Source of the DNA: Pseudidiomarina planktonica
Lineage (GTDB): Bacteria > Pseudomonadota > Gammaproteobacteria > Enterobacterales > Alteromonadaceae
Length of the DNA stretch: 64,000 nt
Reading direction: 5' to 3'
NCBI RefSeq assembly: GCF_900177775.1
Contig: NZ_FXWH01000001.1
Location: 1,302,001 to 1,366,000, forward strand
Below the pieces are notes generated by a model. The model had not been told where the DNA came from, did not search any database, and saw only the letters and a program-made list of their open reading frames with translations. Made by a program: the position numbers and the translations under genes. Shown here in pieces: positions 1 through 64,000 of this stretch. Each line of letters begins with the position of its first letter. Position 1 is the stretch's first letter.

Positions 1-415
1 CAAACACTTCACTCGGGTCGGTAAACAGGTTACGCAGAATGTGCGTGTACGAACGCGAGTGAATAGTTTCAAAGAATGACCAGGTTTCTATCCAGGTTTC
101 CAGTTCCGGCAACGATACTATTGGCAGCAGGGCAATGTTGGGGCTACGGCCCTGCACCGAATCCAGCAGTGTTTGGTATTTCAGATTGGAAATAAAGATA
201 TGCTTTTCGCTAGCTGTCATGGCGTTGAAATCAACGCGGTCGCGGCTAACGTCAACTTCTTCCGGGCGCCAGAAAAAGCTGATTTGCTTCTCGATAAGTT
301 TCTCGAAAATACTGTGCTTTTGCTGATCATACCGCGCAACACTCACCGAGTTACCGAAGAACATAGGTTCGGTAAGCGGGTTGGTATGATTCTGGTTAAA
401 CGTTGAATAAGACAT
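1..415 (-). CDS. nrdB: Ribonucleotide reductase class Ia, beta subunit NrdB (3' end outside window)
   Basis: The small subunit houses the di-iron centre and tyrosyl radical that drive NrdA to reduce ribonucleotides to deoxyribonucleotides in the cytoplasm. The 138 codons present read like the NrdB N-terminus: starting MSYSTFNQN, then [19 protein letters not shown] around residues 40-60, [16 protein letters not shown] near 80-95, and [14 protein letters not shown] near 115-130, which carries the iron-ligand Glu and His. The ATG at 413-415 (reverse strand) is the first in frame and matches the family start. It lies only 20 nt behind the nrdA stop, so it is almost certainly co-transcribed from the nrdA promoter. 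The C-terminal part, including the radical tyrosine, lies outside the window and cannot be judged. Confidence 0.96.
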
Positions 416-435
416 AAATTACACTTCGCCTATTG

Positions 436-2775
436 TTATATTTTGCATGCGCCGCCAGCACAATCATCATCGTCTTCGATAATGGCTACTGTTGCGGCTT
501 GAGTTGCTGGCGTACTTTCCGGGTTTGCTACCCGAGCTTTCAAGTCGTTTTGGCTATCAGACGCACCGTCGCGGGTATTGTGATAGTACATGGTTTTAAT
601 ACCGAGCTTGTAGCCGTACAGCAGATCTTGCAGCAGCTGTTTCATCGGCACTTTGCCACCTTCGAACTTGCTCGGGTCGTAGTTGGTATTGGCAGAAATA
701 GTTTGGTCTACAAACTTCTGCATAATGCCAACTAATTCTAAATAGCCTTTGTTGTTCGGAATAGACCACAGCAGTTCGTATTGATCTTTTAAGCGCTCAT
801 ATTCCGGTACTACCTGACGGGTGACGCCGTCTTTGGAAGCTTTCACACTGATATGTCCGCGTGGCGGCTCAATACCGTTAGTGGCATTGGATATCTGCGA
901 TGACGTTTCCGAAGGCATCAGCGCTGACAGGGTAGAGTTACGCATGCCGTGTTCTTTAATATCGGCGCGCAGTTTGTCCCAATCCAGTTGCAGTGCTTCG
1001 TTACATACCGCATCCAAATCTTTCTTATAGGTGTCAATTGGCATGACGCCTTTGTAATACGTAGTTTCATTAAATTTCGGGCAAGCGCCACGTTCTTTCG
1101 CCAGTTCCATGGAAGCTTTCATCAGGTAGTACTGAATCGCTTCAAAGGTTTGGTGAACCAGGCCGTTGGCTGAACCATCAGAGTACTTCACGCCATGCTT
1201 GGCCAGGTAATAAGCGAAGTTGATAACGCCAATGCCTAAGGTACGACGGCCCATAGAGGCGTTTTTAGCCGCTGGTACCGGGTATTCCTGATAATCGAGC
1301 AGGCTATCAAGTGCGCGAACTGCCAATTCAGCTAAGCCTTCAAAGTCTTCCAGCTTCTCGATGGCACCTAAGTTGAACGCCGACAACGTACATAAGGCAA
1401 TTTCACCTTCTTCGTCGTTTACATGGCGCAGTGGCTTGGTTGGCAGGGCAATTTCAAGACACAAATTGCTTTGACGAACCGGTGCCAGCTTAGGATCGAA
1501 CGGGCTGTGCGTGTTGCAATGGTCAACGTTCTGCAGGTAAATACGGCCAGTACTGGCACGTTCCTGCATAAATAAACCAAACAGCTCAATGGCTTTAATA
1601 CGTTTCTTACGAATGCTTTCGTCGTTTTCGTACTGAATGTACAAACGTTCGAACTCGTTTTGATCAGCGAAGAAAGCGTCGTACAAACCAGGCACGTCAG
1701 AAGGACTAAACAAAGTAATGTAGTCGTCTTTCACCAGACGTTGATACATAACGCGGTTGAACTGCACACCGTAGTCAAGGTGGCGTACGCGGTTTTCTTC
1801 AACACCGCGGTTGTTCTTCAGCACCAACAGGTTTTCAATTTCCAAGTGCCACAGCGGGTAGAACAGGGTGGCTGCGCCGCCACGAACACCGCCTTGCGAA
1901 CAGCTTTTAACCGCTGTTTGGAAGTATTTATAGAAGGGAATACAACCGGTGTGGAAAGCTTCGCCGTTGCGAATAGGGCTGCCCAGGGCGCGGATGTTAC
2001 CGGCATTAATACCAATACCGGCACGTTGCGACACATATTTCACAATGGCACTGGCGGTGGCGTTAATGGAATCTAAGCTATCGCCTGCTTCAATCAATAC
2101 ACACGAGCTGAACTGACGCGTTGGCGTACGCACACCGGACATGATTGGCGTTGGCAGTGAAATCTTGAATAATGAGGTGGCGTCGTAAAAACGCTTCACG
2201 TAATCCATGCGGGTGTCGCGCGGGTAGTTGCCGAATAAACAAGCCGCTACCAACATATACAGGAACTGCGCGCTCTCATAAATCTCACCGGTAACCCGGT
2301 TTTGCACCAGGTATTTGCCTTCCAGCTGCTTAATAGCGGCATAAGAAAAATTCAAATCACGTGAATGATCAATATAGTCATTCATTTCATTGAATTCGGC
2401 TTCGGTGTAATCGTCCAGCAAATGCTTGTCGTAACGACCGTTTTCAACCAGCTTGGTTACATGCGCGTACAAATGCGGTGGCTCAAATTGGCCGTACGCC
2501 AATTTGCGCAGGTGGAATACCGCCAGACGAGCTGCCATGTACTGGTAGTCCGGAGCTTCTTCAGAAATCAAATCCGCCGCAGCTTTAATAATGGTTTCGT
2601 GAATGTCTTCGGTCTTAATACCATCGTAAAACTGAATGTGGGATTTAATTTCAACCTGTGAGGCTGAAACATTGTTCAAGCCTTCGGCGGCCCAGATAAT
2701 AACGCGGTGGATTTTATCAAGATCAAGAGGCTCGCGTTTGCCGCTACGCTTGGTAACAAAAAGCTGTTGGTTCAT
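436..2775 (-). CDS. nrdA: Ribonucleotide reductase class Ia, alpha subunit NrdA
   Basis: The large catalytic subunit reduces NDPs to dNDPs with NrdB. It is 779 residues, close to the enterobacterial length. An N-terminal ATP-cone (about residues 5-95) is the dATP activity sensor. The redox cysteine sits in SSCVLIEAGD (about 225) and the active-site trio in SNLCLEIALP (Asn/Cys/Glu, about 437-441). The tail ends in the swinging-arm motif CAGGACKI, preceded by four aspartates, which thioredoxin or glutaredoxin re-reduces. The ATG start reads MNQQLFVTKRSG, as in relatives. It is the first gene of an nrdAB operon. The upstream region holds NrdR-like boxes, so repression by NrdR when dATP is high is likely. 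All key residues are present. Confidence 0.97.
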   Translation of the reverse strand: MNQQLFVTKRSGKREPLDLDKIHRVIIWAAEGLNNVSASQVEIKSHIQFYDGIKTEDIHETIIKAAADLISEEAPDYQYMAARLAVFHLRKLAYGQFEPPHLYAHVTKLVENGRYDKHLLDDYTEAEFNEMNDYIDHSRDLNFSYAAIKQLEGKYLVQNRVTGEIYESAQFLYMLVAACLFGNYPRDTRMDYVKRFYDATSLFKISLPTPIMSGVRTPTRQFSSCVLIEAGDSLDSINATASAIVKYVSQRAGIGINAGNIRALGSPIRNGEAFHTGCIPFYKYFQTAVKSCSQGGVRGGAATLFYPLWHLEIENLLVLKNNRGVEENRVRHLDYGVQFNRVMYQRLVKDDYITLFSPSDVPGLYDAFFADQNEFERLYIQYENDESIRKKRIKAIELFGLFMQERASTGRIYLQNVDHCNTHSPFDPKLAPVRQSNLCLEIALPTKPLRHVNDEEGEIALCTLSAFNLGAIEKLEDFEGLAELAVRALDSLLDYQEYPVPAAKNASMGRRTLGIGVINFAYYLAKHGVKYSDGSANGLVHQTFEAIQYYLMKASMELAKERGACPKFNETTYYKGVMPIDTYKKDLDAVCNEALQLDWDKLRADIKEHGMRNSTLSALMPSETSSQISNATNGIEPPRGHISVKASKDGVTRQVVPEYERLKDQYELLWSIPNNKGYLELVGIMQKFVDQTISANTNYDPSKFEGGKVPMKQLLQDLLYGYKLGIKTMYYHNTRDGASDSQNDLKARVANPESTPATQAATVAIIEDDDDCAGGACKI

Positions 2776-2832
2776 AAGGCTGTGTCCGGTTCTGTTTATT
2801 GAGTTAGCGCATATTTATGTAGAAGCCAGGAA

Positions 2833-2889
2833 ACACAAGATATAGTGGTTATTAGTTGTTCAGTTTGAAAATTGCACAATATCTTGGGT
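2833..2889 (-). promoter_or_regulatory. Tandem NrdR-like boxes in the nrdA leader
   Basis: Two 16-bp sites resemble the NrdR box (acaCwAtATaTwGtgt): 2833-2848 (acacaagatatagtgg, 14 of 16 by my count) and 2874-2889 (reverse complement acccaagatattgtgc, 13 of 16). Their centres are 41 bp apart, close to four helical turns, so both face the same side of the DNA. They lie just downstream of the candidate start point, where a repressor would block transcription. NrdR is known to bind such pairs cooperatively when loaded with (d)ATP. The nrdR gene is not in this window. Confidence 0.75.
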
Positions 2890-2904
2890 TTGAGATTGAC
2901 GTTT

Positions 2905-2932
2905 ATGCTAGCAGTTATCGCGCTCGGATCAA
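2905..2932 (-). promoter_or_regulatory. Candidate nrdAB promoter
   Basis: On the reverse strand TTGATC (2927-2932) and TAGCAT (2905-2910) are 16 bp apart, which would start transcription near 2898 and leave a leader of about 120 nt. A second -10-like hexamer, TATAAT (reverse of 2959-2964), lies further up but has no good -35 partner. Both assignments are inference from hexamer matches only. Confidence 0.45.
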
Positions 2933-3120
2933 GGGACTTTTTATGAAGAAAACCGTAAATTATAGTTAGCAAATGGTGGCGGTTGCGATGGGACGCAGAG
3001 GGGGCGCGACTTTGCCGATAATCAAGTGTTTAAATTTTTTTTTAATAATATTTTAACTATTAAAAACACAGTCTCATAGCCACAAAGTCTAAGCCTTATA
3101 AAACGTGGGCTAGATGGCGA

Positions 3121-3171
3121 TCACCCACAACATCTGTGGGTAATGCGGCTAACATTTACTATATCTTGTGT
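3121..3171. promoter_or_regulatory. Distal NrdR-like box and inverted DnaA-like nonamers
   Basis: Positions 3156-3171 carry a third NrdR-like box; its 14 bp at 3158-3171 are the exact reverse complement of 2833-2846. Next to it, 3121-3143 holds tcacccaca and tgtgggtaa, two inverted nonamers that resemble DnaA boxes (TTATCCACA; 7/9 and 8/9 matches) and can also form a 7-bp hairpin. The rest of the 2776-3172 gap is AT-rich (especially 3029-3066) with no convincing reading frame. The hairpin could instead end mupP transcription, but no T-run follows it on the reverse strand. Confidence 0.45.
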
Positions 3172-3172
3172 T

Positions 3173-3862
3173 TTAGGGTAAAAGCTTAATAAGCTCATTT
3201 GGGGCCGAAATGTGGTGATCAGCCTGCCATTTATGGGGTTCATCGTTAGCATGAATGTAGCCATACTCAGCTAAAATAGTTCGCATTCCAGCGCGTCGGC
3301 CCGCTTCAATATCGCGCTCAGCGTCACCCACATACCAACAGTCACTGGCCGCTACTGATAAGGCCTGCGCAGCGTGCATTAATGGCGCAGGATCTGGCTT
3401 AGCTACATTCAGCGTATCACCACACACAACCACCTCAATGGGTGCCAGTAATGAGAACTCCGGCAGCAATAGCTTGGTTAAAAAAGTCGGTTTGTTGGTA
3501 ACTATGGCTACTGCAATACCGCGTTTGCTGAGTTCGCTTAGCAGCTCCTGAGTGCCTTTATACAGCACTGTATGGGTAGCAATGTTGCTTTCATAGCGAG
3601 TTAAGAACTGCTCGCGCAGGCTTTGTTTATTCGCGTGAAAGTGATCGCCAAAGCCTAATTGCAGCAAGCCGTTGGCGCCATGCGAGGCCAGCGGGCGAAA
3701 CTCGTGATCGGGTACCGCCGGGCGTTGATGTTGTTCCAGCATGTGGTTCAGGGCGGCACCTAAATCTGCAGCGGTATCTAATAAGGTACCGTCCAGGTCA
3801 AATAAAATGGCTTTTGGTGCCTGGGTAGGTAAGTCAGTGTTGGCTACTGCTTCAGTGCTCAT
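3173..3862 (-). CDS. mupP: HAD-family phosphatase, probable MupP (MurNAc 6-phosphate phosphatase) or Gph
   Basis: This is a 229-residue HAD phosphatase of the phosphoglycolate phosphatase type. Visible motifs are DLDGTLLDTAADL (nucleophile Asp and acid/base Asp), a VTNKP segment (motif II), KPDP (motif III Lys) and YVGDAERDIEAG (motif IV acids). I placed the start at the ATG whose ATGA overlaps the ubiG stop; a GTG seven codons earlier is possible but would lie inside ubiG. In Pseudomonas the gene next to ubiG in a similar gyrA-serC neighbourhood is mupP, which dephosphorylates MurNAc-6-P for peptidoglycan recycling and feeds the AmgK/MurU route. The symbol rests on that context; sequence alone cannot exclude phosphoglycolate phosphatase. 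Overlap with ubiG implies coupled translation. Confidence 0.75.
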   Translation of the reverse strand: MSTEAVANTDLPTQAPKAILFDLDGTLLDTAADLGAALNHMLEQHQRPAVPDHEFRPLASHGANGLLQLGFGDHFHANKQSLREQFLTRYESNIATHTVLYKGTQELLSELSKRGIAVAIVTNKPTFLTKLLLPEFSLLAPIEVVVCGDTLNVAKPDPAPLMHAAQALSVAASDCWYVGDAERDIEAGRRAGMRTILAEYGYIHANDEPHKWQADHHISAPNELIKLLP

Positions 3863-4587
3863 TCCGCCGGACGCTCCAGACACACAATATAATTAACGTC
3901 TACGTTGCTATTATCAAAATAGAAACCGCGCCAGGGCAAATAGTGCATGCCCGTCATGTTTTGTGCCACCAAACCGGCCGCATCTGTCATCTGCAATAAT
4001 TCCGACGGGCGAATAAATTTCTGATGTTGATGGGTGCCCGTTGGAACCCAGCGCAACACATATTCCGCTGCCACTATGCCTAGCAGCCATGACTTCACAT
4101 TACGGTTTAAGGTAGAGAAGAACACCTTGCCACCTGGTTTCACAGCCTGAGCAGCTGCTGCCACAATAGCAGCGGGGTCGGGCACGTGTTCCAGCATTTC
4201 TAAACAAGTGACCACGTCAAACTGGTTACTGTGCTCAGCCGCAAATGCTTCTGCTGATACTGCCTGGTAGCTTATATCGAGCTGGCTTTCCAGTGCGTGC
4301 AAACGGGCAACCTCCAGCGATGCCGGAGCTAAATCAATGCCGGTGACTTTGGCACCAGCACGCGCCAACCCTTCGGCCAGCAAACCGCCGCCGCAACCAA
4401 TATCCAGTGTGTTCTTATCAAACACGCCACCACAGTGGTCCAAAATATAGTCCAGCCGCAGCGGATTTATTTTGTGCAGTGGTTTAAATTCGCCTTCGGG
4501 ATCCCACCAACGTGAAGCCAGTGCAGAAAATTTATCAATTTCCTGCGGATCTACGTTCTGGTTTGATTGCGTGTTGGCCGTGGTCAT
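3859..4587 (-). CDS. ubiG: Ubiquinone biosynthesis O-methyltransferase UbiG
   Basis: UbiG performs both O-methylations of ubiquinone synthesis using S-adenosylmethionine. The start chosen gives MTTANTQSNQNVDPQEIDKF and 242 residues, the normal size; an upstream in-frame extension of 33 codons does not resemble the family. After it come ASRWWDPEGEFKPLHKINP, characteristic of UbiG, then the SAM-binding glycine loop DIGCGGGLLAEGLARAGA (about residue 60) and the acidic ribose-binding GIDLAPAS. Post-motifs CLEMLEHVPDP and KPGGKVFFSTLNRN are intact. It is divergent from gyrA with about 195 bp between the starts, as in enterobacteria. No strong Shine-Dalgarno precedes the ATG. Confidence 0.95.
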   Translation of the reverse strand: MTTANTQSNQNVDPQEIDKFSALASRWWDPEGEFKPLHKINPLRLDYILDHCGGVFDKNTLDIGCGGGLLAEGLARAGAKVTGIDLAPASLEVARLHALESQLDISYQAVSAEAFAAEHSNQFDVVTCLEMLEHVPDPAAIVAAAAQAVKPGGKVFFSTLNRNVKSWLLGIVAAEYVLRWVPTGTHQHQKFIRPSELLQMTDAAGLVAQNMTGMHYLPWRGFYFDNSNVDVNYIVCLERPAE

Positions 4588-4781
4588 GGAATGATTACTC
4601 GTTAAGACAGCAAGAATTGATGCAAGTGTACTGGAGTTTGTTAGGTGAAAAAAGGGTTCCGGAGCTTGCCTGTTCTTTCGTAACATATGGATCCAGAAAA
4701 AAGGGTGCGATAGTCACTCGGTATGGGTACAATGCTGCATCATTATAACAATAGACTGACAGATCTTTAGGGACAGGTTTT

Positions 4782-7439
4782 ATGAGTGATCTTGCCAGAG
4801 AAATAGTTCCGGTAAATATAGAAGACGAACTGAAGAGTTCATACCTTGACTACGCGATGAGCGTTATTGTGGGTCGGGCCTTGCCTGATGTGCGTGACGG
4901 TTTGAAGCCAGTGCATCGCCGCGTGTTATTTGCGATGAACGAACTCCGTAACGATTTTAACAAGCCTTATAAAAAGTCGGCACGTATTGTCGGTGACGTT
5001 ATCGGTAAATATCACCCACACGGTGATAGTGCTGTGTACGACACTATTGTACGTATGGCCCAGCCGTTCTCGTTGCGCTATATGCTGGTAGACGGTCAGG
5101 GTAACTTCGGTTCCGTTGATGGCGACTCGGCAGCAGCAATGCGTTATACCGAAATTCGCATGGCGAAAATTGCGCACGAGCTATTAGCCGATCTGGATAA
5201 AGAAACCGTTAATTTTGTACCTAACTACGACGGCACCGAACAAATTCCAGAAGTATTGCCTACCAAAGTCCCTAATCTGTTGGTAAACGGCTCCTCCGGT
5301 ATTGCTGTTGGTATGGCCACCAACATTCCGCCGCACAACTTAACCGAAGTGGTTAACGGCTGTTTGGCGATGATTGAAAACCCGGATATTGAAATTGAAG
5401 AATTGATGGAATATATCCCGGGTCCTGATTTCCCAACTGCCGCCAGCATTTCTGGTCGTGCCGGTATTATCGAAGCTTATAAAACTGGTCGTGGCCGTAT
5501 TCATTTGCGTGCCAAAGCGGAAATTGAAACTGACAGCAATGGCCGCGAAGCCATTATTGTTAACGAAATTCCGTATCAGGTGAACAAAGCCCGCTTAATT
5601 GAAAAGATTGCCGAGCTGGTAAAAGAAAAACGCCTGGAAGGCATTAGCGGTTTGCGCGATGAGTCTGATAAAGACGGCATGCGTATTGTGATTGAACTGA
5701 AACGCGGTGAAGTTGGTGAAGTGGTGCTGAACCACTTGTATGCCAACACGCAAATGCAGGTTGTATTTGGTATTAACATGGTGGCACTGGATAAAAACCA
5801 GCCGCGCCTGTTTAACCTGGTCGACATGCTGAAGTGCTTTATTTTGCACCGTCGCGAAGTAGTCACGCGCCGCTCGGTATACGAACTGCGTAAAGCACGT
5901 GAACGTGCTCACATTCTTGAAGGCCTGGCCATTGCGCTGGCTAACATTGACGAAATTATTGAATTAATTCGTAAATCACCAACTCCGGCGGAAGCTCGTG
6001 CGGCCTTATTAGCACGCCCGTGGCTATTAGGTGACGTAGCGGCCATGCTGGAACGTGCTGGTGTTGATGCGGCACGCCCGGATCATTTAGAACCAGAGTT
6101 TGGTATTCGCGATGGCCAGTACTACTTAACCGAAGAACAAGCTCAGGCTATTCTTGATTTACGCCTGCACAAGTTAACCGGTTTGGAACACGAAAAGATT
6201 CTGGAAGAATACAAGAATCTGTTAGCGCAAATTGAAGCGCTACTACTAATTCTGAACAGCTCTGAGCGCTTAATGGAAGTTATTCGCGAAGAACTAGAAT
6301 TGATTCGTACCAACTATGGTGATGAGCGCCGCACAGAAATTACTGCTGCCGCACACGACATCAGCATGGAAGACTTAATTAATGAAGAAGACGTGGTGGT
6401 AACACTGTCGCATGAAGGTTATGTGAAGTATCAACCGCTAACGGAATACGAAGCGCAGCGTCGTGGTGGTAAAGGTAAAGCAGCCACTAAGATGAAAGAC
6501 GAAGATTTCGTTGAGCGCTTATGGGTAGCGAATACGCACGATACTATTTTGTGCTTCTCAACCCGTGGTCGTATTTACTGGATGAAGGTGTATCAATTAC
6601 CACTGGCCAGCCGTGCATCGCGTGGCCGACCTATTGTGAACCTGTTACCGCTGGAAGCCGATGAGCGTATTACCGCTATTCTGCCAACACGTGATTATCC
6701 GGAAGATCAGTTTGTAATCATGGCTACCCGTAACGGTACCGTGAAGAAAACTCCATTAACTGAATACTCGCGTCCACGCTCAGGCGGTATTATTGCCTTG
6801 AACCTGAACGACGGCGATGAACTGATTGGCGTTGATATTACCAGTGCCGGCAGCGAAATCATGCTGTTCTCTGACGCTGGTAAAGTGGTTCGCTTCAGCC
6901 AGGAACAAGTACGCTCTATGGGCCGTACCGCAACTGGTGTTCGTGGTATTCGTTTAGAAGAAGGGCAACGCGTCGTTTCTCTGATTGTACCGCGTACTAT
7001 TGAAGAAGAAGTGCCAGCCATTTTAACGGTTACCGAGAACGGTTTTGGTAAGCGTACACCTATTACGGATTACCCAGCGAAGAGCCGGGCAACCAAAGGT
7101 GTGGTCTCAATCAAGGTGAGCGAGCGTAATGGTCAGGTAGTTGGTGCCATGGAAGTTATTGATACCAACGAAATCATGTTAATTAGTAATAAAGGCACCC
7201 TGGTGCGTACCCGCGTTAAAGAAGTATCAACCGTAGGTCGTAACACTCAGGGCGTACGCTTAATTCGTACCGGCGATGACGAAAAAGTTGTAGGTATGCA
7301 GCGTATTGATGAAATCGACGAAGAGCTGGTGGTTGACGGTGAAGTGATTGAAGGTGATGCCGTGGCAGAATCTGAAGACGTTAAAGTTAACGACACTGAT
7401 GCACCAGCTACCGACGCCCCGGAAACCGACGAGGAATAA
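4782..7439 (+). CDS. gyrA: DNA gyrase subunit A
   Basis: GyrA cuts and rejoins DNA in the A2B2 gyrase that introduces negative supercoils. The 885-residue protein has the breakage-reunion domain with catalytic Tyr122 ([10 protein letters not shown]) and a C-terminal beta-pinwheel with the GyrA box QRRGGKG near residue 560, needed for wrapping. Numbering matches E. coli exactly in the quinolone region: [10 protein letters not shown] gives Ser83 and Asp87, both the susceptible residues. The last 40 residues are very acidic, as in many gammaproteobacteria. The ATG follows TAGGGACAGG by a few bases. serC begins five bases after the stop, so gyrA probably reads into the amino acid genes. Confidence 0.98.
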
Positions 7440-7444
7440 CCTTG

Positions 7445-8533
7445 ATGCCAGCGCTGTATAACTTTTCTGCCGGTCCTGCGATGTTGCCTGCTGAGGTTAT
7501 GCAGCAAGCTCAGGAAGAGTTACGCAACTGGCAGGGTAGTGGTATTTCGGTGATGGAAATTAGTCACCGCGACCCGGCCTTTATGCGAATGGCTGAGCAA
7601 GCCGAACAGGATTTGCGCGAGCTAATGACCATTCCTGAGCAGTATCATGTGTTGTTTATGCATGGTGGCGGGCGTGGTCAATTTTCCGCAGTTCCGCAGA
7701 ATATAGCTGCACCCGATGCCACGGTAGATTACCTGAATACCGGGGTGTGGTCGGATTTTGCCATTCGCGAAGCGGGTAAGTTCGTTAAGCATGTGAATGT
7801 AGCCGGTGGCGTTGAGCAACGCGCGGAAGGTAAAGCTATAGTTGCCCGCGAGCACTGGCAACTGTCTGACAACGCTGCCTACTTTCACTACTGCCCAAAC
7901 GAAACCGTTGACGGTTTAGCACTGCACACCATTCCAACCGATATAAAAGCGCCCATAGTGGCCGATATGTCCTCGAACATTCTGTCTGAGCCACTAGACA
8001 TAACTAAATTCGGTATCGTTTATGCCGGTGCACAGAAGAATATCGGTCCCTCAGGTTTTGCTATCGCTATTGTTGATAAGAACTTGCTAGGTCAGCCACA
8101 ACCGCAGCTTTCCACTATCATGGATTATGCGGTGCAGGCCGAGCAAGGCTCTATGTACAACACGCCGAATACCTATGCCTGGTATATTTCCGGGTTAGTG
8201 TTTGCCTGGCTGAAGCGTCAGGGCGGGGTGGAAGCTATGGGTAAAATTAACGCCGAAAAAGCCCGCAAAATTTACGACTATGTGGACAGCTCCGCATTTT
8301 ATCGCAATGAAGTTCATCCTGAATTTCGTTCACGTATGAACGTACCTTTTCTATTGGCTGATGACAGCCTTGATGCCTTATTCCTGCAGCAGGCGAATGC
8401 CGCCGGGTTAGTTGGTTTAAAAGGGCATCGCTACGTTGGCGGTATGCGCGCAAGCATTTACAACGCCATGCCAATGGCAGGTATAGATACGCTGCTTGAA
8501 TTCATGCATGACTTTGCACAAAAAAATGGATAA
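7445..8533 (+). CDS. serC: Phosphoserine / phosphohydroxythreonine aminotransferase SerC
   Basis: SerC transaminates 3-phosphohydroxypyruvate to phosphoserine (serine synthesis) and serves pyridoxal phosphate synthesis. The 362-residue protein starts MPALYNFSAGPAMLP, the family signature; the ATG is preferred over a TTG one codon earlier, with GAGGA at the end of gyrA as ribosome binding site. The PLP lysine is in YAGAQKNIGPSG (about residue 197), and the C-terminus has GLKGHRYVGGMRASIYNAMP, which recognises the substrate phosphate. It is tightly packed between gyrA and hisC, the order known from Pseudomonas except that no pheA lies between serC and hisC. Confidence 0.97.
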   Translation: MPALYNFSAGPAMLPAEVMQQAQEELRNWQGSGISVMEISHRDPAFMRMAEQAEQDLRELMTIPEQYHVLFMHGGGRGQFSAVPQNIAAPDATVDYLNTGVWSDFAIREAGKFVKHVNVAGGVEQRAEGKAIVAREHWQLSDNAAYFHYCPNETVDGLALHTIPTDIKAPIVADMSSNILSEPLDITKFGIVYAGAQKNIGPSGFAIAIVDKNLLGQPQPQLSTIMDYAVQAEQGSMYNTPNTYAWYISGLVFAWLKRQGGVEAMGKINAEKARKIYDYVDSSAFYRNEVHPEFRSRMNVPFLLADDSLDALFLQQANAAGLVGLKGHRYVGGMRASIYNAMPMAGIDTLLEFMHDFAQKNG

Positions 8534-9644
8534 CAAAACTACTATGACACGTTTTAATGCGCTTGAACTTGCTAACCCGGGTGTTCGGAAACTGAAGCCG
8601 TATCAGGCCGGCAAACCTATTACTGAGCTGGAACGCGAACTTGGTATTAGCGGTATTGTAAAATTAGCATCGAACGAGAACCCGTTGGGCTTAAGCGACA
8701 AAGTAAAAGCGGCACTGCGCGACGAACTAGACGATCTGGCGCGCTACCCTGATGCAAACGGCTACTACCTGAAAACGAAACTGGCCGACCGGCTGCGCGT
8801 GCAGGCCAGTCAGATTACCTTAGGTAATGGCTCCAACGATGTGCTAGAAATTTTAGCCCGCACTTTCGTGGGTGCTGAGCATGAAGTTATTTTCTCGCAA
8901 CACGCGTTTGTAGTGTACCCGTTAGTTACCCAAGCCATTGGCGCTACGCCGGTGGCCGTGCCTGCGGTAGATTACGGTCACGATTTAGACGCTATGGCTG
9001 CTGCTATTACTGAGCGCACCCGTATGGTGTTTATTGCCAACCCGAATAATCCTACCGGCACTTTCTTAACTGCAGAAGATTTACACGCGTTTGTGGCTAA
9101 AGTACCAGAACACGTGATTGTGGTTCTAGACGAAGCTTATAACGAATATGTACCGGAAAAGCTGCGTGCTGATTCGGTTGGCTGGTTAGCTGAGTTTCCA
9201 AATTTGGTGGTCAGCCGTACCTTCTCGAAAGCCTACGGTTTAGCGGGCCTACGTGCCGGTTATGCGGTGTCGAGCGAAGAAATTGCTGACTTGCTGAATC
9301 GTATTCGTCAGCCGTTCAATATGAACAGCTTGTCGTTAGCAGCAGCTACTGCCGTACTGGATGATCAGGACTACCTGCAGCAATCGGTTGCGGTAAATGA
9401 TGCCGGCATGGACCAGTTAATTGCTTTTTGTGAGCAACAGAAGCTGAACTATATTCCGTCACGCGGTAACTTCTTAACCATCGAGTTTGGCCCGAAGTCG
9501 GGCGAAATTTACGAGCAACTACTTCACAAAGGCGTGATTGTGCGTCCGGTGGCGGGCTATGAGCTGCCAAACCACCTGCGGGTCAGCATTGGCTTGCCGC
9601 ATGAAAACGATGCTTTCATTAAGGCGATGAAGGAGTTGCTGTAA
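8526..9644 (+). CDS. hisC: Histidinol-phosphate / aromatic aminotransferase HisC (HisC2 type)
   Basis: This fold-type I PLP aminotransferase (372 residues from this start) converts imidazole acetol phosphate to histidinol phosphate; copies in aromatic operons often also act on phenylpyruvate and hydroxyphenylpyruvate. Visible motifs: KLASNENPLGLS near the N-terminus, NPNNPTGTF, VVLDEAYNEY with the PLP-binding Asp/Tyr, and SRTFSKAYGLAGLRAGY with the Schiff-base lysine. The ATG at 8526 overlaps the serC stop; a second ATG at 8544 (MTRFNALELANPG) is equally plausible and neither has a clear Shine-Dalgarno. Placement between serC and aroA, far from any other his gene, favours a role in aromatic amino acids, but that is inference from context. 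Confidence 0.92.
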   Translation: MDNKTTMTRFNALELANPGVRKLKPYQAGKPITELERELGISGIVKLASNENPLGLSDKVKAALRDELDDLARYPDANGYYLKTKLADRLRVQASQITLGNGSNDVLEILARTFVGAEHEVIFSQHAFVVYPLVTQAIGATPVAVPAVDYGHDLDAMAAAITERTRMVFIANPNNPTGTFLTAEDLHAFVAKVPEHVIVVLDEAYNEYVPEKLRADSVGWLAEFPNLVVSRTFSKAYGLAGLRAGYAVSSEEIADLLNRIRQPFNMNSLSLAAATAVLDDQDYLQQSVAVNDAGMDQLIAFCEQQKLNYIPSRGNFLTIEFGPKSGEIYEQLLHKGVIVRPVAGYELPNHLRVSIGLPHENDAFIKAMKELL

Positions 9645-9652
9645 GCACCATT

Positions 9653-10957
9653 GTGACAGCACCGACTAAACTTTATTTAGCACCAAGTAAAACTTGTTCG
9701 GGCCAGGTTGTGTTACCTGGCTCGAAAAGCATTGCCAATCGGGCGCTGCTTATGGCCGCTTTGTGCGATACCCCCACGGTACTAACCAATCTACTCGTTA
9801 GCGACGATACCCGCCACATGCGTAACGCATTGGCGGCTTTAGGCGTTGCTCAGCAGGAACTAAGCGATAATGGCCGCACCTTGCAGGTAAATGGCTGTGG
9901 TGGGAGCTGGACCTCGCAACCTGGCGAACTCTTTCTTGGTAATGCCGGCACAGCCGTGCGTCCGTTAACCGCAGTGTTGGCTGCTACGATTAAGCACTCA
10001 GTGGTTATTACCGGTGAGCCACGCATGCTGGAGCGGCCATTGGCGCCGCTGATTGATGCATTGGTAATGGGTGGCGCTGAGATTAAATCGACGGGCGAGC
10101 CTGGTTATCCTCCGGTAACTATCGCTGGTGGCTTGCAAGGTGGTGCCATACAAGTGGATGGCAGTGCCTCCAGTCAATTTATTAGCGCATTGCTAATGGC
10201 ATTGCCACTGGCCCCAAATAATAGCGTACTGACGCTTACCGGCACTATTGTGTCATGGCCCTATATTGAGCTTACACTGAGCATGCTGAAAGTGTTCGGC
10301 ATTGAAATTACGCAACTTACCGAAAACAGCTTCGAAATAGCAGGTGCACAGCGCTACCGGTCGCCGGGCGAGTACTGGATTGAAGGTGATGCCAGCGCGG
10401 CGTCGTACTGGTTAGCTGCTGGTGTTATTGGCGGTGGTCCGGTGCAGGTAGCAGGGGCAGGGTCGCAAAGCTTGCAGGGTGATGTCGCCTTTGCAGAAGT
10501 GCTGCAGCGTATGGGCGCGAATATTGACGTACAGCCGCAGCATATGACTGCTCAGGGCGTAACCGAACAAAGCGGCCAATTGCGGGGCATTGATGTGGAC
10601 TTAAATGCCATTCCCGATGCGGCGATGACGCTGGCTACACTGGCGTTATTTGCCGACGGTCCCACCCGCATTCGCAATGTAGCGAACTGGCGCTTAAAAG
10701 AAACCGATCGCTTGCTGGCTATGGCTACTGAGCTGAAAAAGGTTGGCGCTGAGGTTAAGTTATTTGATGACGGTTTGCTGATCCACCCGCCGCAGCAGTG
10801 GCAACACGCGGAAATAGAAACCTACAACGATCATCGCATGGCTATGTGTTTTGCGTTACTTACCTTTGCGCCAGTGGGCGTAACCATTTTAGATCCTGAT
10901 TGCTGCGCTAAAACCTATCCTGAATTCTTTACTGAATTTTCACAGCGCTGTCATTAA
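9653..10957 (+). CDS. aroA: 3-phosphoshikimate 1-carboxyvinyltransferase (EPSP synthase)
   Basis: AroA joins phosphoenolpyruvate to shikimate 3-phosphate, the sixth shikimate pathway step. The 434-residue protein has the family signatures LPGSKSIANRALL at the N-terminus, LGNAGTAVRPLTA around residue 100, GEPRMLERPL, DGSASSQFISALLM, and RLKETDRLLAMATEL and YNDHRMAMCF near the C-terminus, with the catalytic Lys, Arg and His residues in place. Translation begins at GTG, eight nucleotides after the hisC stop; the nearest purine-rich stretch (AAGGAG) is within the end of hisC. Unlike the Pseudomonas locus it is not fused to a prephenate dehydrogenase. Confidence 0.97.
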   Translation: MTAPTKLYLAPSKTCSGQVVLPGSKSIANRALLMAALCDTPTVLTNLLVSDDTRHMRNALAALGVAQQELSDNGRTLQVNGCGGSWTSQPGELFLGNAGTAVRPLTAVLAATIKHSVVITGEPRMLERPLAPLIDALVMGGAEIKSTGEPGYPPVTIAGGLQGGAIQVDGSASSQFISALLMALPLAPNNSVLTLTGTIVSWPYIELTLSMLKVFGIEITQLTENSFEIAGAQRYRSPGEYWIEGDASAASYWLAAGVIGGGPVQVAGAGSQSLQGDVAFAEVLQRMGANIDVQPQHMTAQGVTEQSGQLRGIDVDLNAIPDAAMTLATLALFADGPTRIRNVANWRLKETDRLLAMATELKKVGAEVKLFDDGLLIHPPQQWQHAEIETYNDHRMAMCFALLTFAPVGVTILDPDCCAKTYPEFFTEFSQRCH

Positions 10958-11031
10958 CGGCCGGTAGTATCTCGTTCGCTGCCAGTTGATGTCACAGTGT
11001 TGTCGGCAGTTAATGCAATTTTTCTTAAAAT

Positions 11032-11045
11032 CCGTATAATTACGG
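11032..11045 (+). promoter_or_regulatory. Candidate cmk-rpsA promoter -10 region
   Basis: A perfect TATAAT lies at 11035-11040, centred in the inverted repeat ccgta-taat-tacgg, about 70 nt before the cmk start. No good -35 hexamer stands 16-18 bp upstream; the preceding stretch is T/A-rich. It is the best promoter candidate in the aroA-cmk gap (10958-11109), which otherwise contains no reading frame. Confidence 0.45.
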
Positions 11046-11109
11046 CGCTTCGTATTTTTAATCAAATGGTCTGGTACAGTTTTTTATGTGCCGGACTCAT
11101 GAGGACAGC

Positions 11110-11814
11110 ATGATCAAGCATATACCAGTCATAACTGTGGACGGACCCAGCGGTGCAGGTAAAGGAACAGTAAGTCGTTTACTGGCAGAAAAACTGGGCT
11201 GGCATCTGCTCGATAGTGGTGCAATTTACCGGGTGTTGGCATTAGCTGCCATCCATCACGGGTTTACGCCGGATGATGAAGAGAGTTTAGTGGCCTTAGC
11301 AACAGATTTGGACGTAAAGTTTGTTGCCGAAGAAGAAAAATCACTAACCCACATTATTTTAGAAGGCGAAGATGTAACCGTAACCATACGTACCGAAGAG
11401 GTTGGTAACATGGCCTCTAAAGTAGCGGCTTTGCCACGTATTCGTGAAGCGCTATTACGCCGCCAGCGCGCATTTAAAGAAATGCCCGGACTGGTTGCCG
11501 ACGGTCGCGATATGGGAACTGTGGTATTCACTGATGCTGCTGCGAAAATCTTTTTAACGGCAAGTGCCCAGGAACGGGCTGAACGCCGCTACAAGCAATT
11601 GCTTGAGAAAGGTTTTACTGCTAATATTGACCAATTAATCGCCGAAATCGAAGAACGTGATGAACGCGATACAAATCGCTCTGTAGCGCCATTAAAGCCT
11701 GCGGAGGATTCTCTGTTTGTTGATTCTACAGAATTATCTATAGATCAAGTAGTTACAGAGATACTGAAGTTTGCACACAGCAAACTTTCAAATTCTGAGG
11801 CAAGCGCACAATAA
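11110..11814 (+). CDS. cmk: Cytidylate kinase
   Basis: Cmk phosphorylates CMP and dCMP with ATP, recycling pyrimidine nucleotides. The 234-residue protein starts [20 protein letters not shown], with the Walker A P-loop at residues 11-18. Further motifs are [27 protein letters not shown] (substrate-binding Asp/Arg) and the lid [10 protein letters not shown]...[15 protein letters not shown] chose the ATG with GAGGA five bases upstream rather than an ATG eight codons earlier. The cmk-rpsA-ihfB order is conserved across gammaproteobacteria, and readthrough into rpsA is expected. Confidence 0.97.
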
Positions 11815-11927
11815 GGTGTTGCTGGCTTTAGGGGTCTGGCGCAAGGACTGCAGTCAGATAATTTTAAACAACCCCGCCATATACGGACAAATGGTGGACG
11901 TCGATAAACTGAAATAAGTTAACTCAT
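11815..11927 (+). promoter_or_regulatory. rpsA leader, probable S1 autoregulatory RNA element
   Basis: The 113 nt before rpsA have no Shine-Dalgarno close to the ATG (AAATAAGTTAACTCAT precedes it), as known for gammaproteobacterial rpsA. A helix between ggggt (11831-11835) and acccc (11871-11875) can enclose a small hairpin with GGA (11845-11847) near its top, and two more GGA triplets lie at 11885-11887 and 11896-11898. In E. coli a structured leader of this kind permits strong S1 synthesis and repression by free S1. That this one does so is inference. Confidence 0.5.
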
Positions 11928-13610
11928 ATGTCAGATAATTTTGCACAGCTGTTTGAAGAAAGCCTAAAAGAAGTCGAAACTCGCCCAGGTTCCATTGTTA
12001 AAGGTACTATCGTTGCGATTAACCGCGATGTGGTATTAGTTGACGCTGGCCTGAAATCAGAAAGCGCAATCCCGGTTGAGCAATTCCGTAACGCGGAAGG
12101 TGAGCTGGAAATTAGCGTGGGTGACGAAGTTGATGTAGCACTTGATGCCGTTGAAGATGGCTTCGGTGAAACCATCCTGTCCCGTGAAAAAGCGAAACGC
12201 TTCGAAGCATGGCTGCAGCTGGAAAAAGCTTACGAGAATGAAGATACAGTTATCGGTATCATCAGTGGTAAAGTCAAAGGTGGCTTCACTGTTGATTTAG
12301 GTGGCGTACGCGCATTCTTACCAGGTTCATTAGTAGATGTTCGCCCAGTGCGCGAAACAGCTCACCTGGAAAATAAAGATTTGGAATTCAAGGTTATTAA
12401 GCTTGATCAGAAGCGCAATAACGTTGTTGTTTCACGTCGTGCCGTGATTGAGACTGAAAACAGTGCAGAACGCGATGCGTTACTGGAAAATCTGCAAGAA
12501 GGTCAAGAAGTTAAAGGTATCGTTAAGAACCTGACTGACTACGGTGCGTTCGTTGATTTAGGTGGTGTTGACGGTCTGTTGCACATCACTGATATGGCAT
12601 GGAAACGTGTGAAGCATCCGAGCGAAGTTGTTAATGTTGGTGACGAAATCAACGTTAAAGTACTGAAGTTTGATCGTGAGCGCACTCGTGTATCACTTGG
12701 CCTGAAGCAATTAGGCGAAGATCCATGGGCAGATATCGCTAACCGTTACCCTGAAGGACACCGTCTGGAAGGTCGTGTAACTAACCTGACTGATTACGGT
12801 TGCTTCGTAGAAATCGAAGAAGGCGTAGAAGGTCTGGTACACGTTTCTGAAATGGATTGGACTAACAAAAACGTACATCCTTCTAAGGTTGTTAACCTGG
12901 ATGATGTGGTTGAAGTTATGGTTCTTGAAATTGACGAAGAGCGTCGTCGTATTTCACTGGGTCTGAAACAGTGTAAACCAAACCCTTGGGAAGAGTTCTC
13001 TAAGAACTTCAACAAAGGCGACAAAGTTAGTGGCAAAATCAAGTCAATTACCGATTTCGGTATCTTCATTGGCTTGGATGGCGGCATTGACGGTCTGGTT
13101 CACTTGTCAGATATCAGCTGGAACGCTGCTGGCGAAGAAGCCGTTCGTGAATTCAAGAAAGGCGAAGAAGTTGAAGCCGTGGTACTGCAAGTTGACGCAG
13201 AACGCGAGCGCATCTCTTTAGGTGTTAAACAACTTGAAGAAGACCCGTTCAACGATTATCTGGCAGCTAACAAAAAAGGTGCTATCGTTACTGGTAAGGT
13301 TATCGAAGTTGATGCCAAAGGTGCGAAAGTTGAACTTGCTGATTCAGTTGAAGGTTATGTCCGCGCTGCTGACATTTCACGTGACCGCGTTGAAGATGCG
13401 ACCACTGAATTGAAAGTTGGCGACGAAGTTGAAGCTCGCTTCATGGGCGTTGACCGTAAGAACCGTACTTTAAGCCTGTCAATTCGCGCGAAAGACGAAG
13501 TTGAAGAGAAAGAAGCCGTTGAGTCTGTTAATACTAAACAACAGCAAGAAGGTGACAAGTTCACCAACGCAATGGCAGAAGCCTTCAAAGCTGCGAAAAC
13601 TGACGATTAA
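11928..13610 (+). CDS. rpsA: 30S ribosomal protein S1
   Basis: S1 binds the 30S subunit and unfolds mRNA for initiation. The 560-residue protein consists of six S1 (OB-fold) repeats: the first two (about residues 20-170) anchor it to the ribosome, the other four carry repeated signatures such as [24 protein letters not shown], written here in part: [24 protein letters not shown], each followed by a GLxHxSD-like stretch. The start [15 protein letters not shown] is the family start. The C-terminal 30 residues are charged and less conserved. Codon use is strongly biased toward highly expressed codons, as expected. Confidence 0.98.
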
Positions 13611-13650
13611 TTAATGCAGCACCCTTGGCGACCACGAGAAGGAGTTTAGT

Positions 13651-13941
13651 GTGACGAAATCTGAATTGATTGAGAAGCTCTCAGGAATTCATTCGCAGCT
13701 TCCCCCTCGGCATGTCGAGCAAGCGGTGAAAGAGCTACTGGAGCAAATGGTTCAAGCGCTAGCTACTGGCGAGCGCATTGAAATTAGAGGTTTCGGTAGC
13801 TTCGCATTACATTATCGGGCACCGCGAGTAGGGCGTAATCCCAAAACCGGTACCAAGGTAGAGTTAAGCGGAAAATATGTGCCCCATTTTAAACCAGGCA
13901 AAGCATTACGCGAGCGGGTTGACAATTTAGGGCAGAGTTAA
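13651..13941 (+). CDS. ihfB: Integration host factor subunit beta
   Basis: IHF beta pairs with IHF alpha to bend DNA by inserting a beta-ribbon arm into the minor groove. The 96 residues begin [12 protein letters not shown] and contain the DNA-bending signature [25 protein letters not shown] with the intercalating proline in its arm, then [14 protein letters not shown]. The start is GTG with GAGAAGGAG 6-7 nt upstream. It follows rpsA by 40 bp, the usual gammaproteobacterial arrangement, and is closed by a strong terminator. Confidence 0.97.
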
Positions 13942-13953
13942 CTTCAGGTTAAC

Positions 13954-13992
13954 AAAAACGGCATGCTATCATATAGCATGCCGTTTTTTTTT
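13954..13992 (+). terminator. Rho-independent terminator after ihfB
   Basis: A GC-containing inverted repeat (gcatgctat, 13961-13969, with atagcatgc, 13973-13981), extended outward by CG and A/T pairs, has a 3-nt loop and is followed by nine or more T residues. It ends the cmk-rpsA-ihfB transcript only about 20 bp before lapA, so lapAB needs its own promoter or readthrough. Confidence 0.9.
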
Positions 13993-14012
13993 GAGTGAGA
14001 AAGGACCCCCAC

Positions 14013-14282
14013 ATGATTCGCAAATTGCTGGTACTGATTCCGGTGTTGGTTTTGTTTGCTATAGCATTAGCCTTTGGCGCACAGAACAATCAAGTTGTTT
14101 TCGTTGATTTTTTTGTGGTGCAACGCGATGTTAGCGTGGCGACTTTAGTTGCTCTATTCGTTGGGGCCGGCTTCTTATTTGGCGTTATCAGTATGATAGC
14201 CAGCCAATGGCGCTTGCGACTGCGGGTTCGACGTTTGCGCAAACAAGTGCAGCAATTGAATAAAACCAGGCAGGGATCCTAA
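14013..14282 (+). CDS. lapA: Lipopolysaccharide assembly protein A (LapA, DUF1049)
   Basis: LapA is a small inner-membrane protein that works with LapB and FtsH to control LpxC and hence LPS synthesis. The 89 residues contain two membrane segments: LLVLIPVLVLFAIALAFGA (about 5-23) and VATLVALFVGAGFLFGVISM (about 43-62), with the conserved AQNNQVVFVDFF between them, then a basic cytoplasmic tail with heptad-like leucines (LRLRVRRLRKQVQQLNK). The ATG is preferred over a GTG six codons earlier because AAAGGA precedes it. lapB follows after five bases. Confidence 0.92.
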   Translation: MIRKLLVLIPVLVLFAIALAFGAQNNQVVFVDFFVVQRDVSVATLVALFVGAGFLFGVISMIASQWRLRLRVRRLRKQVQQLNKTRQGS

Positions 14283-14287
14283 GTCCA

Positions 14288-15445
14288 ATGCTTGAACTGC
14301 TGTTTTTACTTCTTCCTGTCGCCGCCGCTTATGGTTGGTTTATGGGGCGCAATAGCGTTCGCATAGAAGAGCGACGTGAGCAGCAGCAATTTTCCCGCCA
14401 GTACGTCACTGGTCTGAATTTACTGTTGTCAGATCAATCTGACAAAGCCGTTGACCTGTTCGTTGAGTTGCTTGATGTGGACTCCGACACTATTGAAACC
14501 CACTGGGCCTTAGGTAAGTTGTTCCGGCGCCGTGGCGAGGTTGAACGGGCCATTAAAATACATCAAAACCTGACTTCACGACCGAACTTATCGGAATCTG
14601 ACCGTCGCACCGCTATGTTTGAATTAGGGCGGGACTATCTGGCGGCTGGTTTGTACGATCGGGCAGAAGACATGTTTACCGAATTACAGCGCTTAAAAGA
14701 GTTTCAACAGCCTAGCCAAAAGCATTTGCTGGAACTTTATGAAGCCACCCATGAATGGGACAAAGCTATTATTGTGGCGCTTAAACTTACTCGCCACGAT
14801 AAACATGCGCATGCCGTGGTGTCACAACTGTATTGCGAACTTGCCGAGAAGCAGGCCGACACCCGCCATACTGTGAAGTACTACCAGAAAGCATTGAAGC
14901 ACGATCCAAACTGCGTGCGGGCCACCTTGTCATTAGGGCGCTTGTGGCACTCGCAGGGGCAGTATCAGCGCGCGGTACAAACCTTAATGCAGGTACTGGA
15001 GCAAGACGCTGACTTTTTGTCGGAAGCATTACCGCTTATTCAGGTGTGCTTTAACGCTCTTAATGATGTGTCTGGGTTGGTGCAGTTTTTACATGAATGC
15101 ATTAAGCGCCACCCGACAACATCGTCAATTGTGATGCTATCTGAGTTAATTGCCAGCGAAAATGGCATTGAGGCCGCAGAGCAATTCGTGCAGAATGCGC
15201 TGCGTAAAAACCCCACTATGATAGGTTTCCATCAGTTGATGGATTTCCATATTCGGGCAGCTGACGTTGGCAAAGCCCGTGACAGTTTAGTGCTATTACA
15301 ACGCCTGGTGCAGCAGCAGTTGCACCAGCGGCCGAAATACAAATGCCGGCACTGCGGTTTTTCCGGCAGCACCTTGTATTGGCATTGTCCGTCATGCCGT
15401 ACCTGGGGTGATATTAAGCCCATTATTGGATTAGATGGAGAGTAA
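14288..15445 (+). CDS. lapB: Lipopolysaccharide assembly protein B (LapB/YciM)
   Basis: LapB is a membrane-anchored cytoplasmic TPR protein that acts as adaptor for FtsH degradation of LpxC, balancing LPS and phospholipid. The 385 residues start with one membrane helix (MLELLFLLLPVAAAYGWFMG), then GRNSVRIEERREQQ, a series of TPR motifs (about 45-330), and a C-terminal rubredoxin-like metal knuckle with two Cys pairs (KCRHCGFSG and HCPSCRTWG), whose cysteines are all present. It is translated from the ATG five bases after lapA; pyrF starts directly after its stop. Confidence 0.95.
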   Translation: MLELLFLLLPVAAAYGWFMGRNSVRIEERREQQQFSRQYVTGLNLLLSDQSDKAVDLFVELLDVDSDTIETHWALGKLFRRRGEVERAIKIHQNLTSRPNLSESDRRTAMFELGRDYLAAGLYDRAEDMFTELQRLKEFQQPSQKHLLELYEATHEWDKAIIVALKLTRHDKHAHAVVSQLYCELAEKQADTRHTVKYYQKALKHDPNCVRATLSLGRLWHSQGQYQRAVQTLMQVLEQDADFLSEALPLIQVCFNALNDVSGLVQFLHECIKRHPTTSSIVMLSELIASENGIEAAEQFVQNALRKNPTMIGFHQLMDFHIRAADVGKARDSLVLLQRLVQQQLHQRPKYKCRHCGFSGSTLYWHCPSCRTWGDIKPIIGLDGE

Positions 15446-16141
15446 ATGAATTCGCAGATATTTGTTGCCCTGGATTTTAATAACCGCGCGGACGCCAAGG
15501 CGTTGGTAGATCAACTGTCACCTGACTTGTGTGGTTTGAAAGTAGGTAAAGAGCTATTTGCCGTAGCTGGCCCTGAGTTTGTGAAAGAGCTTACCCAGCA
15601 AGGTTTCCGGGTATTTCTGGATTTAAAATATCACGACATTCCAAATACCGTCGCAAAAGCCGTAGCTGCCAGTGCTGAACTGGGTGTATGGATGGTAAAC
15701 GTGCACGCCTCAGGCGGCCGACGTATGTTAACCGCCGCGCGCGAAGCTTTGGCGCCATACGGTAGTAAAGCACCAAAGCTGATTGCGGTTACCGTGTTAA
15801 CCAGCATGAGTGATGAAGACTTAGCCGAAACTGGTGTGGTGCGCAGTGCCGCTGAGCAAGTGCTGCATTTAGCGAAGCTAACCAAAAGCTGCGAGCTTGA
15901 TGGGGTGGTGTGTTCAGCGCAGGAAGCCGAACAGTTAAAAGCCGAGCTTGGCGAATCTTTTATATTAGTAACGCCAGGTATTCGACCGGCAGGCAGTGGT
16001 GCTGATGATCAACGCCGTACCATGACGCCTGAACAGGCTCAGGCAGCCGGTGTCGACGTGCTGGTTATAGGCAGACCTATTACGGCTGCTGACAAGCCGC
16101 TGGAAGCCTTACAACAAATTCATCAAAGTCTGCAATACTAA
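15446..16141 (+). CDS. pyrF: Orotidine 5'-phosphate decarboxylase
   Basis: PyrF decarboxylates OMP to UMP, the last step of de novo pyrimidine synthesis. The 231-residue TIM-barrel protein has the catalytic signature [16 protein letters not shown] around residues 55-70 (Asp-Lys-His-Asp array), GLKVGKELF near 35, [10 protein letters not shown] and the phosphate-binding VLVIGRPIT near the C-terminus. Its ATG abuts the lapB stop codon. The lapA-lapB-pyrF arrangement is the same as in E. coli. Confidence 0.97.
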
Positions 16142-16155
16142 GAAGACATATCCGC

Positions 16156-16184
16156 TTGGTTTGAGCGCACTGCCTAACTAAACT
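16156..16184 (+). promoter_or_regulatory. Candidate promoter of the ComEA-like gene
   Basis: TTGGTT (16156-16161) and TAAACT (16179-16184) are 17 bp apart. Transcription from here would open with a small hairpin (agctgc 16190-16195 with gcagct 16203-16208) about 15 nt before the start codon. Weak hexamers, so tentative. Confidence 0.35.
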
Positions 16185-16224
16185 TCAAGAGCTGCAAGGA
16201 CAGCAGCTTAACCTGGAGACAGTT

Positions 16225-16527
16225 ATGGTACGGAAAATCTTTTTCATCGTTGCGCTCATGATGTCGTTTGGATTGCTGCAACCCGCAGTAGCCGATCAAA
16301 GCAGCGCTACTCAAAGTAAACAAGGCACCGAAGCTACCGTGAATTTAAATACCGCCAGTGCAGCTGAGCTAGCTCAGTCTTTGGTTGGCGTAGGTATGAA
16401 ACGGGCCGAGCAAATTATTGCCTTACGGGAAGAAATAGGGCGCTTTACTGCGGTTGAGCAACTGCTGGATGTGCGCGGTATTGGCCCTAAGCTACTGGAA
16501 AAGAACGCCGGTAAAATAACCTTCTAA
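16225..16527 (+). CDS. ComEA-like helix-hairpin-helix protein, exported
   Basis: A 100-residue protein with a signal peptide (MVRKIFFIVALMMSFGLLQPAVA, cut near Ala23; quoted segment spans residues 1-23 in part) followed by a low-complexity linker and one ComEA helix-hairpin-helix domain: VNLNTASAAELAQ, VGVGMKRAEQIIALREE, then VRGIGPKLLEKN. Such domains bind DNA backbone without sequence preference. Full-length ComEA is the periplasmic or surface DNA receptor in natural transformation; in gammaproteobacteria this short exported form is the usual version. TGGAGA stands 8 nt before the ATG. No other competence gene lies nearby, so a role in DNA uptake is inference from the family. Confidence 0.85.
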   Translation: MVRKIFFIVALMMSFGLLQPAVADQSSATQSKQGTEATVNLNTASAAELAQSLVGVGMKRAEQIIALREEIGRFTAVEQLLDVRGIGPKLLEKNAGKITF

Positions 16528-16544
16528 CACAGTTAGCAAACCAT

Positions 16545-16573
16545 AAAAAAAGGCGCCTATTGGCGCCTTTCTT
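16545..16573. terminator. Bidirectional terminator between comEA-like gene and rne
   Basis: aggcgcc (16551-16557) pairs with ggcgcct (16562-16568) around a 4-nt loop, flanked by six A residues on one side and TTTCTT on the other. It can stop transcription from both converging genes. Confidence 0.88.
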
Positions 16574-16594
16574 ATATCTGCTCTTCAAGAATGC

Positions 16595-19500
16595 TTATTC
16601 CGGAGAGCACTTCGCCATAGTCGACTCTGACTTGTTGCGAGCATTTACGACACTAGCAACGCGTTCGTCTTTGGTCACACTTTGACGCGCTTCTACCGCG
16701 CGTGCAGACAATTGTTTTGTCTCACCCGAGGATGGCGCTGCCGTTGCTTTCGTCATTGGCGCAGACGCCATTTTCTTAGCTACGGATACGGAACCGCTGG
16801 CAGCTGCTGGCTTAGCTGCCGTTGCATCCGGCTTGGCTGCAGGAGCTGATGCTTCTTCAGTTGGTGCCGTTACCGATTCCGGCTGAGTTGCTGCTGCCGG
16901 AGCTTCAGTTGGCTGCTGAGCTTCCGCTTTGCCTGGCTCTGCCTTCACTTCGGCTTGTGCTTCGGCTGCTGGTTTCTCAGCAACTGGCGCTGCTGTTGCT
17001 GGTTCTTCTTTAGCAGCTACAGCTTCTTCTTGCGCTGGTGCCGCAGCAGCTTCTGCCGTTTCTGCAGCGCTGGTATCAGCAGTAGGGGCTGTGTCGCTAG
17101 TTTCAGCAGCTGCTGATTCATTGGCTTCAGCTTCAGCTGTTTTATCGCGCTTACGTTGTTGTCCTGCCGCACGCAAATGACGCGGTGAACGACGTGAACG
17201 ATTGCGAGTTGGTCGCTCAGCAGCTACTTCGTCTTTCGGCTCAGACTCAGTTGCAGCTTCGCTATTAGCCTCACTATCAGCTTTCGCTTCAGGTTCAACT
17301 TCTTCAGTCTTAGCTTCTGACTCGGCGTTAAGCTCAGGCTTCGGCTGCTCAGCTTGCGTTTCAGCAACTGCCGGCGCTTCAGTTTTAGCTTCTACTTTCG
17401 GTTCTTCTTTTGTTTCTTCTTGTTGAGCTACTGGCTGAGGTTGAGCCTGTTCGCTAACAGCTTCTGCTGGTGCTGATTTATTCTCTTCAGCAACCATTTC
17501 GGCAGCTGCGGCCATACGAGGGTCTAACTTACGACCACCGCTGCTCTTCGCTTTAGCTTCTGGCTTAGTCTCGGCGGCAGCTTTGGTTTCAGTGGCTGGC
17601 TCAGCGGCTTTCGCTGGAGCTGCTACATCACCGTCTTGCTGTGACTGGCGAACTGATTTGTCCAGCTTGCGACGCTGACGGCGTTGCTTCGGCTTGGCTG
17701 GTGGCTTCTCAGCTTTATTTTCAGCTTTCGCTTCCGGCTTATTCTCAGCAGCATTAGTGTCTTTAGCTGCTTGCTTCTTCGGCTCAGTTTTTGCCGTTTC
17801 AGCTTGTGCTGGCTTGCCTTGACGAGCAGCACGATCATTTTGCTGATTGTTCGCGCGTTGTTCATCATCACGACGGTTACGGTTGCCACCACGACCACGG
17901 CGATTACGGCCACGACGTTGTTGGTTACCTTGCTGGTTACCACGTTGTTGTTGACCACCACGTTGACCACGTTGTGGGCGTTGCGATGATGATTTCTTCT
18001 GTTTATCGTCATCACTACCAAACAGCGACTTCAACCATTTGCCGATACGACTTACCAGGCCAGGACCAGTTGGAGCTGTTGGTGTCGCTTTAGCAGCGGC
18101 TGCTGGTGCCGGCGCCGGGGCAGGGGTTGATGGTGCTTGTAAACCTTGCAGCGCAGGTTGCTCTAACTGTGGCTTCTCTTTGCCCAGATTCATTTCAATG
18201 CCAGCTAACTGCGGGTTCTGAATCAGTTCAAAGCTATTACCTTCGTCCACTTCGTCTGAACGCAGGCGTTTCACGTCAAAGTGTGGAGTTTCCAGGTAGT
18301 GATTTGGAATAACCAGAATAGAAACTTTATGGCGTTGTTCCATTTCATTAATGGCTTTACGCTTTTCGTTCAACAAGTAAGTAGCAACAGGTACTGGTAC
18401 CTGAGCTTGCACTTGCAGGGTATTTTCTTTCAGCGCTTCTTCTTCAATTAAGCGCAGAATAGATAGCGCTAAAGATTCGTCTGAACGAATAGTGCCCTGG
18501 CCGCTACAACGCGGACAAATGTGGTTCGCACCTTCACCTAGCGACGGACGCAGGCGCTGACGTGACATTTCTAACAAACCGAAGCGAGAAATACGGGCAA
18601 CCTGAATACGGGCGCGGTCGTGTTTCAAGCTATCGCGCAGGCGATTTTCAACTTCGCGTTGATGACGCGTTGGGGTCATATCAATAAAGTCGATAACAAC
18701 CAAGCCACCTACGTCGCGTAAACGCAACTGACGGGCAATTTCTTCGGCCGCTTCCAGGTTGGTTTGAAAGGCGGTTTCTTCAATGTCTCCGCCTTTGGTT
18801 GCCCGGGCAGAGTTAATATCAATTGAAGTTAAGGCTTCAGTTGGATCTATAACAATAGAGCCACCTGAGGGCAGGCGAACTTCACGCTGAAACGCCGATT
18901 CAATTTGGCTTTCAATTTGATAATGATTAAACAGTGGCGCATCGCTGTCATACATTTTAACGCGATTGACGAAATCAGGACGAATCAGGGCAACGTGGTC
19001 ACGTACCTGTTCGAACACTTTCTTGCTATCAATTAACACTTCGCCAATGTCACGACGTAAGTAGTCACGAATTGCGCGGAAAATAACGTTGCTTTCCTGA
19101 TGGATCAGGAAAGGTGCAGGGCGGTCTTCTGCCGCTTTGCGAATAGCTTCCCAGTGGTGCAACAGAACGTTTAAGTCCCATTCCAACTCTTCTGGTGATT
19201 TACCAACACCAGCGGTACGTACAATCAGGCCCATTTCTTTCGGAACATTCAGCTGGTTCAGGGCGTCTTTTAATTCTGTCCGCTCGTCGCCTTCAATGCG
19301 GCGGGAAATACCACCAGCACGAGGGTTGTTCGGCATTAACACTAAATAGCTGCCAGCCAGCGAGATAAAGGTAGTTAACGCAGCGCCTTTCTGGCCACGC
19401 TCTTCTTTATCTATTTGTACAATAACTTGCTGGCCTTCTTTAATAACGTCTTTAATGTTCGGACGTCCTTCAAGCGTATAGCCGGAAGGGAAGTAAGTGC

Positions 19501-19723
19501 GGGCAATTTCTTTTAGTGGCAGGAAGCCGTGGCGTTCAGCGCCGTAGTCAACAAACGCAGCCTCTAGGCTTGGTTCTATACGGGTGATTTTACCTTTGTA
19601 GATGTTTGCTTTCTTTTGCTCATGACCCGGGCTTTCAATATCCAGATCATATAACCGTTGGCCATCGACCAAAGCAACGCGCAGCTCTTCTAGCTGGGTT
19701 GCATTAATTAGCATTCTTTTCAT
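16595..19723 (-). CDS. rne: Ribonuclease E
   Basis: RNase E is the endonuclease and scaffold of the RNA degradosome, processing rRNA and tRNA and starting mRNA decay at the membrane. The 1042-residue protein begins [18 protein letters not shown], nearly as in E. coli. The catalytic half (about 1-530) has the S1 domain, the magnesium site ([13 protein letters not shown] and [10 protein letters not shown], two catalytic Asp), and the zinc link CPRCSGQG near 408. A short amphipathic stretch ([12 protein letters not shown], about 558-570) fits the membrane-binding helix. The rest is low-complexity: an Arg/Gln/Gly-rich RNA-binding part (about 575-640), Ala/Glu/Pro/Lys repeats, a second Arg-rich box [17 protein letters not shown] near 850, and an [10 protein letters not shown] segment near 990 like the conserved C-terminal E. 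coli motif. Confidence 0.97.
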
Positions 19724-20060
19724 TGTTGTGACTCGTTATTTTGTCAGCCACAACCTGACACGACGGTACTAATACCGGGCTCGCAAATTCGAATTCGTCA
19801 TTGTTTATTGGCCAGCATCTGCTGCGTGACCAGTAACCCGTCATCTCGACGTGTTACGTTCAATTGGTTACCAAGCCGAACTTCGCTTGCGTTTCGTGCC
19901 ATGTTGTCGCTTTGGCTTAATTAGCGACCTGAACAAACTCGCATACAACAGTTTTCTTCCGAACTTTTCCGTGCCATCAGGATCTCGATGTTTGTTCATC
20001 GTACCCTGACGTGGACATGTCGGGTTGTTGTGCAGTATTCAGGTCACACGAAAAATAGTG
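19724..20060 (-). promoter_or_regulatory. Long rne 5' leader (rne5-like autoregulatory element)
   Basis: The 538-bp gap between rne and rluC holds no convincing gene. Close to the rne start, the reverse strand can form hairpins: gtcag with ctgac (19743-19747, 19755-19759) and cggta with taccg (19764-19768, 19773-19777), and further structure around 19800-19860. In E. coli, hairpins in a ~360-nt rne leader let RNase E cut its own mRNA. A possible promoter is a TTGCGG / ATAACA pair on the reverse strand near 20060-20085, giving a leader of similar length. Extent and promoter are uncertain; the element itself is inferred from position, hairpins and the absence of other content. Confidence 0.5.
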
Positions 20061-20245
20061 TTATGAGTTGCGCGTCTATCGCCGCAACGCTGCATTTCTA
20101 CTGCAATCACTCCGTAATTAAGGACTTAGCTTTAATGTTTGTTAATAACAAACAGTATGCCTTTTACGGTATTTGACACGGAATTATCCCATATAAATCA
20201 AGCTAAATACAAGCAGCAATTTCTGCTTTCGCTAACAACGAATAA

Positions 20246-20254
20246 TGCTAGAAT
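20246..20254 (+). promoter_or_regulatory. Extended -10 element directly before rluC
   Basis: TGC-TAGAAT (20246-20254) is an extended -10 motif that ends seven bases before the rluC ATG and is followed by a GC-rich discriminator (gcgcgcc). Transcription would start about one base before the start codon. A consensus TTGACA at 20173-20178 lies too far for this -10 and has no good partner of its own. Confidence 0.45.
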
Positions 20255-20261
20255 GCGCGCC

Positions 20262-21209
20262 ATGAGTGAAGAGCAACAAAAAGTCACCTGGCAGACTGTT
20301 GACGCAGAGTATGCGGGCCAGCGAATTGATAACTTTCTTTTAGCGCGTTTAAAGGGTGTACCTAAGTCATTGGTTTACCGGATTCTGCGCAAGGGAGAGG
20401 TGCGCGTGAACAAAAAACGCGCCAAGCCCGACTATAAATTACAAGCGGGTGATTTAGTACGCATTCCGCCAGTGCGGGTGACCACAGCAACGCCGTTGCC
20501 TTCCGCTAAGTTAGATAGCGTGCAGCAACTCGAAGCACAAGTACTGTACGAAGACGACGTACTGCTGGTGTTGAATAAGCCTGCTGGTATGGCTGTGCAT
20601 GGTGGCTCCGGGTTACAGTTTGGCTTAATTGAAAGCTTACGGGCGCTGCGTCCTGACGCGAAGCACCTGGAACTGGTGCATCGCCTGGATCGGGAAACCA
20701 GCGGCTGCATTCTGATTTCAAAGCGGCGTTCTGCACTTCGCGACCTGCACGAGCAGTTGCGCGAAAAGAAAATGGATAAGCAGTATTACGCGCTGGTGCG
20801 TGGCCAGTGGCAGCAACATGTCAGTATGGTGGCTGCACCTTTATTAAAGAACACGCTGAAGTCTGGTGAGCGGGTGGTACGCGTTGATGCAGCAGGGAAG
20901 GAGTCGCAAACACGTTTTCGTATCAGCGAGCGCTTTGCCGACTGCACCTTAGTAGAGGCTTCGCCGGTTACCGGACGAACCCATCAGATTCGCGTGCATG
21001 CACTGCATGCCGGGCATCCTATTGCTTACGACTCCAAGTACGGTGATCAAGCCTTTGATGAGAAGCTAAGCGGATCCGGCTTACAGCGTTTGTTTCTGCA
21101 TGCGCATCAGTTACGCTTCCAGCATCCGCAAACGGGTGCTACCGTAACTGTGAACGCACCTATGGACAAAGCGTTAAAGCAAACCCTGAAATACTTACGA
21201 GGGCTGTAA
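20262..21209 (+). CDS. rluC: 23S rRNA pseudouridine synthase RluC
   Basis: RluC makes pseudouridine at 955, 2504 and 2580 (E. coli numbering) of 23S rRNA. From this ATG the protein is 315 residues: an S4 RNA-binding domain ([20 protein letters not shown] and [19 protein letters not shown], about 15-65) followed by the RluA-type catalytic domain with the active Asp in [14 protein letters not shown] (about 145). [17 protein letters not shown] is also intact. An upstream in-frame extension of 41 codons is AT-rich and unlike the family. No Shine-Dalgarno precedes the ATG. It is divergent from rne, as in E. coli, and its stop overlaps the next start (TAATG). Confidence 0.94.
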
Positions 21210-21862
21210 TGGGCAAAGCACCTGAGTTGATTATATTTGACTGGGACGGAACCTTAATGGATTCCGTTGGGCGAATTGTATCCTCCATGCAAAACAGTGC
21301 CACGGCGGTAGGTTTACCCGTACCGGAAGCCCATGCAGTTCGGGATATTATTGGTTTGAGTTTACAACCGGCAATCACCCGACTGTTCGGGGAACTACCG
21401 GCCGATTCGCTGAACGGCTTTCTGGAACAATATCGGCGTGAATACGTTGAGTTAAACCCAACTCCAACCCCATTTTTTGCCAATAGCCTAACGACTTTAG
21501 GGTTGTTGCGTAACAACGGCCATAAGCTGGCGGTGGCTACCGGTAAAATGCGCCGGGGGCTGGATCGCATTTGGCTCGAAACCGAAACCGGGCATTACTT
21601 TGATAGTTCCCGTTGTGCCGATGAGAGCGAGTCTAAGCCAAGCCCGCAAATGCTACTGGACTTACTGGACGAGTTTCAGTTAAGCCCGGATCAGGCGGTT
21701 ATGGTGGGCGACTCTATTTACGACATGCAAATGGCCGCGGCTATTGATATGCCTCGCATTGGAGTGAGTTACGGCGTGCATTCGGCGGAGCAGTTAGCTC
21801 AGCACCAACCACTGGCTGTGATTGATGATGTGGCTGATGTTCAGCACTGGCTGTATAAATAG
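21209..21862 (+). CDS. HAD-family phosphatase of unknown substrate
   Basis: A 217-residue haloacid dehalogenase hydrolase with IFDWDGTLMDSVGRI (nucleophile and acid/base Asp), VATGKMRRGLD as motif II, a lysine in ESKPSPQML (motif III) and MVGDSIYDMQMAAAID (motif IV). The helical cap between residues about 18 and 85 is of the beta-phosphoglucomutase/phosphoglycolate type. Tryptophan in the DWDGT motif is typical of the YqaB/Gph-like group linked to rluC in pseudomonads and vibrios. The start overlaps the rluC stop and maf follows 12 bp later, so it travels with rRNA modification and nucleotide housecleaning genes. Its substrate cannot be told from sequence. Confidence 0.85.
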   Translation: MGKAPELIIFDWDGTLMDSVGRIVSSMQNSATAVGLPVPEAHAVRDIIGLSLQPAITRLFGELPADSLNGFLEQYRREYVELNPTPTPFFANSLTTLGLLRNNGHKLAVATGKMRRGLDRIWLETETGHYFDSSRCADESESKPSPQMLLDLLDEFQLSPDQAVMVGDSIYDMQMAAAIDMPRIGVSYGVHSAEQLAQHQPLAVIDDVADVQHWLYK

Positions 21863-21874
21863 AAGGGGCGCCGC

Positions 21875-22501
21875 ATGAGCAATTATAAAATCGTACTGGC
21901 CTCAACGTCGCCGTTCCGCCGCCAGTTACTGGAACAAACCGGCCTTACCTTTAGTGCCATTGCTCCTGAAGTTGACGAAACTCCGGTAGCAGACGAAAGC
22001 GCGACTGAGTTAGTAGAGCGGCTGGCGAAAGCAAAAGCCTGCGCGGTAGCAGAGCAGTTTAAGGATAACACCCAGGCCTTGGTGATTGGTTCCGATCAGG
22101 TTGCTGTGGTCAATGGCAGTATTGTCGGCAAGCCGCACACGCACGAAAAGGCCGTGGCGCAATTAACTGCAGCGTCAGGCCAGGCTGTTACCTTTTATAC
22201 CGGGCTGGCAGTTGCCGCGGTAACTAAAGGTACAATAAGTGTAGAAAGTTGCGTTGAGACCTTCGAAGTGGTGTTCCGCAACTTAACGGCTGAAGAAATA
22301 GAAGGGTACTTACGCAAAGAACAGCCGTACCAATGTGCTGGTAGTTTTAAGAGCGAGGCGCTTGGTATTACGTTGTTTTCAGCATTACGCGGGAACGACC
22401 CCAATGCCTTAGTTGGTTTGCCGGTGATTCGATTGCTGGAAATGCTGCGGGTGTATGGCGTTAACCCGCTGTTAGATACAAGTGCAGATACAGGCGCTTA
22501 A
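21875..22501 (+). CDS. maf: Maf-family nucleotide pyrophosphatase (YceF type)
   Basis: Maf proteins hydrolyse non-canonical nucleoside triphosphates; the YceF group acts on 7-methyl-GTP. The 208-residue protein has the start IVLASTSPFRRQLLEQ with the phosphate-binding Ser/Arg residues, VDETP, GSDQV and the KPHT segment, and GSFKSEALG towards the C-terminus. As in E. coli, it lies next to yceD-rpmF-plsX, and rluC is nearby. GAAGGGG precedes the ATG. Assignment to the 7-methyl-GTP subfamily is from neighbourhood. Confidence 0.9.
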   Translation: MSNYKIVLASTSPFRRQLLEQTGLTFSAIAPEVDETPVADESATELVERLAKAKACAVAEQFKDNTQALVIGSDQVAVVNGSIVGKPHTHEKAVAQLTAASGQAVTFYTGLAVAAVTKGTISVESCVETFEVVFRNLTAEEIEGYLRKEQPYQCAGSFKSEALGITLFSALRGNDPNALVGLPVIRLLEMLRVYGVNPLLDTSADTGA

Positions 22502-22548
22502 TCGTTAAAAGAATCGTGGTTTCAATGGGTAGAATTCCTTGAAATCAC

Positions 22549-22577
22549 TTGTGTTTCACCATTCAATCCAGTAAGAT
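22549..22577 (+). promoter_or_regulatory. Promoter of yceD-rpmF-fatty acid genes
   Basis: TTGTGT (22549-22554) and TAAGAT (22572-22577) are 17 bp apart. The -10 is followed by tcgcgcgct and then the yceD ATG, so the transcript would begin about three bases before the start codon. The GC-rich discriminator is of the type known to make promoters sensitive to ppGpp and DksA. Confidence 0.55.
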
Positions 22578-22586
22578 TCGCGCGCT

Positions 22587-23111
22587 ATGGAAAAGGTTCG
22601 AGTACCGGTAACGGTCGATCCGGTTAAAAGTTCCGGGAAACAATTAAGTTATGATGGCGTCGTTCCGGCAGGTTCGCTGGTGCGATTGCAGGAGCTGCTG
22701 TTAGAACCCTGCGCGGATGTTGACGTGCAGCTGCAGTTCGATGTAGATGAGCAAAACATCAAATACATTGAAGGCAAAGCTGAAGTCGCCACCGTGGTTG
22801 CTTGTGAACGTTGCAACGAAGCCATGTCAATTGTGCTTCAGACTGAATTTAAGTATGCACCTATTACCAAGCGACAAAAAGCAGACGAGTTACCAAGCGA
22901 CTACGAAGCTGTAGAACTTGATGAACTCGGCGAAGTAAACCTACATCGTATGGTGGAAGACGAACTTATACTGGCCATGCCAGTCGTTGTGAAGCACGAT
23001 GATAAAGATTGTTCGATTGATAGTAATGCCATGAGCTGGGGGAAGATTGATGATTCCCCGGAGCCAAGCGAGAATCCTTTCGCGGTGTTACAAAAATTAA
23101 AGCGCAAATAA
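22587..23111 (+). CDS. yceD: YceD family protein (DUF177), large ribosomal subunit assembly
   Basis: A 174-residue DUF177 protein that starts MEKVRVPVTVDPVKSSGK like E. coli YceD. Family features seen: a central CERCNEAM Cys pair, the acidic segment ELDELGEVNLHRMVEDELILAMPVV, and a C-terminal NPFAVLQKLKRK. In plants and bacteria the family is tied to 23S rRNA processing or accumulation, and the gene is almost always paired with rpmF (L32), as here, 19 bp upstream. The exact molecular role is not settled. No Shine-Dalgarno precedes the start, which almost touches a -10 element. Confidence 0.92.
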   Translation: MEKVRVPVTVDPVKSSGKQLSYDGVVPAGSLVRLQELLLEPCADVDVQLQFDVDEQNIKYIEGKAEVATVVACERCNEAMSIVLQTEFKYAPITKRQKADELPSDYEAVELDELGEVNLHRMVEDELILAMPVVVKHDDKDCSIDSNAMSWGKIDDSPEPSENPFAVLQKLKRK

Positions 23112-23130
23112 ACTTAGGAGATAGCGTAAA

Positions 23131-23301
23131 ATGGCTGTACAAAAGAGTAAGAAAAGTCGTTCAAAACGCGACATGCGTCGTTCACACGATGCGCTGAGCG
23201 GCCCTACACTGTCGGTTGATTCTACCTCTGGTGAAACGCATCGTCGTCACCACGTAACTGCCGATGGTTTTTATAAAGGCCGTAAAGTAGTCGGTAACTA
23301 A
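23131..23301 (+). CDS. rpmF: 50S ribosomal protein L32
   Basis: A 56-residue basic protein, [19 protein letters not shown] at its start and [11 protein letters not shown] at its end, that matches L32 over its whole length. It lacks the zinc-binding Cys pairs seen in some L32 versions. AGGAG lies 11 nt before the ATG. It sits between yceD and plsX, the normal gammaproteobacterial position that links ribosome production to membrane lipid synthesis. Confidence 0.96.
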
Positions 23302-23317
23302 GCGAGTCTAGTCAGGT

Positions 23318-24349
23318 ATGGCTATGGCCGACCTAACACTAGCACTTGATGCAATGGGGGGCGATTCAGGCCCCTCAGTTGTAGTTGGCGCACTCTCACG
23401 TGCGCTTGACGCGTTTCCGAAAGTAAAGTTTGTGCTGGTAGGCGAGCAACAAGAGTTGCAAGCGCTGCTAAACCAGCACAACTTAAACGAACATCCTCGT
23501 GTTCGTATTCAACATGCCAGCCAAACCGTTACCATGACGGACAAGCCTGGTTATTCACTACGTGCTAAACCTGATTCTTCCATGCGAGTAGCCTTAGATC
23601 TATTGGCTGAGGGAAGTGTGTCTGCGTGCGTCAGTGCCGGTAATACCGGTGCCTTAATGACCACTGCCTATTTCACTTTGAAAACTTTGCCCGGCGTGCT
23701 CCGGCCAGCATTAATGTCTGCCTTGCCGAATAACAACGGTGGGCATGGGCTAATTCTGGATTTGGGTGCCAACCCGGTGTGTGATTCAGATACCTTATTC
23801 CAGTTCGGTGTTATGGGTGCTGTGGCAGCTGAAGCCAGGCAGTTAGGTAAGCGCCCGCGCGTAGCATTGCTGAACATGGGTGAAGAAGACATTAAAGGCA
23901 ACGATGCCGTAAAAGGCGCAGCGCAACTGTTCCAACAGTCGCCCCATATTAATTACATTGGTTTTATTGAAGGGGATGACCTGTTCAGCGGCAAGGCCGA
24001 TGTGATTGTTTGTGACGGCTTTGTTGGCAATGTTGCGCTGAAAAGTTGTGAAGGTTTAGCTGAACTATTATTGAACAATATTCGCCAGAGTATTGCCAAG
24101 CATTGGGCCTCTCGGTTGTTTGCGAAACTTTTCTACCGTCGCTTGAGTCAAAGCTGGGAATGGCTGAAGCCCGACCACTACAATGGCGCTAGTCTGGTAG
24201 GATTGCGTGGCGTAGTAATAAAAAGCCACGGTGACGCCAACGAAAGAGCCTTTTTTAGTGCAATTGAACAGGCTGTCATTGAGGCTCAGGAAGACCTCCC
24301 GTCGCGTATCCGCGACCGGGTTGAAACTGTCTTACTTGAACAACAATAA
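23318..24349 (+). CDS. plsX: Phosphate acyltransferase PlsX
   Basis: PlsX converts acyl-ACP and phosphate to acyl-phosphate, the acyl donor for PlsY in phospholipid synthesis; it acts at the inner face of the membrane. The 343-residue protein carries LALDAMGGDSGPSVVV at the N-terminus, SAGNTGALMTTAYF near 108, LILDLGANP near 145, and VCDGFVGNVALK near 232, all hallmark segments. The ATG is chosen because the family start follows at once; an ATG two codons later is possible. It opens a run of fatty acid genes in the classic order plsX-fabH-fabD-fabG-acpP. Confidence 0.96.
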   Translation: MAMADLTLALDAMGGDSGPSVVVGALSRALDAFPKVKFVLVGEQQELQALLNQHNLNEHPRVRIQHASQTVTMTDKPGYSLRAKPDSSMRVALDLLAEGSVSACVSAGNTGALMTTAYFTLKTLPGVLRPALMSALPNNNGGHGLILDLGANPVCDSDTLFQFGVMGAVAAEARQLGKRPRVALLNMGEEDIKGNDAVKGAAQLFQQSPHINYIGFIEGDDLFSGKADVIVCDGFVGNVALKSCEGLAELLLNNIRQSIAKHWASRLFAKLFYRRLSQSWEWLKPDHYNGASLVGLRGVVIKSHGDANERAFFSAIEQAVIEAQEDLPSRIRDRVETVLLEQQ

Positions 24350-24358
24350 GCGATTGCC

Positions 24359-25318
24359 ATGTATTCAAAAATTGCTGGAACGGGGCATTATTTGCCGCCG
24401 CAACGGCTGACTAATAAAGACCTGGAACAACGAGTTGAAACCTCTCACGACTGGATTGTCGAGCGCACCGGTATTCATGAACGGCGTTTGGCTGGTACCG
24501 GTGAAACCGTGGTTACCATGGCCGAAGCGGCAGCTCAGCAAGCACTAGAAGCGGCCGGCCTTAGTGCGCAAGACATTGATATGATAGTGATGGCCACCAC
24601 CTCGGCCGAACAAGCCTTTCCTAGCGCAGCCTGTCAACTGCAAAGCAAACTTGGTGTTACCAATATTCCTGCCTTTGATGTAGCAGCAGCATGCTCCGGC
24701 TTTATTTTCGCCATGAGCGTTGCTGATCAGTACATTCGTAACGGCCAATGTAAAAATATTCTGGTGGTTGGCGCTGATGTTCTGGCTCGGTTGTGTCACC
24801 CGGAAGACCGTAACACACTGGTTTTATTTGGTGATGGCGCCGGCGCGGTCGTGCTAAGTGCAAGCGAAGAGCCGGGCGTTATGTCTACCCACTTACACAG
24901 TGCCGGCGAATTTGGCCACTTACTTGGTGCGGGTATGCCCCAACGTGGTTTAGAAGCCTCAGTGCACGAAGCCTGGATGTTTATGAAGGGTAATGAGGTG
25001 TTCAAAGTTGCGGTCAGTAAGTTGAGCTCACTGGTTACCGATACTTTGGCCGCAAATAAGTTGTCGGCGGATGACTTAGACTGGTTAATTCCGCATCAGG
25101 CTAACTTACGTATTATTAAAGCAACGGCAAAAAAATTGAAAATGTCGATGGATCAGGTGGTCATTACGCTGGATTACACTGGCAATACTTCGGCTGCATC
25201 TGTTCCTATCGCCCTGGATGTGGCGGTGCGCGATGGTCGCATTAAGCCCGGTCAGACGTTATTATTAGAAGCCTTTGGTGGCGGTTTTGCCTGGGGCTCG
25301 GCGCTGGTTAAGTATTAA
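24359..25318 (+). CDS. fabH: 3-oxoacyl-ACP synthase III (FabH)
   Basis: FabH condenses acetyl-CoA with malonyl-ACP to start each fatty acid. The 319-residue thiolase-fold protein has the catalytic triad: Cys in [10 protein letters not shown] (about 113), His in IPHQANLRI (about 246) and Asn in [10 protein letters not shown] (about 276). TGIHERRLA near 35 and the C-terminal [17 protein letters not shown] are also typical. It starts nine bases after plsX. Confidence 0.97.
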
Positions 25319-25346
25319 AATTAACAAGATAAAGGATACATCTGTT

Positions 25347-26273
25347 ATGAGTACAGCTTATTTATTTCCGGGACAAGGCTCACAAAGTGTGGGCATGTTG
25401 GCCGATGTTGCAAGTGAATTTAGTAGTATTGAACAGCGTTATAAAGAGGCCAGTGATGCATTAGGCTTCGATTTATGGAAGCTGGTACAGCAGGGCCCTG
25501 ACGAAGAGTTAAATCAAACGCATAACACCCAACCGGCCTTGTTAACCGCCAGCGTGGCGTTGTACGACGTTGCTAAAGAGCAAGGCCTGGTAACACCTAA
25601 GTTTATGGCCGGTCATAGTTTGGGTGAGTATTCGGCGTTAGTAGCCGCCGGGGCATTAAACTTTGCCGATGCAGTGAAGCTGGTAGCATTGCGCGGTGAG
25701 TACATGCAACAGGCCGTACCTGCGGGTAAAGGTGCTATGGCCGCGGTTATCGGGCTGGACGACGACAAAGTTGCCAAAGCCTGTAAAGAGGCTGCTGAAG
25801 GTCAAATTGTGGCGCCGGTGAACTATAACTCACCAGGGCAGGTGGTTATTGCAGGAGAAAAGCTGGCGGTAGAGCGTGCAGCAGAAGCCTGTCGGCAAGC
25901 CGGTGCTAAGCGCGTGTTACCATTGCCAGTTAGCGTACCGTCGCATTGTGAATTAATGCGCCCGGCCGCAGAGCAGTTACAGGAAGCCTTGGCCAACGTT
26001 GAATTGAAACAGCCACAAACACCAGTGATTAATAACGTGGATGTTACCAATGCTGATTCTGTTGATGCTATTCGCGACGCTCTGGTACGCCAGCTATACT
26101 CACCAGTGCGCTGGACCGAAACTATTAACTACCTTGCCCAGCAGGGTGTTGAACAAGCTTATGAAGTGGGACCAGGTAAAGTACTGTCCGGCTTGAATAA
26201 ACGAATTGTTAAAACCATGAATTGCGACGCTTTGAATACAGTTGATGCATTCAGAGATGCTGCCAAGCAGTAA
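25347..26273 (+). CDS. fabD: Malonyl-CoA:ACP transacylase (FabD)
   Basis: FabD loads malonate from CoA onto ACP. From the ATG with AAAGGA 10 nt upstream the protein is 308 residues and begins STAYLFPGQGSQSVGML (after Met). The active serine lies in AGHSLGEYSAL (about 92), with the supporting Arg in LVALRGEYMQ and the catalytic His in PVSVPSHCELM near 200. A longer frame reaching back into fabH has no family similarity before this start. Confidence 0.97.
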   Translation: MSTAYLFPGQGSQSVGMLADVASEFSSIEQRYKEASDALGFDLWKLVQQGPDEELNQTHNTQPALLTASVALYDVAKEQGLVTPKFMAGHSLGEYSALVAAGALNFADAVKLVALRGEYMQQAVPAGKGAMAAVIGLDDDKVAKACKEAAEGQIVAPVNYNSPGQVVIAGEKLAVERAAEACRQAGAKRVLPLPVSVPSHCELMRPAAEQLQEALANVELKQPQTPVINNVDVTNADSVDAIRDALVRQLYSPVRWTETINYLAQQGVEQAYEVGPGKVLSGLNKRIVKTMNCDALNTVDAFRDAAKQ

Positions 26274-26306
26274 ATACTCCACGAAGGAAAGTGAGGAACT
26301 TAGCGA

Positions 26307-27047
26307 ATGTTATTTAATTTAGATGGACAAGTAGCTTTAGTGACCGGCGCTAGTCGCGGTATTGGCCGGGCTATTGCCGAGCAACTGGTTGCCGCAGGCG
26401 CTACCGTGGTGGGTACCGCGACTAGTGCCTCTGGTGCTGAATCAATTGGTGCCTACCTTGGCGACAAGGGCATGGGCTACGCGGTTGATGTAACCGACGC
26501 CGACGCTGTTGCTGAATTACTAAAAGCCATTGATGAAAAATATGGTCAGTTGGATATCCTGGTAAACAACGCTGGTATTACTCGTGACAACCTGCTTATG
26601 CGTATGAAAGACGATGAGTGGGACGCAGTACTGGATACCAACCTGAAAGCTGTGTTCCGCATGTGTAAAGGCGTTATGCGCGGGATGATGAAACGTCGAA
26701 ATGGGCGTATCATTAACATTTCGTCGGTGGTAGGTACTACCGGGAACCCGGGGCAGGCGAACTATTGCGCTGCCAAAGCCGGTTTAGTTGGCTTTAGTAA
26801 ATCTTTGGCGCAGGAAATTGCGGCCCGAGGTATTACCGTTAATTGTGTGTCGCCGGGCTTTATTGACACCGATATGACAAAATCCTTAACCGACGATCAG
26901 AAGCAAAGCATTTTCAAAAATATCCCAACCGCTCGTTTGGGCGCGCCGGAAGAAGTGGCTGCAGCCGTGGTGTTCTTAGCATCGCCAGCCGCTGCTTATG
27001 TTACCGGCGAGACCATCCATGTGAATGGCGGTATGGCAATGGTATAA
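26307..27047 (+). CDS. fabG: 3-oxoacyl-ACP reductase FabG
   Basis: FabG reduces 3-oxoacyl-ACP with NADPH in each elongation cycle. This 246-residue short-chain dehydrogenase has the cofactor loop TGASRGIGRAIAEQL (residues 12-26), NNAGITRDNLL, and the Ser-Tyr-Lys triad in NISSVVGTTGN and ANYCAAKAGL, where the tyrosine and lysine are spaced YxxxK. GGAAAGTGAGGAA lies before the ATG. Confidence 0.97.
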   Translation: MLFNLDGQVALVTGASRGIGRAIAEQLVAAGATVVGTATSASGAESIGAYLGDKGMGYAVDVTDADAVAELLKAIDEKYGQLDILVNNAGITRDNLLMRMKDDEWDAVLDTNLKAVFRMCKGVMRGMMKRRNGRIINISSVVGTTGNPGQANYCAAKAGLVGFSKSLAQEIAARGITVNCVSPGFIDTDMTKSLTDDQKQSIFKNIPTARLGAPEEVAAAVVFLASPAAAYVTGETIHVNGGMAMV

Positions 27048-27167
27048 CCAATAGGGGTATGACCTGTTGGTATTGTTAGAATTTTTACTTTATTAATTGG
27101 TTCGGTTTAACTACACTACAGCCAATTTCCGTATCAAAGACCTATAAATTTAAGGGAATCTTAAAAT

Positions 27168-27407
27168 ATGAGCACTATCGAAGAACGCGTTAAGAAAATC
27201 ATCATCGAGCAACTGGGCGTTAAAGAAGAAGAAGTAAAACCTGAAGCTTCTTTTGAAAATGACCTGGGCGCAGACTCACTGGATACAGTTGAGTTGGTAA
27301 TGGCTCTGGAAGAAGAGTTTGAAACTGAAATTCCAGACGAAGAAGCTGAAAAAATCAAAACGGTTCAATCCGCCATTGATTATGTAACAAATCACTCGAA
27401 CGATTAA
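27168..27407 (+). CDS. acpP: Acyl carrier protein
   Basis: ACP carries acyl chains on a phosphopantetheine arm. The acidic 79-residue protein has the attachment serine in [16 protein letters not shown] (Ser about 37) and the four-helix family pattern beginning [19 protein letters not shown] gap of 120 bp after fabG, T/A-rich around 27075-27125, probably contains its own promoter, as is usual for acpP, but no clear hexamer pair stands out. It ends in a strong terminator; fabF, which often follows, is not here. Confidence 0.98.
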
Positions 27408-27421
27408 TTGTTCTGAGTCAG

Positions 27422-27453
27422 AAAGGGCGGAATGAAAATTCCGCCTTTTTTTT
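27422..27453 (+). terminator. Rho-independent terminator after acpP
   Basis: ggcggaat (27426-27433) pairs with attccgcc (27438-27445) across a GAAA tetraloop and is followed by eight T residues. It separates the fatty acid genes from the pabC operon. Confidence 0.93.
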
Positions 27454-27512
27454 GTCTGTAATTTGAGGCCGCTAACCGACTAAAATAGGCAAACAGCAAC
27501 AGAGAACTACAC

Positions 27513-28343
27513 ATGCAGAAAACCTGGCTAAATGGTGAATTGTGCGAGGCGTTGCCAACAACGCAGCTTGACCGTGGTTTACAGTTCGGTGACGGTCACT
27601 TTACCACGCTCCGATTAAGCCAGAGCAAACCGCTGTGGTGGTCTTATCACTACCAACGACTGCAACAGGCCAGTGCCCACTTAAACCTGCCTATACCCAC
27701 TGAGTCCAGCTTGCTGCGGTGCATTGCTGAAGCAGCAACCCATGCATCTGACGCTATTGTTAAAATCATTATTACCAGTGGCGCTTCCGGTCGAGGCTAT
27801 GCACGGGTGCCAAATCAGAGTAACTGGTACCTGACGCTGTCTGATCTTCCGCCGCAAGCCACTAGTACGAAAACTATTAAACAGCAACTGCAGTTAGGCC
27901 AGACAAAACTACAACTGGCTTGTCAGCCAGCCTTAGCGGGGTTGAAAACTCTTAATCGGCTCGAGCAAGTGTTGTTGGCTAACGAGCTAAGTGCGCAACA
28001 AACTTCGGACACAGCTGACAGCATCGATGATTTAATCGTTTGCGATACCCGTAACTACCTTTGTGAGAGCACACGGGGTAATTTATTTTGGTATGATGGT
28101 CAGCAGTGGCATACTCCTTCGCTAACTCAGGCTGGGGTGGCCGGAGTAGCTCGTCAGGTGATTCTGACTGAGCAGTGGCTGGGTAAGGTTGCGCAGGGGG
28201 ATTACCCGCTTGCAGCGTTACTGTCGGCGCAGCAGGCGTTTATATGTAACTCCGTATTCGGCGCGCAGTCAATAGCCACAATTAACGGCGTGGCGTTACC
28301 AGATGCAACACTTCCTAAGGGTGTGAACGGGCTAATTAAATGA
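27513..28343 (+). CDS. pabC: Aminodeoxychorismate lyase PabC
   Basis: PabC splits 4-amino-4-deoxychorismate into pyruvate and p-aminobenzoate for folate synthesis. The 276-residue fold-type IV PLP protein shows QLDRGLQFGDGHFTTLRL at the N-terminus, the PLP lysine in GLKTLNRLEQVLLANE (about 147) and ESTRGNLFWYDG with the conserved Glu. It is moderately diverged in the middle. In E. coli the order is acpP-fabF-pabC-yceG-tmk-holB; here fabF is missing. Its stop overlaps the mltG start (ATGA). Confidence 0.9.
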   Translation: MQKTWLNGELCEALPTTQLDRGLQFGDGHFTTLRLSQSKPLWWSYHYQRLQQASAHLNLPIPTESSLLRCIAEAATHASDAIVKIIITSGASGRGYARVPNQSNWYLTLSDLPPQATSTKTIKQQLQLGQTKLQLACQPALAGLKTLNRLEQVLLANELSAQQTSDTADSIDDLIVCDTRNYLCESTRGNLFWYDGQQWHTPSLTQAGVAGVARQVILTEQWLGKVAQGDYPLAALLSAQQAFICNSVFGAQSIATINGVALPDATLPKGVNGLIK

Positions 28344-29344
28344 AACGATTTATTCTTATAGCCACTGCAGTGGCTGGTTTAGTGGCTATTGCGCTAATTG
28401 CCAGCAGCTATTGGCTATTTCAACGTCCGATGCCGGGCCTGATACAGTCACAACTGCTGGAAATTAAATCAGGCAGCCACACCCGCAGCGTGCTTCGTGA
28501 TTTAGCCGCTAAAGGTGTTCAGGTTGAACCTCAGCGTGACTACCTCAGCATTCGGTTGTGGTCCAATAGTTCTCGACTGCAGGCTGGGGTGTATCAACTG
28601 GAACCGGGAATGAGCTTAGAGCAGTTATTTAATAAGCTGGCCACAGGCGATCAGCACTTGTTCACTATTACGTTGATAGAAGGACAAACCCTGGCACAAT
28701 GGCGGCAGCAACTGGCGGCTCATCCTTATTTGAAGAAAGATACCACCGACTTAAGTAACGCTGAATTATATGAGCGAATTAGCGCTGACCGCCCTTGGCC
28801 AAGCCTGGAAGGTGCCTTGTTTCCGGACACATATAGCTTTCATGCGAACACCTCGGAAGTAACCATACTGAAATCTGCATTCACTAAAATGCAAGATGCC
28901 GTTGAACGTGCATGGTCTGTACGCTGGCCGGATTTACCTTTAAAGTCAAAGTATGAGCTTATGATCATGGCTTCTATTATTGAAAAAGAAACTGGCTTTG
29001 ACAGTGAGCGAGGGTTGGTTAGTTCGGTGTTTATCAATCGTATTAACGAAGGCATGCGGCTGCAGTCGGACCCAACCACCATTTATGGTATTGATAATTT
29101 TGATGGTAACTTAACCCGTGCACACTTGCGTGAGTCCACGGCTTACAATACCTATCGTATTGACGGTTTGCCGCCAACACCAATAGCTATGTCCAGTTAT
29201 GACAGCTTACTGGCAGCCGCACAGCCTGACGACTCAGAGTATTTTTATTTTGTGGCCAACGGCAAAGGCGAACACATATTTTCGCGCACCTTAGTTGAGC
29301 ACAACCGTGCCGTGAATAAATATCAAAGGAACACGTCGAACTAA
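28340..29344 (+). CDS. mltG: Endolytic murein transglycosylase MltG
   Basis: MltG cuts nascent glycan strands at the inner membrane and is thought to set peptidoglycan chain length. The 334 residues contain an N-terminal membrane anchor (about 4-25, [19 protein letters not shown]), a LysM-like subdomain, and the YceG catalytic domain with the essential Glu in [16 protein letters not shown] (about 219), plus [11 protein letters not shown] and [18 protein letters not shown]. All fit the family length of about 340. Translation is coupled to pabC and to tmk by overlapping stops and starts. Confidence 0.95.
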
Positions 29345-29961
29345 TGCCAGGAAAATTTATTGTTGTTGAAGGTTTAGAGGGCGCCGGTAAAAGCTCAGCC
29401 ATAGCTAGCATCGTTAGTCACCTGCAGGCGAAAAGCATCCCAACCGAAACGGTTAGGGAGCCGGGCGGAACCCCGTTGGCGGAGCAACTGCGGGTGCTGG
29501 TAAAGCAAGAGTGGGACGAGCAGTTAACCGCTTCAACTGAGCTGTTACTGATGTATGCAAGCCGCGTACAACTGGTTGAAAATGTGATTAAACCAGCTCT
29601 TGCTCAGCAGGCATGGGTAGTGGGCGACCGGCACGATATGTCCTCTCGGGCCTATCAGGGTGGGGGCCGTGAACTCGGTGATGCCATGCTGACGTCGTTA
29701 CGCGATTTGGTACTTGGTAATTTTCGTCCAAACTTAACCTTGTTGCTGGATATTGACCCGGAAATAGGTTTAGAACGCGCCCGTAGTCGTGGTGCCTTAG
29801 ATCGTATTGAGCAAGAAGATCTAGCGTTTTTTGAACGCACCCGTCAGCGCTATCTGGATATAGCTGCCAGTGAGCCCAATATAGTGGTAGTAGACGCGAA
29901 CCAAAGCTTCCCGGCGGTTCAGCGTGATTTATTACAAGCGATTGAAGAGAACTTATTTTAA
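29344..29961 (+). CDS. tmk: Thymidylate kinase
   Basis: Tmk phosphorylates dTMP to dTDP. The 205-residue P-loop kinase has [14 protein letters not shown] (Walker A, residues 5-18), [15 protein letters not shown], the DRH motif in [18 protein letters not shown], and a lid with [18 protein letters not shown]. It overlaps mltG and holB by one base each (TAATG). Confidence 0.96.
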
Positions 29962-30932
29962 TGCGCTATCCCTGGCTGCGAGAACTTTGGTTACAACTAC
30001 TCGATGATGCGCGCCACGATCGACTGGCGCATGCGCATTGTGTTCCCTGGCGCTTAGATGCTGCCAGCGACGTATTGATTGGCAACTTAAGCCAGTGGCT
30101 GCTGTGCCAGCAACCCACCAGTAAAGCCTGTGGTACCTGCAAAAGCTGCCTGCTAATGAAAGCCGGCAATCATCCCGACCTGATCGAGGTTGGCGATGCT
30201 GAGCAAGCGTCAATTGGCGTGGATCAAATTCGCAAGCTCACCCAGCAACTAAGTCAAACCGCCAATCAGAGCGGCCGTAAACTTGCGGTCATTAAATATG
30301 CTGACAAGCTCACTCTAGCCGCTGCTAATGCCTTGCTGAAGACTCTGGAAGAACCTACCGCGAATACCTTTTTGGTGCTTGCAGCTGAGCGGCCGATGCA
30401 ATTGCTTCCCACGCTGCGGAGTCGGATGCGTATGCACCGATTTCCGTCCTTTGTGGGCACCGAGCTGAAGCAGTGGCTGGAGCAATATGGCCAACAACCG
30501 CTGGCCGCCGATGATCCTATTCTGCGCGCCTGGCCGGAAGCACCATTGAAGGCATTGGCGCAGTTACAGCAACGCAGTGATGACGCTAGTACAACTGAGC
30601 ATGATCCTATTGCTGAATTATGGGCTGCCTTAATGGGTCAGGGCGCCTGGCCTGGTTTAACCGATAAAGACAATCTGGCTACATGGCTGGACGCCAGCGA
30701 GTTTTTGATGCAGGATTTAGTCCGTATCAAACAACATATACAACCACTTCGTTTGCACACGAATGAAGTTGCTACTGCCAACGACTGGCTTATGCGTCAG
30801 AACGTGTCGATGGCAGATTTGAGTGAACACATTCATGCTATACAACGCGTGCGTCAGCAGCAACAGCAACAATCCGGCTTAAATGGCCGGTTATTGCTGC
30901 GCGACCAGTGGTTAAGGTGGCCCAGTGAGTGA
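29961..30932 (+). CDS. holB: DNA polymerase III subunit delta'
   Basis: Delta' is a fixed part of the clamp loader. The 323-residue AAA+-like protein has a zinc module with Cys residues in LCQQPTSKACGTCKSC (about 48-63), HPDLIEV, then LAVIKYADKLTLAAANALLKTLEEP and LRSRMRMHRF. The P-loop is not functional, which is normal for delta' (HAHCVPWRLDAASD stands where Walker A would be). The C-terminus is divergent and glutamine-rich. pilZ overlaps its end by eight bases. Confidence 0.93.
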   Translation: MRYPWLRELWLQLLDDARHDRLAHAHCVPWRLDAASDVLIGNLSQWLLCQQPTSKACGTCKSCLLMKAGNHPDLIEVGDAEQASIGVDQIRKLTQQLSQTANQSGRKLAVIKYADKLTLAAANALLKTLEEPTANTFLVLAAERPMQLLPTLRSRMRMHRFPSFVGTELKQWLEQYGQQPLAADDPILRAWPEAPLKALAQLQQRSDDASTTEHDPIAELWAALMGQGAWPGLTDKDNLATWLDASEFLMQDLVRIKQHIQPLRLHTNEVATANDWLMRQNVSMADLSEHIHAIQRVRQQQQQQSGLNGRLLLRDQWLRWPSE

Positions 30933-31260
30933 CTACACATTAAATTTGAGTAATGAAGAGCAAGTGCGCAAAGCCTATATGCCATTTGTACAGCAGGGCG
31001 GCCTGTTCGTGGCCACTGGTAAAGGCCAGGTACAACACAAGCTCGGTGAAGAAGTTATGTTGTCGGTTACGTTACCAAAAGACACCGAAGCAACGTTGGT
31101 GAAAGGCAAGGTCGTGTGGTTGTCTCCGCCCAGAGGATCAGCTAACAGTGAAGCCGGCTTCGGTGTGCAACTGCTGGAAGACAAATCGCATTTACGCAAT
31201 CGAATAGAAACGCTGCTTGGTCATTTGGTGCAGTCTGATGCACCTACATCCACCATTTAA
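30925..31260 (+). CDS. pilZ: Type IV pilus PilZ-like protein (no c-di-GMP motif)
   Basis: A 111-residue PilZ-domain protein, placed after holB and before tatD exactly like Pseudomonas pilZ. It starts at a GTG inside the end of holB (MSDYTLNLSNEEQVRKAYM). The canonical c-di-GMP motifs RxxxR and (D/N)xSxxG are absent: GGLFVATGKG stands at the start of the barrel and SEAGFGVQLLED at the second site. This is the PilZ group that works in pilus assembly through protein contacts with PilB and FimX rather than by binding c-di-GMP. Function in pilus biogenesis is inferred from family and gene order. Confidence 0.88.
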   Translation: MSDYTLNLSNEEQVRKAYMPFVQQGGLFVATGKGQVQHKLGEEVMLSVTLPKDTEATLVKGKVVWLSPPRGSANSEAGFGVQLLEDKSHLRNRIETLLGHLVQSDAPTSTI

Positions 31261-31293
31261 CGGTGTTCTTAAAGAAGTAAGGTACCTTCCATT

Positions 31294-32085
31294 ATGTATG
31301 TCGATTCCCATTGTCATTTGGATAAAATCAAACAAGCAAAAGACGCCGCCGGCTTAAAGAAAGTTCTGGCCAATGCTGCGGCAGCCAAAGTAGAGCATAT
31401 GTTGTGCGTATGCGTAACTCTGGCTGAGTTTGAAGAAATGCAGGCGCGCGTGGCTGAATTCTCGAATATTTCAGTGTCTTGCGGTGCGCATCCACTGTAC
31501 GTAGCCGAACATGGTTACGATGCTGAGCTGCTGAGAAAGCTGGCGTCACGCCCCGAAGTTGTAGCTGTGGGGGAAACCGGGCTGGATTACTTCTACGATG
31601 CGGACAATCAACAGATTCAAAAAGAAAGCTTCGCCGGTCATGTCGATATTGCGGTAGAGCTTGATAAGCCATTGATTATTCATACCCGTGCTGCGCAGGA
31701 AGACACTCTGGCTATTTTACGTGAGGGCAAAGCGGAACGTTGTGGCGGCGTATTGCATTGCTTTACAGAAAGCTATGACATGGCAAAACAAGCCATAGAC
31801 GAACTGGACTTTTATATTTCGATTTCCGGTATTGCCAGCTTTGCCAACGCCAAAGAGCTGCGTGAAACGGTCCAAAAACTACCCTTAGAAAGAATATTGA
31901 TTGAAACCGACAGCCCGTGGTTGGCACCGGTGCCGCATCGCGGTAAAGAAAATCAGCCGGCATTTGTAGCGGATGTGGCCAAATGTGTGGCTGATGTGAA
32001 AAATATTACGCTGGCCGAGGTGGCTGAGGTTACCCGCAATAATTTCTATCAATTGTTCCGTGGGGCCTCGCCTACAGCGGTGTAG
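31294..32085 (+). CDS. TatD-family metal-dependent hydrolase (YcfH type)
   Basis: A 263-residue TatD DNase-like TIM-barrel hydrolase. It has the metal-binding start YVDSHCHLD, GETGLDYFYD with the metal Glu (about 95), PLIIHTRAAQEDT (His), GVLHCFTESY (His) and LIETDSPWLAPVPHRGK (Asp) as expected. In E. coli the homologue ycfH also follows holB. Members act on DNA 3' ends or on D-aminoacylated substrates; the exact substrate here is unknown. GTAAGG lies 11 nt before the ATG. Confidence 0.92.
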   Translation: MYVDSHCHLDKIKQAKDAAGLKKVLANAAAAKVEHMLCVCVTLAEFEEMQARVAEFSNISVSCGAHPLYVAEHGYDAELLRKLASRPEVVAVGETGLDYFYDADNQQIQKESFAGHVDIAVELDKPLIIHTRAAQEDTLAILREGKAERCGGVLHCFTESYDMAKQAIDELDFYISISGIASFANAKELRETVQKLPLERILIETDSPWLAPVPHRGKENQPAFVADVAKCVADVKNITLAEVAEVTRNNFYQLFRGASPTAV

Positions 32086-32169
32086 AAGGTGTGTACAACT
32101 TGTTCATTAGTCGTGTGTAACTATTGATTTCTCTATATAAAACAACGGTATAAAAAAAGTATAAAAATT

Positions 32170-32198
32170 TTAGCAATTGTTCAATTTTTGACTATGCT
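32170..32198 (+). promoter_or_regulatory. Candidate promoter of the intergenic small RNA
   Basis: TTAGCA (32170-32175) and TATGCT (32193-32198) are 17 bp apart within an AT-rich stretch; each matches four of six consensus bases. Transcription would start near 32205. Confidence 0.4.
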
Positions 32199-32204
32199 TA
32201 AAAA

Positions 32205-32325
32205 TACCGCAATTAACAACGCTTAATTTTTAGGCGTTTAGCGAGATGAGTTAGCGCACGGCTCAATCCCTTTGAGCCATTCCCCTATGCTCGGGACAAT
32301 TCGGATTGGTCCCGAGCTTTTTTTT
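32205..32325 (+). ncRNA. Candidate small RNA with terminator, between tatD and gntR
   Basis: The stretch has a promoter-like pair upstream, no reading frame longer than about ten codons, and two stable stems: ggctcaa with ttgagcc (about 32260-32278), and a terminator with gctcgggac (32289-32297) and gtcccgagc (32309-32317) followed by eight T residues (32318-32325). tatD ends more than 100 nt before the proposed start, so the structure is oversized for a plain tatD terminator. It may be a trans-acting RNA of about 120 nt. I do not recognise it as a named family. The alternative is a tatD terminator alone, or an attenuator ahead of the prp genes. Confidence 0.55.
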
Positions 32326-32377
32326 GTCTTTTTATTGGTTTTTAGAGCCCAACATCAGAAATCCTGAAATTATAAGA

Positions 32378-32448
32378 TGTCGACAATATCTTGTTATTTA
32401 CCTAAGAACTAGAATCTGTTAGGCTTCTGCCATCTAGAATTGTCGACA
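32378..32448. promoter_or_regulatory. Paired TGTCGACA operators flanking the gntR-prp promoter
   Basis: The palindrome TGTCGACA occurs at 32378-32385 and again at 32441-32448 (as TTGTCGACAA), 63 bp apart, i.e. six helical turns. A -10-like TAGAAT (32410-32415) lies between them, so one site would sit near the -35 and the other near +20. FCD-type GntR regulators bind palindromes of this kind, so autoregulation by the adjacent gene is the simplest reading. It is inference from sequence and position. Confidence 0.65.
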
Positions 32449-32456
32449 AAGTGACT

Positions 32457-33134
32457 ATGTCTTTATCGTTCCATGTATTTCATACGCTTCAGCAACGCAT
32501 TGTTGAAGGGGATATACCGCCGGGTAGCAAAATCAGCGAACCGGAATTGGCGCGTGAGTTCAATGTCAGTCGTAGTTCCCTTCGTGAAGCAATCCAACGT
32601 TTAGAAGCTGGCGGCCTGGTGATTCGTACACCCAATGTAGGCGCGCGAGTTATTACGTTATCCGCTGCTAAACTGATTGAAATATATGAAATACGCGAAG
32701 CCCTGGAAGGCATGGCCTGCCGTTTGGCGGCTGAGCGTATGACAGTGCAGCAAATAGATGAACTAAAACAACTACTGGCCGATCACGCCAAAGCCGAGTC
32801 GCTACAAAGCGGACAAAGTTATTACCAAAGTGAGGGCGATGTTGATTTTCACTACCGACTGATTCACGGCAGTCAGAATCAACAACTCATCGATTGGTTG
32901 TGCGGCGAGTTGTATCAGCTAGTTCGCATGTATCGCGTGCAATTCGGCATGGCCGGGCCGCGCGCCAAAACCGCTTTTAAAGAACATAGCCAAATTGTTG
33001 ATGCTATTGCCTCAGGTGATGGTGAACTGGCCGAAATGCTGATGCGGCGTCATATCGCCGCCAGCCGTAAAAATATTCAAGTGAAATTACAATTACAGGA
33101 GCAGGAAGATGTCGCAAGTATCTCCAGGAGCTAA
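32457..33134 (+). CDS. GntR-family (FCD) regulator of the methylcitrate genes
   Basis: A 225-residue FadR-type transcription factor. The N-terminal winged helix-turn-helix (about 10-70) shows [36 protein letters not shown], here named by its ends: [15 protein letters not shown] and [16 protein letters not shown]. The C-terminal FCD domain (about 85-210) has metal-binding His residues in [21 protein letters not shown] and [11 protein letters not shown]. Its position directly before prpB matches the GntR regulators of methylcitrate genes in other gammaproteobacteria (PrpQ/PmiR type); the likely signal is a methylcitrate-cycle metabolite. I start at ATG 32457; a GTG two codons earlier is possible. 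The 3' end overlaps prpB by 26 bp. Confidence 0.88.
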
Positions 33135-33996
33135 ATTACGTCAAGCCATTGCAGCGGAAGCACCGTTGCAAGTGGTTGGTACTATTAACGCCTACACCGC
33201 CATGATGGCAGAGCGTACTGGCCATAAAGCCATTTACTTATCCGGAGCTGGGGTAGCCAATGCTTCCTTTGGGTTGCCGGATTTGGGTATGACCTCATTA
33301 AATGACGTGCTGGAAGATGTACGTCGTATTACCGCTGCGTCATCGCTGCCATTGTTGGTAGATGCTGACACTGGCTGGGGTGGGGCATTTAATATTTCAC
33401 GGACAGTGAAAGAGATGATCCGTGCCGGTGCCGCTGGTATTCACATTGAAGATCAGGTCGCACAGAAGCGTTGTGGACACCGTCCAAACAAAGAGATTGT
33501 GAGCCTGGACGAGATGGTTGACCGGGTGAAAGCCGCCGTTGATGCTAAAACCGATCCGGACTTCTTCATTATGGCGCGTACCGACGCTTTTGCTCAACAA
33601 GGTTTAGAATCCGCTATCGAACGCGCACAGGCCTGTGTTGATGCCGGTGCCGATGCTATTTTTGCCGAAGCTGTAACGGAGCTTGAACACTATCAAGCCT
33701 TTACTAAAGCACTGTCTGTACCTGTATTGGCGAATATCACTGAATTTGGACAAACGCCACTGTATAATAAGCAGGAATTAGCAGACGTTGGCGTTGAAAT
33801 GGTGCTGTATCCATTAAGTGCTTTCCGCGCTATGAACAAAGCCGCGCTCAACGTGTACGAACACATTTTAACCGACGGCGATCAAAAAGCCGTTGTCGAC
33901 AACATGCAGACTCGTTCTGAGCTGTATGACTTTCTGAACTATCACGATTTTGAAGAAAAACTGGATGCGCTATTTGCGCAAGGCAGAAATAAATAA
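33109..33996 (+). CDS. prpB: Methylisocitrate lyase
   Basis: PrpB cleaves 2-methylisocitrate to pyruvate and succinate, the last step of propionate breakdown. The 295-residue isocitrate-lyase-family protein has [12 protein letters not shown] (metal and substrate Asp residues), [17 protein letters not shown] with the catalytic Cys in KRCGH (about 124), and [13 protein letters not shown]. The start [14 protein letters not shown] is preceded by AGGAGCAGGAAG and lies inside the end of gntR, so translation is probably coupled. Confidence 0.97.
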
Positions 33997-34010
33997 GAAG
34001 GAGCCAAATC

Positions 34011-35135
34011 ATGGCAGAGAAAAAACAGGGTGGCGCAGGCCTACGTGGTCAAGTCGCAGGTAAAACCGCTTTATCAACAGTCGGTAAATCAGGCTCAGGC
34101 CTAACGTACCGTGGCTACGACATCAAAGATCTGGCCAAGAACTGTCAGTTCGAAGAAGTGGCATACCTGATTTTAAAAGGCGAATTGCCGAAGCAAAGCG
34201 AATTAGAATCTTACAAAGCTAAGCTGAAAGGCATGCGTGGCCTGCCACAAGCATTAAAAGAAGTGTTAGAACGTATTCCGGCTAACGCACATCCAATGGA
34301 TGTTATGCGTACCGGTACCTCAATGCTGGGTAATCTGGAAACGGAAGAGAGCTTCTCAGAGCAGGAAGACAAAGCCGATCGTCTGTTGGCCAGCTTGCCA
34401 AGTATCATTTGCTACTGGTACCGCTTTAGCCACGACGGCGAGCGTATTGAAACCGAAACTGATGATGATTCAGTAGGCGCGCATTTCTTAACCATGCTGC
34501 GCGGCGAAGCGCCAAATGCATTGCACGAAGAAGTGATGAATACCTCATTGATTCTGTATGCAGAGCATGAGTTTAATGCTTCAACCTTTACCGCTCGTGT
34601 ATGTGCATCAACCTTATCGGATCTGCACAGCTGTGTAACCGGTGCTATTGGTTCATTACGTGGACCATTGCACGGTGGCGCTAACGAAGCCGCGATGGAC
34701 ATGATTGCTCAGTGGTCTTCAGCTGACGAAGCTGAGAAAGCCATTATGGGTATGCTTGAGCGTAAAGATAAAATCATGGGCTTTGGTCATGCGGTATATA
34801 CCGAATCTGATCCGCGCAACGAGATTATCAAAGAATACGCGAAGAAATTGTCTGACGATGTAGGTGATGACACTTTATTCCCGGTTTCAGTACGTGTTGA
34901 TGACGTGATGAAGCGTGAAAAAGGATTGTTCCCCAACGCCGACTTCTATCATGCGTCTGCGTACCACTTTATGGGCATTCCAACTAAGTTGTTTACCCCA
35001 ATTTTCGTGATGTCACGCCTGACTGGCTGGGCTGCACACGTATTCGAACAACGTGCGGATAACCGTATTATTCGTCCGTCAGCCGATTATGTTGGTGCAG
35101 AGCCACGTAAAGTGACACCAATCGAACAGCGTTAA
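34011..35135 (+). CDS. prpC: 2-methylcitrate synthase
   Basis: PrpC condenses propionyl-CoA with oxaloacetate to 2-methylcitrate. The 374-residue citrate-synthase-family protein shows GLRGQVAGKTALSTVGKSG and LTYRGYDIKDLAKN near the N-terminus, the first catalytic His in GPLHGGANEAAM (about 222), the second in MGFGHAVYTESDPRN (about 260) and the Asp in PNADFYHASAYHFMGIP (about 311). These spacings fit methylcitrate synthases rather than TCA-cycle GltA (about 430 residues). AAGGAG precedes its ATG. Confidence 0.96.
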   Translation: MAEKKQGGAGLRGQVAGKTALSTVGKSGSGLTYRGYDIKDLAKNCQFEEVAYLILKGELPKQSELESYKAKLKGMRGLPQALKEVLERIPANAHPMDVMRTGTSMLGNLETEESFSEQEDKADRLLASLPSIICYWYRFSHDGERIETETDDDSVGAHFLTMLRGEAPNALHEEVMNTSLILYAEHEFNASTFTARVCASTLSDLHSCVTGAIGSLRGPLHGGANEAAMDMIAQWSSADEAEKAIMGMLERKDKIMGFGHAVYTESDPRNEIIKEYAKKLSDDVGDDTLFPVSVRVDDVMKREKGLFPNADFYHASAYHFMGIPTKLFTPIFVMSRLTGWAAHVFEQRADNRIIRPSADYVGAEPRKVTPIEQR

Positions 35136-35176
35136 GTTATTTAATTTAAAAAGTTGCGACAAGGAGTACGCAGAAT

Positions 35177-36661
35177 ATGAGTGCGAATTTTGATACAAAC
35201 GAACGTCCGGATTATGACAAAGTCATTCAGGACATTGCAGACTACGTTATCGACTATAAAGTAGATAGCGACGAAGCGTGGGACACCGCGCGTAACTGCT
35301 TAATGGACACCTTAGGTTGTGGCCTGTTGGCATTGCGCTTCCCAGAGTGTACCAAGCATTTAGGCCCATTGGTTGAAGGTACTGTGGTACCTAACGGCGC
35401 ACGCGTGCCTGGTACCCAGTTCCGTATGGATCCAATGAAAGCAGCTTGGGATATCGGCTGTGTTATCCGTTGGTTAGATTTCAACGATACCTGGTTAGCA
35501 GCTGAGTGGGGTCACCCGTCTGACAACCTGGGCGGCATTTTGGCTACCGCTGATTTCATCTCACAAAACCGCGTTTCCCGTGGGCTTGAGCCGCTAACCA
35601 TGAAGACCGTGTTAGAAGGCATGATTAAAGCGCACGAGATTCAAGGTGTACTGGCGCTTGAGAACAGCTTCAACCGTGTTGGTTTAGACCACGTGGTATT
35701 GGTAAAAGTGGCCTCAACTGCGGTAGTTACCTGGTTGATGGGCGGTAACCGTGAGCAGATCCTTGCTGCCGTATCGCAAGCATGGGTAGACGGCCAGTCT
35801 TTACGTACTTACCGTCACGCTCCAAACGCTGGTTCACGTAAGTCATGGGCTGCCGGTGATGCGACGTCACGTGCCGTGCGTTTAGCTGACATCAGCATGC
35901 GCGGCGAAATGGGCATTCCAGGTGCATTAACTGCACCACAGTGGGGCTTCTATGACATCTTGTTCAACAAGACCAATAAAGACCAGAAACTGAAGTCGAA
36001 AGAAGATGCACAGTTCAAATTCCAGCGTGACTACGGTAGCTACGTAATGGAAAACGTGTTGTTCAAGATTTCGTTCCCGGCTGAGTTCCACTCGCAGACT
36101 GCTTGTGAAGCAGCTGTGACCTTGCATCCGCAAGTGAAAGACCGTCTGGACGACATTGAGAAAATTGTGCTGACCACGCACGAATCAGCCATTCGTATTA
36201 TTTCGAAGAAAGGCGATTTGGCCAACCCGGCTGACCGCGATCACTGCTTACAGTATATGACCGCAGTACCGTTGGCGTTTGGTAACCTGGTAGCTGAGCA
36301 TTACGAAGACGACTTCCACCGTAGCAATCCGATCATTGATGAATTGCGCGAGAAAATGGAAGTGGTTGAAGACGAGCGTTACAGCCGTGAATATCACGAT
36401 CCTGACAAACGTTCTATTGCCAACGCTATGCAGATCTTCTTCAAAGACGGCAGCAGCACTGACCGTATTGAAGTTGAATACCCAATTGGTCACCGCCTGC
36501 GTCGCGAAGAAGGTATTCCGGTACTGGAAGACAAGTTCAAGCGTAACCTTGCAACGCGCTTCCCAATCGGTCGTACCAACAACATCTTCAGCCTGTGTAA
36601 AGATCAGAAGAAGTTGGAACAAACACCAGTTCATGAATTTATGGACATGTTTGTTATCTAA
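35177..36661 (+). CDS. prpD: 2-methylcitrate dehydratase PrpD
   Basis: PrpD dehydrates 2-methylcitrate to 2-methylaconitate or methylisocitrate precursors. The 494-residue MmgE/PrpD-family protein starts [17 protein letters not shown] and has [52 protein letters not shown] and [21 protein letters not shown], all close to enterobacterial PrpD. No acnD or prpF follows, so this organism appears to use PrpD (with an aconitase elsewhere) for the step. ACAAGGAG lies upstream of the ATG. The operon ends in a strong terminator. Confidence 0.96.
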
Positions 36662-36682
36662 GCTTCGGCTGCAGCAAACACT

Positions 36683-36712
36683 AAAAAGCCCGGCACTAGC
36701 CGGGCTTTTTTT
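36683..36712. terminator. Bidirectional terminator between prpD and the NSS transporter
   Basis: agcccggc (36687-36694) and gccgggct (36699-36706) form a GC-rich stem with a 4-nt loop, with A residues before and seven T residues after. It serves both convergent genes. Confidence 0.92.
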
Positions 36713-36737
36713 ATGCGTATAAAGCAGCAGTTAAGAA

Positions 36738-38081
36738 CTAACCCTGCCAGATAATGACGAGGATCAGTATTGGGCAGATGAACTTCACGTACCAGGGCCA
36801 GATTTTCCAGAACAGGCTCTTGTGAATTTCCGGTGAGCCTTCCTGCAGCGCTTTTAACAGGAAGTGCTGGCGTAGCACCCAAGTAAGTAGAACGCCGAAT
36901 ACAAGGGCTAACAGAGGCTGCATATAGACGGTGCTGAAGGTAACCACAGCCGTGAACAGCGTGTTGAAGTTCAAAATAATGATGGTGGAGATTAAGGCAA
37001 CGGTTGAACCTACTACCCACACCATTTGTGAACGCGGTTGGCCGGTTTCTTCGCGCAAGGCGTTTACCGGTGCTTCCAGCATAGATATAGACGAAGTAAT
37101 AGCCGCAATAACCATGAGCGCAAAGAAAGCTAAACCAACCCAAAGGCCGCCATTACCCATGGTATCGAACATGGCCGGCAATACGGTAAATACCAGCGTA
37201 TCGGCTGATAGCAAGCTGCCGTTGGCATCGTAAATTTCAACGCCATTATACTGTGCTGCGAACATAGCCGGCAGAATCAGTAAACCGGCTAGGAAGGCCA
37301 CTGAGCTGTCCAACAGAGCTACCCATGCTGCTGTTTTTGGCAGGTTTTCATCACGCGACAGATAAGCGCCGTAGGTCATCATGCAGCATACGCCCAGCGA
37401 TAGTGAGAAGAACGCCTGGCCCATAGCCCGGATAATTAAGTCGGGATCAGAAACGCGGCTGAAATCTGGCGTTAAGTACATCATTAAGCCGTCGGTGGCG
37501 CCTGGCAGGGTGGATATATAAACCGCCATGGCAATCAGCAGCACAAACAGCAGCGGCATTAAGCGCCGTGACCAGCGCTCAATACCATCGGTTACGCCGG
37601 AACGCACCACATAAATGGTAACTAAGGTGAATAGTCCCATCATGATTAGATTGCGTTCGGTACTGAATTCGGTAAGCCACAGTGCTAACTCCTGATAGCC
37701 AAACAGTTCGGCCAAGGGCGCAAACATAAAGGCCAGTAACCAGCCGGAAACGATGCTGTAGAAGCTTAAAATAAGAGCTAATACAATCAGGCCAACAACG
37801 CCACTTACCGCACCAAAACCGCGCCAGAACGGGCGTTTGCTTAAGCTACGTAAAGCCTCAACCGGATTACGCTGGCGCATACGGCCAATGGTGAGCTCGG
37901 CCACCAGCATAGGATAGGCCAGAATCACTACCATAATCAGGTACACCAACAAAAATGCGCCGCCGCCGTTACTGGCGGCCTGGGTAGGGAAGCCCCAAAT
38001 ATTACCAACACCCACGGCGGATCCGGCCGCAGCCAGAATAAAGCCAATTCGAGATGAAAACGCAGGAGATTTCAAAGCCAT
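36738..38081 (-). CDS. Sodium-dependent amino acid transporter, NSS (SNF) family
   Basis: A 447-residue LeuT-fold symporter with about eleven membrane helices. The first helix contains the sodium/substrate signature GSAVGVGNIWGFPTQAASNGGGAF, here given by GSAVGVGNIWGFP; the second begins LLVYLIMVVILAYPMLVAEL. FFSLSLGVCCMMTYGAYLSRD (around 230-250) and the serine-rich segment AAITSSISMLEAPVNAL match TM6-TM8 of bacterial NSS proteins. These carry amino acids into the cell with sodium; tryptophan, tyrosine, leucine and alanine are substrates of known ones, and the present substrate cannot be told. Sodium coupling suits a marine bacterium. It has its own reverse-strand transcript converging on prpD. 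Confidence 0.9.
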   Translation of the reverse strand: MALKSPAFSSRIGFILAAAGSAVGVGNIWGFPTQAASNGGGAFLLVYLIMVVILAYPMLVAELTIGRMRQRNPVEALRSLSKRPFWRGFGAVSGVVGLIVLALILSFYSIVSGWLLAFMFAPLAELFGYQELALWLTEFSTERNLIMMGLFTLVTIYVVRSGVTDGIERWSRRLMPLLFVLLIAMAVYISTLPGATDGLMMYLTPDFSRVSDPDLIIRAMGQAFFSLSLGVCCMMTYGAYLSRDENLPKTAAWVALLDSSVAFLAGLLILPAMFAAQYNGVEIYDANGSLLSADTLVFTVLPAMFDTMGNGGLWVGLAFFALMVIAAITSSISMLEAPVNALREETGQPRSQMVWVVGSTVALISTIIILNFNTLFTAVVTFSTVYMQPLLALVFGVLLTWVLRQHFLLKALQEGSPEIHKSLFWKIWPWYVKFICPILILVIIWQG

Positions 38082-38207
38082 AATTTTATTCTTATAGTTA
38101 AGGTTAAGACTAAGTGATTAACGCAGCAGCTAGCATACTGAAATTCACTTAAATGTCACACGAAACTCCACCGCAAATTACCAATTAAAGAAAATTTAAA
38201 TTCGCCC

Positions 38208-38235
38208 TTGGCATTAAGGAGCACCATGGTATTCT
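38208..38235 (+). promoter_or_regulatory. Candidate promoter of the diguanylate cyclase gene
   Basis: TTGGCA (38208-38213) and TATTCT (38230-38235) are 16 bp apart, giving a start near 38242 and a short leader of about 25 nt without Shine-Dalgarno. A second -10-like TATAAC (38253-38258) would start the transcript two bases before the ATG. Confidence 0.4.
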
Positions 38236-38266
38236 GCTTAAAACAACATAATTATAACGACCGCCG

Positions 38267-40216
38267 ATGCCGAAGATAACAAAGTCACTCCGCTCCCGAA
38301 TCCTTTTTACGCTAACCAGTGGAATGTTTGCGCTCATTGTCGTGGCAGCCTGGGTAACCTTAAGTGTGCAACGTGAGCAAGCTGACTTAGCTGCTCGTGA
38401 GCAATTAAATCATGCCACGGCTATTGTTGCTGACGCTGCTGATTTTATGCTGAATACGCGTAAAAAAGCGTTACAGCAGTGGGCTGAAAATATTCGGCAA
38501 GTAGGTCCGGAACAGGTGTCTTTGGCGAACGAGTCAGCCCTCAAAGTGTTATTCGATAATTTGTTGGTGTTGTCACCCGAAGGTCGCGTGCTTGACGACT
38601 GGCCAATCTTTGAATCCCGGCGCAACGCCGATGCGAGCTTTCGTGACTATTACAAACGTGCAGTGGTGAGTGCAGAAGTTGTTCTCAGCGAACCCTTTTT
38701 GACTGACCCGAACCAGCTACCGCTAGTGAATCTGAGTTACGCAGTAAGAGACGGTCGTGGCGATATTATAGCGATTCTGGTCGGCAGCATGTCGTTGCGC
38801 GATAACAGTTTTCTGAAAGCACTGGAGCGCACGCAAATAGGCCTTACCGGTTATATTTCAGTCATCAGTGCCGATGGTTTGATTATCAGCCACCCGCAGC
38901 AAGACTTTATTATGCAAGCAATACCTGAGGATCGTGAAATCTTCAGAAAACGCGTACTTGCTGGTTGGCGTGGGGTGGTTCATATCGAAGCTCTGCGTGG
39001 CGGTAAATCATTGCAGTCTTATGAAAGCCTGCAAGATAATAATTGGATTATTGCGGGCGTGATTCCGGAAGAAGAAGCCTACGCGGCTGCCGATCAAGCG
39101 ACTCGCACCTTACTTTTAGCCATAATAACCGCAGCTTTTGTGGTGATGATTATTATTTGGTGGCTACTGCATTTGCAGATGCGGCATTTACCCCGCCTGA
39201 CCAATGAACTCTCGCGATTGCAAGCCGGCGCCCGCGCTGAACTGGACCCTATTGGGTATGAAGAAATTGATGCATTGGTGGTCGCTTTTAATCAACTATT
39301 GGAAGACAACCATGTATCACAGCAACAATTGCAGCAACGGCAGGTTTATTTGCAATCCATTCTAGAGGCCTCCAGTGCCGGGTTGTTTGTCGTTGATAAT
39401 AACGGCAAAGCTGAGTTTATTAATTCAGCGGTTGCCCGCATTACCGGCTGGCCTAAACAACTGTTTCAAGATGGCGACTGGTGCAAAGCCATGCCAGCGA
39501 ATGATGCCAAACGTGTATGCGTGATGTGGCAACAAGCATTAGAAGATAAGAGTTTCTTTAGCTTGGATCATCGCTATGTGCGCCCTGAGGGCAATACCGT
39601 GTGGGTGAACTGTCAGCTATATCCGGTTGAGTTTGACCAAAAACTAGTGGGTATGGTGGGCACCATAGTAGATGTCAGCATGCGCTATGCGCGTGAAAAA
39701 GAGCTTATTAACGTGGCGAACGAAGACGCGCTCACCAAACTCGCTAATCGCCGTGGCTACGACGAAAAAATCGAAAAGTTATTTAATTTACATCGCCAAC
39801 AGCAGGTACAAACGGTGCTGTTGTCACTGGATTTAGATCATTTTAAATCGGTTAACGATAGTGCCGGGCATGAGGTTGGCGACTGGGTACTACAGCAATT
39901 AGCAAAAATTATTGTGGGCGAGATTAGAGTGGACGATTTTGCCGCCCGCGTTGGTGGTGATGAGTTTGCTGTATTGTTGCGCGACTGCGATGAAAAGCAT
40001 GCTTTACAGATAGCCGAACGGATTCGCCGGGAAGTAGAAGAGCTGGAACATGAGCACCCGAGTGTAAAAGCGGTAACCATTAGTATTGGCTTGGCTGCAT
40101 CCAGTATTGCTGATGAATACGTGATTGACTGGATACGTCGGGCTGACCGTGCTTGTTACGAAGCAAAAAATAAAGGCCGTAATCAGGTAGTGATTGACGG
40201 CCTCAATGGGGTGTAG
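38267..40216 (+). CDS. Membrane diguanylate cyclase: dCache, HAMP-like, PAS, GGDEF
   Basis: A 649-residue signalling protein that should make c-di-GMP. Helix 1 (about 11-32) and helix 2 (about 283-303, LLLAIITAAFVVMIIIWWLL) flank a periplasmic dCache sensor (about 35-280) with RDYYKRAV and NLSYAVRDGRGDIIAILVGS. A HAMP-like linker, then a PAS domain (about 365-485) with LEASSAGLFVVDNNGKAEFIN and ARITGWPKQLF follow. The GGDEF domain (about 490-645) has DALTKLANRRGYDE, LDLDHFKSVNDSAGHEVGD and the intact active motif RVGGDEFAVLL; RVDD five residues before GGDEF is a complete RxxD inhibitory site. There is no EAL domain. The sensed ligand is unknown. The start codon lacks a Shine-Dalgarno. Confidence 0.93.
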   Translation: MPKITKSLRSRILFTLTSGMFALIVVAAWVTLSVQREQADLAAREQLNHATAIVADAADFMLNTRKKALQQWAENIRQVGPEQVSLANESALKVLFDNLLVLSPEGRVLDDWPIFESRRNADASFRDYYKRAVVSAEVVLSEPFLTDPNQLPLVNLSYAVRDGRGDIIAILVGSMSLRDNSFLKALERTQIGLTGYISVISADGLIISHPQQDFIMQAIPEDREIFRKRVLAGWRGVVHIEALRGGKSLQSYESLQDNNWIIAGVIPEEEAYAAADQATRTLLLAIITAAFVVMIIIWWLLHLQMRHLPRLTNELSRLQAGARAELDPIGYEEIDALVVAFNQLLEDNHVSQQQLQQRQVYLQSILEASSAGLFVVDNNGKAEFINSAVARITGWPKQLFQDGDWCKAMPANDAKRVCVMWQQALEDKSFFSLDHRYVRPEGNTVWVNCQLYPVEFDQKLVGMVGTIVDVSMRYAREKELINVANEDALTKLANRRGYDEKIEKLFNLHRQQQVQTVLLSLDLDHFKSVNDSAGHEVGDWVLQQLAKIIVGEIRVDDFAARVGGDEFAVLLRDCDEKHALQIAERIRREVEELEHEHPSVKAVTISIGLAASSIADEYVIDWIRRADRACYEAKNKGRNQVVIDGLNGV

Positions 40217-40240
40217 AAACTGGTATTTAGAAACTGATGA

Positions 40241-41266
40241 CTAGAAGGTAAGTTCACCACGCAAATTCTGTTGCAGTAGATGCTCTCGTTGCGAACGTGA
40301 CATATCTTGTGACAGCAAGTAGTGCAGTTTGGTCAGCGCCGCTTCAATACTCATGTCGTTGGCGCTCACCACACCAATTTCGGCCAGCGCATTACCGGTC
40401 GCGTAACCACCCATATTTACTTTGCCGCGGAAACACTGGGTGCGATTTAAAATAGTCGTACCGGATTCTATACCACGCTCTAAAGCGGCCAATAGCGCCG
40501 GGTCTTGCGGCGCGTTACCTACGCCATAGCTTTGCAGAATCAGCGCCTTTACCGGTTGCTGCAGCATATTATTAAAAATATCGGCGGCAATACCCGGATA
40601 CAAAGTTACGACACCTATAGCCTGCGGGCTTACTGGCGTCAGTCGCAATGGCTCGTCACTTAACGGAGCTAGCTGGCCTTCGTGCACCACAATTTGAATA
40701 CCGGCTTCTAGCAATGGCGGGAAGTTCGGTGAGGCAAAGGCATCAAAACCATTAGCATCGGCTTTGGTGGCACGGTTGCCACGAAACAGAGTGTTATTGA
40801 AAAATAAACTGACTTCAGGAATAGGGTAGTTAGCGGCTATATAAAGCGCATTAAGTAGATTGGTTTGGCCGTCGGAGCGAAGCGCCGCTAATGGAATTTG
40901 CGACCCGGTGATGATTACCGGTTTACCCAGGTTCTCGAACATAAACGACAACGCAGACGCCGTGTAGGCCATGGTGTCAGTACCATGCAGCACCACAAAG
41001 CCGTCGTAGTCGGCATAGTTGTTTTGAATGTCTTCGGCAATGTGCAGCCAATCGGCTGGCGACATATCTGAAGAATCCATTAAGGGCGCATACTCATGAA
41101 TGGTGAACTCCGGCATTTCTGCGCGAAAGAACTCCGGCATTTTTTGTACGCATTCAGTTAAAAAACCCGGCACCGGAATAAATCCCTGTGCCGATTTCTG
41201 CATACCAATGGTGCCGCCTGTGTAGGCTACATAAATACGTTTTCTGCTCACGAGCTCACAATCCAT
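40241..41266 (-). CDS. ansA: L-asparaginase I, cytoplasmic
   Basis: AnsA hydrolyses L-asparagine to aspartate and ammonia in the cytoplasm. The 341-residue protein has the first active threonine in VAYTGGTIGMQKS (about residue 17) and the second in VVLHGTDTMAYTASALSF (Thr/Asp about 95), plus ITGSQIPLAALRSDG and GKVNMGGYATGNALAEIGV, all near-identical to the E. coli enzyme. There is no signal peptide, which separates it from periplasmic AnsB. It follows sppA by 43 bp on the same strand, the E. coli order. Confidence 0.96.
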   Translation of the reverse strand: MDCELVSRKRIYVAYTGGTIGMQKSAQGFIPVPGFLTECVQKMPEFFRAEMPEFTIHEYAPLMDSSDMSPADWLHIAEDIQNNYADYDGFVVLHGTDTMAYTASALSFMFENLGKPVIITGSQIPLAALRSDGQTNLLNALYIAANYPIPEVSLFFNNTLFRGNRATKADANGFDAFASPNFPPLLEAGIQIVVHEGQLAPLSDEPLRLTPVSPQAIGVVTLYPGIAADIFNNMLQQPVKALILQSYGVGNAPQDPALLAALERGIESGTTILNRTQCFRGKVNMGGYATGNALAEIGVVSANDMSIEAALTKLHYLLSQDMSRSQREHLLQQNLRGELTF

Positions 41267-41309
41267 TTACTAGTTCGGTGGAACCCGCTTTATAGCATTT
41301 TTTCACTAC

Positions 41310-43160
41310 TTAATCAGTAGGGCAGAGTTCACAAAGTGCATAAATGCCTTGTGGATCGTTGAATTTGTCGAGCATTTCAACTTCACGCCAAACCCGGTAA
41401 ATACTTTGTTTTACCAATCCACGTTGTGGTTGCTGGGCTGGTTCTGGTAACCAAACTGCGGCTTTACCGAAGAGTTCCTTGAAGAACATTTCTTTGGCAG
41501 ACAGTTCCGGCTCTACCGGGGCAACCCGATAGTCATCCAATTCAGCTAAACGCGCCGCTGCCAATACCGCATCATTCAAGTTACCCAGTGAATCTACCAG
41601 GCCAAGTTCCTGTGCTTTGCTGCCGGTCCAAACGCGACCCTGAGCCACTTCATGAACAGCGTCAAAACTCATTTCGCGACTTTCAGCAACCAAGGACACA
41701 AAGTCTTTATAGAATTTTTCAATGTTACTTTGCACCAGCTGCTTGGCACTGTCAGACAGTTCGCGAGTTGGGTTTAGGTACGGGTATTCTGTCGTTCTGA
41801 AGCCGTCACTATTAATACCAAGCTCTGCCAGACTGTCTTCCAGGGTGAAGAACATACCGAATACACCAATCGAGCCGGTAATAGTGGTTGGTGCTGCCCA
41901 GATTTCGTCTGCACTTGCTGCTATCCAGTAACCACCAGATGCTGCCACTGTGCTCATAGAAGCCACCACCGGAATGCCGGCTTGTTGTAATTGCAGTACT
42001 TCCTGACGAATAATCTCAGAGGCAAAACCGCTACCACCAGGGCTGTCGATACGAAGTACCACAGCTTTGGTATTTTCATTCAAACGGGCGTTACGAAGTA
42101 GCTCTGCGGTGCTGTCACCACCAATAATACCTGGCTTGTGATAACCGTCCATAATCACACCACGGGCGTGAATAAGCGCAATAGTTGGCTTCGAACTACC
42201 GCCCAGTTGTGGTGCATCATTCGTTGCTTCCAGATAGCTCAGGAAGTTAATGTTCTTATAGCTCTCTTTTTCTTCATCGAAGCCCGACAAGTTAATGAGC
42301 TCAGTACGAATTTCTTCCCGGGTTTTTAATGCATCTACTAGTTTGGTTTGCACAGCGAAAGCCGCGCTGTCGGCATCGGCTGCTTCATACAGCGCCATAA
42401 AGTCTTCTAAATCGCCTTGTAATAAACGTGGCTCAATAGCTCGATGCGCGGTTAAATCGTCTTTAAATGCGTCCCACAACGCCATATAGAGTTCGCTGTT
42501 GGCCTCACGTGCTTCGTCAGACATGTCATTGCGGGTGTAGGGCTCAACCGCTGACTTGTACGCACCAGCTTTAAATACATGCGAGTTCACTTTAAGTTTT
42601 GCCAGCATGTCTTTGAAGTACAACTGATAGTAACCAAAACCTTGCAGATCAACGCCGCCGAGCGGGTTCAGGTAGACCTTATCAGCATGAGCAGCCAGGT
42701 AATATTGCGACTGTGAGTAGTAATCACCAACGGCAATAATAGGTTTACCAGATTGACGGAACTCATCGAGAGCGGCACCAATAGCCTGCAATTTATTAAC
42801 ACCACCGCCCCGGAGATTTTCCAGATTCAGCAGCAGGGCGCCAATACTGTCATCGGTTTGGGCACGTTTAATAGAATTTAGAATATCGCTTAGCAATACT
42901 TCAGGATTTTCGGGTTGACCGCCAAAGGTTTCTTCAAAGAAAGCTTCCACCGGATCGACATAAGTTTTTTCTTCAACAATAACGCCTTGTGGGTTAAGCA
43001 CTAGAATAGCGTTATCCGGCACCACAATAGGGTCTTCTTCGCTGGTCAGGGCAATAATAATTAGTGCCAGAACGAAAAAGAAAACCAAGTTTACGATCAC
43101 TTTGCGTGTGCCGTTTAAGACTCGCCATAGCTGACTGAAAGTTGACGATACTGCGCCCAT
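41310..43160 (-). CDS. sppA: Signal peptide peptidase SppA (protease IV), 67 kDa type
   Basis: SppA degrades cleaved signal peptides in the inner membrane, active site to the periplasm. The 616 residues hold one N-terminal membrane helix (about 21-40, VIVNLVFFFVLALIIIAL), then two tandem ClpP-fold domains. The catalytic Lys is in VFKAGAYKSAVEPYTRNDM (about 200) and the Ser in STVAASGGYWIAASADEIW (about 405), the split Ser-Lys dyad of the long form. RIDSPGGSGFASEII and ITGSIGVFGM complete the active site. It is divergent from the ydjA-type nitroreductase. Confidence 0.96.
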   Translation of the reverse strand: MGAVSSTFSQLWRVLNGTRKVIVNLVFFFVLALIIIALTSEEDPIVVPDNAILVLNPQGVIVEEKTYVDPVEAFFEETFGGQPENPEVLLSDILNSIKRAQTDDSIGALLLNLENLRGGGVNKLQAIGAALDEFRQSGKPIIAVGDYYSQSQYYLAAHADKVYLNPLGGVDLQGFGYYQLYFKDMLAKLKVNSHVFKAGAYKSAVEPYTRNDMSDEAREANSELYMALWDAFKDDLTAHRAIEPRLLQGDLEDFMALYEAADADSAAFAVQTKLVDALKTREEIRTELINLSGFDEEKESYKNINFLSYLEATNDAPQLGGSSKPTIALIHARGVIMDGYHKPGIIGGDSTAELLRNARLNENTKAVVLRIDSPGGSGFASEIIRQEVLQLQQAGIPVVASMSTVAASGGYWIAASADEIWAAPTTITGSIGVFGMFFTLEDSLAELGINSDGFRTTEYPYLNPTRELSDSAKQLVQSNIEKFYKDFVSLVAESREMSFDAVHEVAQGRVWTGSKAQELGLVDSLGNLNDAVLAAARLAELDDYRVAPVEPELSAKEMFFKELFGKAAVWLPEPAQQPQRGLVKQSIYRVWREVEMLDKFNDPQGIYALCELCPTD

Positions 43161-43341
43161 GAAATACCTACTTGTGGCTTTTATACGATAGTTGTTAGCA
43201 TAACGAAACGGGCCGCTTTAAACCAGTCTTACTATGTAACAGAGCGTGATCTTTATCAGCTTGTACAGGTGCTGTTCTTTGTCTGGGTTTGGAAGCCTGA
43301 TAGACTGATTGCAAGTCTCAATTAGAAGTAGATACAAAACC

Positions 43342-43923
43342 ATGGATGCTTTGGAATTATTAGTGACACGCTCGTCGATGCCGCGCTTAATGGAGCCGGG
43401 CCCAACACGCGAGCAGCTCGCAATTATTGAAGCGGCCGCATTGCGCGCGCCGGATCATATGCAGCTTACCCCATACCGCTTTTATGGATACCGCGGTGAT
43501 GGCCGGCAACAGCTTAGCCAGCTCTTTGCTACCGCTTCAAAGGCGCGCGGCGACGACGAGGTGGCCGTGAATCATGCCGCTCAATTACCGTTTCGTGCAC
43601 CCGTACTGATAGCGGCGGTGATGCAGCATCAACCACATGACAAAGTGCCGTGGGTAGAGCAAATTTGTAGTACCGCAGCGGCAGTCATGGCTATGCAACA
43701 AGCATGTTTTGCACAAGGGCTGGGGGCCATTTGGCGTACCGGCTGGTTAGCTCAGGATGAATTCGTGCGAACTGAATTAGGATTGGCAGAAGACGATGAA
43801 CTGATTGGTTTTTTGTATGTAGGAACGCCTGCGGTTCCAACGCCGATTAAGCCAGCGCGGGAAGCCTCAGGAGTTTTTCAGTGGTTTGATTCAACGAGTA
43901 AAGGTGAATCTGGCGCTGATTAA
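43342..43923 (+). CDS. ydjA: Nitroreductase family protein, YdjA type
   Basis: A 193-residue FMN-dependent nitroreductase. [21 protein letters not shown] at the start (quoted to residue 20 as [20 protein letters not shown]) and [19 protein letters not shown] carry the FMN-contacting Arg/Ser residues; [21 protein letters not shown] and GFLYVGTPA are also typical. The physiological substrate of YdjA is not known. Divergence from sppA-ansA is as in E. coli. I chose the ATG at 43342 over an in-frame upstream start with no similarity. Its stop overlaps the convergent asnS stop by four bases. Confidence 0.9.
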
Positions 43924-43938
43924 AAATCAGCGCTTTTT
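43913..43938 (+). terminator. Terminator spanning the ydjA and asnS stop codons
   Basis: gcgctgatt (43913-43921) pairs perfectly with aatcagcgc (43925-43933) across a 3-nt loop and is followed by five T residues. Both convergent genes end inside the hairpin, so the ydjA terminator is written within the last codons of asnS. Confidence 0.75.
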
Positions 43939-45320
43939 GGTGCACGTGGGAACGGAATCACGTCACGAATGTTTTGCATGCCAGTAACGTAAGTTACCAG
44001 GCGCTCGAAACCAAGCCCAAAACCAGCATGAGGTACGGTGCCATAACGGCGTAAATCACGGTACCAGCTGTATTGTTCTTTCGGTAACTGCATTTCATCT
44101 AAGCGTGCGTCCAGAACGTCTAAACGCTCTTCACGGGCACTACCGCCAATGATTTCGCCAATTCCCGGCGCCAGCACGTCCATTGCTGCTACAGTTTTAC
44201 CATCGTCATTCTGACGCATGTAAAAGGCCTTAATATCTTTCGGGTAGTTCTTCAGAATAATAGGCGCGCCGACGTGCACTTCAGCCAGGTAACGCTCGTG
44301 CTCAGACTGTAAATCGGTACCCCAGGCCACCGGATACTCAAACTTTTTACCACAGTTTTGTAAAATTTCTACAGCGTCGGTGTAGTCCATGTGCACAAAG
44401 TCTTGCTCAATCACTTGCTGCAGACGATCAATAACGCCAGAGTCAATACGCTGCTGGAAGAACGCCATGTCATCAGCACGTTCGGTTAGTACAGCTTTGA
44501 AGGCATACTTCAGCATGCTCTCGGCCAGTCCGGCAATGTCATTCAAGTCAGCAAAGGCTACTTCTGGTTCAACCATCCAGAACTCTGACAGGTGACGGCT
44601 GGTGTTGGAGTTCTCGGCCCGGAAGGTAGGGCCAAAGGTGTACACTTTTGACAGTGAACAGGCATAAGACTCAACGTTGAGCTGGCCGGATACCGTTAAG
44701 AAAGCTTCCTTACCGAAAAAGTCCTGTGCGTAATCTATCTGGCCGTTATCTTTCTTCGGGATATTCATCATGTCCAGCGTCGACACTCGGAACATTTCAC
44801 CCGCGCCTTCGGCATCGGATGCAGTAATAATTGGGGTGCTCACCCACAGGTAACCCTGCTCATGGAAAAAGCGGTGCAACGCTTGCGACAGGCAGTTACG
44901 AACTCGCATAACCGCGCCAGTTACATTGGTACGGGTACGCAGGTGTGCATGCTCACGTAAATATTCCATCGAATGGCGTTTTGGTGACATGGGGTAGGTG
45001 TCGGGGTCTTCAACCCAGCCATACACATGTACTTTGGTTGCCTGTAACTCGAATGCCTGGCCCTGACCAGCTGATTCGGCAACGGTGCCGGTAACGGCAA
45101 CAGAACAGCCGGTGGTGAGTTTCACGACTTCGCTCTGGTAATTGTCAACTTCGCTTGGCACTACGGCCTGAACGGCGTCAAAGCATGAGCCGTCGTGAAT
45201 GTTGATAAAAGAGATACCAGCTTTAGAATCACGTCGGGTACGAACCCAACCGCGTACAGTGATCTCGCTGCCAACAGCAATCTCGCCTGATAGAACATCA
45301 ACAACAGAAGCGAAAGACAT
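43920..45320 (-). CDS. asnS: Asparaginyl-tRNA synthetase
   Basis: AsnRS charges tRNA-Asn. The 466 residues match the enterobacterial length. An N-terminal OB-fold anticodon-binding domain (about 10-100, [19 protein letters not shown]) precedes the class II catalytic core: motif 1 around [16 protein letters not shown], motif 2 [21 protein letters not shown] (FRAE), and motif 3 [18 protein letters not shown] near the C-terminus. The ATG start [12 protein letters not shown] is preceded by GGTTCCCCC-like sequence without a strong Shine-Dalgarno. Confidence 0.97.
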
Positions 45321-45453
45321 GGGGGAACCGGCTCCACTTTATAAATTATGAATAGGATTAATAAGGTCTGATATGTTACCGCGCTTTGCCGCAGACTCAA
45401 GTAATACCTGCACCTTAGCGCAGATATTTATTGATTTAGTGGTTTTGCCCGAA

Positions 45454-46734
45454 TTAACTGCTGCGGGCTAGCGCCAACATGGCATCCGTGAGCTGGGTTA
45501 ACTCGTTCGGTTCTATTATAAACGGCGGCATTAAGTAAACTAATTTACCGAAGGGGCGAATCCACACGCCGCGCTCCACGAAAAACTTCTGGGCGCTGGC
45601 TGCATCAACAGGTTCGCGCATTTCCATCACACCAATAGCACCAAAAACCCGAACGTCAGCAACCGCCGGTAAGTCCCGCGCCGCTGCTAACTCATCGCGC
45701 AGTTGCTGTTCAATAGCTGCCACGCGCTGTTGCCAGTTGCTGCTTAACAGCACCTCGATACTGGCACTGGCCACCGCGCAGGCTAGCGGATTACCCATAA
45801 AGGTAGGCCCGTGCATAAAGGATCCCCCGGCGGGGCCATTGCCGATAGTGTTGGCCACATCGGTGGTAGTAAGTACCGCAGCCTGGGTCATATAGCCGCC
45901 AGTTAAGGCTTTGCCTAAACATAAAATATCAGGGCATATAGCCGCATGTTCGCAGGCAAACAGCTTACCGGTACGACCAAAGCCGGTGGCGATTTCGTCG
46001 GCGATTAACAGAACTTGGTATTTCTCGCACAAGGCTTTGGCACCACTAAGGTAGTTCGGGTGATAAAAGCGCATGCCACCGGCGCCTTGCACAACGGGTT
46101 CCAGAATTAATGCTGCCAGCTCATGCTGATGGTTCTTTAACAGGGTTTCTAAGGCATCCAGCTCGCTTTCCTGCCAGTCGTCTTGCGGCGTAAGGCCTGG
46201 TACCGGAGCAAATAGCTGCTCGCGCAGTGCGCCCTGAAACAAATGATGCATGCCATTGACCGGATCACACACCGACATAGCCGCGAAAGTATCGCCGTGG
46301 TAGCCGCCGCGAATACTGGCCATGCGATTTTTTTCAGGTTGATTACGGCTAAACCAGTACTGCACTGCCATTTTAATGGCTACTTCCACGGCAACCGAAC
46401 CTGAATCGGCCAGAAACACGCGTTGTAAGGGGTCGGGGGTAATGTCGACCAATTGCCGGCCCAGGGCCACAGCTGGTGGGTGCGTAATACCACCAAACAT
46501 CACGTGACTCATTTTCTGCAGTTGATCACCAGCAGCCTTATTCAGCACCGGATGATTGTAACCATGAATAGCGGCCCACCAGGACGACATGCCATCAACC
46601 AGTTTACGGCCGTCGGCCAGTTCCAGCTGGCATTCCTTGGCAGCCACTACGGGGTAGGTGGGGAGCGGATTTGTCAATGACGTATAAGGGTGCCACAGGT
46701 GCTTACGGTCAAAGTCTAAATCAGCTGAATTCAT
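45454..46734 (-). CDS. bioA: Adenosylmethionine-8-amino-7-oxononanoate aminotransferase BioA
   Basis: BioA transfers an amino group from SAM to KAPA, making DAPA in biotin synthesis. The 426-residue PLP protein shows [11 protein letters not shown] at the start, [34 protein letters not shown], the PLP lysine in [16 protein letters not shown] (about 274), and [17 protein letters not shown]. These are the BioA signatures rather than those of other class III aminotransferases. It is divergent from bioBFCD with a shared 157-bp control region. Confidence 0.97.
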
Positions 46735-46781
46735 GGTTAATTCCCGGTTAATAGCTTGTGAATGGTTAATAAATAACCATT
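46735..46781. promoter_or_regulatory. GGTTAAT repeat array between bioA and bioB
   Basis: GGTTAAT occurs three times in direct orientation (46735-46741, 46746-46752, 46764-46770), and the third copy is part of a perfect inverted repeat, aatggtta (46761-46768) and taaccatt (46774-46781), with a 5-bp spacer. It adjoins the bioA start and resembles an operator array. It does not match the BirA operator (TTGTAAACC and GGTTTACAA half-sites about 15 bp apart). Function is inference. Confidence 0.5.
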
Positions 46782-46806
46782 CGTAAAGTTATTGGTTGTA
46801 AATAAG

Positions 46807-46834
46807 TTGACAGTGTAACTACTGCCAGTAAGCT
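46807..46834 (+). promoter_or_regulatory. Candidate bioBFCD promoter
   Basis: A consensus TTGACA (46807-46812) is 16 bp before TAAGCT (46829-46834), giving a start near 46841 and a leader of about 50 nt. Confidence 0.5.
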
Positions 46835-46891
46835 AGTCGAGCATAACGGTTCGCAACTTATAACAAGTTTTAACTAATGGAAACGCCAACA

Positions 46892-47941
46892 ATGACTGCG
46901 CAACAAACAACCATACGCCAAGACTGGACCATTGAAGAAATCGAATCTTTACTCGAGTTACCTTTCAACGATCTGTTGTTTCAGGCTCAGCAGGTTCACC
47001 GTCAGCATTTCAATCCAAACGAAGTGCAGGTGAGCACTTTGTTGTCCATTAAAACCGGCGCCTGCCCGGAAGATTGTAAGTATTGTCCGCAAAGTGCGCA
47101 TTACCATACCGGCGTTGATCGTGAGCGCTTAATGGCCGTAGAGAAGGTGCTGCACGAAGCCGAGCAGGCCAAAGCTATTGGTGCCACCCGTTTTTGTATG
47201 GGCGCCGCCTGGCGGAACCCGAAAGACCGCGACATGCCATACATTCTTGATATGGTGCGTGGCGTGAAGGAAATTGGTCTGGAAACCTGTATGACGCTGG
47301 GTATGTTAACCGCGCCTCAGGCAAAAATGCTGCAGCAGGCCGGTCTTGACTATTACAACCACAACTTAGATACGTCGCCGGAGTTTTACGGCGATATTAT
47401 TACCACCCGAACCTATCAGGATCGCTTGAATACCCTTGGTAACGTGCGTGATGCCGGTATGAAAGTGTGCGCCGGTGGTATTGTTGGTATGGGCGAGGGT
47501 TTGCGTGACCGTGCTAGCTTATTAATGCAGTTAGCGAACTTACCGCAGCATCCTGAAAGTGTACCCATTAACATGTTGGTGAAAGTTGAGGGCACGCCGT
47601 TTGCTGAGCTGGACGACTTAGACCCGTTTGAATTTATTCGGACCGTAGCCGTAGCCCGTATTCTGATGCCAGCATCACATGTACGCTTATCGGCGGGCCG
47701 CGAAGACATGAACGAGCAAATGCAGGCCTTGTGCTTTTTTGCTGGCGCCAACTCGATCTTTTATGGCGAGCGCTTGTTAACTACTGCTAATCCAGAAGCA
47801 AAGCGTGATCAGGAGCTATTCAAGCGACTGGGAATAAAACCTGAAGCGCGTGATGATTACAGCGACGAGGTTCATCAGGCGGTTATTGAAGATGCCGTAC
47901 AGGAGCAGCAACAGCCTGCTCAATACTACGAAGTTCGTTAA
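46892..47941 (+). CDS. bioB: Biotin synthase BioB
   Basis: BioB is the radical-SAM enzyme that inserts sulfur into dethiobiotin. From the ATG preceded by GGAAA it has 349 residues; an ATG five codons earlier is possible. The radical-SAM cluster cysteines are in [17 protein letters not shown] (CxxxCxxC, about 55-62). The [2Fe-2S] ligands lie in [10 protein letters not shown] and [10 protein letters not shown], and in [30 protein letters not shown] and [13 protein letters not shown] are also intact. It is the first gene of bioBFCD. Confidence 0.97.
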
Positions 47942-47943
47942 CT

Positions 47944-49167
47944 ATGGGCAGTGCCGGTGGCTTGCATATTGCGTTGCCAGAACCCGCTATAAACGAGCGG
48001 CGGCAGCGACGCACGCTGGCGCTGCTGGAGAATTCGCGCATTCGCGTGAATGACCACACGTACCTTAACTTCTCCAGCAATGACTATTTAGGTTTAAGCC
48101 AACATCCAGCATTATTAACAGCCTTTCGTGAAACGGCCGCAGATTATGGCTGCAGTAGCAGTGCATCGCCGCTAGTAACCGGTTATCAGGCTCCGCATGC
48201 GCAGTTGGTAGAGCAGCTTTGTGACTGGTTAAAGCGTGATGATGCGTTGCTTTTTAGCAGTGGTTTCGCCGCAAATACGGGCGTTTTAAAGCAAATATCT
48301 GCTTTTTACGACAAAGTTCTATTGGACAAGCTAAGCCACGCGTCGTTAATTGATGGCGTGCGCGAAGCACTGGGCGAGCACCGCTCTAAAGGCAACTCAG
48401 CAACTAGCACGTGGCAACGATTCCGGCATCAGGACCAGTCGCATTTAACGCAGCTACTAAACAAATCAGCCGGTGGCTCCGCGCTGGTGGTAACCGAAGG
48501 TGTGTTTAGTATGGACGGCGATACCTCCGCCGTTACCGACATCGCAGCATTATGCACCGATGCGAAAGCTGACCTTATGGTTGATGACGCCCATGCTATT
48601 GGCGTGTGCGGTGAGGATGGCGAGGGTATAGCCGGTGCCTGTAGTCAGCAGCAAGTACCCATACTAACTGCAACCTTCGGGAAAGCGCTGGGCGTGGGTG
48701 GTGCTGTTGTAGCCGGTAGTACGGAATTGACCAATTATTTAGTACAAAACTGTCGCGAATATATTTATTCAACCGCATTTTCAGCGGCTCAGGCGGCTGC
48801 AATTACTGCCGCCATTAAAATTTGCCGCAGCGATGAAGGTGCCGGGCGCCGCTATCAACTGCAGCAAAATATTCAGCGGTTCAGAAGCGGAGCCCGAAGC
48901 GCAGAGTTGGATTTATTGCCTTCTACAACGGCTATTCAAGGCATTATTTGTGGCGCCGATGACATTGCGCTGTCGGCTAGCCGTTACTTAGCCGATGCCG
49001 GTATCTGGTGTTCGGCCATTCGCCCACCAACAGTACCCAAGGGGAGTGCCAGGCTGCGTATTACAATCACCGCCGACCACACCACCGCACAACTTGATCA
49101 ACTAGTAACTGCCTTAGCAGCGCTTAAACAGCAGCCATTCTGGACTAGCAATGGGGCAGCGTTATGA
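47944..49167 (+). CDS. bioF: 8-amino-7-oxononanoate synthase BioF
   Basis: BioF condenses pimeloyl-ACP (or CoA) with alanine to KAPA. The 407-residue alpha-oxoamine synthase has NFSSNDYLGLSQHP near the N-terminus, GCSSSASPLVTGY, MVDDAHAIGVCGEDGEG with the PLP Asp/His, and TFGKALGVGGAVVAGS with the PLP lysine (about 245). The start lies two bases after the bioB stop. It is slightly longer than E. coli BioF (384), mostly in the N-terminal part and in the tail. Its end overlaps bioC (ATGA). Confidence 0.94.
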   Translation: MGSAGGLHIALPEPAINERRQRRTLALLENSRIRVNDHTYLNFSSNDYLGLSQHPALLTAFRETAADYGCSSSASPLVTGYQAPHAQLVEQLCDWLKRDDALLFSSGFAANTGVLKQISAFYDKVLLDKLSHASLIDGVREALGEHRSKGNSATSTWQRFRHQDQSHLTQLLNKSAGGSALVVTEGVFSMDGDTSAVTDIAALCTDAKADLMVDDAHAIGVCGEDGEGIAGACSQQQVPILTATFGKALGVGGAVVAGSTELTNYLVQNCREYIYSTAFSAAQAAAITAAIKICRSDEGAGRRYQLQQNIQRFRSGARSAELDLLPSTTAIQGIICGADDIALSASRYLADAGIWCSAIRPPTVPKGSARLRITITADHTTAQLDQLVTALAALKQQPFWTSNGAAL

Positions 49168-49970
49168 GCCAAGCGCTAACTATGACAACTGGCTTTGATA
49201 AAAAACGCGTAGCCCAACAATTCAGCAAAGCGGCCACCACCTATGCCCGTCATAATGAACTGCAACGCGATTGCGCCCAAACTTTACTAAGCCAACTTGG
49301 CCCGAATGCCGGCAAGCTACTAGATGCCGGCTGCGGCCCAGCTGCGATGACTGCGGCCTTGTTGCCGCATTGCAGTGAATATCTGGGGGTAGATTTAGCG
49401 CCAGGAATGCTGAACCAGGCACAGCAACACTTCCCGCAGCAGCAATGGTTGCTAGCTGATATAGAGCGGTTGCCGCTGGCGGCGGGCCAATTTGATACTG
49501 TAGTAGCGAATCTGGTGGTGCAGTGGTGTGATGACCTTACTCAGGTACTAACCGAGCTACTGCGAGTAACAAAGCCTGGGGGGCGGGTGCTTTGCACCAC
49601 AGTGCTGGCACCGTCAATGGAACCACTGATGAGTACCTGGCGTAACCTCGATGGCGGCACACACAGCAATAAGTTTTTAAGCCCGCAGGCTTGTGAGCAA
49701 AGTTTGCGAAGCCTGCCTCAGAATTTAGCGACGCAGGCACAGGTAAGGGCGAACAATTTCCGCTACTGGTATCCAAGTGTGCTGCAAATGCTGCGCGATC
49801 TAAAAGGTATAGGTGCCAATTATACCGTGCGTAACGCAACTCCGGCATTAACCGCGGGAGGCTTGGCGCAGCTTGAACTTAGTATGCGCCAGCACGCTTT
49901 GGCGGAACCGGGTAAGTTACCTATGGACTGGACTATTGGCGTGATTGAACTAGATAAAAGCAAAACTTAA
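49164..49970 (+). CDS. bioC: Malonyl-ACP O-methyltransferase BioC
   Basis: BioC methylates malonyl-ACP so that the fatty acid machinery can build the pimeloyl chain. The 268-residue SAM methyltransferase has FDKKRVAQQFSKAATTYARH, the BioC start, the SAM loop LLDAGCGPAAMTAALL (about 50), YLGVDLAPGML, and VVANLVVQWCDDLTQVL with the conserved WC segment. SAM supply and ACP link it to the acpP genes elsewhere in the window. An ATG six codons into the frame is an alternative start. BioH is not encoded here. Confidence 0.94.
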   Translation: MSQALTMTTGFDKKRVAQQFSKAATTYARHNELQRDCAQTLLSQLGPNAGKLLDAGCGPAAMTAALLPHCSEYLGVDLAPGMLNQAQQHFPQQQWLLADIERLPLAAGQFDTVVANLVVQWCDDLTQVLTELLRVTKPGGRVLCTTVLAPSMEPLMSTWRNLDGGTHSNKFLSPQACEQSLRSLPQNLATQAQVRANNFRYWYPSVLQMLRDLKGIGANYTVRNATPALTAGGLAQLELSMRQHALAEPGKLPMDWTIGVIELDKSKT

Positions 49971-49998
49971 ACTCAACATAAGTTAACCAAATCGAAAT

Positions 49999-50691
49999 AT
50001 GAAAACTTATTTTATAACAGGTACAGACACAGACGCGGGTAAAACGGTGGCAGCGGTGGCGCTGTTGCAGGCGTTTGCAAAAACAGGCTTACGAACCTGT
50101 GCTATGAAGCCAATTGCAGCCGGTTGTGAGCAACATTCTGAGGGCTTACGTAATTCAGATGCGCTGTTATTACAGGCTGCGGCATCGGTGCCCATGACCT
50201 ATCAACAGGTAAACCCGATTGCCTTGGTAGAACCCATAGCACCGCATATTGCAGCAGCCATTGCTGGCAAGCCTATTCAGGTGGCTGATTTGGTTGCAGC
50301 CTGGTCGGCATTGCAGCAATTACCGGCAGACTTACTGTTGGTAGAAGGTGCAGGCGGCTGGGAGTTACCGCTGTCGGCAAACCAAACCATGCCCGAATTC
50401 GTAAAACAAACTGCAGACGGCGTTATTTTAGTCGTTGGGCTAAAGCTGGGCTGTCTGAATCATGCGATGTTGACGGTGCAGGCTATTCGCGCTGCCGGAG
50501 TACCTTTGGTGGGTTGGGTTGGTAATCAGTGCTTGCCGCAGAAAATGCCGTATCAAGCTGAAAACATTGACTATTTACGCGCCAAAATTGACGCGCCCTG
50601 GCTTGGTACCTTGCCGTATTCACAGAGTTCGGACAGGTTAGAGTTGGCTGATCATCTTCAGCTGAATATGAACCTCAGCGAATTTTCGTAA
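49999..50691 (+). CDS. bioD: Dethiobiotin synthetase BioD
   Basis: BioD closes the ureido ring of dethiobiotin from DAPA, CO2 and ATP. The 230-residue P-loop protein starts MKTYFITGTDTDAGKTVAA with Walker A at residues 8-16, then MKPIAAGC (conserved Lys), LLLVEGAGGWELPL (Asp/Glu/Gly loop) and GWVGNQCLP. It is last in bioBFCD. Its ATG has no good Shine-Dalgarno and stands 28 nt after bioC, so efficient translation may depend on coupling. Confidence 0.95.
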   Translation: MKTYFITGTDTDAGKTVAAVALLQAFAKTGLRTCAMKPIAAGCEQHSEGLRNSDALLLQAAASVPMTYQQVNPIALVEPIAPHIAAAIAGKPIQVADLVAAWSALQQLPADLLLVEGAGGWELPLSANQTMPEFVKQTADGVILVVGLKLGCLNHAMLTVQAIRAAGVPLVGWVGNQCLPQKMPYQAENIDYLRAKIDAPWLGTLPYSQSSDRLELADHLQLNMNLSEFS

Positions 50692-50745
50692 AAAGCGCTA
50701 AAAGCAGCTTCTCAGCAATTGTTATTAGTGCGCAAAACCGCTACA

Positions 50746-50774
50746 TTGGCGGCATTCAGCGCATTTTTTATAAA
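50746..50774 (+). promoter_or_regulatory. Promoter of the class II DAHP synthase gene
   Basis: TTGGCG (50746-50751) and TATAAA (50769-50774) are 17 bp apart, giving a start near 50781 and a leader of about 45 nt. It is among the best hexamer pairs in the window. Confidence 0.6.
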
Positions 50775-50826
50775 CTTTAGGGTAACAGCTACCCACACTA
50801 TCAACTTAAGTAAAACAAGGTAACTC

Positions 50827-52185
50827 ATGACTCAATGGAGCTCGCGTAGTTGGCGGGAAAAGCCTATTCAGCAGCAACCTGATTATGCCTCAATCGAATC
50901 GTTGCAGGCCGTGGAACGCCAGCTTAAAACCTTCCCACCACTAGTTTTTGCGGAAGAGATTCGAGATTTGCGCAAACAGTTAGCCGAAGTATCAGCCGGG
51001 CGTGGCTTTTTGCTGCAAGGCGGTGACTGTGCTGAAAGTTTTCAGGATTTTAACGCGCCGAAAATTCGCGATACCTTTAAGGTTATCCTGCAAATGGCGG
51101 TGGTATTAACCTTTGCCGGCTCTTGTCCGGTTACCAAGGTTGCCCGTATGGCGGGGCAGTACGCAAAACCGCGGTCAAGTAACGAAGAGACTCTGGGCGG
51201 CGTAAGTTTGCCTAGCTATCGCGGCGATATTATTAATGCGCCTGAGTTTGAAGCTAGTGCACGAGTGCCTGATCCGGAGCGGATGATTAAGGCTTATCAC
51301 CACTCTGCAGCTACCTTGAACTTACTGCGAGCTTTTGCGCAGGGCGGTCTGGCGGATTTGCACAAAGTGCATAAGTGGAACATGAGCTTTGTTGCAGCCA
51401 ATCCACTGAAAGATCAATACACTAAAATTGCTGAGCAGATCGAATCGGCACTGAAATTTATGGAAGTACTAGGTATAAATGCCAGTACCAACTCAGCTAT
51501 TCACGAAACTCAGCTATTTACTTCGCACGAAGCGCTATTGCTGCCGTATGAAGAGGCTTTGACTCGCACCGATACTCTTACCGGTATGCCGTACAACTGT
51601 TCAGCACATATGGTTTGGATTGGTGAGCGTACGCGCCAGTTGGATCATGCCCATGTAGAGTTTATGCGTGGCATTAACAACCCAATAGGGGTTAAAATTG
51701 GGCCAACCACGGCACCGGATGATTTAATTCAGCTGTTAGATGCGCTGAATCCGGACAACGTAGCAGGCCGCATGACCCTGATTACCCGTATGGGTGCTGA
51801 TAACTTAGCCGGTAAACTACCTGAACTGGTTCGCCGCGTAAAAGCCGAAGGCCGCCACGTAGTGTGGTCGAGCGATCCTATGCACGGTAATACAGTAAAA
51901 GCCGACAATGGCTTGAAAACGCGCTCATTCGACGCCATTCATCAGGAACTGCGCCATTTCTTTGCGATACATCAAGCAGAGGGAACCTATCCAGGTGGTG
52001 TGCATCTTGAAATGACCGGGGAAGATGTGACTGAATGTACCGGCGGTGCTTATCAGATCAGCGAAGCTGACTTGTCCAGCCGTTACCGGACTCAGTGCGA
52101 TCCGCGTTTGAATGCAGATCAAGTATTAGAACTCGCATTTTTGGTTGCTGACTCGCTCAAAGAAGCCCGCAACGGAAAAGGTTAA
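50827..52185 (+). CDS. Class II 3-deoxy-7-phosphoheptulonate synthase (DAHP synthase)
   Basis: The enzyme condenses PEP and erythrose 4-phosphate, the first shikimate step. At 452 residues it belongs to the plant-like class II (AroA-II) group, not to the E. coli AroF/G/H type. Signatures are [12 protein letters not shown] at the start, [14 protein letters not shown] (metal Cys, about 70), [52 protein letters not shown] (metal His) and [15 protein letters not shown] (metal Glu, His/Asp). It is probably monocistronic with its own promoter and close to the PEP-forming ppsA. Feedback control cannot be judged. Confidence 0.95.
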
Positions 52186-52246
52186 GAACTACGGTGAGCG
52201 GCCATTGGCCGCTCCGTCAATTGAATGAATAAGAGAGAATACCAAC

Positions 52247-53047
52247 ATGTCACAGCAGGTTGAGCAGCTTTTTGGAAACCTTTGGAACGATTATATTAAA
52301 TTAACCCCGTCTGCCGCGAAAGTGCATCAGGTGCTGGGTCAGGGCCGCGAAATCATTAACGATCACGTGGCTTTCCGCACGTTCAATATTGCTCCGGTAC
52401 GCTTGCAGGCGCTGGCTGATCACTTTGAAAAACTTGGTTATGAAGCCAAAGGTGATTACGAGTTTAAGGCTAAAAAACTGGTTGCTAAGCATTACGAGCA
52501 TGAGAATCCAGAGTTACCGAAAGTATTCATCAGCGAGTTACTGGTAGAAGAATTTTCGCCAGAGTTACAAAGCATTGTGAAGAAAATGGTGGAGCAAATT
52601 GAACCTAGCGCAGTGAGCGCTGAGAACTTTTTATACTCAGGGCCGCATTGGCAGGTTAGTAGTGAAGAGTACGAGCAGTTGCTGGAAGAAAGTGAATATG
52701 CTGCCTGGATGGCCGCATTTGGTTTCCGTGCCAACCACTTTACGGTAAGCGTGAACTACCTGCCAGATTACCAAACGCTGGAGCAAGTAAACCAGAAGCT
52801 GAAAGACGAAGGCTTTGTGTTAAACAGTTCAGGTGGTGAAATTAAAGGCTCACCAGAGGTATTTCTGGAGCAGTCATCCACTATGGCTGACAGCTATCCG
52901 GTTAGCTTTAGTGATGGCACGAAAGAAATTCCAAGCTGCTTTTACGAATTTGCCAAGCGCTATGAAATTGAGCCAGGCCGTTTGTACACCGGCTTTGTCG
53001 CTGCTTCGGCAGACAAAATCTTTGAAAGCACGAACGCGCGTCGTTAA
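52247..53047 (+). CDS. DUF1338 (2-oxoadipate dioxygenase/decarboxylase-like) protein
   Basis: A 266-residue member of the DUF1338 family, whose characterised member HglS in Pseudomonas putida is an Fe(II) enzyme turning 2-oxoadipate into D-2-hydroxyglutarate. Three likely metal ligands are visible: His in INDHVAFRTF (about 40), His in FRANHFTVSVNY (about 165) and Glu in SCFYEFAKR (about 230), in the vicinal-oxygen-chelate-like pattern. It is much shorter than HglS (about 460 residues), so the substrate may differ. It is 61 bp after DAHP synthase and 1.0-3.4 kb from a D-2-hydroxyglutarate dehydrogenase-like gene, which would be the right partner for the HglS product. That link is inference. 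Confidence 0.8.
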   Translation: MSQQVEQLFGNLWNDYIKLTPSAAKVHQVLGQGREIINDHVAFRTFNIAPVRLQALADHFEKLGYEAKGDYEFKAKKLVAKHYEHENPELPKVFISELLVEEFSPELQSIVKKMVEQIEPSAVSAENFLYSGPHWQVSSEEYEQLLEESEYAAWMAAFGFRANHFTVSVNYLPDYQTLEQVNQKLKDEGFVLNSSGGEIKGSPEVFLEQSSTMADSYPVSFSDGTKEIPSCFYEFAKRYEIEPGRLYTGFVAASADKIFESTNARR

Positions 53048-53069
53048 TGCGTTGCCAGTGCAATCAATA

Positions 53070-53100
53070 ACAAGGCGCCGCATGGCGCCTTGTTTGTTTT
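53070..53100. terminator. Terminator between the DUF1338 gene and ppsR
   Basis: acaaggcgcc (53070-53079) and ggcgccttgt (53084-53093) form a perfect 10-bp stem with loop gcat, then TTGTTTTT. It lies between convergent genes. Confidence 0.88.
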
Positions 53101-53114
53101 TGGCATAGCAGAGA

Positions 53115-53924
53115 TTAAAATCGATGCCGTTCCAGATTGGTTTCTGCCAGAATTTTCGCGGCTATTTCTTCCACTGAAAAGCGCGTGGAATCAATAAAAG
53201 GAATGGCTTCGCGCCGATACAAATTCTCGACTTGCTGCAATTCAAACCGGCACTGTGCCATTGACGCATAGCGGCTGCCTTCGCGGCGCTTACTGCGGAT
53301 GTGGTGCAAACGGTCGGCGTCCAAAGTTAAGCCGAATAGTTTGTGACGATAACTTTTAAGACTTTCCGGAAGCTTCAGTTGCTCCATGTTGTCGTCTTCA
53401 GTAAAGGGGTAGTTGGCTGCTTTTATGCCGTATTGCAGTGCTAAATACAGGCTGGTTGGGGTTTTCCCAGTACGGGATACTCCTACCAGAATCAAATCTG
53501 CTTCTTCGTAGTTACTTAAATTGCTGCCGTCGTCGTTTGCCAGCGCGTAGTTAATGGCATCAATACGAAAATCATAGTCATTATGAATACCGTGAGTACG
53601 ATGGGTTTTCGGTTGCGCCGCGCAATCAAGCTCGGCGGCCACTGGCGCAATAAAATGGTCCAGGAAATCGTAGCTGACAGCGTTTGCCGAGGTCACTATG
53701 CCTTTTATCTCAGTGTTAACAAAGGTATGAAATATCAGCGGTTTATGGCCTGTTTCCTGATACACCTGATTAATACGCTGGCAAGCCTGTTGGGCTTTTT
53801 GTTCAGAATCTACAAAGGCTAATGTAACTGGTTTAATTTTCACCGGAAACATAGATAACAGGGCGTTACCAAATGCTTCAGCGGTTAAGGCTGTACCGTC
53901 TGAAATAAAAAAAGCGGATCGCAT
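53115..53924 (-). CDS. ppsR: PEP synthase regulatory protein (kinase/pyrophosphorylase)
   Basis: PpsR switches PEP synthase off and on by ADP-dependent phosphorylation and phosphate-dependent dephosphorylation of the enzyme. The 269-residue DUF299 protein has [15 protein letters not shown] at its start, HRTHGIH, and the P-loop [17 protein letters not shown] (about 150), with NYPF and RREGSRYAS further on. I chose the ATG at 53924 rather than a TTG five codons before it. It is divergent from ppsA, as the known gene pairs are. Confidence 0.94.
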
Positions 53925-53945
53925 GGCAATTTCTCTCAAGGTTTA

Positions 53946-53986
53946 CTGAATCGAATGTTAACTTGTGTGGGCAGTCCGTGTAAAAT
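53946..53986 (+). promoter_or_regulatory. ppsA promoter with Cra-like half-site
   Basis: TTAACT (53958-53963) and TAAAAT (53981-53986) are 17 bp apart. Just upstream, ctgaatcg (53946-53953) matches one half of the Cra (FruR) operator GCTGAATCGTTTCA; the other half matches poorly. Cra activates ppsA in E. coli from such an upstream site. Weak evidence. Confidence 0.4.
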
Positions 53987-54045
53987 AAAGCACTTCTTCT
54001 GGTCCTATGACCTTCATGCAAGCCAATCTTCACGAGGATTTTATC

Positions 54046-56436
54046 GTGCAACAATACGTACTTTGGTATGACGAACTGGGAATGAACGACGTTAACCGCG
54101 TTGGTGGTAAAAATGCGTCCCTGGGCGAAATGATCAGTAACTTAGCCGGAGCTGGCGTTACAGTTCCAAACGGTTTCGCAACCACTGCCGATGCCTTTAA
54201 TGAGTTTCTTGACCAAAGCGGTGTCAACGCCAAGATATACGCGTTGCTCGATGATCTGAATGTAGACGACGTGAAAGCGCTTGCTGAAGCTGGCAAAAAG
54301 ATTCGCCAGTGGATTATAGATACCCCGTTTCAGCCAGAACTTGACCGCGCTATTCACGAAGCCTATGCCAAACTAAGCAATAATAACGACGAAGTTAGCT
54401 TTGCCGTGCGTAGCTCAGCAACAGCTGAAGATATGCCGGATGCTTCGTTCGCCGGTCAGCAGGAAACCTTCCTGAACGTGCGTGGCATTGACGCCATTAT
54501 GGAAGCCATTAAACACGTATTTGCGTCGTTGTTTAACGACCGCGCTATTTCATACCGGGTGCATCAGGGCTATGACCACCGCGGTGTAGCACTGTCGGCT
54601 GGTATTCAGCGCATGGTGCGTAGCGATATCGCTTCATCGGGCGTGTTGTTTACTATTGATACTGAATCAGGTTTCGACCAGGTGGTATTTATTACCTCGT
54701 CTTTTGGTTTAGGCGAAATGGTGGTGCAGGGCGCGGTGAATCCAGACGAATTCTACGTGCACAAGCCAACCCTAAAAGCAGGCAAGCCGGCTATTTTACG
54801 CCGTAACCTGGGCAGCAAGCTGATTCAGATGGTTTATTCCGATGACAGCAGCCACGGCAAGCAAGTGGTGATTGAAGACGTTGAGCCGGCTACCAGCAAG
54901 CAGTTCTCGGTAACCGACGCCGAAGTTGAAGACTTAGCGCGTCAGGCGCTGATTATTGAACAGCATTATGGCCGTCCAATGGATATTGAGTGGGCGAAAG
55001 ATGGCATTGACGGCAAGCTTTATATTGTTCAGGCACGTCCTGAAACGGTGCAATCAAACCGCCAGGGCCAGGGTCTTGAGCGCTATGCTCTGCAACAAAG
55101 CAGCACTACCATTGCCACCGGCCGGGCCATTGGCCAACGTATTGGCGCCGGTGTGGCGCGGGTACTGAACGATATTTCTGAAATGGATAAAGTGCAGCCG
55201 GGCGACGTATTAGTTACCGACATGACGGATCCTGACTGGGAACCTATTATGAAGCGCGCGGCAGCCATAGTTACGAATCGCGGTGGCCGCACCTGTCACG
55301 CCGCTATTATTGCGCGCGAACTCGGTATTCCGGCTGTGGTCGGTTGTGGCAACGCTACTGACTTAATCAGTAACGGACAGGCGGTGACTGTGTCCTGTGC
55401 CGAGGGTGACACCGGCTTTATCTATGAAGGTGAGCTGGAGTTTGATGTTACTACGTCAGACGTAGGCGCTATGCCAGATTTGCCACTGAAGATTATGATG
55501 AACGTGGGCAACCCGGATCGGGCCTTTGATTTTGCCCAGTTGCCACACGCAGGTGTTGGTCTGGCGCGACTGGAGTTCATCATCAATCGCATGATTGGCG
55601 TGCATCCAAAAGCCTTGCTGAACTTTGACCAGCAAAGCGACGAGTTAAAAGCTCAAATCAGCGACATGATGGCCGGCTATGAAAGCCCGCGTGAATATTA
55701 CGTAGCCAAGCTCACCGAAGGCATTGCTACGCTAGGTGCTGCGTTTGCGCCAGAGCGCGTGATTGTGCGCATGTCTGATTTTAAATCCAATGAGTACGCC
55801 AACTTGGTGGGTGGCCGTCAATATGAGCCACATGAAGAAAACCCAATGCTTGGTTTCCGCGGTGCCTCACGCTATATCTCGGAAGACTTCCGCGATTGTT
55901 TTGCCCTTGAGTGCGAGGCCATTAAGCGCGTACGCAACCAAATGGGCCTTACCAACGTAGAAATAATGATTCCTTTTGTGCGCACGCTCGAAGAAGGTCG
56001 CAAAGTTATCGAGCTACTGGCTGCTGAAGGCTTGCGTCAGGGCGAAAATGGCTTACGGGTGATCATGATGTGCGAATTGCCATCGAACGCTTTGTTGGCT
56101 GAACAGTTCCTGGATATTTTTGACGGTTTCTCGATTGGTTCCAACGACTTAACTCAGTTAACACTGGGGCTGGATCGCGACTCGGGCGTTATTGCACACC
56201 TATTTGATGAGCGTAATGAAGCAGTGAAAGCTATGCTGTCTATGGCTATTCAGGCGGCTCGCAAAAAAGGTAAATACGTAGGTATTTGTGGTCAGGGGCC
56301 ATCAGATCATCCTGACTTTGCGGCCTGGTTAGTAGAGCAGGGCATTGATTCTGTATCACTAAACCCTGATACCGTGCTGGAAACCTGGATTTACTTAGGC
56401 GAGCAGCTAGGTAAAGAATCAGCGAAACAGGCGTAA
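54046..56436 (+). CDS. ppsA: Phosphoenolpyruvate synthase
   Basis: PpsA converts pyruvate and ATP to PEP, AMP and phosphate, needed for growth on pyruvate, lactate or propionate. The GTG start with GAGGA eight bases upstream gives 796 residues and the sequence [20 protein letters not shown] at the N-terminus; an upstream ATG adds 13 unrelated codons. The ATP-grasp domain shows [20 protein letters not shown]; the phosphohistidine is in [21 protein letters not shown], given by [12 protein letters not shown] (about 420), with the adjacent Thr that PpsR modifies; the PEP-binding C-terminal barrel has [28 protein letters not shown] and [13 protein letters not shown] with the catalytic Cys. Confidence 0.96.
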
Positions 56437-56458
56437 ATTCAAGCAATAGGGAACCAAT

Positions 56459-59400
56459 GTGACTGCAACCACAGCTTCGCAAGTATTACCACGGCACCAC
56501 ACGCTTGCTGCGCTGCAGCAGGTGTATCAGGATTATTTGCAGGCCTTGCAGGAAAGTGCGTTTCAGGGTGACATTGACAGCAGTTACGGTGCCCGGCTTA
56601 TTGCGGGCACCGATAACAGCGTTTATCAAACCTTACCCCAAGCTATTATTTACCCGAAAACGGAACAAGATTTACAGGAGGCGATGAAAATTGCCTCCGC
56701 AGCAACCTTTCAGGAAATTTCCTTTAGTCCGCGCGGCGGTGGTACTGGCACCAATGGTCAGTCACTTACCCAGGGTATTGTGGTGGACTTAAGTCGTTAC
56801 TTTACCGAAGTACTTGAAATAAACGCAGAAGAGGGCTGGGCCCGGGTACAAACCGGCGTGGTGAAAGACCGCCTGAACGATGCGCTGGCACCATATGGCT
56901 GGTTTTTCTCACCCGATCTTTCTACCAGCAACCGAGCCACCATTGGCGGCATGATTAATACCGATGCCTCGGGTCAAGGATCGCTGGTTTATGGCAAAAC
57001 CAGTGACCATATTGCCAGCCTGAACACAGTGCTGTTAAACGGTGAATTGCTCAGCACCAGTAAAGTGCCTAAACAAGAAGCCGAAACCATAGCTTCTGAA
57101 GACACCACTATTGGTAGAATTTATCGGCAGGTTATTGATAGCTGTGTGCAGCAACGTCAGGCTATTGAAGCTAAATTCCCGCCATTAAACCGGTTTTTAA
57201 CCGGTTACGACTTAAAGCATGCGTACGAGCCAAGCGATGATACTGTGGATGTATCGCGTCTGCTGGCTGGCTCAGAGGGCACCTTAGGCTTTATTACCGA
57301 AGCCAAGTTAACGTTAACTCGCATTCCGCGCCATAAAGTACTAGTAAACGTAAAATACAACGACTTTCAGTCGGCGCTGGAGCACGCTCCATTCTTAGTC
57401 AAAGCCCGCGCTACCTCAGTTGAAACCATTGATAGTTCAGTGCTTAACCTGGCGCGTAATGACATTATCTGGGAGTCAGTGGCACCGCACTTAAGCGATG
57501 TTGACGGACAAACCATGAACGGCATCAACATGGTTGAATTCACGGCCGTAGACGCGAGTGAGATTGAAGATAAAGTTGATAAACTAAGCGACATGCTGGA
57601 CCAGTTTATTGCCGAGAACCCGGCGGCGGGCGTGATTGGTTATCAGGTGTGCCGCGAGCAAGCCAGTATTAAAACCATTTACGCTATGCGTAAAAAAGCG
57701 GTGGGCCTGTTGGGGGCCACCAAAGGATCGCGCAAGCCCGTTGCCTTTGCGGAAGACACCGCAGTGCCTCCAGAGAAGCTGGCGGCATTTATTACTGAGT
57801 TCAGACAGTTGCTCGATGACCACGAACTGCATTACGGCATGTTTGGTCATGTTGACGCGGGCGTATTGCACGTTCGCCCTGCGCTTGATTTGAAAAATCC
57901 TGACGACGAAGTTTTATTGCGTAAAATTAGTGATCAGGTAGCTGCACTAACAGCCAAGTATGGCGGTTTAATGTGGGGCGAGCACGGTAAAGGGTATCGA
58001 TCTGAGTACGCTCCGGCATTCTTTGGGGAAGGGTTGTTTAATGAACTGCGCAAAATCAAAGCCTGTTTTGATCCGCACAATCGTCTGAATCCGGGTAAAA
58101 TTTGTACACCGGCTAACCGCAACGACAGTTTAGTGTCGGTTGATGCCACCAAACGTGGCAGTTTCGATCGGCAAATACCAGTGCAAGTGCAGGCCGAGTT
58201 TCAGCAGGCCATGGACTGCAATGGTAACGGTTTGTGCTTTAACTACGACACCAGTTCAGCCATGTGCCCGTCATTTAAAATGTCGGCCGAACGGCGTTAT
58301 TCGCCGAAAGGTCGGGCAGGGCTTATTCGTGAATGGCTGCGCCTGAATGAGCAAACCGGGTACGACTCTGGCGTGTTGCCCTATGCGCGCGCGAAGTCAG
58401 TTGGTTGGTTTAAAAAAATCGGCAACAGTTGGTCTGCTAAACCTGATTTTAACCATGAAGTAAAAAAATCTATGGACAAGTGTCTGGCGTGTAAAGCCTG
58501 CGCCAGTCAGTGTCCAGTGAAAGTAGATGTACCTTCGTTTAGGGCTAAATTCCTGGCGCATTATCACAGTCGCTATGCGCGCCCGCTGAAAGACTACTTT
58601 GTTAAAACGGTAGAGCAAACAGCGCCGCTGATGGCCAAAGCTCCTCGTTTGAGTAATGCCGTAAGCCATAATGCATTAAGCCAGTGGTTGTTGCGTAAGC
58701 TGATTGGTTATGTGGACGCGCCCGAGCAATCAGTACCCAGCCTCACCCAGCGCTTTGGTGAGCGGAACTGGCCGGTGTACACACCAAAACAATTACTGGC
58801 ATTGAGCGATGACGAGCAGGAAGGTTGTGTAGTTATTGTGCAGGATGCTTTCACCAGCTTTTACGAAGCTAACTTAGTGGAAGATTTCGCCGAGTTGGTA
58901 TCACGGCTGGGCTTTAAGCCGGTGTTACTAAGCTTTATCGGCAACGGCAAAGCGCAGCATGTGAAAGGGTTTCTGGAAGAGTTTACCAAAACCGCCACCA
59001 CTGTTGCGGGCCAGCTGGCTAAGCTACAACAACAGGGCTTTCCTATGGTCGGTTTGGATGCCTCTACCGTGTTGTGTTTCCGCGACGAATACCGGCAATT
59101 TGCAACCAGTCATGCAACCGACTTTGAAGTGCTGACTGTGGATGAATGGTTGGTAAAGGCGATGCCGGAGGTTGCGTTGGGCAACCATGATAACGCGCCC
59201 TTCATTTTACTGTCGCACTGTACTGAGAAAACGGCGTTACCAAGCTCGGCGAACCGGTGGCAACAGGTGTTTGAACGCGCAGGTATTAATCTGCAGCCGG
59301 TGGCTGTGGGTTGTTGTGGTATGGCCGGAACCTTTGGCCATGAATTAGAGAATAAGGTCGACAGCCTGCATTTGTACGATTTAAGCTGGCGTGAAGTTAT

Positions 59401-59521
59401 TGCTGATTATGGTACGGAGCGGGTTCTTGCGACGGGCTTTTCGTGTCGTTCGCAAGTGAAGCGGATAGAACAACAGCGGGTGAAACACCCGCTGCAGATA
59501 CTGGCAGACAAGCTTATTTAG
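56459..59521 (+). CDS. ydiJ: FAD/Fe-S D-2-hydroxyacid dehydrogenase, YdiJ type
   Basis: A 1020-residue flavoprotein of the E. coli YdiJ group, associated with D-2-hydroxyglutarate oxidation. The FAD_binding_4 domain (about 45-275) has FSPRGGGTGTNGQSLTQG and GGMINTDASGQGS; the FAD-oxidase C domain follows (about 280-560) with GHVDAGVLHVRP and MWGEHGKGYRSEYAP. Then come CNGNGLCFN and the 4Fe-4S set CLACKACASQCPVKVD (about 675-690), and a CCG-type domain with VGCCGMAGTFGHE near the end. Translation starts at GTG after AATAGGGA; the overlapping ATG is followed at once by a stop. It is 22 bp after ppsA and probably co-transcribed. Its stop overlaps that of the convergent gene. Confidence 0.9.
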   Translation: MTATTASQVLPRHHTLAALQQVYQDYLQALQESAFQGDIDSSYGARLIAGTDNSVYQTLPQAIIYPKTEQDLQEAMKIASAATFQEISFSPRGGGTGTNGQSLTQGIVVDLSRYFTEVLEINAEEGWARVQTGVVKDRLNDALAPYGWFFSPDLSTSNRATIGGMINTDASGQGSLVYGKTSDHIASLNTVLLNGELLSTSKVPKQEAETIASEDTTIGRIYRQVIDSCVQQRQAIEAKFPPLNRFLTGYDLKHAYEPSDDTVDVSRLLAGSEGTLGFITEAKLTLTRIPRHKVLVNVKYNDFQSALEHAPFLVKARATSVETIDSSVLNLARNDIIWESVAPHLSDVDGQTMNGINMVEFTAVDASEIEDKVDKLSDMLDQFIAENPAAGVIGYQVCREQASIKTIYAMRKKAVGLLGATKGSRKPVAFAEDTAVPPEKLAAFITEFRQLLDDHELHYGMFGHVDAGVLHVRPALDLKNPDDEVLLRKISDQVAALTAKYGGLMWGEHGKGYRSEYAPAFFGEGLFNELRKIKACFDPHNRLNPGKICTPANRNDSLVSVDATKRGSFDRQIPVQVQAEFQQAMDCNGNGLCFNYDTSSAMCPSFKMSAERRYSPKGRAGLIREWLRLNEQTGYDSGVLPYARAKSVGWFKKIGNSWSAKPDFNHEVKKSMDKCLACKACASQCPVKVDVPSFRAKFLAHYHSRYARPLKDYFVKTVEQTAPLMAKAPRLSNAVSHNALSQWLLRKLIGYVDAPEQSVPSLTQRFGERNWPVYTPKQLLALSDDEQEGCVVIVQDAFTSFYEANLVEDFAELVSRLGFKPVLLSFIGNGKAQHVKGFLEEFTKTATTVAGQLAKLQQQGFPMVGLDASTVLCFRDEYRQFATSHATDFEVLTVDEWLVKAMPEVALGNHDNAPFILLSHCTEKTALPSSANRWQQVFERAGINLQPVAVGCCGMAGTFGHELENKVDSLHLYDLSWREVIADYGTERVLATGFSCRSQVKRIEQQRVKHPLQILADKLI

Positions 59522-59529
59522 CTTGTTTT
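59508..59529 (+). terminator. Hairpin spanning the ydiJ and dehydrogenase stop codons
   Basis: acaagct (59508-59514) and agcttgt (59520-59526) form a 7-bp stem with loop tattt and three further T residues. The two convergent stops (59514-59516 and 59519-59521) lie inside it. Confidence 0.5.
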
Positions 59530-60557
59530 GCCTTGGCAATAACTTCCCGCGCTAATTCGTCGGCAATAATACCGGTCGGGCGGTTTTCGTTGGTAGAGCG
59601 TTGGAAGATAGTTTCCAGCGTGTTATAGATGTTTAATACACGCTCACGAGCGTCTTCCTGAGTCATGTTTGACGCTTCCTGACACACGTGAATAACACCA
59701 CCGGCATTAATAACGTAGTCCGGCGCATACAAAATGCCCATATCGTGAACAATTTGATCGTGCTCTTTCGAAGCTAACTGGTTGTTCGCACTACCAGCAA
59801 TGATTTTGGCTTTAATCAGTTTTAAGGTGTCATCATTAATAGTCGCGCCCAGTGCACAAGGTGCATACACGTCTACGTCTAAACCATAAATGTCATCTAA
59901 GCCAACCACGGTAGCGCCAAGCTCTTTGGCCGCACGTGCCGTTGCTTCGTCGTTAATATCGCAAACAAACAGCTCAGCGCCATCTTTTGCCGCATATTCA
60001 GCAAAGTCATAACCGACAGCGCCTAAGCCTTGAATCGCGATTTTGATTCCCTGCAGATTTTCTTTGCCCAGCTTATGCTTCACTGCGGCTTGAACACCTA
60101 AGAAAGTACCCAGGGCAGTATGCGGAGAAGGGTCACCAGCTTTGGCTTCGGTACCAGCAACAAACTGAGTTTCTTCATTCACAATAGCAATGTCGCTGGT
60201 GCGAATGTTCACGTCTTCAGCCGTAATATAACGACCACTTAAAGAATTGACGAAACGGCCATAGGCACGGAACAGCTCAGGCGTTTTGATTTTTTTCGCA
60301 TCACCAATAATGACCGCTTTACCGCCACCTAAAGGTAGGCCGGCCAGAGCGCTTTTGTAAGTCATGCCACGCGACAATCGCAATACATCGGTTAAGGCTT
60401 CTGCTGAGGACGCATAGTTCCACAAGCGAGTGCCACCCAGAGAAGGGCCCATAGTGGTATCATGAATCGCAATAATTGCTTTTAAACCGCTTTCTTTATC
60501 ATGGCAGAAGACAACCTGTTCATGCTGGTCAAATTCTTTATGCTCGAATAGAGACAT
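59514..60557 (-). CDS. Glu/Leu/Phe/Val dehydrogenase, probable leucine dehydrogenase
   Basis: A 347-residue amino acid dehydrogenase that deaminates a branched or aromatic amino acid with NAD+. MGPSLGGTRLWNY near 36-48, the substrate lysines in GMTYKSALAGLPLGGGKAV (about 66-80), the catalytic Asp in AEDVNIRT and the Rossmann loop IQGLGAVGYDFAEYAA (about 180) match leucine and phenylalanine dehydrogenases rather than glutamate dehydrogenase, which is about 450 residues. Upstream (60558-60761) is a 204-bp gap shared with a divergent gene; it holds the inverted repeat cgcta-gtgaa-tagcg near 60625-60640, a possible operator. Leucine against valine or phenylalanine cannot be decided from sequence. 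Confidence 0.88.
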   Translation of the reverse strand: MSLFEHKEFDQHEQVVFCHDKESGLKAIIAIHDTTMGPSLGGTRLWNYASSAEALTDVLRLSRGMTYKSALAGLPLGGGKAVIIGDAKKIKTPELFRAYGRFVNSLSGRYITAEDVNIRTSDIAIVNEETQFVAGTEAKAGDPSPHTALGTFLGVQAAVKHKLGKENLQGIKIAIQGLGAVGYDFAEYAAKDGAELFVCDINDEATARAAKELGATVVGLDDIYGLDVDVYAPCALGATINDDTLKLIKAKIIAGSANNQLASKEHDQIVHDMGILYAPDYVINAGGVIHVCQEASNMTQEDARERVLNIYNTLETIFQRSTNENRPTGIIADELAREVIAKAKQAK

Positions 60558-60761
60558 GGGTAGAGATTCCTCATTTGCTCTGAAAAAATTTGCGCGAACA
60601 TTATCATTCGATTGCGTATTTCGCTAGTGAATAGCGGAAATAAAAACCTGCATTAGTGACTCAAATTGCAAGCATTGTTTACAGCTGTTTTACTTTCTTC
60701 CACGCCCTGAAAACGCTATGATTACCCATTAAAACTCGTATTCAAAAAGAGTAGAGAACGA

Positions 60762-61196
60762 ATGACAACTGAAGCACAACAACAACTAACGCCTGAGCAG
60801 AATTCCGAGTGGGTTCGCGAACGTTTTCAGGCAGGTAATAAGTATTTGGCCGAGCAGGGTATTTTAACCAAACGGGTATTGGTAAAAGACTCGCGCTACG
60901 TGGCACCTTTGGTGGCCATGTGGAAATTTGAAGCTAATGATGGCAAGCACTGGTGGGTTGTTACCGGTGATTTACCAACCGATCATGTGAGCGGTAAAGC
61001 AGCGAAAGATGCGCGTGAGGCTATGCGTCACTTTGCCTTAAGCTGGCAAATGCGCGCAGAATCAATTTTTCAGGATAAAAATGCAGCCAATGATGCAACG
61101 CAACAAGCCTTTGCACATCGGTTAGTGAATCGTAGCGAAGGGTTATACGATATTTCCAACGATGAAAAACTGTGGCAAACCGACCCGAACGTTTAA
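60762..61196 (+). CDS. DUF4826 family protein, function unknown
   Basis: A 144-residue, mainly acidic, soluble protein with no signal peptide or membrane segment. I recognise it as DUF4826-like from the pattern EWVRERFQAGNKYLAEQGI at the N-terminus, APLVAMWKFEANDGKHWWVVTGDLPTDH in the middle (given in part as MWKFEANDGKHWWVVTGDLP) and DAREAMRHFALSWQMRAE. Histidine and tryptophan residues are concentrated in the central segment. No catalytic motif is evident. It has its own likely promoter in the shared gap (TATGAT near 60716) and converges on roxA; no function is implied by the neighbours. Confidence 0.75.
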   Translation: MTTEAQQQLTPEQNSEWVRERFQAGNKYLAEQGILTKRVLVKDSRYVAPLVAMWKFEANDGKHWWVVTGDLPTDHVSGKAAKDAREAMRHFALSWQMRAESIFQDKNAANDATQQAFAHRLVNRSEGLYDISNDEKLWQTDPNV

Positions 61197-61216
61197 GCCG
61201 CTGCTAAACCATGATG

Positions 61217-61246
61217 GTTGAAGAAAGCAGCTTAGCTTTCTTCAAC
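61217..61246. repeat. Perfect 12-bp inverted repeat over the roxA stop codon
   Basis: gttgaagaaagc (61217-61228) and gctttcttcaac (61235-61246) are perfect inverted repeats with a 6-nt loop that contains the roxA stop codon (61232-61234). The last four roxA codons form one arm. There is no T-run on either side, so it is not a standard terminator; it could shield both 3' ends from exonucleases. Confidence 0.7.
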
Positions 61247-62379
61247 ATCATCGGCGTCTACGCTAAAGAACCAGGCACCCGAATTCACTAACTGGGCCAC
61301 CAGTTTAGCGTGCTCTGTGATCCTCAAGTCCAAATCAGCTGCCGGCACGTCTTCCTGGGTAGCCGCTAATTTAGCCACTAAACCAGCTGCAGATGCAGCG
61401 TCTTCCAAACGCTCACCATTTACATAAGCGTCACCGTGTTCAGTTACCAACAAGCGGGCTCCCGGGGTACGGCAAAACCAAACATCGTCGGTAGCCATCA
61501 CCTGCACTTGCTCTGGCTCTAAATCCAGTTCAGGTTGTGGCAATGGACGTTTGCTCATAGACAATACCCGCAATAGCGCATTATCGAATGCCGCTGGATC
61601 GGATTGTTGTTGCAGAAAGTCTTTAATCGCACTTAGCTGCGTGTTCGACACTCGCCAACTGTCACCATAACTTTCGGCAACAGGATCCTGATAGCGACTG
61701 CCAGCTTGATCCGCATCTAACAACATATCCGCCACTGCTGCTTGTAACTCAGTTTGCGCCGGGGCACGAAAACCTATCGAGAAATTCAGACTTGGCGTTA
61801 AGGCTTCACCATGATGGGGGCAACCGGCAGGTATATACAGCATATCGCCGGCTTCTAAAACTTCATCAATAACCGGCGTAAACGGCTGCGCTAGTTGTTG
61901 TAGATCGGGGTGAGGGCGGTGCTGCTGAAGTTCGGCTCTATTGCCAACCTGCCAGCGCCGCTGGCCACTGCCCTGAATAATGAACACGTCGTACTGATCT
62001 AAATGCGGACCAACACTGCCGCCAGGAACAGCAAAACTAACCATAACGTCATCCACACGCCAGTCCGGTAGAAACCTAAACTGTGTAAGCAACTGCTGAA
62101 CCTGTGGCCACCACTCGTTTACCGACTGCACTAATAGCGTCCAGTCTTCTTCACCGTAGGCTTCATAGTCTTCGAACGGACCATGTTCTACTGACCAGCT
62201 TCCGGTGGCGCGATCCAGTGTAACCACGCGCGCATCCACACCTTCTTCCATGGCTAACCCAGCTAACAGTTCAGCTTCAATCGGGTCTTCAAAGTCAGGC
62301 CAGGCTTGTCGAAACAAGCGCGGCTGACGCTGCCAGTCGTCGCGCAGAAATGCCGCGCTGGTAAAGTTCTGCAACTGCA

Positions 62380-62380
<1 letters not shown>
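61232..62380 (-). CDS. roxA: Ribosomal protein L16 arginine hydroxylase RoxA (YcfD), JmjC/cupin
   Basis: RoxA is an Fe(II)/2-oxoglutarate oxygenase that hydroxylates an arginine of ribosomal protein L16. The 382-residue protein has a JmjC core with the metal triad: His and Asp in GPHLDQYDVFIIQG (about 120-130) and His in PAGCPHHGEALTPSLNFSIGF, quoted here by AGCPHHGEAL (about 185). VSFAVPGGSVGPHLD and the C-terminal winged helix region (about 215-380) fit the family. Its start overlaps the purB stop by one base (TAATG), and roxA also lies close to purB in E. coli. Confidence 0.94.

Positions 62381-64000
<1,620 letters not shown>

Follow-up and report, generated by a model that had tools for sequence, protein, structure and literature searches.

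The segment at positions 32205 to 32325 on the forward strand of the window, the whole 64,000-nucleotide stretch of Pseudidiomarina planktonica DNA analysed here, is in all likelihood (probability about 0.93) this bacterium's copy of the known SdsR/RyeB family, and a real, conserved small RNA gene. The covariance model SdsR_RyeB (RF00111) scores 61.5 bits at 32221–32325 on the plus strand, where its gathering score is 38 and E over the whole window is 6.9e-9, and the match spans model positions 1–100 of 100. The original prediction that a small RNA of some 120 nt lies unannotated between tatD and the gntR–prp genes is borne out by this match, by conservation and by the stability of the predicted fold (z = −4.07). 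The Rfam covariance search that was proposed with it returned the full-length match above the gathering score, and the statement that the RNA could be placed in no named family was wrong. An unnamed RNA is now placed in a well-studied family. SdsR of E. coli and Salmonella is a stationary-phase regulatory RNA that represses the messages of other genes. In the open literature on SdsR/RyeB and on small RNAs of Idiomarina and Alteromonadales, judged by titles and the starts of abstracts among the matches listed, no description of sdsR at this locus was recognised, and no paper that brings prpD and SdsR together was found in the open literature.

The transcript would be about 121 nt long, with its 5′ end placed from the −10 element and its 3′ end from the run of T residues. 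The features of RF00111 present in the window are the TTAGCGCACGGCTC core, a middle hairpin, a linker, a Rho-independent terminator and a 5′ hairpin. In the minimum free energy (MFE) fold, the 5′ hairpin occupies 32218–32238 with nine pairs, including one G–U; it went unmentioned in the original prediction. The TTAGCGCACGG block (32251–32261), a putative pairing region, has columns that are invariant in 26 loci. It runs into the middle hairpin (32260–32278), whose seven pairs (GGCTCAA/TTGAGCC) join 32260–32266 with 32272–32278, and a single-stranded linker, ATTCCCCTAT (32279–32288), follows, the ATTCCCCT part of which is invariant in the alignments. The intrinsic terminator (32289–32325) consists of a stem at 32289–32317 and eight T residues at 32318–32325. 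Reading the sequence confirmed the middle 7-bp stem, the terminator with its eight T residues and the promoter-like pair at 32170–32198, all of which had been noted before.

The MFE of 32205–32327 is −40.6 kcal/mol, compared with −27.2 ± 3.3 kcal/mol for 200 shuffles, none of which folds as well. The TTAGCGCACGG block is unpaired in most relatives' folds; in the window, the MFE fold pairs 32255–32257 weakly with 32241–32243. The window's 5′ hairpin is unlike that of other genus members in sequence and length, as seen in the alignment and in the relatives' folds (from which L033, without a −10 by the search string, was left out), and among the folds of the genus loci a 5′ hairpin is absent from the MFE structure of some relatives (e.g., L034, L039 and L041). 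Open reading frames of 31 and 38 amino acids with TTG starts overlap the 3′ part of sdsR. A generic scan of 3 kb gave four terminator-like sites (3.7 expected by chance) and four promoter-like sites (4.0 expected), with the sdsR promoter not among these four. Consensus scans for promoters and terminators did no better than on shuffled sequence and carry no weight here as evidence. Because the consensus scan performs at chance level, the case for sdsR rests on conservation and on the Rfam models.

Within the genus, 25 of 26 genomes hold one RF00111 match each above the cut-off; the remaining genome (G016) is 86% complete. Invariant columns in the alignment of the 25 genus loci cluster in TTAGCGCACGGCTC, in GAGCCATTCCCCT, on the 3′ side of the terminator and in the −10 element. 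The original prediction had held that conservation in the terminator stem alone would speak against it; long invariant stretches are found outside that stem, both in the genus alignment and in a 26-locus alignment. The latter (A3) has 26 rows, 19 of them distinct, and joins the 25 genus loci to L024, a locus of a different family in the same order. Standard pairs fill every one of the 302 counted cells of the alignment's 16 pairs (302/302). In 6 of the 16 pairs both sides have changed; shuffles average 0.3 such pairs, and none of 500 is as high. When the pair partners are slid, at most 49% still pair. Every counted cell is paired in the middle hairpin, with both-sided changes in two of seven pairs, and likewise in the terminator stem, where four of nine pairs show them. 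The single row L024 accounts for five of the six double changes and L050 for one; the stems are thus mostly invariant in the genus. The compensating changes, which the original prediction proposed to look for, support both of the predicted main stems, though the events are few and five of the six come from the outgroup row. Across this one genus, the core, middle stem, linker, terminator and sigma-S-type −10 are fixed in SdsR; the 5′ hairpin, the downstream neighbours and probably the targets are free to vary.

Outside the genus, 147 of 295 genomes of the order match RF00111 at E up to 0.001, and 136 of 295 do so above the cut-off. In the class sample, matches were obtained in 3 of 369 genomes, all three from the window's own family. 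The order and class searches ran with stricter filters, and some weak matches were lost. E. coli alone matches among 14 control genomes. The outside-genus loci that were compared are the 30 best of the 147 matching genomes, two class-sample loci and L024; statements about them lean to high scorers because the best-scoring matches were the ones fetched. The exact core string AGCGCACGGCT is missing in three of these 33 loci (L070, L085 and L087), which the tables of neighbourhoods and promoters do not include. Speaking against a wide spread, PMC6299092 states that there are no reports of SdsR and other E. coli small RNAs from Vibrio fischeri.

The window's RNA shares with SdsR of E. coli and Salmonella the full-length covariance match, the TTAGCGCACGGCTC core, the middle hairpin, a short linker, the terminator and, by sequence, a sigma-S-type promoter, whereas its 5′ segment is longer and different. 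Its neighbours also differ from those in E. coli: tatD and gntR–prpBCD are found here, and yebY and pphA there. Synteny with yebY has been described for the first SdsR homologues, as cited in PMC5913331; synteny is no defining trait of SdsR.

The sdsR promoter (32170–32198, plus strand) combines a −35-like TTAGCA (32170–32175), a 17-nt gap and the −10 element TATGCT (32193–32198; CTATGCT at 32192–32198). The stretch from TTAGCA to the −10 is gap-free in 24 of 25 genus loci and one base longer in L044. Invariant promoter bases in the genus are G32173, C32174, C32192, T32193, A32194 and T32198, and 24 of 25 loci have a −10 of the form CTAnnCT, with CTACAAT in its place in L033. In family f18, which we take to be the Enterobacteriaceae and in which RF00111 scores reach 115 bits, 14 of the 16 loci shown have CTATTCT or CTACGCT as their −10. 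Judged by its bases, the window's promoter would be of the sigma-S type; the E. coli sdsR promoter has been described as sigma-S dependent (PMC6610125), and rpoS is present in the window's genome (469.9 bits, above cut-off). A further sigma-factor-like sequence in the data (L176, G000:C5:303205-304038) reaches 148 bits with the RpoS model, short of the cut-off, and carries one in-frame TAA. A promoter element conserved between tatD and sdsR, together with the RNA's own terminator, supports the earlier proposal of a separate transcription unit.

The distance from the −10 to the core is 53–54 nt in the window. Among the 24 genus loci measured, it is 27 nt in 18 and 24–39 nt in five others, and 14 of 16 f18 loci have 41–43 nt. 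The 5′ segment is thus longer in the window's RNA and carries its own hairpin. Some loci of other families may exceed this length; the −10 string is matched at 65 nt in L081 and at 68 nt in L079.

By analogy with its well-studied relatives, the RNA most likely acts as a riboregulator driven by RpoS and assisted by Hfq. RNA polymerase carrying sigma-S (RpoS) would transcribe sdsR in stationary phase or under stress, and the transcript would end at its own Rho-independent terminator. Hfq would bind the RNA, which would repress mRNAs by base-pairing via its unpaired stretches, the candidates here being TTAGCGCACGG and ATTCCCC. E. coli SdsR is described as ending at its own terminator (PMC6610125), and Salmonella SdsR as annealing to the ompD mRNA, a reaction that Hfq speeds about threefold (PMC4911921). 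The hfq gene is present in the window's genome (97.7 bits, above cut-off).

SdsR targets named in the sources include tolC and yhcB (PMC6610125) and yeaG (PMC10954441), and PMC12977641 was likewise a source for known targets. Targets were predicted as simple duplexes of the core and linker, a crude procedure whose negatives are weak. No convincing pairing with tolC was obtained in 24 of the 25 sdsR genomes (G001, in which the gene is split, was left out): the best two results, near −110 in G017 and G004, were reached by 8–9% of shuffles, and for sites near +42 that recur in six genomes 33–77% of shuffles were as good. For yhcB, convincing pairing was likewise not found in 14 of the 25 genomes, the best single results there being reached by 8 of 100 shuffles. 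Linker sites recur in yhcB near −45 (G013, G017 and G006), where 8 to 16 of 100 shuffles do equally well, and near −100 (G002, G008, G019, G015 and G003), where 12 to 29 of 100 do; they were judged too weak to count. Full-length PrkA/YeaG was not found by PF08298 in any of the 26 genomes. Each of the 26 holds a partial PF08298 match of 27–29 bits (cut-off 25) over 51–64 of 358 model positions; these matches lie in open frames of 778–823 amino acids and were taken for another AAA+ protein, not for YeaG. The yeaG pairing test was dropped because the matches are partial. Three matches to the linker complement occur in the window, sdsR itself among them, where 8.2 are expected.

Ahead of the core, a AATGCCAACTTTT segment is present in all 16 f18 loci shown and absent from the window. 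By our numbering from the E. coli 5′ end, G26 of SdsR probably falls within this segment. G26 is reported to matter for pairing with ompD (PMC4911921). Since AATGCCAACTTTT is missing in the window, the targets of SdsR have probably changed.

In E. coli, the antisense RNA RyeA covers sdsR. A comparable pair in the window, in which a RyeA-like RNA would start near 32362 on the minus strand, cover sdsR and possibly be controlled by GntR, is unlikely. Its candidate promoter (ATAACA-17-TATAAT, 32369–32397, minus strand) matches the sigma-70 consensus at 10 of 12 positions when read from 32397 to 32369, a score reached in 4% of 200 shuffles with 160 bases scanned, and it overlaps a TTGTCGACA site. 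Because of that overlap, the promoter may simply be part of the gntR–prp control region. An equally good antisense promoter is found in none of the 24 other genus loci (one reaches 9 of 12, the rest have 8 or none listed), and promoter-like sites over 3 kb are as numerous as chance gives. The SraC/RyeA model (RF00101) scores 53.8 bits on the minus strand, above its cut-off of 37, but this match covers the complement of SdsR and was not accepted as evidence for RyeA in its own right. The locus thus has in common with SraC/RyeA a minus-strand score that is expected from complementarity to SdsR, whereas the promoter for an antisense RNA is not conserved in the genus. The TTGTCGACA sites, at 32378–32386 (minus strand), 32440–32449 and 33893–33902, lie around gntR–prp, one of them inside prpB; across the genome, the string occurs less often (22 times) than the reversed string used as its control (44 times). 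The nearer site stands about 53 nt past the T-run of sdsR, so the distance of more than 100 bp from the operators given in the original prediction was overstated.

The gene upstream of sdsR, tatD (31294–32085, plus strand; Pfam TatD_DNase, 267.4 bits), is its constant neighbour in the genus, lying immediately before it on the same strand in all 25 loci, and a terminator behind tatD would also stop tatD transcripts. The element could on these grounds be taken for nothing more than the terminator of tatD, or a 3′ end processed from the tatD transcript, with no independent RNA. Such a reading is highly improbable given the RF00111 match, the long invariant stretches outside the terminator and the promoter element conserved between tatD and the RNA. 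Outside the genus, moreover, SdsR persists in loci with the exact core in which tatD converges from the opposite side (11 of 30) or in which the window's tatD gives no match within the stretch (19 of 30). The convergent far-side loci are L024, L076, L078–L081, L083, L084, L086, L088 and L089. As tatD is convergent near sdsR in other families, the linkage of the two spans families and its orientation differs.

The genes downstream of sdsR are less constant. Within about 1.5 kb past the terminator, a minus-strand sodium symporter gene (of the SNF family in the window) comes first in 9 of the 25 genus loci, prpD in 8, prpC and then prpD in 1, and gntR–prpB in the window; in the remaining 6 of 25, no match to any of six window proteins was found over that distance. 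Longer stretches from four genomes (G006, G019, G007 and G013) have the order tatD, sdsR, prp gene or genes, symporter. The prp genes are not part of sdsR's constant setting in the genus; tatD is, and the downstream genes vary. Least probable of all is a cis-acting leader or attenuator of the gntR–prpBCD operon, to which the start of gntR about 126 nt after sdsR and the prp genes behind sdsR in 10 of 25 genus loci might point, since sdsR is kept before the symporter gene in nine loci and in six with no gntR, prpB, prpC, prpD or symporter match within about 1.5 kb.

At E up to 1e-30, prpD is found in 10 of the 26 genus genomes, in one copy each and behind sdsR in all ten. In the window it follows gntR–prpBC, and in G007 it follows prpC. 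The eight prpD-only loci have its start codon 31–46 nt past the T-run of sdsR. In one of these (L040), an in-frame ATG occurs at +7, and the start that matches relatives (MGSTFD, behind AGGAGG) is at +43. The constant position of prpD behind sdsR and this short distance, which would hardly accommodate a separate promoter, suggest expression by read-through. We tentatively propose, as a possibility that falls short of an even chance, that the sdsR promoter may drive prpD (2-methylcitrate dehydratase) by read-through, in a stress-controlled sdsR–prpD dicistron like sdsR–pphA of E. coli, and that the spacer in the window became, or remained, the gntR–prpBCD operator region. In the sdsR–pphA read-through unit (PMC6610125), as in the genus, a gene can follow the terminator on the same strand, and 10 of the 25 genus loci have prp genes there; the gene differs, being prpD in eight loci, prpC–prpD in one and gntR–prpBCD in the window, and read-through is here putative. 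The sdsR–prpD setting would make a simple test case for whether RpoS control of genes via read-through past a small RNA terminator recurs. The prpD-first loci are L038, L039, L040, L041, L043, L046, L048 and L049, to which L044 and the window (32451–36661) may be added. The prpC at 34011–35132 is the sole close copy in the window's genome, which holds beside it just a citrate-synthase-type match of 34%. A second prpC with 71–74% identity to the window's was missing in G001 (77% complete) among the 25 other genus genomes searched, and is found elsewhere in the genome in the other 24.
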